Below, one piece after another: positions 1-39,959 of a DNA stretch of 39,959 bases. The position numbers and the translations under genes were made by a program. Below the pieces are notes generated by a model. It made no database searches and was not told the origin of the DNA. It was given only the letters and a program-made list of their open reading frames with translations. The stretch's first letter is position 1. Every line of letters starts with the position of its first letter. Source of the stretch: a bacterium (lineage in GTDB: Bacteria; Patescibacteriota; Microgenomatia; UBA1400; PJMF01); contig JAUNST010000003.1 in the NCBI GenBank assembly GCA_030539095.1, positions 1 through 39,959 on the forward strand, read 5' to 3'.

Positions 1-1573
<1,573 letters not shown>

Positions 1574-1715
1574 ATTTATAACGTTAATTAAATTCTTGTA
1601 ATTTAATTGAAAATAGTTTTTACATGTTAGTAAATCCCCTTTGTGGGGTTGACCTAACTGACATAATTTACGCGATCTTCACTTCTTAAAGAACCTTTGG
1701 TTCTTTTAAAAGTCG
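1574..1715 (+). other. 23S-5S spacer with three hairpins
   Basis: About 140 AT-rich bases between 23S and 5S rRNA. Three inverted repeats are visible: AATTAAATT/AATTTAATT with a 5-base loop near 1587-1609, a GTTAG...CTAAC stem enclosing TCCCC/GGGG near 1626-1659, and AAGAACC/GGTTCTT near 1688-1706. These are probably rRNA processing signals (an inference). No tRNA or protein gene is present. Confidence 0.6.
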
Positions 1716-1848
1716 TTAGTGTTTGTATCTCTAGAGCGCGGTGGCCCCAACTCTTCCCATCCCGAACAGAGTCTTGAAACGCCGTAGCGCCGACAATAGT
1801 TGGGGGCTCTCCCCCCGCGAAGATAGGTCGAGGTACAAACACTGACGA
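1716..1848 (+). rRNA. rrf: 5S ribosomal RNA
   Basis: Carries the 5S core (CCCATCCCGAACAG near 1757 and the G-rich 3' half). It is closed by a long terminal stem, GTTAGTGTTTGTA (1715-1727) against TACAAACACTGAC (1834-1846). The mature RNA is probably a few bases shorter at each end than given. It lies about 140 bases after 23S and is followed by a T-run, so it ends the rRNA operon. Confidence 0.93.
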
Positions 1849-1855
1849 TTTTTTT
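1834..1855 (+). terminator. rRNA operon terminator
   Basis: The 3' strand of the 5S closing stem is followed directly by seven T residues (1849-1855), the form of an intrinsic terminator that uses the 5S terminal stem as its hairpin. Confidence 0.6.
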
Positions 1856-1874
1856 GTAAAAAAAATTGAATAAG

Positions 1875-1895
1875 ATAGGACAAAATTTATCCTAT
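1875..1895. promoter_or_regulatory. Inverted repeat upstream of promoter 1
   Basis: ATAGGA and TCCTAT flank a 9-base AT-rich centre and end 3 bases before the -35 box. The block AATTTATCCTATAA is repeated at the second promoter (3196-3210), where the centre is a perfect palindrome. It is a candidate operator or upstream activating element; function is inferred. Confidence 0.45.
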
Positions 1896-1898
1896 AAC

Positions 1899-1927
1899 TT
1901 GACTTCAGTGCCATTATTTGATATAAT
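1899..1927 (+). promoter_or_regulatory. Strong sigma-70-type promoter 1
   Basis: TTGACT at 1899-1904, a 17-base spacer and TATAAT at 1922-1927. Predicted start of transcription is near 1934, giving a leader of about 200 bases before the first gene. Confidence 0.85.
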
Positions 1928-1933
1928 AAATGG

Positions 1934-2133
1934 CTTTTGACGTTTAAATCGAGTTTTTTCAAACTTTATTTTGAGCGTTAAAACAGTTCTTTAATTTTTT
2001 GGTGGTAAATTTTGTGGTCCAGGAAGAAAAAACACTAAACATGAATGTTTTTTCTTCCTGGACCAACGATCGCTAATGCCTGTAAAGGCAAGCAGCGAGT
2101 TAGGCAATCCAGGAAATGAAGGAGGAATTTCCC
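1934..2133 (+). ncRNA. Structured leader 1 with boxA-like motif
   Basis: In order: GTTCTTTAA (1987-1995), close to the rRNA antitermination boxA; a perfect 20-bp stem (2015-2034 with 2046-2065, 11-base loop) that begins TGGTCCAG and ends CTGGACCA; a second hairpin TCGCT/AGCGA with inner GCCT/AGGC (about 2070-2099); GTTAGGCAA; then TCCAGGAA (2108-2115), which repeats arm 1 of the big stem; then the AAGGAGG ribosome-binding site. The leader at 3247-3493 has the same order of parts with different stem sequences, so the pairing is supported by compensatory change. Candidate cis-regulatory RNA of unknown class. Confidence 0.7.
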
Positions 2134-2598
2134 ATGGAAATTGACTGCTCTAGTTACAGTCCGGTTTTATCTCGCGTCGTGGGAGCGATGAAAGAGATGG
2201 CACTTAGTGTGCAAGCAACTGGCTCCATCGTTGTAGCTATCAAACCGCAAGGGATGAGCTCTTGGCTGAGCATGACAAGTTATGTTGATCATACTAATCA
2301 GAATTATGATCAACCGACAATCTTTGCTGCTGCCAGTCTTAAAATGGCACGAGTCATGGAAACCGGCAAAACTAAGGCAAGCGATATCTACTGTCTCACT
2401 AATGACTATGGACGTTTTGTGATCGTTTTTCAAAGTGCTAAGCGCAACGAAAAAGACAGAGAGGTTTTAATCTCTGGGATGGAGGTGCTAACGCAGATCT
2501 TTGAGGAATTTGATCGTCTGTGTGGCGTCTTTATTGACGCGATTCAGGTGAAAAAAATGCCTCAGTTACTGGAGCTTTTCTGTCAGCACATGATTTAA
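2134..2598 (+). CDS. Small protein of unknown function, rrn-adjacent family member 1
   Basis: I do not recognise this protein. It has 154 residues and no signal peptide or membrane segment. I chose ATG 2134 because the in-frame ATG at 2116 contains the ribosome-binding site itself: AAGGAGG lies 7 to 8 bases before 2134. The C-terminal half pairs a strand-rich NDYGRFVIVF stretch with an acidic, lysine-rich helix rich in D and E. That layout resembles ENDYFIYVCIG plus helix in the next gene, so a distant common origin is likely but weaker than for genes 2 and 3. It is first in a two-gene operon behind a strong promoter and a structured leader. Codon use is richer in G and C than most of the window. 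Confidence 0.8.
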   Translation: MEIDCSSYSPVLSRVVGAMKEMALSVQATGSIVVAIKPQGMSSWLSMTSYVDHTNQNYDQPTIFAAASLKMARVMETGKTKASDIYCLTNDYGRFVIVFQSAKRNEKDREVLISGMEVLTQIFEEFDRLCGVFIDAIQVKKMPQLLELFCQHMI

Positions 2599-2620
2599 AG
2601 TGAGAGGAGATTGATAACAA

Positions 2621-3109
2621 ATGGTGACAAGGGAAATTCAGCCTGGAGAGGCGATGATTGCCTTGCAAACTTTGGCTCTCAAGCTTGAGCTAAAGATGAC
2701 CGAATTGGCACGAACTTATCAACTCAAAGAGTACCTTTACGCCTTTTTCGTCACTGACGAACTGGGGCAACAAAGTCACTCATTCGTCAGTGTTCGCCAG
2801 CGCTATGAATGCCAATTCGCTGACGCGCTCGATGAAGTAAATCGTGTCCTGGCGCGTTCCAGTCCGGAAAGAAATTTGAGCAATCTCCAATTTGGGCAAA
2901 TTGTCGCTTGTCAAAACAACAGTCTAGAACGAAGGATCGGCGAAAATGATTACTTCATCTATGTCTGTATTGGAAAAGAAGATGACGAGCAAAAATTGAC
3001 CGGATTACTCGACGAGCTCTACGAAGAGTTATTGGAAACGCTCGAGCCTACTGCAGCCAATAATCGCGACAGTCTCGTGGCAGCGGCTTTTCGATTACTC
3101 GTTCGTTAA
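2621..3109 (+). CDS. Small protein of unknown function, rrn-adjacent family member 2
   Basis: A soluble, acidic protein of 162 residues with no family I recognise. It starts 22 bases after the previous stop with GAGAGGAG about 11 bases before ATG, so it is co-transcribed with member 1. It aligns along its length with the product of 3494-4132: GEA/GEV near the N-terminus, EYLYAFFV against HYLFVFVV, GQ followed by a F-containing strand, CQNNSLE against CYKNTSLD, DELYEELLE against DKAYEQFLE, and a closing SLVAAA against TLVETA. The pattern suggests a compact alpha/beta domain. An intrinsic terminator follows 28 bases after the stop. Confidence 0.82.
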   Translation: MVTREIQPGEAMIALQTLALKLELKMTELARTYQLKEYLYAFFVTDELGQQSHSFVSVRQRYECQFADALDEVNRVLARSSPERNLSNLQFGQIVACQNNSLERRIGENDYFIYVCIGKEDDEQKLTGLLDELYEELLETLEPTAANNRDSLVAAAFRLLVR

Positions 3110-3137
3110 CTATCACCAAGAAATTAAGTTTATAAAT

Positions 3138-3163
3138 CCCCGCTCGTAAGAGCGGGGCTTTTT
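3138..3163 (+). terminator. Intrinsic terminator after family member 2
   Basis: A perfect 8-bp stem, CCCCGCTC/GAGCGGGG, with a GTAA loop (3138-3157), followed by C and TTTTT (3159-3163). It ends the first small-protein operon. Confidence 0.93.
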
Positions 3164-3190
3164 GTGCTAAAAATAAATTTGTATACTACT

Positions 3191-3204
3191 GGATAAATTT
3201 ATCC
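3191..3204. promoter_or_regulatory. Palindrome upstream of promoter 2
   Basis: GGATAAATTTATCC is a perfect 14-bp palindrome ending 7 bases before the -35 box. The same region of promoter 1 holds a related inverted repeat. Candidate operator for a shared regulator, or a symmetric upstream element. Confidence 0.5.
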
Positions 3205-3211
3205 TATAATC

Positions 3212-3240
3212 TTGACAAGTATCCATTTTCTTGATATAAT
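3212..3240 (+). promoter_or_regulatory. Perfect-consensus sigma-70-type promoter 2
   Basis: TTGACA at 3212-3217, a 17-base spacer and TATAAT at 3235-3240. This is full consensus and predicts very strong transcription starting near 3247. Confidence 0.9.
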
Positions 3241-3246
3241 AAGCGG

Positions 3247-3493
3247 ATTAATCAAGATAAACTCATTATTTTTGTTTAATGAAAGTTTGTTTTGAGGCTC
3301 TTTAATTTTGTTTACTATCACCAACCAAAACTGATTTGGTTTTTCTAAAAAACCTTTGGTCCAGACAAAAGAAGTTTTTAATATTTTAACTATTTTTCAT
3401 TAGAAGTTTCTTTTGTCTGGACCAACTCTTTGGCAAATGTATTTATACATTTAGCTAAATTTGTTAGGTAAACCAGACTGAAGGAGGAAGTTC
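3247..3493 (+). ncRNA. Structured leader 2 with boxA-like motif
   Basis: Same architecture as leader 1: GCTCTTTAA (3297-3305), nearly identical to bacterial rRNA boxA; a perfect 18-bp stem (3356-3373 with 3408-3425, 34-base loop) bounded by TTGGTCCAG and CTGGACCAA; a hairpin TTGGC/GCTAA with inner AAATGTA/TACATTT (about 3430-3456); GTTAGGTAA; CCAGAC (3473-3478) repeating arm 1; then AAGGAGG. It fills most of the 384-base gap between genes, which otherwise holds the terminator and promoter listed separately. Confidence 0.7.
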
Positions 3494-4132
3494 ATGTCCG
3501 AAATGATGCATTGTGTCAGTATCCATCATCGTAATGCTCCTCTCAGCGAGATTCTCAACGTCGGTGAAGTGGCTAGCGCCATTAAGTCTTCTGTGTACAA
3601 CATGACACGGAGCAACGGAATCAGACATTATCTTTTTGTCTTTGTGGTTGCTAATGCCGCCACTGGGCAAACAGAAAACTTCACCTTGGCTCTGCGCGAA
3701 AGCGCTGACCAGTGGCAAAATGAACTGTTTGCTCTTCTGTTGCGGACGCAACGCCCAGCTGCACATCACCAACAAGGCCTGATTGACATTGAAGGGGCGT
3801 TGCGGTGCTACAAGAACACCTCTCTCGACTGTCTGGACAACCGTTGCTTCTATCTGTTCTTTTGTTCAGATGGGACACAAGAGCAAGATGACGCAATCGC
3901 CGACAAAGCGTACGAGCAGTTTCTGGAGTTAGCCGGAGTTTCTCAGGAAGAAACTTCGAGTCTCAGAAAATCGACGCTGGTGGAAACTGCGCGCGAGTCT
4001 TTCGGCAAGCAACCTCAGCCTGCCGAACAAACGGAAGAGTATGAGGATACGGACTTCTATGTTGAGAGAAGCGACGCAACCCAAAAGACGCCTCGCCCTT
4101 ATCAAGAAGGAGACTTTTCTTCTCATTCCTAA
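3494..4132 (+). CDS. Protein of unknown function, rrn-adjacent family member 3
   Basis: I do not recognise this protein of 212 residues. The first about 155 residues form the domain shared with the gene at 2621-3109; matching landmarks are HYLFVFVV, GQTENF, CYKNTSLD and DKAYEQFLE. The last about 57 residues are a polar, low-complexity tail rich in E, D, Q, P and S, probably disordered. No signal peptide or membrane segment is seen. ATG 3494 has AAGGAGG about 7 bases upstream. It is a single-gene unit between promoter 2 and a strong terminator. Base composition is clearly more GC-rich than the envelope genes in the window, which could reflect high expression or transfer. Confidence 0.82.
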   Translation: MSEMMHCVSIHHRNAPLSEILNVGEVASAIKSSVYNMTRSNGIRHYLFVFVVANAATGQTENFTLALRESADQWQNELFALLLRTQRPAAHHQQGLIDIEGALRCYKNTSLDCLDNRCFYLFFCSDGTQEQDDAIADKAYEQFLELAGVSQEETSSLRKSTLVETARESFGKQPQPAEQTEEYEDTDFYVERSDATQKTPRPYQEGDFSSHS

Positions 4133-4168
4133 CCGAATCACAACAAGAGAAGTAAACAAAATTATTCC

Positions 4169-4208
4169 AGGCGCCATTTATCATCAGATAAATGGCGCCT
4201 AATTTTTT
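4169..4208 (+). terminator. Intrinsic terminator between convergent genes
   Basis: A 13-bp stem, AGGCGCCATTTAT/ATAAATGGCGCCT, with a 6-base loop, then six T residues (4203-4208) that overlap the stop codon of the facing yibE/F-like gene. The minus strand has only a weak U-tract, so action in that direction is less certain. Confidence 0.9.
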
Positions 4209-5292
4209 AATCTACACTACGCCAATTTTCCACCCAAGCAGCTAAAATTGTCGTCAACGGTACAGCTAAAATAAGACCGATGCTACCAGCTAAAGTTCGA
4301 ATTATTTCGTCAGCAATAATTTCAAAATTTAAAGTGAGACCAATACTTTGCCCGCTTTGTAAAAAAAGTAACAATAAAGGAAAACTGGCTCCAGCGTAAG
4401 CTAAAATAAGAGTATTAATCATCGAGGCGATATGATCACGCCCAACGCTCATCGCTCTCCGAAAAAGTGGCCAAAATTTTAAATCTGGATTAGCTTTTTT
4501 TAATTCTTCGACTACAGCCGCCTGTGAAATTGTAATATCATCTAAAACACCCAGAGTAGCAATAAGCATGCCTGCAATTAATAAATTTTTAAAATTAATT
4601 GTGTCTGGATTCATGGCCTGCAAAAAGCCGGCTTCTTCAGAAGCTAAACCGGTTAAATTCGCCCAGTCAACAAAAAAGACGATTAACAAACCAGTGATGA
4701 TTAAGGTTAAAAGCGTAGCGATCATGGCGACTACCATTTTACGATTTAAGCCATGAGATAAAATAAACAAAATTGGAATCATCACTAGACAACTTAGAAC
4801 GACAATGGTAACCGGATTACTACCACCGGCAATTTTTGGTAAAGTGAACCAAAAAATAACCGCAAAAGAAACGCCTAAACCTAAAAGTGAAGTCGCTCCT
4901 TGCCAACGTCCAACCCAAACTGCTAAAACTACAAAAATAATCGTCAAACAAATAATTGGCGCGCGTCGCACATAATCGGCAATATATAAATTTTCACCGC
5001 TGCCATCAATTACTACTTCTTCGCCAATTTCATATTTCTGTTGACTAGCGGTGGCAAATTCATTGCCTTCAATAACAATTTTTTGACCTTTTTTCTCACC
5101 GTCTAATGCTTCTAATTCTAAAGTTTGAATTGTTTGTGATTGATCTGAATTTGCCGGAGTCACATTTTTTTCTTCCACAATTTGGGTAACTTTTGCTTCA
5201 AAAGCGCCACTTTCATAAGCACCAATTTTTATTGGTGACAAAAATTCCAGCAAAATCATTATCGCCAAAATCAACTGCCAAATTTTTTTCAT
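4207..5292 (-). CDS. YibE/F family membrane protein
   Basis: 361 residues. An N-terminal hydrophobic signal or anchor (about 7-25) is followed by an extracytoplasmic beta-rich region of about 85 residues. A block of about seven membrane helices then runs from residue 110 to the end. The motif TLGVLDDITISQ near residue 245 matches the signature of the YibE/F family. The family's transport substrate is not established, so none is assigned. It converges on the family-member-3 gene and shares its terminator. The -10 box lies 7 bases before the ATG, so the mRNA is probably leaderless. Confidence 0.88.
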   Translation of the reverse strand: MKKIWQLILAIMILLEFLSPIKIGAYESGAFEAKVTQIVEEKNVTPANSDQSQTIQTLELEALDGEKKGQKIVIEGNEFATASQQKYEIGEEVVIDGSGENLYIADYVRRAPIICLTIIFVVLAVWVGRWQGATSLLGLGVSFAVIFWFTLPKIAGGSNPVTIVVLSCLVMIPILFILSHGLNRKMVVAMIATLLTLIITGLLIVFFVDWANLTGLASEEAGFLQAMNPDTINFKNLLIAGMLIATLGVLDDITISQAAVVEELKKANPDLKFWPLFRRAMSVGRDHIASMINTLILAYAGASFPLLLLFLQSGQSIGLTLNFEIIADEIIRTLAGSIGLILAVPLTTILAAWVENWRSVD

Positions 5293-5299
5293 ACACCAT

Positions 5300-5308
5300 A
5301 TTGTAGCA
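5300..5308 (-). promoter_or_regulatory. Extended -10 promoter of yibE/F gene
   Basis: TGC followed by TACAAT on the minus strand, 7 bases before the ATG. No good -35 was found. The spacing predicts a leaderless transcript. Confidence 0.6.
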
Positions 5309-5350
5309 CGCCATGAATCGCATCCACTTGAAAATTTTTAACTAAAAAAT

Positions 5351-6466
5351 CTATTGGCACTGCTTGTCGCAAGCGATGCCATCGTGATCGCCGTCTCTTT
5401 TGGAACAGCCGCAAACATTCAATTGATATTGTGCCTCAGCGCAAGAAGACATATCTTCACAAACTTTACTGCAATTACAAGAATAACTTTCACTGTTCTG
5501 CGTTGTTGTAGCAGCCACTTTTTGCGTCACTGGCTGAGGAGTAGCTTTAACTGTCGTCACTGGTTGAGGAGTGGTTTTAACCACCGCCACCGGCACTGGT
5601 ACGGCGGTGGCGACAACAGGAACTGGAGTAGAAGCAGGCGAAGCTTTAGCTACTGTCTCACAGGCTACACCCCAAAGTCCATTTTTATTTTGCCTTGCTA
5701 CTTTTTGAGCTTGCGTTAATTTTTCTTGATGTTTAATGTCTGGCGGATAGGACGAAGCTTTAGCATAACCTTTTTCTACTAAAAGTTCATTAATCATTTC
5801 CCCGTCAAGATAAACGTATCGCAAAAGGCGACCATAGCGATCAGTTTCGCTCACATCTTTTTCTAAAGTAACAGTTTTTCCTAAGACCAAATCACTATTT
5901 TTGTTTTTTGCTTCTTGAGCATAACATTCTGCGTCATTAATTTCTGGAGAGTCTATACCTATATATCGCAATTTACGACCGTCTTCAAGCTCAATTGTGT
6001 CACCGTCAATTACTCGTTTAACTATCGCTATTTCCTGATCAGGCTTATCAGTTACTGCTTCCGCTGCTATGATATTTTCATTTTCAACTATTTTTTCTTG
6101 CGATTCTGCAACAGTTTCAGGTTCTAAATCAACTTCAGTCGTTTGACTAGGAGCAGTTTCTGGCGTGACTGCAATTGCTACAAAGAACAAGAGCACTAAA
6201 ACTACAATTCTTAAACTTGGATCAATTTTCAAATTAGTTGCTTTTATAACCGATTGCCAAATTGACGGGATGATTAATAAACCTAAGATCGCCATCAAAA
6301 GCCCACTTGCTTTATAGCCGGCAACTAAGAATATAAAAGCAAGGAAGAAAACTAACGCACTACTTAGAACAATAATTATTTTTGACCATTTATTTTGAGA
6401 TTTTTTAGATTTACTTTGTTGAGATTTTTTGTTTTTAGTTTGACGGCGTTTTTTGGAAGTAGACAT
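5351..6466 (-). CDS. Membrane-anchored thermonuclease with Excalibur domain
   Basis: 371 residues. A very basic N-terminus (1-28) is followed by two or three membrane helices (about 29-100) and an acidic linker. The staphylococcal-nuclease domain spans about 147-266. Its key residues are visible: calcium-site D154 and D156 in DGDTIEL, R167 in LRYIGIDSPE, E175, and R213 in RYGRLLRY. A P/T/V-rich linker with a 10-residue repeat leads to a C-terminal Excalibur domain (about 328-370) with paired cysteines and DGDHDGIAC. It probably degrades DNA or RNA outside the membrane in a calcium-dependent way, either for nutrient salvage or on invading DNA (an inference). Confidence 0.9.
   Translation of the reverse strand: MSTSKKRRQTKNKKSQQSKSKKSQNKWSKIIIVLSSALVFFLAFIFLVAGYKASGLLMAILGLLIIPSIWQSVIKATNLKIDPSLRIVVLVLLFFVAIAVTPETAPSQTTEVDLEPETVAESQEKIVENENIIAAEAVTDKPDQEIAIVKRVIDGDTIELEDGRKLRYIGIDSPEINDAECYAQEAKNKNSDLVLGKTVTLEKDVSETDRYGRLLRYVYLDGEMINELLVEKGYAKASSYPPDIKHQEKLTQAQKVARQNKNGLWGVACETVAKASPASTPVPVVATAVPVPVAVVKTTPQPVTTVKATPQPVTQKVAATTTQNSESYSCNCSKVCEDMSSCAEAQYQLNVCGCSKRDGDHDGIACDKQCQ
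5526..5585 (-). repeat. Two 30-base direct repeats in nuclease linker
   Basis: Two imperfect 30-base copies (5526-5555 and 5556-5585) encode consecutive TPQPVT-containing decapeptides in the linker between nuclease and Excalibur domains. Probably slippage expansion of a disordered spacer. Confidence 0.6.
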
Positions 6467-6472
6467 AACAAA

Positions 6473-6478
6473 ATTATC
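6473..6478 (-). promoter_or_regulatory. Possible -10 of thermonuclease gene
   Basis: GATAAT on the minus strand lies exactly 6 bases before the ATG, the spacing seen at the other leaderless genes here. There is no extended -10 and no clear -35. The 230 bases from 6467 to the tRNA are otherwise AT-rich and show no gene. Confidence 0.35.
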
Positions 6479-6695
6479 TTAACATAATTTTAAAACTTAT
6501 TCTATATTGAGCCCAAAAACAACTAAAACTAATTATCTATATTTGTTAAATGAAAATGGAAAGAAAAACTAACAAAAAATGTTACTTAGCTCCGATTTCC
6601 CGATGAAAAGACTCCACTTTTTTAAACTCAAAAAGAGAAAATTATTACTTCGCAATTTTTTAGTTTAAATGACTATTTTTGAAAAGTGCCCTTTG

Positions 6696-6769
6696 TGCGC
6701 GTGGCGGGACTTGAACCCACAACCTACGGCTCCGCAAGCCGGCGCTCTATCCAATTGGGCTACACGCGC
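6696..6769 (-). tRNA. tRNA-Arg, anticodon GCG
   Basis: Full cloverleaf of 74 bases: acceptor GCGCGTG/CACGCGC with discriminator A, anticodon stem around loop TTGCGGA (anticodon GCG, reads CGC and CGU), and T-arm GTGGG/CCCGC with TTCAAGT. CCA is not encoded. There is one C-U mismatch at the base of the anticodon stem and one C-A in the D-stem. Bacteria normally decode CGN with ACG made into ICG, so GCG is unusual. Confidence 0.92.
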
Positions 6770-6779
6770 AATAACTGAT

Positions 6780-6788
6780 ATTATATCA
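6780..6788 (-). promoter_or_regulatory. Promoter of tRNA-Arg
   Basis: TGATATAAT (extended -10) about 10 bases upstream of the mature 5' end. The same nonamer precedes tRNA-Thr, lepB and the histidine kinase gene. Confidence 0.65.
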
Positions 6789-6808
6789 TGAAAGGTCATC
6801 GTTTTTGC

Positions 6809-7753
6809 TTAAAAAAGTGCTTCTTGTAAACCTAATTCAAATTCGTCTTCTGGCAAAAATTTTATTAAAGATTTAAAGCCATATTGCATCAATAGAGTGC
6901 TCATTTCGTCTTTATTATAACCAGCCACTTTGCAAGCCTGCAAATCAAAATCCACAGCCACTTCTCGATCAATAGTGGCTAATTTTTGACTAATATAGGC
7001 AGAATCTCTACCTTGGCGCAATTTGGCCAACAAGCTAGCCTTAATTTGTGCATCATTATGATCTACCGCTGCATAAATACCATCTAAATCGCCAAATTGC
7101 GCCAACAAACCAAGAGCGGTTTTCGGTCCAACGCCAGGTACTCCTGGTATATTATCAGAAGCATCACCCGCTAAAGCTTTGAAATCAATAATTCCAAGAG
7201 GGGAGATGCCCATTTTTTGTTCGACTAAAGCAGCATTGTATTCCAGCATCGAGCTGGTATTTTGTTTATCACGACGAAAACCTAAGTTTGGTACCAAAAC
7301 ATGGATATGATCGTCTACTAATTGGAAACTATCACGATCACCGGTTAAAATGAGAACATCAATTTTTCCACTTTTAGTGGCGAGTTTGCTGATAGTACCA
7401 ATTAAGTCGTCAGCTTCAATACCGGCTAATTTGAATTCTGGGATACCAAGTTTAGCCACCGCTTCTTCAATTTGGGGGATTTGCGGCTTTAATTCTTCTG
7501 GCATTTCTTTGCGTTTAGCTTTGTAAAAAGGGAACTCAAGCTTGCGTTTGGTTGGGGCAGGGTGGTCAAAAGCCACCAGCCAGTAAGCCGGTTGCACCTG
7601 TTTGAGTACAGAAAGCAAAATGCGCAAGAAACCATAGAGCGCGCCTACAAAGTTGCCCTCACTATCCGTGAGTGGGGGAAAGGCGTGAAAAGCACGATAG
7701 ATTAAAGCATGACCGTCGATAATTAAAAAATCTGATTTAGGGGCTTCAGACAT
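6809..7753 (-). CDS. Stand-alone 5'-3' exonuclease (Pol I N-terminal type)
   Basis: 314 residues, equivalent to the FEN-like 5' nuclease domain of DNA polymerase I without the polymerase part. It probably removes RNA primers and 5' flaps during replication and repair. Metal-binding acids are visible: IIDGHALIYRAFH at the N-terminus, GIEADDLIG, TGDRDSFQL and AGDASDNIPG. The last leads into a helix-hairpin-helix, GVGPKTALGLL. The start overlaps the ftsH stop by 8 bases (CATGTCTGA), so the two are translationally coupled. A separate polymerase gene is not in the window; this could also be an ExoIX-like paralog. Confidence 0.92.
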   Translation of the reverse strand: MSEAPKSDFLIIDGHALIYRAFHAFPPLTDSEGNFVGALYGFLRILLSVLKQVQPAYWLVAFDHPAPTKRKLEFPFYKAKRKEMPEELKPQIPQIEEAVAKLGIPEFKLAGIEADDLIGTISKLATKSGKIDVLILTGDRDSFQLVDDHIHVLVPNLGFRRDKQNTSSMLEYNAALVEQKMGISPLGIIDFKALAGDASDNIPGVPGVGPKTALGLLAQFGDLDGIYAAVDHNDAQIKASLLAKLRQGRDSAYISQKLATIDREVAVDFDLQACKVAGYNKDEMSTLLMQYGFKSLIKFLPEDEFELGLQEALF

Positions 7754-9722
7754 GAGCTTTCTTCTCCCCCACTAATTGCGCAAATTCTTCGCCCTCCAAA
7801 GTTTCCTTGTCCAAAAGGACGGTTGCTACTGCATCTAATTTTTTTTGATAGTTCGATAAAACTTTTTTCGTTTGAGCGTACGCTTGAGCAACCAACTTTT
7901 GTACTTCTTGATCAACTTTGGCCGCTAACTCAGGGGAAATCGTTTTCGCTTCACCAAAGTAGGCGCGCGCATAATCGCTATCTTCATATTGCGGAGCTAA
8001 GAAAACAGGGCCAAGTGGACTCATGCCCCACTCCTCCACCATGTTGCGAGCGATCTTAGTGGCACGAGCAATATCTGAGCTAGCACCCGCTGTCATTTCA
8101 TCAAAAATTAATTCCTCTGCCACTCGCCCACCGAGTAAAACGCTCATTTCCGCTAGGAGTTGACTACGAGTAATTTGCATTTTATCGCGATTTGGCGGAG
8201 TAATAGTGTAACCCAAAGCATTACCGCGAGAAATAATTGAGATTCTAGAAACTGGATCAGCGTGCGACAACAAATGCGAAACTAAAGCGTGACCAACTTC
8301 GTGATAAGCCGTCATTTTACGTTCATACTCATCAGTTAAACGCTTTTTACTTGGGCCAAGTTTCACTTTAATTGAGGATTCACCTAAGTCACGCATAGTG
8401 ATTTCCGTCCTGCCTTCGCGGACAATAGCGATTGCCGCTTCATTAAGCATATTTTCAATGTCTGCACCAGAAAAACCAGTAGTCATTCGCGCCACTTCTT
8501 CCCATGAGACATCTTTAGCAAAAGGCTTGCCTTTTTTGTGAATGTTGATGATGAAGCGGCGCTCTTCGATATCTGGCAATTGCACTTGCACGCGGCGGTC
8601 GAAACGGCCAGGACGAATTAAAGCTGGATCGAGCATATCGCCGCGATTGGTGGCCGCCATCACAATCACATTGTCATTTTGCGAAAAGCCATCCATTTCT
8701 ACTAATATTTGGTTAAGTGTCTGTTCCCTCTCGTCATGACCGCCAGAACCACCGCCGGTGCGAATGCGACCAATAGCGTCAATTTCGTCAATAAAAATAA
8801 TGGCTGGCGCCATTTTTTTAGCAGTATCAAAAAGATCGCGTACGCGCGAAGCGCCAACACCGACCAGCATTTCCATAAACTCGCTGCCAGCGATAGAAAG
8901 AAATTGCACGCCAGCTTCACCAGCGACGGCGCGCGCTAACAGGGTTTTCCCTGTTCCTGCTGGTCCCACCAGCAGCACGCCCTTGGGCGTGCGCGCGCCA
9001 ACTGCTTTATACTTTTTTGGATTGCGCAAAAAGTCGACTACTTCTTCCAATTCTCCTTTGGCTTCGGTCATACCGCCTACATCCGCAAACTTAGTATTTT
9101 GTTTACCCTTGATAAAAAGTTTAGCTTTAGATTTGCCCATGCCAAACATATCTCCGCCACCTTTAGTCTGTTGGAAAATATACAAGAAGAAAATTGCCAC
9201 CAAAATCAAAGGTAAGAAACTAAAAACCGCTTCCCAAAAAATTTGCCCAGCCGAAACATCTTTAATCGTTAAATTAGTATTGCCTAAATCTATATTAGCT
9301 GCTTGGACTAAGTCCAAAGCAGTCTGATTACTTTCCTTACGTACCACTTTAATTTCATTAGGGCTTTCTGGATAAGTTAAACGTAGTTCGTCACCAGCCG
9401 CATCAATTTGAGAAATTTTATTCGCGCGCAAATCACGAACAAAATCAGACAAGCTAATTTCCGTGATACTCCCGCCAAAAAGAGACATGATGAAAGGCAC
9501 GAACAAAACTGCTAAAAGCAAAATCAAAAACAGATTTTTACCCATTTTGGTCAAATCAATTCTGATTTCTACTTCTTGCTGCGGCGCGCGTTGAGGTTGC
9601 TTAGACGGAGTCGCCTTCGACGGCGTTGTCACCGTGGGCGCAGTTTTTTGAGGTACCTTTTTTGCCGGTTCTTCAGCACTGGCTGATTTCTTTTTTATCT
9701 CTGGAGTTTTATTTTCTGTCAT
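7746..9722 (-). CDS. ftsH: ATP-dependent zinc metalloprotease FtsH
   Basis: 658 residues from the chosen start. Membrane-bound AAA+ protease that degrades misfolded membrane proteins and short-lived regulators. Order: a basic, P/T/K-rich cytoplasmic N-terminus of about 50 residues (longer than usual), TM1 (62-82), a small extracytoplasmic domain, TM2 (163-183), Walker A GPAGTGKT (253-260), Walker B IIFIDEID (308-315), the second region of homology near 358-374, the zinc site HEVGH (474-478) and a third ligand, probably D550. An in-frame ATG at 9749 exists, but it lies upstream of the -10 box, so 9722 is preferred. The stop is TGA. Confidence 0.97.
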
Positions 9723-9728
9723 GCGGCT

Positions 9729-9737
9729 ATTATAACA
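9729..9737 (-). promoter_or_regulatory. Leaderless promoter of ftsH
   Basis: TGTTATAAT (extended -10) ends 6 bases before the chosen ATG, so transcription should begin at or next to the start codon. No Shine-Dalgarno sequence is present. Confidence 0.75.
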
Positions 9738-9778
9738 AAGAAAATTCATAACTTAGCCGCAAACGACCACCGTTATTA

Positions 9779-9787
9779 TGCTATAAT
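9779..9787 (+). promoter_or_regulatory. Promoter of rpiB-like operon
   Basis: TGCTATAAT (extended -10) ends 9 bases before the ATG at 9797, leaving a leader of about 3 bases. It is divergent from the ftsH promoter, 41 bases away. Confidence 0.7.
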
Positions 9788-9796
9788 CAGGCAAGT

Positions 9797-10273
9797 ATGC
9801 AAATTATCTTAGCGGCCGATCACGGTGGTTTTAAAAACAAAGAAACGATCAATGATTGGTTGAACGAACGAGGTTTTGAAACTGTGGATGCTGGCGCTTT
9901 TATGCTCGATCCTAAAGACGATTTTCCGGATTTTGTTTCCACGGCGGTTACGCTTATGCAAAGTAGTGAAGACGAAACCAAAATGATTTTATGGTGCCGC
10001 TCTGGCGCCGGAGTAGATATTGCTGCTAATCGCTTCGCCGGTGTTTACTGCACTTTAGGCTTATGCGCAGAACAAGTGGCAGCTGCCACCAGAGACGATC
10101 ATCTCAACGCCTTAGCTTTAGCAAGCGATTACACCTCGTTGGCGGCGCAAAAAGAAATGATTGAAACCTTCTTAGCTACCCCACCAGGTACAGCTGATCG
10201 TTTTGCCCGTCGTCTACAAAAAATTGAAGATTATTCGGCACAAGCAACTTTAGATCAAAAAAAAGAAAAATAA
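9797..10273 (+). CDS. RpiB/LacAB-family sugar-phosphate isomerase, divergent
   Basis: 158 residues. RpiB interconverts ribose 5-phosphate and ribulose 5-phosphate. Family marks present: AADHGGF at the N-terminus, DFPDF, the conserved active-site Cys in WCRSGAG, and IAANRFAGV. Against the usual CGTG phosphate and catalytic loop, this protein reads CRSG, and the R-x-H-N-D-x-N segment is altered to RDDHLNAL. The family assignment is safe, but the exact substrate may differ. It lies 2 bases before an Rpe-like gene, which supports a joint role in pentose-phosphate or related sugar metabolism. Confidence 0.85.
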   Translation: MQIILAADHGGFKNKETINDWLNERGFETVDAGAFMLDPKDDFPDFVSTAVTLMQSSEDETKMILWCRSGAGVDIAANRFAGVYCTLGLCAEQVAAATRDDHLNALALASDYTSLAAQKEMIETFLATPPGTADRFARRLQKIEDYSAQATLDQKKEK

Positions 10274-10275
10274 TT

Positions 10276-10935
10276 ATGCAAATTGTACCTGCGATTTTGG
10301 AAAGCAACTTAGATCAAGTTGCAGAAAAACTAGAAATTATCAAAACAGACGGTCATTTTGGCGTGGTGCAAATAGATATTACCGATGGCCAATTGGTGCC
10401 ACAATTGACGGTGACGCCGCTAGATTTAGTCGATTTAGATTACGGCCAATTAAAATTAGATTTTCATTTAATGACTGAAGAGCCGCTGGATTATGTTTGG
10501 GAATTAGCAGCTCAAGAACCAATCTTGCCAGTACGGGCAGTTTTTGGGCAAGTGGAAAGAATGGGTGAACAAAAAGCATTTTTGCAGGCTGTGCGTGAAC
10601 GAGGTTGGAAAAGTGGTTTGGCTTTAGATCTAGAGACACCAATCGACAGCATTAATGAAAACGCTTGGACGGAGTTAGATGAAGTTTTGTTATTAGCCGT
10701 ACCCATGGGTGCTCAGGGACAAATTTTTGACAGTGAAGTGCTCATTAAGGCAAAAGAGCTACAAGAAGAAATTCGCGCGCGCAATTTAGAAATTAAAATC
10801 AGCATTGACGGTGGCGTAAAACCAGAACAGCTCAAAGAGTTAAAAGATCTAAATATTGACCAAGCGGTAATCGGCAGTTTTTTATGGTCTGGCGATTTTG
10901 ATCTTAAAGCTGACGAGCTTGATACAGAAGAATAA
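10276..10935 (+). CDS. Ribulose-phosphate 3-epimerase-like protein
   Basis: 219 residues with the TIM-barrel pattern of Rpe: VVQIDITDGQLVP, LDFHLM, a phosphate-loop-like MGAQGQIF and SIDGGV. Rpe uses a metal bound by two His and two Asp. Here the second Asp and the HLM His are kept, but the His of the usual VHxD is Gln, and the NPGFGGQ loop is changed to PMGAQGQ. It may be a diverged epimerase with altered metal use, or a different barrel enzyme. It directly follows the RpiB-like gene, and the two are almost certainly co-transcribed. Confidence 0.8.
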   Translation: MQIVPAILESNLDQVAEKLEIIKTDGHFGVVQIDITDGQLVPQLTVTPLDLVDLDYGQLKLDFHLMTEEPLDYVWELAAQEPILPVRAVFGQVERMGEQKAFLQAVRERGWKSGLALDLETPIDSINENAWTELDEVLLLAVPMGAQGQIFDSEVLIKAKELQEEIRARNLEIKISIDGGVKPEQLKELKDLNIDQAVIGSFLWSGDFDLKADELDTEE

Positions 10936-10948
10936 AAAGGAAGGAAAA

Positions 10949-11383
10949 ATGACGATCAAAGAACAATTAATGAACGATATGAAAGAAGCCATGCGCGCTC
11001 ACGACGCATTACGTTTGCAAACGGTGCGTTTTTTGAAAGCAGAAATTCAAAATTTTGAGATCGATAACGGTGAAGTTAATGATGAAGCTGCTCAAAAAGT
11101 AATTGCCTCGCAAGTGAAAAAAAGTAAAGATGCTATTATCGATTTCAAAAATGCTGGTCGTGATGATTTGGTGAAAGAAGAAGAAGCGAAAATTAAAGTC
11201 ATGGAAGCTTATTTACCAAAACAATTAGACGATGCGCAACTAACAGAAATTGTAAAAGCCACTTTAACTGAAGTTGGCGCCGCCAATCAAGGTCAATTAA
11301 TTGGTGCAGTCATGAAAAAAGTAGCTGGTCAAGCTGATGGCGGTCGAGTTTCGGCTATGGTACAGAAATGTTTAAATAATTAA
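10949..11383 (+). CDS. YqeY/GatB-like domain protein
   Basis: 144 residues. Matches the stand-alone GatB/YqeY helical domain: KEQLMNDMKEAMRAHD at the start, LRLQTVRFLKAEIQN, EAYLPKQL in the middle and GRVSAMVQKCL at the end. This domain resembles the tRNA-interacting tail of amidotransferase subunit GatB; the role of the free form is uncertain. ATG 10949 is chosen over an upstream in-frame start because AAGGAAGG sits 4 to 11 bases before it and it follows the previous stop by 13 bases. Confidence 0.9.
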   Translation: MTIKEQLMNDMKEAMRAHDALRLQTVRFLKAEIQNFEIDNGEVNDEAAQKVIASQVKKSKDAIIDFKNAGRDDLVKEEEAKIKVMEAYLPKQLDDAQLTEIVKATLTEVGAANQGQLIGAVMKKVAGQADGGRVSAMVQKCLNN

Positions 11384-11403
11384 AAATTAACGAAAAGGAA
11401 ATT

Positions 11404-11682
11404 ATGAGTCCAGAACAAATTTTACCAATAGTTTTAATTGCCTTAATGATCGTGGTCGCGATTGTCTTAATCATGGTTGGCATTCAATTATTTTTGCTGC
11501 TCAAAGAAACGCGTAATGCGGTAACCAGTGTCGACAATTTGGTAAAAAATACAGACGACAAACTAAATATGCTCGTCAATCCGATTCGAACTTTAGCCAG
11601 CTTGGCTTCTGGTGTTGCTGGAGGCATGAAAGCTTTCGAGTCTTTTTCCGTTTGGTTAAAAAATAAAAAACTCGACAAATAG
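11404..11682 (+). CDS. Small single-pass membrane protein
   Basis: 92 residues with one N-terminal membrane helix (about 8-33) followed by an amphipathic helical region and a basic tail. AAAAGGAA precedes the ATG. The layout resembles small DUF948-type proteins with one helix and a long coiled cytoplasmic part, but I cannot confirm this. It lies in a run of co-directional small genes. Confidence 0.7.
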   Translation: MSPEQILPIVLIALMIVVAIVLIMVGIQLFLLLKETRNAVTSVDNLVKNTDDKLNMLVNPIRTLASLASGVAGGMKAFESFSVWLKNKKLDK

Positions 11683-11688
11683 TTTTTC

Positions 11689-12063
11689 ATGCAAACTAAA
11701 ATTGAGAGCTTGACTGAGCCAGAGCAAGAAAAAGCTGCTTTTGATCGCGGCTTAGCTTTGAGCGAACTAAGTGGCTTATTTGTTTATTTCTTGCAAAATA
11801 CTCCAGAAGGAAAACAGGTTAAAAAAGATTTAGAAAATTCTTGGCAAGAAACTTTTTTATATTTAAAAAGTAATAAATCTCTTCGGGGCAATGATTTTTC
11901 TTGCAGTCGTTTTTTTCGTCAAATTGGTAAAGAACTTTTGTCTACTCATGCGCCAGCTCCTGTCAAGAAAAATCAAAGTTCACCCGTAGTGAATAAAATT
12001 GCGAACAATAAAGTAAAAACAAAAACTTATCAAAAGAAAACTTTGCGTTTTAAAAATGTCTGA
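11689..12063 (+). CDS. Hypothetical protein with basic C-terminus
   Basis: 124 residues, not recognised. The N-terminal half is predicted helical; the C-terminal third is lysine-rich and low-complexity (many K, N, T, Q) and may bind nucleic acid or anionic lipid. It starts 6 bases after the previous stop and overlaps the next gene by 8 bases, which supports translation as part of the operon. Confidence 0.65.
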   Translation: MQTKIESLTEPEQEKAAFDRGLALSELSGLFVYFLQNTPEGKQVKKDLENSWQETFLYLKSNKSLRGNDFSCSRFFRQIGKELLSTHAPAPVKKNQSSPVVNKIANNKVKTKTYQKKTLRFKNV

Positions 12064-12430
12064 TTTTTGGCGTGATTATTATCGTTATTTACAAGTGTTA
12101 ACATTAGCAATTTTTTGCTATGTTTTGGTTTTTTTAATCTGGCAATTTGTGCCGCCTGCACAAATTGCCAACTGGCCGTTACCGGATTGCTACTTACCTT
12201 TTCAAGCAATACTTTTTGCTGGTAATTTTTTCTTTTTTACTTTTCTTACCCAAAATCGTCGCTTTGGTCTTTATTTAGCCACAATTATTTACTTATGGCT
12301 ATTTTTCAAATTGCAACATTTTGTTTTTACTTTGCCTCTCATTTTGGCTTGGGCAATTAGCAGTATCGGCTTGTTTTTTCTTTTATGTTATAATAGTAAA
12401 AAGAGCGAAGAGAAAAAACTCTCTCGATAG
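12056..12430 (+). CDS. Small polytopic membrane protein
   Basis: 124 residues with about four hydrophobic helices rich in F, L, W and Y, a short polar N-terminus and a basic C-terminal tail. No family recognised. The 8-base overlap with the previous gene suggests the two products are made together, possibly a membrane protein and its soluble partner. Confidence 0.65.
   Translation: MSDFWRDYYRYLQVLTLAIFCYVLVFLIWQFVPPAQIANWPLPDCYLPFQAILFAGNFFFFTFLTQNRRFGLYLATIIYLWLFFKLQHFVFTLPLILAWAISSIGLFFLLCYNSKKSEEKKLSR
12386..12394 (+). promoter_or_regulatory. Possible promoter inside end of upstream gene
   Basis: TGTTATAAT (extended -10) within the last codons of the gene ending at 12430. It would give a leader of about 60 bases for the gene at 12461. 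Confidence 0.45.
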
Positions 12431-12460
12431 CATTCTAAATAGTAAAGGCAGAAAGAAAAA

Positions 12461-12916
12461 ATGAAAAAACAAACTACACAAATTATTATTCTCTCAGTCA
12501 TTGCCTTAATTATTGGCTTAGGTGGCAGTTATTTTTTTAAACAGAAAAGCGGCACCGATGCTGAAGGTGGTGCAAATTTTGCTGGTGGCTCTGCTATTGC
12601 CACCGTCGCTGAAGAAGGCAAAGTGAAAAACGGCGACATTTTTGGCAGTAATAATGCTGATGAATTTAAAGATAGTGCTCAAGGTTACTTAACAGCCGGT
12701 GGCATTGGCGATGAAGAAGGTTCGCATAGTCTGTTGCGCGCCGGCGGCGCCAGCCAAACAGTTTACTTAACTTCTTCAGTCACCGATTTAGACAAATTCG
12801 TCGGTATGGAAATTAAAGTTTGGGGAGAAACTTTTTCTGGACAAAAAGCTGGCTGGCTGATGGACGTTGGTCGAGTGGAAGTAATTAATGTTGAAGGGGC
12901 AGCTCCAGAGGAATAG
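12461..12916 (+). CDS. Membrane-anchored exported protein, unknown
   Basis: 151 residues. An N-terminal hydrophobic helix (about 7-27) acts as signal or anchor, followed by a G/A-rich segment. A C-terminal beta-rich region (about 100-145) holds SVTDLDKFVGMEIKVWG and looks like a small barrel (OB-like). No catalytic motif seen. A weak GCAGAAAG site lies about 8 bases before the ATG. An intrinsic terminator 50 bases after the stop probably ends this transcript. Confidence 0.7.
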   Translation: MKKQTTQIIILSVIALIIGLGGSYFFKQKSGTDAEGGANFAGGSAIATVAEEGKVKNGDIFGSNNADEFKDSAQGYLTAGGIGDEEGSHSLLRAGGASQTVYLTSSVTDLDKFVGMEIKVWGETFSGQKAGWLMDVGRVEVINVEGAAPEE

Positions 12917-12917
12917 A

Positions 12918-13220
12918 ATGTTCGGTTTTGAAAAACGTCCCCGTTTTATTCAATACAAACTAGAAAATCGCGACTTGACTTTCAAAGTCGCGTTTTTTGA
13001 AGGAGAAATTTGGCTAACGCAAAAACAATTTGCGCAAATTTTTGGTTTAACCGTGGCCACGATTAATGAACATCTAAAAAAAATTTTCCAGGACGACAAA
13101 TATGATGAAGCTAAATATATGCGGCAATTTACTATTACTGCCAAAGATAAAAAGAAATATTTAGTCAATCACTACCATAATGATATTTTAGAAGCCTTAC
13201 AAAGGCGCATCCGCCATTAA
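12918..13220 (+). pseudogene. RhuM-family N-terminal fragment
   Basis: 100 residues. The stretch IWLTQKQFAQIFGL, then INEHLKKIF, FTITAKDKKKY and HYHNDIL matches the N-terminal DNA-binding-like part of RhuM (virulence protein) family members, which usually run to over 300 residues. The Fic/Doc-like or helical C-terminal part is missing and the sequence ends right after the HYNLDxI-equivalent motif. An intrinsic terminator lies inside the 5' coding part. It is either a remnant or a minimal stand-alone version. It overlaps the facing ABC ATPase stop by 4 bases. Confidence 0.6.
12969..12998 (+). terminator. Intrinsic terminator inside RhuM-like frame
   Basis: CGCGACTT/AAGTCGCG, a perfect 8-bp stem with an 8-base loop, then six T residues (12993-12998). 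It lies 52 bases after the stop of the exported-protein gene and 50 bases into the RhuM-like frame. Confidence 0.85.
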
Positions 13221-13954
13221 GATTGAGCTTGGTAGGCGGCGGTAACTTTTTGTACTGGACCAAGCATTTTCAAACGTCCGTTTTCCAACCATAAACATTT
13301 ATCGCATAATTGCCGCACATTGTCTAAATTATGACTAACAATTAGAACTGTTCTCCCCTCTTCTCGCACTAAAGCTTGCGTCTTTTGCAGACATCGCTTT
13401 TGGAAATCGGCATCGCCGACAGCTAGAACTTCATCGATAATTAAAATTTCACTTGTTAAATGTGCAGCAATGCTAAAAGCCAAACGCATATACATACCAG
13501 AAGAATAATATTTTACCGGTTGGTCGATAAATTTTTCTACGCCAGAAAAAGTAATAATGTTTTGAAATTGCTGCTGGATTTCATGTCGCTTCATACCTAA
13601 AATGGCGCCATTAAGAAAAATATTTTCTCGACCAGAAAGTTCTGGATGAAAACCGGTTCCGACTTCCAAAAGCGAAGCGACGCGCCCGCCCAAAATTATT
13701 TCACCAGTAGTCGGGCGCGAGATACGACTAATTAGCTTAAAAAGGGTACTTTTACCTGCTCCATTTTGGCCAATAACGCCCAAAACTTCTCCTTGATTAA
13801 GAGAAAAATTAATATCTTTAAGAGCCCAAAACTCTTCGCGTGATTTTTTTTTACCAAAATGAGCTAGCTGATCCCGCAAAGTTGGAAACTCTTGATTATA
13901 CGTCTTAACTAAATTAAATTTTTTACTCAAATTTTTTACCGTGACCATTTTCAT
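13217..13954 (-). CDS. ABC-2 polysaccharide exporter ATPase (Wzt/TagH type)
   Basis: 245 residues. Energises export of a lipid-linked surface polysaccharide or teichoic-acid-like polymer with the permease upstream. Motifs: Walker A GQNGAGKST, the family-typical VASLLEVGTGFHPELSGREN stretch (about 105-125 in the longest frame), the degenerate signature YYSSGMYMRLAFS, and Walker B ILIIDEVLAVGD. There is no C-terminal sugar-binding domain as in long Wzt proteins, so it is TagH-like. I chose ATG 13954, just after the permease stop; an earlier in-frame ATG at 13972 would overlap the permease. Confidence 0.9.
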   Translation of the reverse strand: MKMVTVKNLSKKFNLVKTYNQEFPTLRDQLAHFGKKKSREEFWALKDINFSLNQGEVLGVIGQNGAGKSTLFKLISRISRPTTGEIILGGRVASLLEVGTGFHPELSGRENIFLNGAILGMKRHEIQQQFQNIITFSGVEKFIDQPVKYYSSGMYMRLAFSIAAHLTSEILIIDEVLAVGDADFQKRCLQKTQALVREEGRTVLIVSHNLDNVRQLCDKCLWLENGRLKMLGPVQKVTAAYQAQS

Positions 13955-13955
13955 C

Positions 13956-14780
13956 TTAAGTCCAATCAACAATTTCCGTTTCCATTTTTTTGAACAATAA
14001 AACTCCAGCTAACCAAACCAAGATGCTGGCTAAAAATAACCACGCAAAGTCATGATAAAAAACTTGATTTTCAAAAATAGCTGCCCGCACTAAACGCAGA
14101 CAATGAGCTAAAGGATTAATTTTCCCTAACCAAGCCAAATTACCGCTCAGTAGGGAAGCGGGATAAAATACTGGCGTAGCATAAAACCAAATCTGAATCA
14201 CAAAAGGCGTTAAGTGCCGAAAATCTCGATAGCGCGCATTTAAACTAGCAAAAATAAAACTGCAACCGCTGGCGAAAATCGTTAAACAAATAATCGTTAG
14301 ACAAAAGCCGATAAAACCGTTAATACTAAAACCCGCTTTTTGCCAAAGCATAATTATAATGAGCAAACAGCTGCTGACAAAAAAATCAAATAAACTACGC
14401 AAGACCACCGTCAATGGTAAGTAGAGACGGGGAAAATAAATTTTTTTAATCATCGCAATTTGCTCATAAATTGTCTGGGCGCCAGTGGTTAAACTGCCGG
14501 AAAAAAATTGCCAAAACATAAAACCGAGAAACGTAGAAACTAGATAATTTGCCTCTCCTTGATCAAAATGTAAAACTTTAGCAAAAATCAAAGTGAAAAG
14601 GAGTGCAGATAATAAAGGCTGCAAAATAACCCAAAGTACACCTAAAGCAGTATTTTTATAACGCACTTGTAAATCTCGACGCACCAAAACCCAAAGCAAT
14701 TCTCGTCTTTGCCACAATTCTTGCCAGTCATCAGCGGTAATACCTTGATTAGCCGTAATTTTTTGTTGATTTTTGCGCAT
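13956..14780 (-). CDS. ABC-2 polysaccharide exporter permease (Wzm/TagG type)
   Basis: 274 residues. A cytoplasmic N-terminus of about 40 residues with WVLVRRDLQVRYKNTALG is typical of the family. About six membrane helices follow, with the conserved SLNARYRDFRHLTPFVIQIWFY segment near residue 185. It exports glycan chains across the inner membrane together with the ATPase that follows 1 base after its stop. GAGGAAAAG just before the ATG gives a ribosome site, although the promoter leaves only about 4 leader bases. Confidence 0.92.
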   Translation of the reverse strand: MRKNQQKITANQGITADDWQELWQRRELLWVLVRRDLQVRYKNTALGVLWVILQPLLSALLFTLIFAKVLHFDQGEANYLVSTFLGFMFWQFFSGSLTTGAQTIYEQIAMIKKIYFPRLYLPLTVVLRSLFDFFVSSCLLIIIMLWQKAGFSINGFIGFCLTIICLTIFASGCSFIFASLNARYRDFRHLTPFVIQIWFYATPVFYPASLLSGNLAWLGKINPLAHCLRLVRAAIFENQVFYHDFAWLFLASILVWLAGVLLFKKMETEIVDWT

Positions 14781-14790
14781 CTTTTCCTCA

Positions 14791-14799
14791 ATTATAACA
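14791..14799 (-). promoter_or_regulatory. Promoter of ABC exporter operon
   Basis: TGTTATAAT (extended -10) ends 10 bases before the ATG, divergent from the ftsE promoter 15 bases away. Confidence 0.65.
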
Positions 14800-14813
14800 C
14801 GCCAGCGTTTTAC

Positions 14814-14842
14814 TTGACATTTGCGCTTTTTTCTCGTAAACT
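14814..14842 (+). promoter_or_regulatory. Leaderless promoter of ftsEX operon
   Basis: TTGACA (14814-14819), a 17-base spacer and TAAACT (14837-14842), then exactly 6 bases to ATG 14849. It is the clearest two-box example of the leaderless arrangement here. Confidence 0.8.
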
Positions 14843-14848
14843 TAGTGC

Positions 14849-15820
14849 ATGATTAATTTCGTCAACGTCAGTAAAGTTTTTGGCGTGGACAAAATCGCTT
14901 TAGATCAAATAAATTTTGCTATTGATCAAGGAGAATTTGTCTTTGTAACTGGGCATTCTGGCTCTGGAAAAACCACAGCTTTGCGTTTGCTTTTGCGCGA
15001 ATATAAACCAGATCAAGGAGAAATTATCTTTAACGATCAAGTTCTTAATAATTTGTCCCGTCGCCAAGTGGCTCAGCATCGCCGCCATATCGGCGTAGTT
15101 TTCCAAGACTACAAATTGCTCGACGATTTGACTGTCTGGGAAAACATCGCTTTGCCGCTCACAATTTGTCGGCAGAGCAAGGGCGAAATTGAAACTAGAA
15201 TCTCAGAATTACTTAAAATGTTGCACCTAACTGGACGCGAAAATGATTTTCCGTCGCAGCTTTCTGGCGGAGAAGCGCAGCGAGTCAGTTTGGCGCGAGC
15301 ACTTTCCGTAGCGCCCAAAATCATTTTCGCTGATGAACCCACTGGCAATCTGGATGAAGAAAATGGAGAAACGATCGTTGGTTTACTCAAAGCCATTAAC
15401 AAATATGGCACCACCGTCATTTTTGCCACGCACAATCTTTCACATTTGCAAAAAAATCCTCAGGCGCACCAAATTATTTTGGATTGCGGCAAATTAGTTT
15501 ATGACTCAGCTCCTAAAACCGTTGCCGTCAGTACTTTTGTACCAGAAGATAAAAATCAAAAAGAGATAACGGAAACTGAAACAAAAGCGCCAGAAAACGC
15601 TCAATCAGCTGAGATAGCCAAAGAAGAAGATAGTGCTACTCAAGAAGACGAGAAAAAAACTAAACCCGACAAAAAAAGTAAAGCAGTGAAAGAGAAAAAA
15701 CGCCATTCTTTTTTTGGCCGACGCAATAAAAAAGATACTCCCGCAAAAGATAAAAATGAGGCTGAAAAATCAAAAGATGATCAAAGCGAGGAAAAAGAAG
15801 AAAAAAAGGAGGCCCAATAA
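14849..15820 (+). CDS. ftsE: Cell-division ATPase FtsE with long charged tail
   Basis: 323 residues. The first about 220 form FtsE: Walker A GHSGSGKT (35-42), Q-loop VVFQDYKLLDD, signature LSGGEAQRVSLARAL and Walker B IIFADEPTGNLD. With FtsX it couples ATP hydrolysis to wall hydrolysis at the division site. The remaining about 100 residues are an unusual, low-complexity K/E/D/S-rich cytoplasmic tail, absent from typical FtsE and probably disordered. The stop overlaps the ftsX start (TAATG), with AAAGGAGG inside the ftsE end serving ftsX. Confidence 0.95.
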   Translation: MINFVNVSKVFGVDKIALDQINFAIDQGEFVFVTGHSGSGKTTALRLLLREYKPDQGEIIFNDQVLNNLSRRQVAQHRRHIGVVFQDYKLLDDLTVWENIALPLTICRQSKGEIETRISELLKMLHLTGRENDFPSQLSGGEAQRVSLARALSVAPKIIFADEPTGNLDEENGETIVGLLKAINKYGTTVIFATHNLSHLQKNPQAHQIILDCGKLVYDSAPKTVAVSTFVPEDKNQKEITETETKAPENAQSAEIAKEEDSATQEDEKKTKPDKKSKAVKEKKRHSFFGRRNKKDTPAKDKNEAEKSKDDQSEEKEEKKEAQ

Positions 15821-16689
15821 TGTCTACCGTTTTTTCTAGCTGGAAAAATCTTCGTCGTACACCATATCAAAGTTTAACGGCTCTAATGGTGGTAATAACA
15901 ACATTTTTTATGGTTTTTGTTTTTAGCACTTTTTTACATTTAGGTAATAAAATTCTTAATTATTTTGAAACTAGACCACAAATTTTAGTTTTCTTTAAAA
16001 CGGAAGTCACTGATGAGCAAGCAACTGCCGAAGCCGAGTTACTATCCAAATTAGAACAAGTGGAAACAGTTACTATCACTGGTAAAAACGATGCCTTCAT
16101 TTCGTATAAAGAAGAAAATCAAGATGAACCTTTATTGCTCGAGCTACTAACGCCAGATCTTTTTCCAGTTAGTCTGAGTGTTAATGCTAAAACTCCAGAA
16201 GGTTTAAGTCAGATTCGCCAAGAAATAGAAAAGCTTGACGGCATTGATACTGTTGACTATCGCCAAGATGTGATCGAAGAGTTTTTAGGTTGGACCAATC
16301 TGATTCGTAATATTGGTTTATTCACTTGCGCGCTTTTTGCCATGCAATTTATTTTGGTAATTATGGTGATTACCGGCATGAAAGTTGCTAGTCGTCGGCG
16401 ATCAATTAATATCATGAGTATTCTTGGAGCTAATCGCAGCACAATTAAAGGAACTTTTATCCGAGAAAGTATGTGGCTTGGTTTAGTGGGCAGTCTAATT
16501 GCTTTTGGCCTCAGCTATCTATTGCTGTGGTATGCCACACCGGCGATCAGCGGTTTTTTGGGCGAGATTCAAGTTTTGCCACTCACTTGGCAATTCTTAC
16601 TTATACAAGCGGTGGCTGGTTGTCTAGGCGCTGTGTTCTTAGCCGCTTTTTCTGCTTGGCTGTCTACTACACGTCTAATTAAGAAATAA
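15820..16689 (+). CDS. ftsX: Cell-division membrane protein FtsX
   Basis: 289 residues with the FtsX pattern: one membrane helix near 21-43, an extracytoplasmic domain of about 110 residues (the part that contacts hydrolase partners), then three helices near 168-190, 213-236 and 255-280. The MKVASRRRSINIMSILGA segment after TM2 and RLIKK at the end are typical. It sits between ftsE and a secreted coiled-coil hydrolase gene, the classic FtsEX-regulated arrangement. Confidence 0.94.
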   Translation: MSTVFSSWKNLRRTPYQSLTALMVVITTFFMVFVFSTFLHLGNKILNYFETRPQILVFFKTEVTDEQATAEAELLSKLEQVETVTITGKNDAFISYKEENQDEPLLLELLTPDLFPVSLSVNAKTPEGLSQIRQEIEKLDGIDTVDYRQDVIEEFLGWTNLIRNIGLFTCALFAMQFILVIMVITGMKVASRRRSINIMSILGANRSTIKGTFIRESMWLGLVGSLIAFGLSYLLLWYATPAISGFLGEIQVLPLTWQFLLIQAVAGCLGAVFLAAFSAWLSTTRLIKK

Positions 16690-16690
16690 A

Positions 16691-17956
16691 ATGCTGACAA
16701 ATTCTGGATGGAGCAAAAAAGTTTGGGCGATTTTGGGGCGCGTTTTTTTTCTATTAGTTTTACTTTTTACAAACAATACGAATTTAGCTAATGCAGCTAA
16801 TTGCGAAGATTTTGTTTGCGCTACTATTGAAGATGACGATGAACGAGCTATTTGCGTTGATCAAAAAATATCTTGTTATCAAGAAAAAATTGATGAAAGT
16901 AAGAGCCAACAGGATACTTTAAGTAGCGCCATTGCTAATATTGATTACCGCGTAAAGTTGCAAGAAATTCAAATCGAAAAAACGCGTCTAGAAATTGTAA
17001 AAGCGAAAAAAGAGGTAGAAGTTCTCTCCGAAAGAATTGACAATTTAAGTGCCTCAATGGAAAAGTTAGCTCAACTTTTGACAAAATTAATTGCCAGCTC
17101 ATATAAAGCTGCTCATCTTTCCGATTTAGAAATGTATTTGGAAAGTGTAAATTTTCAAGATGCGCTGCAACGCAAACAACAGGAAGAAATTGTCAGTTTA
17201 CAGACAAGCAAACTTTTATTTAAAGCTATGGATGAAAAACTCGATTTCGATCAAAAAAAAGAAGATCGGGAAACTTTGCAAGTGGCGCTAGAAGCTAAAA
17301 CTACTCAATTAAAAAATCAACAAACAGCTTTGGAACAACAAAAAGCAGAAAAAACAATTTTACTCTCACAAACTAAAAATGATGAAAAAACCTATCAACG
17401 TTTGTTGAATGATGCTCGCAAAGAATCAGAAGCGTTTCGCAACTTTGCTTCTAGTGCTGGCGGTAATTCTTGTCTGGGCAGCAGCCCGGGAGAAGGCAGT
17501 AATGGCTGGTTTCTGTCACAACGTGATCCACGGTGGTGCAAGCAATATGTCGGCGGCTCGAGCCTGACCGTGGGTGAGGTTGGTTGCTACCTAACGACTG
17601 TGGCTATGATTCATAAACGAACTGGCGTTTCCACAAGTCCATCAATAATTGCGGCTAATCGCAATTATTTCTTCTCTAATACTGCCTTGATGCTAACGCC
17701 GCCAGCGCCATCAGGCTATACCTATAAACGCTACGACTATTTTAAGACGGATATTATTGACGACGAGCTAAAAACAGGCCGCCCAGTAATTGTGCACGTC
17801 CGCACTAACAATGGTTGGGGCGGCCACTTTATCGTTTTGATTAGCGGAGAAAGTGGCAGCTATAAAATGCACGATCCGTGGCAAGGCCCGGATTTAAATT
17901 TCAGCAGTTATTATAGCGTTAGTCAAATTGACAGTTTACGATTATTCACGCAATAA
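16691..17956 (+). CDS. Secreted coiled-coil C39-like hydrolase, FtsEX partner
   Basis: 421 residues. A signal peptide (about 1-36, probable cut after NLANA), a long coiled coil (about 60-250) like those of EnvC, PcsB and RipC, a G/S-rich linker, then a papain-like C39-type domain (about 271-421). Likely active-site residues are Q277, C299 in GEVGCYLTT, H379 in GGHFIVL and D395 in MHDPW. The coiled coil should bind the FtsX outer loop, and the C-terminal domain should cut peptidoglycan crosslinks or another peptide in the wall (an inference). It starts 1 base after the ftsX stop. Confidence 0.87.
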   Translation: MLTNSGWSKKVWAILGRVFFLLVLLFTNNTNLANAANCEDFVCATIEDDDERAICVDQKISCYQEKIDESKSQQDTLSSAIANIDYRVKLQEIQIEKTRLEIVKAKKEVEVLSERIDNLSASMEKLAQLLTKLIASSYKAAHLSDLEMYLESVNFQDALQRKQQEEIVSLQTSKLLFKAMDEKLDFDQKKEDRETLQVALEAKTTQLKNQQTALEQQKAEKTILLSQTKNDEKTYQRLLNDARKESEAFRNFASSAGGNSCLGSSPGEGSNGWFLSQRDPRWCKQYVGGSSLTVGEVGCYLTTVAMIHKRTGVSTSPSIIAANRNYFFSNTALMLTPPAPSGYTYKRYDYFKTDIIDDELKTGRPVIVHVRTNNGWGGHFIVLISGESGSYKMHDPWQGPDLNFSSYYSVSQIDSLRLFTQ

Positions 17957-17961
17957 TTTCA

Positions 17962-17970
17962 TGTTATAAT
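17962..17970 (+). promoter_or_regulatory. Promoter of tRNA-Glu
   Basis: TGTTATAAT (extended -10), 14 bases before the mature tRNA 5' end. Confidence 0.6.
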
Positions 17971-17984
17971 AAACCGTTCTGAGT

Positions 17985-18058
17985 GGCCCCGTCGTCTAGC
18001 GGTCTAGGATATTTGGTTTTCATCCAAAAGATCATGGGTCCGAATCCCATCGGGGTCA
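17985..18058 (+). tRNA. tRNA-Glu, anticodon TTC
   Basis: 74-base cloverleaf: acceptor GGCCCCG/CGGGGTC with one G-U pair, discriminator A, anticodon stem TTTGG/CCAAA with loop TTTTCAT (anticodon TTC), and T-stem ATGGG/CCCAT. The T-loop reads TCCGAAT, so position 55 is C rather than the near-universal U. CCA is not encoded. A T-rich stretch follows (18061-18077). Confidence 0.93.
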
Positions 18059-18087
18059 CTTTCTTTCGTTTTTTTTCAATTTTGCCT

Positions 18088-18093
18088 TATAAT
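18088..18093 (+). promoter_or_regulatory. -10 box of ugd
   Basis: TATAAT with predicted start near 18100, giving a 28-base leader with a weak purine-rich site (AGAAAGTAGAAG) before ATG 18128. Confidence 0.5.
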
Positions 18094-18127
18094 AACTTTA
18101 GCTATAAAGACAACTAGAAAGTAGAAG

Positions 18128-19423
18128 ATGAAAGTTGCAATTATCGGCACTGGTTTCGTTGGCGTCACTAGTTGCGTAGTTTACGCTTCTTTTGGTAATC
18201 AAGTTATCGGCTTGGATGTTGATCAAAGTAAGGTAGAGAGTCTAAATAAAGGCAAAGTGCCTTTTTATGAACCAAAATTGACGGAATTGCTTAAAACTGG
18301 CTTAAACGAAGGCAATCTCAAGTTTACCACTACCTACGAAGAAGCCATTAGTGAGGCTGATGTAGTTATTGTGGCAGTTGGGACGCCATCCGCTAGCGAT
18401 GGCGCCATCGATTTAAGCTATATCGCCAACAGCGTTGCTCAAGCCGCGCCTTTTTTGAAGGAAGGAGCTGTTTTAGCAATTAAATCCACGGTTTTACCAG
18501 GAACTCTGGCTCAGGTAAAAAAAATCGTCGGCAATCTTACAGATAAAAAAATTCACTACGCCAGTTTACCAGAATTTCTAAAAGAGGGCACAGCTGTAGA
18601 CGATACTTTATATCCAGATCGCATTGTCATTGGCACGGAGAACAAAACTGCTTTTGCAATTTTGGAAGAATTGCATCGTCCGTTCCAAGCTCCAATCTTG
18701 TCGGTGAAACCGGAATCAGCGCAATTAACTAAATATGCAAGCAATAATTACTTAGCTTTGCGTATCGTTTATGCAAATGTTTTAGCCGAAATTTGCGAAA
18801 AAACTGACGCCGATATTGACGAAGTGATCGAAGCTATGGGCTACGAAAAAAGAATCGGCAAACACTATTGGTATCCTGGTTTGGGTTATGGCGGCTCATG
18901 CTTTCCTAAAGACGTTAAAGCTTTAGCGCATTTTTGTCACGACAAAAAAATTGTCGATAATCTTTTTTCTTTCATGACACAATTCAATACCAACCGGCCG
19001 ATTCAAGTTTTAAAGAGACTAGAAAAGGTCATGGGCAGTTTTGCTAAGAAAAAAATTGCTGTCTTAGGATTATCTTTTAAACCCAATACTGACGATCAGC
19101 GAGAATCACCGGCTTTAGCCGTCATTCCGGCACTTTTAGAAGCCGGCGCCCAAGTCAGCGCTTTTGACCCAATGGTAAAAAAAATTGCTGATGCAAAAAT
19201 TGCTAATCATAGCCACTACAAACAAGAAATGGAAATTGAAGGCGCAGTTAAAGACGCTGATCTAATTATCATCCTTATCGAATGGCCACAAATTATTGGT
19301 TTTGATTTTGCTAAAGTTAAAGCCAATAAACCACAATTTTTCTTTGATACACGGGGACAATTTTCTCTTAAGAAAATTCAAGACGCCGGCTATCTCTATC
19401 TGCGTGTCGGACGGCAATTCTAA
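18128..19423 (+). CDS. ugd: UDP-glucose 6-dehydrogenase
   Basis: 431 residues, the usual length. Oxidises UDP-glucose (or a related nucleotide sugar) to UDP-glucuronate with two NAD+. The N-terminal Rossmann motif is IIGTGFVGV; the catalytic Cys is residue 258 in GYGGSCFPKDV; the C-terminal domain carries VLGLSFKPNTDDQRESPA. Other UDP-sugar dehydrogenases (UDP-ManNAc, UDP-GlcNAc) share these motifs, so substrate is the most likely rather than proven. It opens the surface-glycan locus. Confidence 0.93.
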   Translation: MKVAIIGTGFVGVTSCVVYASFGNQVIGLDVDQSKVESLNKGKVPFYEPKLTELLKTGLNEGNLKFTTTYEEAISEADVVIVAVGTPSASDGAIDLSYIANSVAQAAPFLKEGAVLAIKSTVLPGTLAQVKKIVGNLTDKKIHYASLPEFLKEGTAVDDTLYPDRIVIGTENKTAFAILEELHRPFQAPILSVKPESAQLTKYASNNYLALRIVYANVLAEICEKTDADIDEVIEAMGYEKRIGKHYWYPGLGYGGSCFPKDVKALAHFCHDKKIVDNLFSFMTQFNTNRPIQVLKRLEKVMGSFAKKKIAVLGLSFKPNTDDQRESPALAVIPALLEAGAQVSAFDPMVKKIADAKIANHSHYKQEMEIEGAVKDADLIIILIEWPQIIGFDFAKVKANKPQFFFDTRGQFSLKKIQDAGYLYLRVGRQF

Positions 19424-19424
19424 A

Positions 19425-19433
19425 TGTTATAAT
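19425..19433 (+). promoter_or_regulatory. Leaderless promoter of rmd-like gene
   Basis: TGTTATAAT (extended -10) begins 2 bases after the ugd stop and ends 6 bases before ATG 19440. It allows the GDP-sugar genes to be transcribed separately from ugd. Confidence 0.7.
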
Positions 19434-19439
19434 CAAGAT

Positions 19440-20375
19440 ATGCAGAAAATTCTGATTACAGGCGGAACCGGTTTTGCTGGTACACATTTGCTCAAAGCTT
19501 TACAAAAAAGAGATACTGAAGACGAAATTCATTTAACTAGCCTTCATGAGCATCAGTTGCCAGGAGTTCAAGTCCATGCTTTAAATTTAATCGATGCCGC
19601 TGCGGTTGAAAAACTTATTCAAGATATTCAACCAGATCAGATTTATCACTTGGCTTCTTTAGCTGGTGTGGCCGACAGTTTCAAGGATCCGCAAACCGTT
19701 ATCAACAATAATTTTCAGTTAACGCTTAATGTTTTAGAAGCGGTGCGTAAATTTGCGCCTCAGGCGAAAATTCTTTTAATTAGTAGCGCCGAAATTTATA
19801 AACCAAATTTAGAAGGTCGACCAATTGCGGAAGATGGGCTGCTTGAGCCTAGCAATCCTTATGCAGCGAGCAAGGCTGCTCAAGATTTATTAGCCAGCGC
19901 TTATGGGCAAAGTTTTAATTTAAATATTGTGCGAGCTCGACCATTTAACCATATCGGTCCAGGCCAAAACAAGGGTTTTGTAGTAGCGGACTTTGCTTCG
20001 CAAATTGCTGCTATAGAAAAAGACGATCAAATACACGAAATAAAAGTTGGCAATCTAAAAGCGGCGCGCGATTTTACTGATGTAGATGATATGATGCGCG
20101 CCTACATTTTATTAATGGAGAAGGGCGCGCGCGGCGAAGTTTACAATATTGGCCGCGGTCAAGCGATAAAAATTCAAGCTATTCTTGACCAACTTTTAGC
20201 TTTAGCACATAAAAAAATTGACGTTATTATCGATCAAGAACGCTTACGCCCAATAGATATTCCCACAATTGTGGCAGACAATCGTAAAATTGCCGCTTTG
20301 GGTTGGCAAGCAGAAGTTCCACTCGAGGAAACATTAGCGCACATTTTAGAAGATTGGCGCGATAAGATGGTATAA
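19440..20375 (+). CDS. rmd: NAD(P)-dependent GDP-4-keto-6-deoxymannose reductase-like
   Basis: 311 residues. Extended SDR epimerase/reductase: cofactor motif [10 protein letters not shown] at the N-terminus, catalytic YAASK near residue 140, and [10 protein letters not shown]. The similarity to Rmd and the adjacent gmd suggest it reduces GDP-4-keto-6-deoxy-D-mannose to GDP-D-rhamnose; a GDP-6-deoxytalose reductase is also possible. ATG 19440 fits the family's N-terminus and the leaderless promoter; the longer frame from 19296 lies inside ugd. Confidence 0.83.
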
Positions 20376-20376
20376 T
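20368..20376 (+). promoter_or_regulatory. Promoter of gmd
   Basis: TGGTATAAT overlaps the stop of the preceding gene; predicted leader of about 21 bases without a clear ribosome-binding site. Confidence 0.5.
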
Positions 20377-20403
20377 CAACAGGTAATTAGAAAGTTTTTA
20401 AAG

Positions 20404-21396
20404 ATGTCGAAAAAAGCTTTTATCACTGGAGTCACCGGTCAGGATGGTTCTTATTTAGCAGATTTTCTTTTGAGTAAAGATTATCAAGTTTACGGTATGG
20501 TCCGTCGCACTAGCACGCCAATTTTAGAGCGGCTTACCAATATTTTGTCTAATCCAAATTTTCATTTAGTTAACGGTGATTTAGCTGACTCATCTTCGCT
20601 AATTCGCTTACTTAACGAAATTAAACCAGATGAAATTTATAATTTGGCCGCGCAATCGTTTGTGCAAACTTCTTGGGAAGAACCAATTCTAACTGGAGAT
20701 TACACCGCTTTAGGAGTAACAAGAATGCTAGAAGCGATGCGTTTGTGCTGTCCGCAAGCTAAATTTTATCAAGCTTCTTCTTCAGAAATGTTTGGCAAGG
20801 TATTACAGACACCACAAACAGAAAAAACTCCTTTTTATCCACGTTCTCCGTATGGCGTGGCAAAGGCTTACGGTCATTTTATCACCGTCAACTATCGTGA
20901 ATCATACAATTTATTTGCTTGTTCCGGTATTCTTTTTAATCATGAATCGCCACGCCGCGGTTTAGAGTTTGTCACTCGCAAAATTGCGCATCAAGTGGCA
21001 GAAGTCAAATTAGGTTTGCGCGAAAAAGTTGAATTAGGCAATCTAGAAGCTAAGCGTGATTGGGGCTATGCTAAAGATTACGTGCAAGCGATGTGGTTAA
21101 TTTTGCAACAAGACAAACCAGATGATTACGTTATTGCTACCGGCGAAACTCACACCGTGGGTGAATTTTTGCAAGCAGCTTTTGCCCATGTAGGCATTGA
21201 AGATTGGCAAACATATTTTCAACACAATCCAGCTTTTGACAGACCAGCGGAAGTTGATTTGCTTATCGGAGACGCTAGTAAAGCCAAACAAGTTTTGAAT
21301 TGGCAACCAAGCGTCACTTTCTCGGATTTAGTAAAGATTATGGTGGACGCAGAAATGGCGATCCTACAAAATCAAGCTAAAGTGGCTGATTTCTAA
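20404..21396 (+). CDS. gmd: GDP-mannose 4,6-dehydratase
   Basis: 330 residues. Converts GDP-D-mannose to GDP-4-keto-6-deoxy-D-mannose. Motifs: [40 protein letters not shown], catalytic YGVAK and [17 protein letters not shown], all characteristic of Gmd. Slightly shorter than the usual 345 to 370 residues. Together with the preceding reductase it completes a GDP-deoxysugar pathway, feeding glycosyltransferases that are not themselves identifiable for this donor in the window. Confidence 0.95.
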
Positions 21397-21397
21397 T

Positions 21398-22561
21398 ATG
21401 CGGAAAAAAGCTGTCATTATCATTCCCACTTATAACGAAAAAGAAAACGTTCAAAAAATTGTACCGCAAATTTTTGCGGTGGTAGAGAAAATAAAAAATT
21501 ATCAAGTGGAAATTTTAGTGGTAGATGACACTTCGCCAGACAAAACCTATGAAGCCGTCAAAAAAATGCAACAAAAATTTCCGCGTTTGCATTTGTTGCT
21601 TAATAAGGAAAAAGCTGGTTTAGGTGGAGCTTATGCCAAAGGCATGGCGGAGGCTTTTAATAAATTAAAAGCCGACTACGTTTTTGAATTTGACGCCGAC
21701 GGTTCACACGATCCGCAAAAACTGCCAGAATTTTTTACTAAATTAGATGAAGGCTATGATTTTGTTATTGGCGGTCGCTATCGTCATGGCGGCTCAATTG
21801 ATCCGGACTGGCCGCTGCTGCGAAAATTTTATAGCATAGTTGGTAATTTTGTAATTATGACAGTGTTGACTGATTTTCGCATCGGTGATTGGACAAGCGG
21901 CTACCGAGCAATCAGTAAAAAAGTTTACCAAAGCGTTATTGACGAAATGGGCGATGAGCGTTTTAGCGGTTACACTTGGCAAATTGGCTTTCTGCACAAA
22001 GCCGTACGCAAAAATTTCAAAATTACAGAAGTGCCAATTCATTTTAAAGACAGGCAAATTGGCGAATCAAAACTTGGTTCTGAATATATCAAAAATACTT
22101 TATATTACATTTTTAAAGCTCGACGAGATGAAATTTTATCCTCACGTTTTATTAAAGTAGCTTTGGTGGGCGGAGTAGGGTTTTTGGTGCAGATGATTGC
22201 TCTAGCTTTTTTCCGCACTTTTATTAGTTCAGTTTCTTTAGCCAATTTGCCAGCCAATGAAATTGCTATTATTTCCAATTTCATTCTTAATAACGCCTGG
22301 AGTTTTAGCGACAAAAAATTATCTTGGCAACAAATTCCGTTTAGTTTTTTAAAATTTAATTTAGGTTCAGTTGGCTCAATTATTATTCAATTTTTAATTA
22401 CCACTTTCGGCGAAAATGTTTTAGGCATTGTCCCAATTTTTACTTTGGGCAATTTTGTTTTTGACACTGGTTACGTTTATACAATCATAGGAATATTTAT
22501 TGGTCTTATTTTTAATTTTTATATTTACAATAAATTTATTTGGAATCAAAAAGATAATTAA
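21398..22561 (+). CDS. Polyprenyl-phosphate sugar synthase (GT2) fused to GtrA domain
   Basis: 387 residues. The N-terminal about 235 residues are a dolichol-phosphate-mannose-synthase-like GT2 domain: IIPTYNEKENV, VVDDTSPDKT, the DADGSHDP metal motif, and GSRYxxGG-like GGRYRHGG. Then comes RRDEILSSRFIKVALVGGVGFLVQ, the start of a GtrA-like domain with four membrane helices. It should load a sugar from a nucleotide donor onto polyprenyl phosphate and anchor or help flip the product. It begins 1 base after gmd and probably supplies the GT-C enzymes downstream. Confidence 0.92.
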   Translation: MRKKAVIIIPTYNEKENVQKIVPQIFAVVEKIKNYQVEILVVDDTSPDKTYEAVKKMQQKFPRLHLLLNKEKAGLGGAYAKGMAEAFNKLKADYVFEFDADGSHDPQKLPEFFTKLDEGYDFVIGGRYRHGGSIDPDWPLLRKFYSIVGNFVIMTVLTDFRIGDWTSGYRAISKKVYQSVIDEMGDERFSGYTWQIGFLHKAVRKNFKITEVPIHFKDRQIGESKLGSEYIKNTLYYIFKARRDEILSSRFIKVALVGGVGFLVQMIALAFFRTFISSVSLANLPANEIAIISNFILNNAWSFSDKKLSWQQIPFSFLKFNLGSVGSIIIQFLITTFGENVLGIVPIFTLGNFVFDTGYVYTIIGIFIGLIFNFYIYNKFIWNQKDN

Positions 22562-22565
22562 ATTC

Positions 22566-24146
22566 ATGTCCAGAATTAAAAAATTTTTTCAGCGCTTAAA
22601 AAAAGCATTTTTAAAACAACCGATTTTATATGCAATTCTTATTTTACTAATTGTCATCGGTGGCTGGCTGCGCCTTTATCGTATTGACTCAACTATTATG
22701 TTTCAAGGTGACCAAGGCCGCGATGCTATTATCGTAGCCAAAATATTTAAAGATTTTGATTTAGCTTTTGTGGGGCCAGTCACTAGTATTGGCAATATGT
22801 ATTTAGGTCCATTTTATTATTATTTTATGTTGCCATTTCTTTTTATTTCCTATCCTAGCCCAGTTGGCCCAGCAGTTGGTGTAGCCTTAGCAAATATTGC
22901 CGCCATTGCAATTTTTTATTTTTTGGGTAGCAAGATGGTGGGTAAAAAAGCTGCCCTTTGGGCAAGTTTCTTTTTTACATTTTCTAATGTCGGTATTTTT
23001 TACTCTCGTTTTTCTTGGAATCCGAATTTATCTGCACTATGCGCGTTTTTAACGCTTTATTTTTTATATCAAGCTCTTAATAATAAAACTAAAAATTGGC
23101 TTTGGGTTGGCTTAACTGCCGGAATTTTAATTCAGTTGCATTACGTTAATTTAATTGTGATCGCTATTTGCGGTTTATTTTGGTTCTATCAATGGTGGCA
23201 AAAACGTCGAGATCGTTTTTGGCAAAAAAACAATCATTTTTGGCAATATAGTTTTGGCGCCATCGCAATTTTTGTTTTAACAATGGTGCCTTTAATATTT
23301 TTTGACTGGAAATATGACTGGCGTAATATCGCTGCCGCCGGCGCTATTTTTGGTAAAGAAGAAAGTTTTAGCAACAAACAAAGCGCCGGCTTACTTTCTG
23401 AAATAAATTTATATCGTTACCATTTTCGCGATCGCGCTCAACAAATCATTGTTAATCTCACCCTGCCAGAATTTAGCCAAATTCCACATATTTATTTATT
23501 AGCTTACGTAATTTTAATCACGTTTTTAATTATCAGCTATCGTCGAAAAAATGATGAACACGGTTTAGGCTATCAAATTTTTGGTGTCAGTCTTTTAGTC
23601 AGTATCACCATTACCGCTTTTTATCGACACAATGTTTATGATCATTATTTACTTTCTGCTTTACCAATTTCTTGTTTTGTATTAGGCTGTTTAGTTTCTT
23701 GGTTACCCAAAAAAAATTGGACTTTTCTAGTTAATTTAGCTATCGGAGTCATTTTTTTATCCGGAAATTACCAAAGCAATTTTTACAAGCAGGACTACAT
23801 GCTTAATCAAATTGATCAGTTGACTGATTTTTTACTAAAAAACGTCAACGAAGAAGAAGAGTTTGGCGTTTCCTTAATTAATAGTAATGGAGATTCTTTT
23901 GGCGAACATTATCGCTATTTCTTAGAAACAAAAACGGACAAATTAGTTCCGATTAGTAGAACACCTAATGTAAATACACTGTTAATAATTGATGAAACTC
24001 AAGAAGCCAATTTAGAAGACAGCGCTAATTTTGATATTGTGGTTTTCCGTAATGCGCAAGCAAGCGTGAGCGCCCTGCCATATGACGGTCACAAAATTTA
24101 TAAAATGGAAAAACTAGTAGAGGAAGTGGACTATGACAAAAGATAA
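22566..24146 (+). CDS. GT-C family membrane glycosyltransferase (GT39/PMT-like)
   Basis: 526 residues. The N-terminus is basic, then about 10 to 12 membrane helices. The first extracytoplasmic loop carries FQGDQGRDAII, with the acidic pair expected for the catalytic loop of GT-C enzymes. The C-terminal about 90 residues are soluble and extracytoplasmic. It should transfer a sugar from polyprenyl phosphate to a protein or glycan outside the membrane. I chose ATG 22566, 4 bases after the previous stop; the longer frame from 22500 overlaps that gene. Confidence 0.82.
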   Translation: MSRIKKFFQRLKKAFLKQPILYAILILLIVIGGWLRLYRIDSTIMFQGDQGRDAIIVAKIFKDFDLAFVGPVTSIGNMYLGPFYYYFMLPFLFISYPSPVGPAVGVALANIAAIAIFYFLGSKMVGKKAALWASFFFTFSNVGIFYSRFSWNPNLSALCAFLTLYFLYQALNNKTKNWLWVGLTAGILIQLHYVNLIVIAICGLFWFYQWWQKRRDRFWQKNNHFWQYSFGAIAIFVLTMVPLIFFDWKYDWRNIAAAGAIFGKEESFSNKQSAGLLSEINLYRYHFRDRAQQIIVNLTLPEFSQIPHIYLLAYVILITFLIISYRRKNDEHGLGYQIFGVSLLVSITITAFYRHNVYDHYLLSALPISCFVLGCLVSWLPKKNWTFLVNLAIGVIFLSGNYQSNFYKQDYMLNQIDQLTDFLLKNVNEEEEFGVSLINSNGDSFGEHYRYFLETKTDKLVPISRTPNVNTLLIIDETQEANLEDSANFDIVVFRNAQASVSALPYDGHKIYKMEKLVEEVDYDKR

Positions 24147-24897
24147 TAAAATTTTTCTATCCGTTATTATTCCTTCATACAATGAACAGCAGAATTTAGC
24201 TCGTGGAGTTTTGGATGAAGTAGCTTCTTATCTACAAAAACAAAAGTATACTTATGAAGTAATTTTGAGCGATGACGGTTCCACCGACGGAACGACTGAA
24301 GTTCTACAAAATTTTGCCAAAAAACATCCGCATTTTCGTGTCTTAGCTAATAAACATGCCGGCAAAGGTCCAACCGTGACTAAAGGTATGCTCTCTGCCA
24401 AAGGTCAGTGGCGCCTTTTTACCGATTTTGATCAATCTACACCACTGAGCGAAGTAAAAAAGCTTTTCCCTTCTACGGTTGATCATGAAATTGTCATTGG
24501 TTCGCGCGCAGCGCAGGGCGCAAAAAGAGAAAAAGAGCCGCTTATTCGCCATATAATGGGTTTCGGTTTCAATATCCTAACGCGAATGATTGTCCTGCCA
24601 GGAATTTTGGATAGTCAATGTGGCTTCAAACTTTTTTCTGATCATGCTGCGGAAACTATTTTTCCGCAATTATATATTTATTCACCCAATCATCGCGCAT
24701 TAGACGCTTTTACCGGCGCATTTGACGTAGAACTTTTATTTTTAGCTCGCAAAAATAAAATACCGGTGGCCGAGATTCCTGTTTTGTGGCAACATGCTGC
24801 CAGTAATCGCGTTTCACCAATCAAAGATTCTTTGCGCATGTTGCGGGACATCATCCGTATTCGTTTAACTAGTTGGCGGGGCAAATATGAAAAATAA
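24133..24897 (+). CDS. GT2 glycosyltransferase, ALG5-like
   Basis: 254 residues. IIPSYNEQQNL, LSDDGSTDGT, NKHAGKGPTVTKGML and the DFDQSTPL metal-binding stretch resemble dolichyl-phosphate beta-glucosyltransferase (ALG5/DPG synthase type). SQCGFKLF and VAEIPVLW are typical for polyprenyl-phosphate sugar synthases. No C-terminal membrane helix. GAGGAAG inside the previous gene serves as ribosome site, and the two overlap by 14 bases. It likely makes a second lipid-linked sugar donor for the neighbouring GT-C proteins. Confidence 0.9.
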   Translation: MTKDNKIFLSVIIPSYNEQQNLARGVLDEVASYLQKQKYTYEVILSDDGSTDGTTEVLQNFAKKHPHFRVLANKHAGKGPTVTKGMLSAKGQWRLFTDFDQSTPLSEVKKLFPSTVDHEIVIGSRAAQGAKREKEPLIRHIMGFGFNILTRMIVLPGILDSQCGFKLFSDHAAETIFPQLYIYSPNHRALDAFTGAFDVELLFLARKNKIPVAEIPVLWQHAASNRVSPIKDSLRMLRDIIRIRLTSWRGKYEK

Positions 24898-26122
24898 ATT
24901 GACGCTAATTCTTTATTTTATTTGTCTAAGCGTTTTTGCGTGGTGGACATGGATTTTAACTGCGCCAAATTTAGTTTTAACAAGTTGGGCTCCATATTGG
25001 AATTGGCAACAATGGATGTGGAATACTTTTTATCAAAGCAGAAATTTTATTAGCCAAACTTATTTATTACTCGTTATTGCTTTATTTTGTTTGTTTTTTA
25101 ATTTAGTGCGCCAACATCAATTTGCCAATTTCAAAAATTTTGCTTTAAGTTTAGCAATTTGTTGTATGCCGTTAATGTATTCTTTTAATGCTCTTTCGTT
25201 TGACGTTTTTAATTATCTTTTCAACGCTAAAATGGTGGCCGTTTATCAAGCTGACCCACATCACCAAATTGCTTTAGATTTCGCCGACGATGAGTGGACC
25301 CGTTTTATGCATAATACTAATACACCCGCGCCATACGGCTATGGCTGGACGGCGATTTCCCTAGTGCCGTATTATCTCACCGGCGGTAAATTCACTTTAT
25401 CTTGGTTTAGCATTAGAATTCTTAATTTTATTTTATTAAGTTTAACTCTGCTTTTGATGAGTAAGTATCAAAAAAAACTTAATGGTGAAAATAATTGGCA
25501 AGCATTAGCTTTGTTTTTTTTCAATCCTTTAGTTCTTATTGAAACACTCACTAATATGCATAATGATTTATGGATGATGCTGCCAGCACTCTGGTCAATT
25601 TTTTTAATTACTGTTAATACTCAAACAAATTTAGAAAAAAAATCTTCTCCATACGAAATTAAAAATATTAATCAAATTTTGGGTTCAGCGGTTCTACTTT
25701 TATTTTCTAGCACAATTAAATATGCCACTTTAATTTTAATTCCTCTATGGATTGTAATTTTCCTTTTGCGTTTTAAAACAAAAATTAGCGATTTACTAAA
25801 AAAGTGGCAAATATACATTTTTGATGCGGCAGCAATTTTAATGTTTTTACCGCTTTTAACCACGCGCTCACAATTTTTTCATCCATGGTATTTACTATGG
25901 AGTTTGATTTTTATTCCTTTTGTTAAAAATAAAATTGTTCGCACTAGTTTGCTAATTTTGAGTTTTTCTTCGTTGGTACGTTATGTGCCAGTTTTACAAG
26001 AAGGCGGTTTTGGCGCCTGGACATTGCTTGAACAACAATTAATTACCTTTATACCGTTATTAGTTTATTTAATTTTTTACTTAGGTCAAAAATTCTATGC
26101 GCTTCTTCAAAAACAAAAGTGA
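24887..26122 (+). CDS. Polytopic GT-C-like membrane glycosyltransferase
   Basis: 411 residues with about 10 to 11 membrane helices. Features that suggest a polyprenol-phosphate-sugar-dependent transferase are the acidic-residue-containing first large loop (SFDVFNYLFNAKM, then PYGYGW), a late FHPWYLLW motif, and position between two glycosyltransferases. Family level is uncertain (mannosyltransferase or DUF2029-like). It overlaps both neighbours (11 and 26 bases), so it is part of one operon. Confidence 0.75.
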   Translation: MKNKLTLILYFICLSVFAWWTWILTAPNLVLTSWAPYWNWQQWMWNTFYQSRNFISQTYLLLVIALFCLFFNLVRQHQFANFKNFALSLAICCMPLMYSFNALSFDVFNYLFNAKMVAVYQADPHHQIALDFADDEWTRFMHNTNTPAPYGYGWTAISLVPYYLTGGKFTLSWFSIRILNFILLSLTLLLMSKYQKKLNGENNWQALALFFFNPLVLIETLTNMHNDLWMMLPALWSIFLITVNTQTNLEKKSSPYEIKNINQILGSAVLLLFSSTIKYATLILIPLWIVIFLLRFKTKISDLLKKWQIYIFDAAAILMFLPLLTTRSQFFHPWYLLWSLIFIPFVKNKIVRTSLLILSFSSLVRYVPVLQEGGFGAWTLLEQQLITFIPLLVYLIFYLGQKFYALLQKQK

Positions 26123-27659
26123 ACTTAAAAAAAAGTTTTTTTGGGCTATTGCCATTTTAATTTTGACTTATTTAGTTCTTCGTTTGCTTAATTTAACTAT
26201 TTTGCCAGTATTTGCCGATGAAGCTATTTATATTCGTTGGTCACAACTTATTATTTCTGACTGGAAACGTTATTTATTTTTTCCTCTCAATGATGGCAAA
26301 ACGCCTTTGCAAATGTGGTTAATGATACCCTTACTAAAAGTATTTGCTAACCAACTTTTTGCCGGTCGGCTGCTATCAGTTTTATTTGGTTTAGGTCAAG
26401 TTCTGATGATGATAAAATTAATGTCACTTTTTACCAAAAATCGGTGGCAACAAATTTTAGCGGCAGCAATTACTCTTTTCACTCCAGGATTAATTCTTAC
26501 GGGCAGATTAGCTCTGATCGATACACAGTTAACATTTTTTTTAACGGTTAGTTTTTACTTTGCTTATCAAAGTTTACTTAATCTAGGCAAACCAAAATTA
26601 CAATTAAAACAATTTATTTGCCAAACTATTTTTAATGCAAACGTACTTTGGGCTGGTGTTTTTTTGGGTTTAGCTTTATTAACTAAGTTTTCAGCGATTT
26701 TATTTTTGCCAGTTTTAGCAACTTTATTATTTTATTTTTGGCCAACTAAAAAAAATCAATTTTGGTCTTATTTAGCCACAATGACTACCACGCTAATTGC
26801 AATTGCAATTATTGGTGGTTGTTGTTTTTTGCTTTTAATGATTAGTCCAGCTTTTCCACAATTGTTTGCGCGCGGCGGAGACTTCCTTTTTTCTTTAAGT
26901 GATTTCTTTCAACAACCTGGCACAATTATTAGCAGGAATTTTGTCCTCATTAGCGAGATGCTGGCAACTTATCTTACAAACATCCTCTTTTTTAGCAGTA
27001 TCGTTTTAGCGATTTATTTGTGGCCACACGATCGTCGCCCGATTTGGCTAATTGTGAGTGGGCTCGCTTTTGTAGTTCCAATTGTAATTTTAGGCAAGAT
27101 TATTTATGCCCGTTATTTGCTGTCAGCATTGCCGTTTTTCATTTTGAGTTTTACTTTAAGCTTGAATTATTTTAATCTCACTCGCACTTTGCGTACTATT
27201 AAAAATATTCTTTTAATTTTATTTTTTCTTAACGGTATTTATTTTACTTGGGCAAATATTTTTGCACCAGAAAAAATGATTTTGCCAGCCAGCGATCAAA
27301 CACAATATTTAGGAGAGTGGTCTTCTGGACACGGCATTGAGGAGACAATTGCTTTTATTGATTTATTGCGCGAGCAAGGAGAAGTCTTAGTTTTAACAGA
27401 AGGCTATTTTGGCACTTTACCGGACGCTTTGTTAATGGAATATTTCAATCGTGATGTGAGCGGTTTACGCATAGAAGGCATTGGCCAACCAGTGAACGAT
27501 GTAGTGAAACATCAAAATTTAATCGATCAATATCCCCAAGCAATTTTGATTGTTAACTCTCATCGAATGCAAGTACCACTTAGTAGCGACAAATTATTGG
27601 CTCAATTTGAGCGTCCAATTGCCGGTGCACCATCATTGCAAATTTGGAATCTAAAGTAA
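26097..27659 (+). CDS. GT-C family membrane glycosyltransferase (GT39/ArnT-like)
   Basis: 520 residues. The first extracytoplasmic loop has LPVFADEAIYIRWSQ and the GKTPLQMWL stretch, both typical of GT39/ArnT-type dolichyl-phosphate-sugar transferases. About 10 to 12 helices follow, then a soluble C-terminal domain of about 120 residues. It overlaps the preceding gene by 26 bases. It ends at 27659, immediately next to the stop of the facing CCA enzyme gene, with no base between them. Confidence 0.85.
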   Translation: MRFFKNKSELKKKFFWAIAILILTYLVLRLLNLTILPVFADEAIYIRWSQLIISDWKRYLFFPLNDGKTPLQMWLMIPLLKVFANQLFAGRLLSVLFGLGQVLMMIKLMSLFTKNRWQQILAAAITLFTPGLILTGRLALIDTQLTFFLTVSFYFAYQSLLNLGKPKLQLKQFICQTIFNANVLWAGVFLGLALLTKFSAILFLPVLATLLFYFWPTKKNQFWSYLATMTTTLIAIAIIGGCCFLLLMISPAFPQLFARGGDFLFSLSDFFQQPGTIISRNFVLISEMLATYLTNILFFSSIVLAIYLWPHDRRPIWLIVSGLAFVVPIVILGKIIYARYLLSALPFFILSFTLSLNYFNLTRTLRTIKNILLILFFLNGIYFTWANIFAPEKMILPASDQTQYLGEWSSGHGIEETIAFIDLLREQGEVLVLTEGYFGTLPDALLMEYFNRDVSGLRIEGIGQPVNDVVKHQNLIDQYPQAILIVNSHRMQVPLSSDKLLAQFERPIAGAPSLQIWNLK

Positions 27660-29264
27660 TTAAATATTTTTACGAGCTAAAAACTCTTTAGCTTTAGTCA
27701 TCAAGATTTCTGCAGTGTTTAAATTACTGTCATCAATAACTAACTCTAAAAGATAATGGAGAATTTCTCCCAGAATCGGACCTGGCTGTAAATTAAATTC
27801 TCGCATTAAATCATTACCGTCAATAGCTAAATCACGCGTTTGTAGCGGTTGATGCAATTGTTCGATCATGCGTTGCTTCATTTCTTCCAAGCGCCAACTA
27901 GTTTTACGCGCATTACTGCCCAAACGATCAGCTTCACGCACGTCTAAAATATCGTTCAAGTTTTCTAAACCAACTTGTCGCATAAAACGTCTAATAGAAG
28001 CATCGGTATTTTCTGGTTGATAATAAAACATATGGTAGCGTACTAAAATAAAAATTCTTTGAACATCAGCTTTGGGAAGCTTTAAACGTTGAGCGATACG
28101 TTTAGCTTGGTGAGCGCCAACGACTTGATGATTGTAGAAAGTATATTGGCCGGCAGCCATACGCTGAGTTTCTGGTTTGCCAACGTCATGCAATAAAGTA
28201 GCCAAACGCACAACAGGATCAGGATTTGGACAAGCAGCTAAAGAATCTAAAGAATGAATCCAGACATCAGTTAAATGATGTCCAGACTGAGCCACATCTT
28301 GCATGGTCAAAAGCTCGGGCAGAAATTGCGCTAGTAGGCCAGTTTCAGCAAGCATCATAACTGCTTCTCTTGGATAATCACTGGCCAACATTTTCAAAAA
28401 TTCATCACGAATACGTTCGCTGCTAATAGTTTTTAGTAAACCGCTTTCCTCTTTGATTGCTTGATAAGTATTATCTTCAATAGCAAAATTTAGTTGAACG
28501 CTGAAACGCACCGCACGCAAAAGTCGCAGTGGATCTTCGCAAAAACGTTTTCGCGGTTCGCCGATGGCTCTAATTAAGCCAGCTTTTAAGTCTTCCAAAC
28601 CATGATAGTTATCGAGCAATTGATAATCATTCGGAGTGAGGGTGATAGTTTTTTTCAAATTCTTCGCCGCAAAAAATGTGGCTAGTTTTTCTTCTGTTAT
28701 AGTTAAAGCTAAAGCGTTAATAGTAAAATCTCGTCGCGACAAATCTTCGTTAATGTCTTTTCCCCAAGACATTTTTTGCGGCGAACGCGATGTTTCATCA
28801 TAAATTTCACCGACGCGATAAGTAGTAATTTCAAAATTTAAATTTGGCGGCATTTTCGCTTCAAAATGGGGCAGAGCGAGGGATTCGTGCAGTTTAGTTG
28901 AGTGCTGTACATCTAGACGATCAGCACGTACTGCCGTCGTGGGTTGCAATTCTTGCCAATCGTCAACCAGCCAACCGCCATCGCGCATAATTTTAAGCAA
29001 ATTTTCCGGCGTCAAACTAACTGTGCCAAAATCGTTTTCATAAAAACTTTCTGGGAAAATTTGCAAAATTTGTTCTGGAACTGCATTAGTAGCGAGATCA
29101 AAATCAAAATCTTTTAATTCTGTCTCCTGCTGATTTAAACCCATGCCCTTGGCAATTAAATCACGAACACTGCCGCCCACCAGATAGGCTTGATAACCGT
29201 TTTTTTGCAATTGCCAGAGCACAAAAAGGCTGGTTGTGGGGAGTTTTATATCTGGTAAAGTCAT
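27660..29264 (-). CDS. CCA tRNA nucleotidyltransferase with HD domain
   Basis: 534 residues, class II. Adds or repairs the 3' CCA of tRNAs, which is essential here because none of the three tRNA genes seen encodes CCA. Motifs: VGGSVRD (29-35), DFDFDLAT with catalytic acids D54 and D56, RRDFTINALA (177-186), EDPLRLLRAVRF, and an HD-domain stretch LLHDVGKPE. An extra about 55 residues lie between the head beta-strands (about 86-142). A poly(A) polymerase role cannot be excluded from sequence alone. The -10 lies 7 bases before the ATG. Confidence 0.92.
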   Translation of the reverse strand: MTLPDIKLPTTSLFVLWQLQKNGYQAYLVGGSVRDLIAKGMGLNQQETELKDFDFDLATNAVPEQILQIFPESFYENDFGTVSLTPENLLKIMRDGGWLVDDWQELQPTTAVRADRLDVQHSTKLHESLALPHFEAKMPPNLNFEITTYRVGEIYDETSRSPQKMSWGKDINEDLSRRDFTINALALTITEEKLATFFAAKNLKKTITLTPNDYQLLDNYHGLEDLKAGLIRAIGEPRKRFCEDPLRLLRAVRFSVQLNFAIEDNTYQAIKEESGLLKTISSERIRDEFLKMLASDYPREAVMMLAETGLLAQFLPELLTMQDVAQSGHHLTDVWIHSLDSLAACPNPDPVVRLATLLHDVGKPETQRMAAGQYTFYNHQVVGAHQAKRIAQRLKLPKADVQRIFILVRYHMFYYQPENTDASIRRFMRQVGLENLNDILDVREADRLGSNARKTSWRLEEMKQRMIEQLHQPLQTRDLAIDGNDLMREFNLQPGPILGEILHYLLELVIDDSNLNTAEILMTKAKEFLARKNI

Positions 29265-29271
29265 GAGTTTT

Positions 29272-29294
29272 ATTATACAATATTATTGTATAAT
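29272..29294. promoter_or_regulatory. Divergent promoter palindrome between CCA enzyme and parB
   Basis: ATTATACAAT-ATT-ATTGTATAAT: a perfect 10-bp inverted repeat whose outer hexamers are the two -10 boxes, 29272-29277 (minus) for the CCA enzyme and 29289-29294 (plus) for parB. Polymerases binding the two sides should exclude each other, and a repressor could bind the palindrome. Confidence 0.6.
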
Positions 29295-29328
29295 GGAATT
29301 CGGAAAATAAGCAGAAAAAGGAGAGAAA

Positions 29329-30189
29329 ATGACTGATTCAGTGAAGTATGGCAATAGCCAAGTAAGTTTCCTCAGTCCCAGCCAATTGCAACCAAATCCT
29401 TTTCAGCCTCGAGAAAAAATGATCGAGGATGATGATTTTTTGGAATTAGTGGAGTCCGTGAAACAACACGGCGTTTTAGAGCCGTTGGTGGTGGTGAAAA
29501 CGCCGGCTGGCTTGCATATTATTGCTGGAGAACGTCGTTGGCGAGCAGCGAAAAAGAATAAACTAGAAAAAGTTCCAGTTCACATTGTAAAGACTACGCC
29601 TAAAGGTATGCTCGAAATGGCAATCGTAGAAAATGTCCAAAGAGTAAACCTTTCTGCCCTAGAAAAAGCGCAAGCTTTTTTACGTCTCATTAATGAATTT
29701 GGTTATACGCAAAAAGAAATTGGCGAAAAAATCGGCAAATCTCGTTCATATATTCAATGTTCAATTAGTCTTTTGGAATTGCCAGATCCGATTAAAGATG
29801 GTTTAAATCGTCAACTAATTACTGAAGGTCACGCGCGAGCTATTCTCACTGCTGGTAACGAAAAAAACATGATGACATGCTATAAAATTATTCTCAATGA
29901 GAATGCGAGCGTGCGTCGTGCTGAAGCTTTAGCTCGTTTTTATCGTCGTCAGGAAGAAACGCGTAAACCGAAAAGCCGACGTTTGGAACCAGCGATTTTA
30001 GACGTAGATAAATATGTAGATCTTTGGCAAAAGAAATGGCAAGCTAAACTAAAATCGCGAACTGCAATTTCTATGATCGATAGCAATGCCGGCACTAAAA
30101 TCATGATCACCCTCAAAGGTGACGCGCAAGAACGGAAAAAAGATCTCGATCGCATTACGAAATTAGTTGGTTTAGACGAAAAAAATTAA
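29329..30189 (+). CDS. parB: ParB/Spo0J-like chromosome partition protein
   Basis: 286 residues. N-terminal ParB domain with NPFQPRE, the CTP-binding GERRWRA box (68-74) and ENVQR (101-105). A helix-turn-helix follows near 127-150 (YTQKEIGEKIGKSRSYI), then a linker and a short C-terminal dimerisation region. A ribosome site AAGGAGAG precedes the ATG. No ParA gene is adjacent and I saw no full parS site (TGTTTCACGTGAAACA-like) in the window. It converges on lepB with 9 bases between stops. Confidence 0.92.
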   Translation: MTDSVKYGNSQVSFLSPSQLQPNPFQPREKMIEDDDFLELVESVKQHGVLEPLVVVKTPAGLHIIAGERRWRAAKKNKLEKVPVHIVKTTPKGMLEMAIVENVQRVNLSALEKAQAFLRLINEFGYTQKEIGEKIGKSRSYIQCSISLLELPDPIKDGLNRQLITEGHARAILTAGNEKNMMTCYKIILNENASVRRAEALARFYRRQEETRKPKSRRLEPAILDVDKYVDLWQKKWQAKLKSRTAISMIDSNAGTKIMITLKGDAQERKKDLDRITKLVGLDEKN

Positions 30190-30198
30190 GCTAAAAAA

Positions 30199-30777
30199 TT
30201 AATTTGCGTTCGCGTGTTCAATTAAACCCATTTTAGCGAATGGCCAGTAGGAGACAAAAGCGCGACCGATAATTGCATTTTTACTAATCGGACCCCAATA
30301 GCGAGAATCAGCGGAATTAGCGCGATTATCGCCACTCACAAAGTATTGATCAGTTCCTAAAGTAATTTCTCGCTCATCTGCAGTATAGGCGCCTGGCTGA
30401 GTAATAGTTGTTCCAGCCAAATACGTACTTTCGTCCAAAGCTTGACCATTAACATAAAATTTGCCATCAACAATTTTTACAGTTTCTCCTGGCAAAGCGA
30501 TAATCCGCTTAATAAAGTCGCAACCGCTACCAATACAGGCAGAAGCTGGCGCTTTAAAAACAATAATTTCGCCGCGCTCTGGCTCACGCAAACGATAGCT
30601 AATTTTTTCCGTTAATAAATATTCTCCGGTTTGCATAGTCGGATCCATCGAATGACCGTTCACTTGATGCGGCTGAGCTATAAAAATATAAATGACGAAA
30701 AAAATCGCCAAAGAAACAACTATAGTTTCAACAAAATCCAAAATACTGCTAACAATTCCATCTTTAGTTATAGTCAT
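30199..30777 (-). CDS. lepB: Signal peptidase I
   Basis: 192 residues with one N-terminal membrane anchor (about 15-34). Removes signal peptides from exported proteins such as the hydrolase at 16691. Catalytic Ser43 is in GHSMDPTM and Lys90 in FIKRIIALPGE; the later GDNRANSADSRYWG box is also complete. A CIGSGC segment near 81-86 adds a cysteine pair. A TGATATAAT box ends 6 bases before the ATG, so it is probably leaderless. Confidence 0.96.
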   Translation of the reverse strand: MTITKDGIVSSILDFVETIVVSLAIFFVIYIFIAQPHQVNGHSMDPTMQTGEYLLTEKISYRLREPERGEIIVFKAPASACIGSGCDFIKRIIALPGETVKIVDGKFYVNGQALDESTYLAGTTITQPGAYTADEREITLGTDQYFVSGDNRANSADSRYWGPISKNAIIGRAFVSYWPFAKMGLIEHANAN

Positions 30778-30783
30778 AAAGGC

Positions 30784-30792
30784 ATTATATCA
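30784..30792 (-). promoter_or_regulatory. Leaderless promoter of lepB
   Basis: TGATATAAT extended -10, exactly 6 bases before the ATG. Confidence 0.7.
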
Positions 30793-30808
30793 TTTTCGTT
30801 ACAATTAT

Positions 30809-31609
30809 TTACGGAGTAAATTTAATTGTGAGCTCTTCTTCTACTTGATTACCAGCTTGATCGTAGGCTAGAATTTTTAACTTATTATCGCCATTCTGCA
30901 AGGTGTAATCCAAAGTGAAATTGCCATCAGCGTCGGCTTTAGTACGTTGCGAATTAATCGTTACTTGCGCCTGCGGTTCAGTCACTCCCCGAATGGTGAG
31001 AGTCTTTTTATCTTTACCTACAATTTCTTGGTCATTTTTCAAATCATCAATAATTAGGGCAGGGACTGCCTGATCAATTAAAATTTGATACTCTTTAGTT
31101 GGATCAGATTGTAAACCATTTTTATCGATTGTGTAAGCACTAAGGGTGTGCTCGCCTTCATCAAAGTTGTAAGCAAATGCAAATTCGCCGTTACTACTCA
31201 CAGCGAGCAAATTCTCTTCATCTGCAATGCCGTCAATAACAAATTGCACTTGAGTGTCATTAGACGTAAAACCGTTTAAGACGATTTCCGCAGAGTTTGT
31301 CGCCGCAGCTGGAGCATTAAACATTGGTGTTTGCGGTTTTATTTGCGCTATTTCCGGGTTATATTTTTTACTGTTTTCAGCACCAGTGTAATGAACCATT
31401 AGCGGGAAAAAAACAGTCAAAAATAAGATTAACAAAACCACTGCTCCCGCACTTAAAGAAATTAATTGAAGCAACAATTTTTGTTTTTTCTCTTCGTTAA
31501 TTTTTGTTGATTCAGAAGGATTATTAATGCGTGATTTAGCTAAAGTTTCCGTTGGAACTGGGCGGTTTTGCGTTGCTAAACGAGAAACCGCTGGGCGAGA
31601 ATTTTCCAT
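30809..31609 (-). CDS. Membrane-anchored protein with Ig-like repeats
   Basis: 266 residues: a polar cytoplasmic N-terminus (1-45), one membrane helix (46-71), and two extracytoplasmic beta-sandwich repeats of about 85 residues each. The second repeat holds TEPQAQVTINSQ, DADGNFTLDYTLQNGDN and AYDQAGN, typical of bacterial Ig-like or Big-type modules found in surface proteins. No enzymatic motif. It may be a structural or adhesive surface protein. The -10 lies 7 bases before the ATG. Confidence 0.8.
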   Translation of the reverse strand: MENSRPAVSRLATQNRPVPTETLAKSRINNPSESTKINEEKKQKLLLQLISLSAGAVVLLILFLTVFFPLMVHYTGAENSKKYNPEIAQIKPQTPMFNAPAAATNSAEIVLNGFTSNDTQVQFVIDGIADEENLLAVSSNGEFAFAYNFDEGEHTLSAYTIDKNGLQSDPTKEYQILIDQAVPALIIDDLKNDQEIVGKDKKTLTIRGVTEPQAQVTINSQRTKADADGNFTLDYTLQNGDNKLKILAYDQAGNQVEEELTIKFTP

Positions 31610-31616
31610 AAGCCAT

Positions 31617-31622
31617 ATTATA
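31617..31622 (-). promoter_or_regulatory. -10 box of Ig-like protein gene
   Basis: TATAAT on the minus strand, 7 bases before the ATG; no extended -10 and no clear -35. Confidence 0.55.
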
Positions 31623-31673
31623 CTATTTTTACTAAAAAAAATCTTAAAAATCGATAAAAATGAAGAAAAATTG

Positions 31674-31746
31674 AGCCAACTAAGGGGATCGAACCCTTGA
31701 CCTGCGGTTTACGATACCGCCGCTCTACCAGCTGAGCTAAGTTGGC
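31674..31746 (-). tRNA. tRNA-Thr, anticodon CGT
   Basis: 73-base cloverleaf: acceptor GCCAACT/AGTTGGC, discriminator T, D-stem GCTC/GAGC, anticodon stem GCGGT/ACCGC around ATCGTAA (anticodon CGT, reads ACG), and T-arm AAGGG/CCCTT with the standard TTCGATC loop. CCA is not encoded. Confidence 0.95.
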
Positions 31747-31762
31747 TGCAACAGAGAACAAT

Positions 31763-31771
31763 ATTATATCA
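31763..31771 (-). promoter_or_regulatory. Promoter of tRNA-Thr
   Basis: TGATATAAT extended -10, 16 bases before the mature 5' end. Confidence 0.6.
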
Positions 31772-31789
31772 TGCTTGAGAGGAAATTAA

Positions 31790-32419
31790 TTAAAGGGGAA
31801 AATGAACAATAACTAAAGTGCCACGATTTTTTTCACTCAAAAAAGTTAATTTACCGTTAAATTCTTTTTTTAATAATTTAGCTACTTGATACAAGCCTAA
31901 ACCACTTTTTACTTTTTTAAAAGAAATATTTTTGCCGCGAATAATTAATTTTTTCCACCAAGACAAACCTTGACCATTATCACCGATAATTAAATTTAAG
32001 CCAGAACTAGCTTTAATTAAAGTGATAGAAATTTCTTTTTGGGTGCACAGAGGGGGATAAGATTCGTCGGCGTTATTGAGTAAATGTAAAATAATTTGTT
32101 CAAAAATATCAGCGCGCCCACGACAAATAATTTTTTGCGGCCAATTTTGAAAATACAAACGCAAAGAATAAGGTTTACGATAATTATGAATAATTTTTTG
32201 AATAACGGTGGCAGGCGAAAAATTTGTATTTGACAAATTTTTCGCCTGTCGATTATTCAGTAAAGCAAAAACTTTTTCTAGTTCGCCTTTTGCCAATAAA
32301 AGTTCTTCAGCTGGGGAAAAAGTTTTTTCCAAATAGCCTTCTAAAAGATATAAACAATTAGTTAAAGGAGTAGAGAATTGATGAATCAGCTCTCTACTCC
32401 CAAGGTCATTTTTCTTCAT
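31790..32419 (-). CDS. Orphan soluble histidine kinase-like ATPase
   Basis: 209 residues with no membrane helix or sensor domain. A short H-box (LIHQFSTPLTN, H13) is followed by the HATPase core: N-box HLLNNADESY, G1 DNGQGL and G2 GLGLYQVAKLL. No response regulator is adjacent. It may be a minimal two-component kinase that receives its signal from another protein, or an ATPase of another type; phosphotransfer on H13 is inferred. A TGATATAAT box (32452-32460) gives a leader of about 26 bases. Confidence 0.82.
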   Translation of the reverse strand: MKKNDLGSRELIHQFSTPLTNCLYLLEGYLEKTFSPAEELLLAKGELEKVFALLNNRQAKNLSNTNFSPATVIQKIIHNYRKPYSLRLYFQNWPQKIICRGRADIFEQIILHLLNNADESYPPLCTQKEISITLIKASSGLNLIIGDNGQGLSWWKKLIIRGKNISFKKVKSGLGLYQVAKLLKKEFNGKLTFLSEKNRGTLVIVHFPL

Positions 32420-32451
32420 TGTTAGTCATCAGATAGATGAACAACGAAGCT

Positions 32452-32460
32452 ATTATATCA
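32452..32460 (-). promoter_or_regulatory. Promoter of histidine kinase gene
   Basis: TGATATAAT extended -10 with a predicted 26-base leader; no clear Shine-Dalgarno. Confidence 0.55.
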
Positions 32461-32474
32461 TAGAAGCACTTAAT

Positions 32475-33965
32475 TTAACTCAATTTGCTTGATGAGTCGC
32501 TTTTTACCGTGGCAACTTGCCGATGATTGCGCTGGACAAAATAATTAATGACAAATGGCATTAACACAAAAACGATTGAGCCACAAGCCACCAAAAGAAT
32601 GTAGGTGCTGGCGCTACCAATCACTAATTGAGTTGGCGGAATGAAGCACAAAATCAACGAGACAGCTGCGGCCAGAAAACCAATGCCAGCAATAGTCCAC
32701 ATGCCGGTCTTCCCGCCAGGAACTTCGTAAGGACGTGCTAAGTTTGGTTGCGAATAACGCAATTTAATCGCCGCGGCATACATTAGCAAGTACATAATAA
32801 TGTATAAGCCGGCCGTCAAAGCGCTTAAAAGATAAAAAGCTACGTTAACGTTTTTGAAAATAAAATAAATTAACGATAATAAAGTTACAAAAATACCTTG
32901 CCAAATTAAAATCGTTACTTGTACGTTATTCTGATTAACTTTGGTCCAAGATTTCGGCAGTTGACCGTCACGAGCAGTCCATAATAGCCCGCGGCTTGGC
33001 CCAGTAATCCAAGATAAAACGCCGCCGACCGCGCCAAAAGCGGCCAAGCCGGCAAAAACGTTTGTGAGCCACGGCAAATGATAAGTATCAAAAGCGATTT
33101 TGAAGGCATCAAAAAGGCCAGACTCCAACTGTAAATCATTATATGGCACAACAATAGCCACCGCCAAACTGCCAACCGCAAAAATAGCAAAAGAAATCAC
33201 CGCTGCAATCATAATCGCTTTTGGATACTGCTTTTGCGGATTTTTCATATCAATCGCATGGACCGCCTGCACTTCCACGCCAGCAAAAAGTAAAAGAATA
33301 CCGGCTAAAAAGGATAAATTTCCCAAATTAGTTAGCGAGGGAAACCAACGTGGATGAGCGTGCAGCGTAGCTTGTTTGCTTACTTCTACCACACTTGTGT
33401 CTGCCGAAGACAAATTTTGGAAGCCAATTGGTCTTTTGTCAAAAAGCCACAGACAAGCCATAACTACAATCGCTAAACCAGGCAAAACGGTACCAAATAA
33501 AAATGCCTGGCTAGTAATTTTTGCCAAAATTTGGCTGCCTTTTAAAGCGATTAAAGTGGCGAGCCAATAAACAACGATAATGAAAAATCCGGTGTACCAA
33601 TTATTATCCGCGAGTTCCGGTTTACCGATTAAATAGGCAATGGCGGCGGCGCCAAAACCTAAGACCACTGGATACCAAACTACGTTTTGGATCCATTGCA
33701 AAAAAATGGCTAAAAAGCCAGTTTTTTGCCCAAAAGCTTGTTTCACCCAAGTATAAACGCCGCCGCCCATAGTCGCAAAAGCGCTTCCTAGTTCCGCTGC
33801 GACTAAACCAGCGGGAACTAGGAAGAGCAAAGTGGCGTAAATAATATAGAAGAACATGGTTAATTCTTCTGCGGCAACCATGGGCAAGCCGCGCAAACTA
33901 ACAACGGCCGCAGCGGTCATTAAGGCCACCTGCATAGTCGTTAAAGATTTACTTTTTACTTTCAT
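32475..33965 (-). CDS. gadC: APC-family glutamate/GABA antiporter, GadC-like
   Basis: 496 residues with about 12 membrane helices. Shares the GadC-type pattern: GGGVYTWVKQAFG in the first third, GVEVQAVHAIDMKNPQKQYPKA, SWITGPSRGLLWTARDGQLP and the YEVPGGKTG stretch. It should import glutamate and export GABA, the product of the decarboxylase encoded just upstream (28 bases apart, same operon). The long C-terminal plug that closes E. coli GadC at neutral pH is missing; the tail is only about 20 residues. AGGAAGG precedes the ATG. Confidence 0.88.
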   Translation of the reverse strand: MKVKSKSLTTMQVALMTAAAVVSLRGLPMVAAEELTMFFYIIYATLLFLVPAGLVAAELGSAFATMGGGVYTWVKQAFGQKTGFLAIFLQWIQNVVWYPVVLGFGAAAIAYLIGKPELADNNWYTGFFIIVVYWLATLIALKGSQILAKITSQAFLFGTVLPGLAIVVMACLWLFDKRPIGFQNLSSADTSVVEVSKQATLHAHPRWFPSLTNLGNLSFLAGILLLFAGVEVQAVHAIDMKNPQKQYPKAIMIAAVISFAIFAVGSLAVAIVVPYNDLQLESGLFDAFKIAFDTYHLPWLTNVFAGLAAFGAVGGVLSWITGPSRGLLWTARDGQLPKSWTKVNQNNVQVTILIWQGIFVTLLSLIYFIFKNVNVAFYLLSALTAGLYIIMYLLMYAAAIKLRYSQPNLARPYEVPGGKTGMWTIAGIGFLAAAVSLILCFIPPTQLVIGSASTYILLVACGSIVFVLMPFVINYFVQRNHRQVATVKSDSSSKLS

Positions 33966-33993
33966 GATTCCTTCCTATATTAATATTTTATTT

Positions 33994-36900
33994 TTAAGTA
34001 TGTTTAAAGCTAGAAGCTTCCGCTTCGCTCAAACTACCGCAATCACCACGCTTGCGCAAGAACTCAACTGTCCGAGCAAAATCGCTCAAAAACAGATCTG
34101 CCATATCCATACTGAAACCATGGCGACAAAGAATTCTTTGAATAATTAAATCCTGAGCGTTCGGTGGCATACTATACGACGGCAAGAGCCAGCCACGATT
34201 ACGCATGCGATCGGTGATATCAAAAAGATTAAAAGGAACCTTAGCATCTTTCTTCAAACTCCAGCAACCACCGGGAAGCGCATTTTGTCCATCGTAGAGA
34301 ATATCAAAAATACCCATTTTACTAATTCCGTCAGTGACATATTTAGCTACTTTGGCACATTCACTTTGAATTTTGGTATAACCTTCTTTACCTAAACGCA
34401 AAAGATTGTAATATTGAGCAATTACTTGTCCGGCTGGTTTAGAAAAGTTCAAATTGAAAGTGGCTTCATTGCCTCCCAAGTAATTCACGTAAAAAATTAA
34501 ATCTTCTGGCAAATCTTTAGCCTCGCGCCAAATAACCCAGCCTACGCCCAAAGGCGACAGACCGAATTTATGGCCAGAAGTATTAATAGATTTTACTCTC
34601 GGCAATTTAAAGTCCCATTCTAAATCTGGTTGCAAAAACGGAGCTACAAAACCACCGGAAGCAGCGTCAACGTGAATCGGAATATCCCAACCTTTTTCCG
34701 TTTGAATGCGATCGAGCGCGTCGCTGATTTGCTTAACGTTTTCATAAGCGCAGGTGTAAGTGACACCCAAAGTAGGCACAACGCCAATCGTATTTTCGTC
34801 AATATACGGCATCATCGACTCTGCGGTCATTTCCAAACGATTATTTTCTAAAGGTACGCTGCGAATTTCCACGTCAAAATAACGCGCAAATTTGTACCAA
34901 CAAATTTGCACTGGTCCGCAAACAAGATTTGGTTTACTCGTGTCCTTACCTTGTTTCTCTCGCATTTTTCGCCAGCGCCACTTCATCGCTAAACCGCCCA
35001 ATTCAGCAGCCTCGCTGCTACCAACAGTGGAAGTTCCCAAAGTGGTTTTTGCTTCTGGTGAATGCCACAAGTCGGCGAGCATATGCACACAGCGTAATTC
35101 AATAGCAGCGCTTTGCGGATATTCATCTTTATCAACTAAATTTTTAGCAATGGAGTCATTCATTAGCTTATGAATTTCTGGCTCCAACCAAGTGGTACAA
35201 AAAGTAGTTAAGTTTTGTTTGGCATTGCCATCCAAAAGTAACTCATCGTGCAGGTAATTATAAATATCCTTACCGTTGCTTTCTTTTTCCGGAATTTTGT
35301 ATTGTGATTCCGGTTTCTGGCTTTCGCGACTGCCATACGGATCATCGATTTCTCGAAATGGGATATGCATAGAAGCATCCTTTCTATTCTTTTTTTCATC
35401 TTTAATAATCATCAAAGATCGTGGGAAAAAATTCGCACACACCAAAGCGCGCCATTGCGTTTGGCCTTTTATTTTCGGCAATAAAATTTCCAAACAATAA
35501 GTTTTTGTCGCGTTTAGAAATGGATATTTTAAATTACCAATTTTAATTAAATTGCGATTAAGATTAGCAAAAACATTTGTTTTAATCACAATTTCTTCGT
35601 CCAAATCATTTAAACCCAGAGTGTTGAACATTTCGTCAACTAAATATTGTCGTAAATAAGCTAAATCTTTGCGAAAAGCGAAACTTAATTTATTTTTTGT
35701 ATCCAAATGTCCGCGCATAATGCGATAGGCAATCAGCCAAGCTTTTTCCTTAGCTTCTTCCAAGTGCACCCAGGTTTGTCCATCATAACAATTTAAGTCT
35801 TGGTCAGCTGGAATTTTTGCTAAAACATGCAAATAATTTTCCACCATTTTAGAAAAGATTTGGTAAAAACTGGCTCCTTTTTCTGCCATGTTAATAGCTA
35901 AAACATAAAGAGAAATTTCTACTTTTTTTTCTTCCTCATCTCCCCAAAGTTCACGATTAAAAAATTTGTTTTCTAAACGTTTAGCATGATTTTCATGCAA
36001 AGTTTCATCGTCAGTTTTTAATTCATTAGCGTTTTCGCAAAGTTGTCGACAGTTCATGTTTTGCCGCACTAAACCTTCAATCTGGTGATACATTAAACGC
36101 AATAATTTTTCACCGTCAACTTTGCTATCGCTGGGAATAAAAATTGTTAATGGTTGCCAAGACTTTTCACGAACATCAATAAAATCTTCATCATTACTAA
36201 TTAGTAAGTTATAACCATGCTGATTATCAAAATTTAAAAAATTGTATTTTTGCAGCAGCCAAATAAAAGCCTCTGAAATATCTTGCGCATTAAATTGTTT
36301 TTGTTTTAATAATTTTTTTTCTTCTGTATCAAGAGTAGATTTATTTTCATGTTGGACGGTGTCATCTTCTTCGGTAGCTAATTGATAATAACTATTTGCT
36401 AAAAGCCACAAGTAGTCATCACCGCTGGGATATTTTTTATTTAATGCTGCTTTAATTAATTTTTCTTTTTTAAATTTAAAACCTTCAATTAATTTCAGAG
36501 TTTCTAAATTGTCTTTGCAACATTGATAGAGGGCAGTTTTGCCTCCTTTATCATTTTGATCAACAATTTTAAAACTTTTAATTTTTTTTAATAAAGTTTC
36601 TAATTTTTTCTTAGTAGAATTAAGATTAAAAGGATGTTTCTGTAACCATTTATAAACGAATTCTGGATTATATTCTTTTTGTGCATCGTAAGCGGCAAAA
36701 ATTTTCTCTTTTTGTTTTTTTGCTAAAGTACGATCGGGAGTAACAATTTCCACAACATTTAAATTGCGAGTGAGGTCTTCCCATTCATGAATTAAAGTTT
36801 TTAATTCTGAAGAAAATTTTTGCGGTAAAAATTCTTGATCCTTAAAATCGCAACTTAGTTCATCTTTTGATTGATGAAAAAAAATAAATCCGTTCTGCAT
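33994..36900 (-). CDS. gadB: Glutamate decarboxylase with 510-residue N-terminal extension
   Basis: 968 residues, about twice the usual length. Residues 511-968 are a complete GadB-like PLP enzyme (glutamate to GABA plus CO2, consuming a proton). Landmarks: [51 protein letters not shown] lysine K778 in [12 protein letters not shown], and the C-terminal SSFKHT with H967, matching the pH-switch histidine of E. coli GadB. Residues 1-510 are not recognised: lysine-rich, mostly helical, with faint ankyrin-like stretches near 112-140 and 222-235. M511 has AAAGGA about 8 bases upstream and could start a separate standard-length enzyme of 458 residues. Confidence 0.9.
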
Positions 36901-36911
36901 AACTTGAATTA

Positions 36912-36917
36912 AGTATA
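36912..36917 (-). promoter_or_regulatory. Possible -10 of gad operon
   Basis: TATACT on the minus strand, 11 bases before the ATG at 36900, leaving a leader of about 4 bases. No extended -10. Confidence 0.4.
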
Positions 36918-36992
36918 GCTGGATTCATAAAAAACTTGGCTTCGTTAAAGTTGCCGTTTTTGCTAAGTTTTTATTAAGAAATGATTCAATAA

Positions 36993-38393
36993 CTAAACTG
37001 GGACACCTAATTCGCGATAAGCGTTGAGACGTTTGCGAAACATGGCTTGAAAAATAGACATATTTTCATCTACATAATCATAAACGGTTGCTTGAGTTTT
37101 TCCTGGCGCGGCGCGTTGAACCCGACCAACGTACTGGATTAATTTGCCGCGCCATGAAAAAGGAAAAGTTAAGAACAAAGTATCTAAAGCCGGCCAATCG
37201 AAACCTTCGCCAACAACGCCGCCAGTAGCCACAATTAATTGATATTTATTTTGTTTAATTTCTTCAAAAAGTTTTTCACGATCGGACTTTTTCATTTGTC
37301 CAGTAACCAAAACAGCTTTGGCTTTTTTATTTCTTTTTTTCAATAATTCAAATAAAAGTTCACAATGTCCCACTCTTTCGGAAAGAACAATAATCTTTTT
37401 ATTTTCTTGCATCGCTTTTTCCACATCTTCAATTACTTGTAATAAGCGAGCAGAGTCGTTGCCCAAAATTGTACCCAGTTCGGTAAACTCTTTTAACTCA
37501 TAATCTTTGATTGTGAGTTGAGTAGGACAAATAATTAAATCGGTGGTAATTGGAGATTTTGGCAAAAGACTGGCTTCGTCACTAGTTGTTATGCTAGAAG
37601 TAGGAATGAGCCCGCCAATGTAAAAACTCATTAATTTATCTAATTTATCTTTTCTAAATGGAGTAGCTGTGAGACCTAAACAATATTTGGACGCAAAACC
37701 ACGCACAACTTTGGAAAAAGTATTCGCCGGTACGTGATGACATTCATCCACAATTACCAAACCAAAATCATTTTTACTACTTTTAGTGCCACGACTCAGC
37801 AATGTTTGATAAGAAGCTAAAGTAATTTTTTTACCAATCTTCCATTTGCCTTCGCCAATAATTCCTAAATCACCGTCTTCTAATTCACAAAAATCAGCTA
37901 AACGTTTTTGCCATTGTGCAAGAAGCGCTCGTGTATGAACAATGATTAAAGTTTTTTGCTGTTTTTCTACCAAAGTTTGAATGCCTAAAACAGTTTTTCC
38001 AAACCCAGGTTTTGCTTCCAAAATACAACGATTTTGTTTGAGAATTTTTGCTAAAGCAATATTCTGGTTTTCTTTTAATTGTATTTTGCTTTTAATTTTA
38101 CTAACTTTTTTTTCAGTTCGTTGATCATCTAAAATTAATTCGTCATAGCGGTCATTTAAATATTGACGCAAACGCCCACCAAAACCTAGCGGTAAATAAT
38201 AACCACTTTTTAATTGTCGAAAACATTTAATAGTTTTTGGTACTTGCCAAGTGGAATAACCTAATCTCTTTAATTCAATAATTTTTGGATTAAAAAAAAC
38301 CAATTCGTGTTTAATAAAATTAAATAAATCTTCGTCCACTTGATCGGCGGATAAAAAAATTTCTTCAGCAACGCGTGCCTTAATAACTGCCAT
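36993..38393 (-). CDS. XPB/Rad25-like superfamily 2 DNA helicase
   Basis: 466 residues. An N-terminal about 105-residue region precedes the two RecA-like lobes: Walker A AKPGFGKT (127-134), LASYQTLL, DECH box at 216-219, TATPFR (242-247), VGEGFDW and QYVGRVQR (motif VI). It resembles the bacterial XPB-like or type III restriction-like helicases used in DNA repair. No nuclease domain or methylase neighbour is present, so a restriction role is unlikely. Its ATG overlaps the cysS stop (TAATG), so it is made from the cysS transcript. Confidence 0.88.
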   Translation of the reverse strand: MAVIKARVAEEIFLSADQVDEDLFNFIKHELVFFNPKIIELKRLGYSTWQVPKTIKCFRQLKSGYYLPLGFGGRLRQYLNDRYDELILDDQRTEKKVSKIKSKIQLKENQNIALAKILKQNRCILEAKPGFGKTVLGIQTLVEKQQKTLIIVHTRALLAQWQKRLADFCELEDGDLGIIGEGKWKIGKKITLASYQTLLSRGTKSSKNDFGLVIVDECHHVPANTFSKVVRGFASKYCLGLTATPFRKDKLDKLMSFYIGGLIPTSSITTSDEASLLPKSPITTDLIICPTQLTIKDYELKEFTELGTILGNDSARLLQVIEDVEKAMQENKKIIVLSERVGHCELLFELLKKRNKKAKAVLVTGQMKKSDREKLFEEIKQNKYQLIVATGGVVGEGFDWPALDTLFLTFPFSWRGKLIQYVGRVQRAAPGKTQATVYDYVDENMSIFQAMFRKRLNAYRELGVPV

Positions 38394-39829
38394 TATTTTC
38401 TTACTAATTTAACTCCAATTGCAGTGTCTTGAATTTGATAACCCAATTCTGCTAATTGCAAACGCAATTGGTCAGCGCGCGCGAAATCCTTTTGGGCGCG
38501 CGCGGTTTCGCGTTCTTGCAATAATTTTTCCGCTGCGGGATCAGTAATTTCTTCGTAAATTTCTGTTTGTAAAAATTTAGCCACGTTTTGTCGCAACTGC
38601 AAACCTAAGACATTATCTAATTCAAGAATTAAATCGTATCTCTCGCTGTCTTCCAAAGTCGCTTTGCGAATTTCGTTTAAAATAGCTAAAGCTTGCGGCA
38701 TATTTAAATTATTATTGGCTGCTGCCAAAAATTGCTCTCGCAATTTTTCAGAACGATTAATTTTTTCTTCTTCTGCCATTGAAGCCGGTTTTTCCTGACT
38801 CAAACGCGCCAAGTCCATAATTAAATGACGATAGGCTTTTTGCGCCGCCGCCAAAGCATCCCAAGTGAAATTCATTTCACTTTGATAATGGGTTGTTAAA
38901 AATAAATAGCGCAAAGCCATAGGCGAAAAACCTTTGGCTTCGATATCCTCTAAACGATAAATATTACCTAAAGACTTACTCATTTTCTGTCCATCAACTA
39001 ACATAAAATTATGATGAACCCAAGTTTGCACAAAAGGTTTTTTGCCAGTATGTGCTTGCGCCTGTGCAATTTCATTAGTGTGATGAACAGGAATGTGATC
39101 GATGCCGCCGGTATGAATTTCAAATTGTTCACCTAAATTATTAATGGCAATCGCCACACATTCTAAATGCCAACCAGGAAAACTACGCTCTCCCCATGGA
39201 GACGGCCAAACCATTTGTCGATTTTCGCCAGGTTTTTCCAATTTCCAAACTGCAAAATCCGTAGGATTACGTTTGCCAGCAATTTTATCTATGCGCGCCC
39301 CTTCTTTCAACTTGTCCACTTGCAAACCAGCCAACTCACCATAATCAGGAGATTTGCTAGTATCAAAATACAAACCCTCGCCGGGAATTAAATAAGCAAA
39401 ACCTTTTTTTTCTAAATCAATTGCAATTGCCAATTGCTGTTCAATGCAATCGCTGGCGCGCACCACCACGTCGGGGCGCAAATTTCCCATTTTTTCATTA
39501 GCTTGATAAAAGTAATCCTCAAATTTGCGCGCGGTGGTAAAAACAGATTCGCCCAAAGCGCGCGCGCCTTTTTCCAGTTTATCCTCACCTTCGTCACCGT
39601 CAGAAGTTAAATGACCGACGTCAGTCACGTTTTGTACCAACTTCACTTTATAACCGTCGTAACGCAAAACTCGAACTAAAATATCGTCCATTACATAACG
39701 GCGCAAATTGCCGATGTGTGCGTAGTCGTAAGCAGTGATCCCGCAAGCATAAATGCCAACTTCCGCATCGCCATGAATTGGCACGGGCTCAATTTTACGA
39801 GAAAGAGTGTTGTAAAGTTGCACAGTCAT
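38393..39829 (-). CDS. cysS: Cysteinyl-tRNA synthetase
   Basis: 478 residues, class I. Charges tRNA-Cys. Present are the zinc-site YACGITAYDYAHIGN with the HIGH-type motif, WHLECVAIA, HTGGIDHIPVHHTNE and the KMSKSLGN loop. The C-terminal anticodon-recognition part is helical. I chose ATG 39829 because it begins the family's MTVQLYNT N-terminus and lies exactly 6 bases from a TATGAT box; an earlier in-frame ATG at 39847 lies within the promoter. Confidence 0.97.
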   Translation of the reverse strand: MTVQLYNTLSRKIEPVPIHGDAEVGIYACGITAYDYAHIGNLRRYVMDDILVRVLRYDGYKVKLVQNVTDVGHLTSDGDEGEDKLEKGARALGESVFTTARKFEDYFYQANEKMGNLRPDVVVRASDCIEQQLAIAIDLEKKGFAYLIPGEGLYFDTSKSPDYGELAGLQVDKLKEGARIDKIAGKRNPTDFAVWKLEKPGENRQMVWPSPWGERSFPGWHLECVAIAINNLGEQFEIHTGGIDHIPVHHTNEIAQAQAHTGKKPFVQTWVHHNFMLVDGQKMSKSLGNIYRLEDIEAKGFSPMALRYLFLTTHYQSEMNFTWDALAAAQKAYRHLIMDLARLSQEKPASMAEEEKINRSEKLREQFLAAANNNLNMPQALAILNEIRKATLEDSERYDLILELDNVLGLQLRQNVAKFLQTEIYEEITDPAAEKLLQERETARAQKDFARADQLRLQLAELGYQIQDTAIGVKLVRK

Positions 39830-39835
39830 ACATTT

Positions 39836-39844
39836 ATCATAACA
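39836..39844 (-). promoter_or_regulatory. Leaderless promoter of cysS
   Basis: TGTTATGAT (extended -10) on the minus strand, exactly 6 bases before ATG 39829. Confidence 0.65.
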
Positions 39845-39907
39845 CAAAAAATATTACCAGACACGGCAAAAGTTGCTCATTTTCCGCTTGTTGTGTTCAA
39901 TAATTCG

Positions 39908-39916
39908 TGTTACAAT
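39908..39916 (+). promoter_or_regulatory. Leaderless promoter of right-edge gene
   Basis: TGTTACAAT (extended -10) with exactly 6 bases to ATG 39923. Confidence 0.6.
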
Positions 39917-39922
39917 TCAATC

Positions 39923-39959
39923 ATGAAATTTTTGTGCTTGACAAAAGATATTTCTTCGT
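39923..39959 (+). CDS. Start of a gene cut by the window edge
   Basis: Only 12 codons are visible (MKFLCLTKDISS). The frame is open to the edge and the ATG is 6 bases after an extended -10 box, the local pattern for real starts. The product cannot be named. Confidence 0.5.
   Translation, partial: MKFLCLTKDISS

Follow-up and report, generated by a model that had tools for sequence, protein, structure and literature searches.

Within a 39,959-nt stretch of a Microgenomatia genome (contig JAUNST010000003.1; hereafter the window), two structured leaders run from start sites near ~1934 and ~3247 to the start codons at 2134 and 3494 of short genes encoding orphan proteins. An earlier note, made from the sequence, regarded them as a candidate new cis-regulatory RNA. 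The locus raises the question of what kind of leader this is: an RNA peculiar to one pair of genes, a member of a wider class in related bacteria, or a variant of a system already known.

Architecture and ancestry of the two leaders

The leaders were found to share the layout first described for them, with every listed element in its place, from the boxA-like motif through a long stem and a second hairpin to AAGGAGG (Table 1). They are identical in GGTCCAG/CTGGACC, GTTAGGYAA, and CCAG, and the remainder has diverged to 54% identity. Compared with dinucleotide shuffles, the fold energies gave z -7.1 for leader 1 and z -6.8 for leader 2 (0 of 200 shuffles as good), and both long stems rank within the top ten ungapped inverted repeats of the whole genome. 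At 20 and 27 bp, both stems also reach the length (a near-perfect helix of at least ~20 bp) taken here as the mark of an RNase III stem.

Table 1. Features of the two leaders and the genes behind them, with positions in the window.
Feature	Position	Strand	Basis or remark
AT-rich element AAATTTATCCTATAA	1880..1898	+	upstream of leader 1 -35 box; alignment and sequence
Leader 1 promoter, TTGACT - 17 nt - TATAAT, extended -10 (TGA)	1899..1927	+	11/12 consensus positions
Leader 1 start-site hairpin, rRNA boxB position	1935..1983	+	folding; start site-to-boxA z -4.2
Leader 1 boxA GTTCTTTAA	1986..1994	+	sequence; 53 nt from inferred start site
Leader 1 long perfect stem, 20 bp, loop 11	2015..2065	+	folding; boxA-to-SD (Shine-Dalgarno) z -7.6
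Leader 1 second hairpin	2070..2098	+	folding
GTTAGGCAATCCAGG	2099..2113	+	common to leader 2 only
Leader 1 Shine-Dalgarno AAGGAGG	2119..2125	+	sequence
Orphan ORF 1, 154 aa	2134..2598	+	start 2134, not 2116
Orphan ORF 2, 162 aa, paralogue of ORF 3	2621..3109	+	local score z 7.7
AAATTTATCCTATAAT element (GGATAAATTTATCC inverted repeat)	3187..3211	+	upstream of second promoter; sequence, alignment
Leader 2 promoter, TTGACA - 17 nt - TATAAT, extended -10	3212..3240	+	12/12 consensus positions
Leader 2 start-site hairpin	3252..3295	+	folding; z -4.3
Leader 2 boxA GCTCTTTAA	3297..3305	+	sequence; 51 nt from inferred start site
Leader 2 long perfect stem, 27 bp incl. G-U, loop 16	3356..3425	+	folding; boxA-to-SD z -6.4
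Leader 2 second hairpin	3429..3459	+	folding
GTTAGGTAAACCAG	3463..3476	+	common to leader 1 only
Leader 2 Shine-Dalgarno AAGGAGG	3481..3487	+	sequence
Orphan ORF 3, 212 aa	3494..4132	+	behind leader 2

The inner stems had been described as differing in sequence yet perfectly paired, and this holds: among 20 aligned long-stem pairs, 13 are unchanged, two carry one-sided and five both-sided changes, and none is broken. The second hairpin likewise differs in sequence and is kept, with seven both-sided, four one-sided, and no broken pairs over the whole consensus fold of the two leaders. We judged selection on pairing by such counts over three homologous leader pairs. The two pairs beyond the window add seven compensatory pairs in sum and again none broken, namely a tandem pair in genome G002 (six both-sided and four one-sided changes) and the orthologous leaders of the same zinc-finger-like protein in two species, G005 and G006 (one both-sided change). 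Although the folds in these counts were derived from the compared sequences themselves, a bias in favour, it is still telling that no pair is broken between sequences 54% and 72% identical. The claim that an RNA structure is under selection is borne out by compensatory changes without broken pairs in the window pair and in both further pairs. The G002 tandem leaders (L152/L165; G002:C1:149633-150507) carry the Shine-Dalgarno inside the long stem (TTCTTCC..GGAGGAA) and precede two related membrane-anchored proteins.

Leader 1 is followed by ORF 1 and then ORF 2, and leader 2 by ORF 3; the start of ORF 1 is fixed by the position of AAGGAGG. No relative of any of the three ORFs turned up in the sets against which each was compared, drawn from Pfam, PHROGs, NCBIfam, 42 or 88 related genomes, GTDB contigs, phages, plasmids, and viral contigs. 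For ORF 1, the search without a match covered Pfam, PHROGs, NCBIfam, the 88 genomes of the order, and the GTDB genome contigs, and the fold predicted from the single sequence was unusable (pLDDT 43). ORF 2 and ORF 3 are homologous and diverged, with 0 of 500 shuffles aligning as well. Because of this homology, the leaders are taken to share a common ancestor, most simply by duplication along with the gene, and are one duplicated leader rather than two independent inventions.

The GGTCCAG stem ends, GTTAGG, and CCAG, put forward earlier as defining motifs, turned out to be private to the duplicated pair and absent outside it. A search of almost the whole genome (794 kb) for the GTTAGG...GGAGG element matched only the two window leaders, and the GGTCCAG stem was rejected as a family signature, with no equivalent in 88 relatives. 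These motifs could in principle belong to an autoregulatory or ligand-sensing leader specific to the pair, with the GGTCCAG-capped stem or GTTAGG...CCAG as the binding site for a metabolite or for the encoded orphan protein, as the identity of just these motifs amid otherwise diverged sequence and the homology of ORF 2 and ORF 3 might suggest. However, no such element is found in any other leader or relative, and recent shared ancestry may account for the identity of n = 2 sequences; we regard this reading as very improbable.

Recurrence of the promoter, hairpin, and boxA order

The element that recurs outside the window pair is boxA with a preceding hairpin and promoter; beyond the pair, leaders share order and structure and their sequences are not alignable. 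We scanned the own genome almost whole (794 kb) for strong inverted repeats and near-consensus promoters, and the series of promoter, ~50-nt hairpin, boxA, structured stretch, and Shine-Dalgarno was found about seven times in 0.8 Mb. Further leaders with the same order lie at L084:82, L088:930, L093:5763, L102:4465, and L113 (minus strand, 16210), and the own-genome leaders combine a near-perfect promoter with extended -10, hairpin, boxA, structured stretch, AGGAGG, and ORF. Before a PhoH-like protein (L078:9202), boxA lies at the start site with no hairpin ahead. Among 25 promoters with 12/12 consensus bases, seven have a boxA within 160 nt, against one for the reversed motif, and in the own genome alone the boxA 7-mer was not significant after correction for all 7-mers. 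In a fixed-window comparison within this genome, start-site hairpins behind boxA promoters were no stronger than those behind other promoters (p 0.35), and the same comparison of downstream structure gave p 0.025. The scan also revealed near-identical dispersed inverted repeats followed by GTCATCCTGTCC-type sequence (L078 14258-14342, L085 2852-2932, and L088 8920-9016), which are perhaps a small mobile or REP-like element.

Leaders related to those of the window, as the earlier note had expected of a real RNA class, were detected in several genera of the family. Using the pattern TTGAC-N17..19-TATAAT-N35..65-TCTTTAA and its reverse as control, we found 24 matches versus 2 in 88 genomes of the order and 21 versus 1 in the own family (42 genomes). 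Elsewhere in the class, beyond the order, it was not enriched (23 versus 16), and the claim is therefore confined to the order. The leader order is present in at least eight genera of the own family, before unrelated, mostly orphan genes. On inspection, many of the family matches were same-order leaders before unrelated ORFs, whereas others differed, among them a 16S rRNA operon and matches in or close to ORFs; counts of class members come from eye-checked lists and represent a partial census. A looser pattern added leaders in G003, G005, G006, G017, G020, G023, and G028, with five further genera. A pattern without the -35 box was discarded as uninformative (23 versus 17 for the control in the family); its matches were contaminated by tmRNA, and the control motif is itself about twice as common. 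Outside the own family, one class leader (L164, in G087) precedes a cold-shock-domain protein, and its boxA can pair with the Shine-Dalgarno over ~7 bp.

An independent test started from the shared promoter TTGACAAAARNCYYATARTRTGNTATAAT, with boxA left out of the query, in all GTDB contigs. The matches fell in 20 stretches, 19 of them in genomes of Microgenomates type that originate from goat jejunum and termite gut, and the other in a Blackburnbacteria genome; the kinship of the goat jejunum genomes was judged from leaders identical to those of G015 and G016. TCTTTAA follows 25-85 nt downstream in 9 of 20 promoters with enough sequence, where 0.10 would be expected (binomial 4e-16; the source genomes are few and the promoters not wholly independent).

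Upstream of leader 1, AAATTTATCCTATAA forms the right arm of an imperfect inverted repeat, ATAGGA...TCCTAT (1875-1895), and it also precedes leader 2, which was the only other occurrence in the own genome of this exact pattern with a -35 box (search allowing 3 mismatches). A TATCCTATAA / GCCTATAAT element, which in many cases belongs to an inverted repeat, was observed at 1875-1897 and 3187-3211 of the window and at many class promoters, either upstream of the -35 box or inside the promoter spacer. It also occurs in the L139 region, upstream of the G087 and G003 promoters, and as the spacer GCCYATAATRTG in G015/G016, and it may be the operator or UP element of a shared regulator.

Structure was assessed in 18 curated leaders chosen for a Shine-Dalgarno and ORF, not for folding. 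The interval from start site to boxA was more stable than shuffles in all 18 (z -1.7 to -5.7), and in 13 of them the distance between start site and boxA is 44-54 nt. Among 19 tabulated leaders, the interval from boxA to Shine-Dalgarno had z < -4 in 11, and about eight lack a long helix. Such folding raises the alternative that these leaders are mRNA stabilisers, in which long-lived mRNAs of abundant proteins owe their protection from exonucleases to a 5'-terminal hairpin and a long helix, with boxA incidental or a remnant. The ompA-type 5' UTR is a precedent for a leader that stabilises its mRNA. A hairpin beginning at the start site, helices whose sequence is free while pairing is kept, and strong promoters and Shine-Dalgarno sequences pointing to abundant proteins are all compatible with stabilisation. 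Nonetheless, it leaves unexplained why a 7-8 nt boxA identical to that of rRNA stands at a set distance past the hairpin before unrelated genes, and we consider this alternative unlikely, if worth keeping in view.

Candidate rRNA-type leaders on protein genes

The boxA of both window leaders fits the published core GYTCTTTAA (PMC5725501), with a 3' end of TT versus NA in that consensus, which is gamma-proteobacterial; the NA end is present in leaders O102, O113, G016a, G022, G023, and G087. The lineage's own rRNA carries the same boxA: GGTTCTTTAACAAGTG lies upstream of the 23S gene in the own genome, the 23S leaders of this genome and of G020, G018, and G003 carry GYTCTTTAANAAGT, and the 16S operon of family member G007 starts with a promoter, ~50 nt, and TCTTTAA. 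A gene for NusB is present based on an HMM search; NusG, S10, Rho, and RNase III are encoded, as judged by signature motifs found in ORFs of fitting length, and NusA was not confirmed.

Several observations concern the rRNA genes themselves. The 23S boxA region (GGTTCTTTAACAAGTGAAGATCG) is nearly complementary to a stretch after the 23S gene (CGATCTTCACTTCTTAAAGAACC; window 1673-1695 and L065 minus strand near 1850), which would place the 23S boxA within an extended leader-trailer helix. GGTCCAG was also considered as a boxC counterpart, given TGGTCCAGGA in the own 23S leader, and dropped, since it is absent from the 23S leaders of six relatives. The 23S gene is split over two contigs and is interrupted by an insertion that carries a small ORF for a GIY-YIG-type homing endonuclease (L065 (C27), minus strand, ~1110-830); homing-endonuclease insertions in 23S are common in Patescibacteria. 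Just upstream of the tRNA-Ala preceding 23S, an ORF with a strong Shine-Dalgarno and a hairpin leader (TTTTTTGGCT...AGCCAAAAATTG) was observed (L065 minus strand, 2870-2290). The 16S gene was not found in the assembly (G000), which is 96% complete.

We favour, at a probability of roughly 0.55, the reading that the window leaders belong to a class of Nus-factor leaders of the rRNA (hairpin-boxA) type that is specific to this lineage and stands before protein genes. The class layout would consist of a strong sigma-70-type promoter, a start-site hairpin, boxA ~50 nt in, a structured stretch that is often a single long helix, nearly perfect and about two turns in length, and a strong Shine-Dalgarno. 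On emerging from RNA polymerase, boxA would be bound by NusB-S10, which would build a Nus-factor complex on the polymerase and confer resistance to Rho, and this putative antitermination would carry the polymerase through a leader that is long, folded, and untranslated and on into the first part of the gene. The downstream helix may act as the rRNA leader-trailer helix does, shielding the leader and serving as a substrate that RNase III would cut, and the mature mRNA would then keep a short 5' end beside the Shine-Dalgarno; expression of these genes would presumably be high. This suggests that rRNA-type machinery also drives ordinary protein genes in gut-type Microgenomates. More tentatively, at somewhat under even odds, one Microgenomates family may possess a dedicated regulon of several protein genes per genome, on which miniature pre-rRNA leaders would impose Nus-factor control of the rRNA type; proteins that evolve fast and are specific to the lineage would thereby be expressed like, and possibly in step with, rRNA.

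A different role for boxA would be that of a translational switch, chiefly as an anti-Shine-Dalgarno, where NusB-S10 binding (or melting) frees the ribosome site, making the leader a sensor of free S10 or of the Nus complex. The minimum-energy folds of the two window leaders have the boxA region paired with the Shine-Dalgarno; with boxA kept single-stranded, the calculated accessibility of the Shine-Dalgarno goes up from 0.44 to 0.98 in one leader and from 0.25 to 0.94 in the other. The Shine-Dalgarno is also fully paired (0.00) in the G002 pair and in O93. However, most other leaders are unchanged when boxA is held open, shuffled leaders hide the Shine-Dalgarno as often, and boxA binding represses Escherichia coli suhB rather than opening it (PMC5725501). 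Such a switch is decidedly unlikely, and general masking of the Shine-Dalgarno was rejected as no stronger than in shuffled leaders; a boxA that hides the Shine-Dalgarno until bound would be a possibility special to the window pair. A competing-hairpin switch through a direct repeat of the stem 5' arm beside the Shine-Dalgarno (TCCAGGAA in leader 1) was likewise set aside (combined p 0.07, 19 leaders).

If the Nus-factor reading is correct, rRNA-type transcription would have been recruited as a general expression device in ultra-small host-associated bacteria. The class would then help to pick out, among the many orphan genes of Patescibacteria, those with heavy expression, and it would make the roles of the boxB hairpin and the boxA-proximal long helix open to testing.

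Comparison with known systems

The layout had been thought to belong to no known class, and this stands in part. No Rfam covariance model scored above its curated cut-off at the leaders, the matches in the window being rRNA and tRNA only, and the T-box model gave no match, in line with the earlier remark that T-box bases are absent. A promoter followed by hairpin, boxA, and long helix is, nonetheless, the start of an rRNA transcript. In the open-access PMC literature, we found no published description of this leader class and no paper on antitermination in Microgenomates.

Lambdoid phage nut sites also place a Nus-factor site at the start of protein-coding transcripts, but there boxA precedes the boxB hairpin and phage N is needed, whereas here the hairpin comes first and no phage gene is near. 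LoaP- or EAR-type leaders resemble the window leaders as structured leaders of protein operons thought to modify RNA polymerase, yet they have no boxA, and the window leaders have boxA and no Rfam match.

Repression by a boxA upstream of a protein gene has been described for suhB and others (PMC5725501), whose 5' UTRs share the core GYTCTTTAA with the present leaders. The suhB boxA is found close to the Shine-Dalgarno, where it represses translation, and the genes concerned are mostly those of Nus factors (PMC5725501); here, it lies ~50 nt from the start site behind a hairpin and 24-183 nt before the Shine-Dalgarno, at several unrelated orphan genes per genome. The window leaders, with 140 nt (leader 1) and 189 nt (leader 2) between boxA and start codon, fall outside the ~50 nt from the gene start that characterizes repressing suhB-type sites.

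In the E. coli rRNA leader, boxB, boxA, and boxC follow in order just past the promoter, boxA is necessary and sufficient for factor recruitment, and boxC sits within a 25-40 bp leader-trailer helix carrying the RNase III site (PMC10250234). The window leaders have the strong promoter, the hairpin in the boxB position, the boxA core, and the long helix of such a leader (PMC10250234), and their boxA is that of the lineage's own 23S and 16S rRNA. They differ in preceding a protein gene with a Shine-Dalgarno, with no rRNA downstream, and in lacking a recognisable boxC; the long helix of the class is local (loop 4-16 nt) and not closed around rRNA. No trailer partner was found for it, and Rfam places no RNA gene after either window leader. 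The resemblance of the window leaders is far more to an rRNA leader than to a suhB-type one. Nus-factor control by boxA is already known in rRNA, in lambdoid phages, and in suhB and a few other genes; the leader family found here, previously undescribed, places the rRNA front end in full ahead of unrelated genes, most of them orphans.
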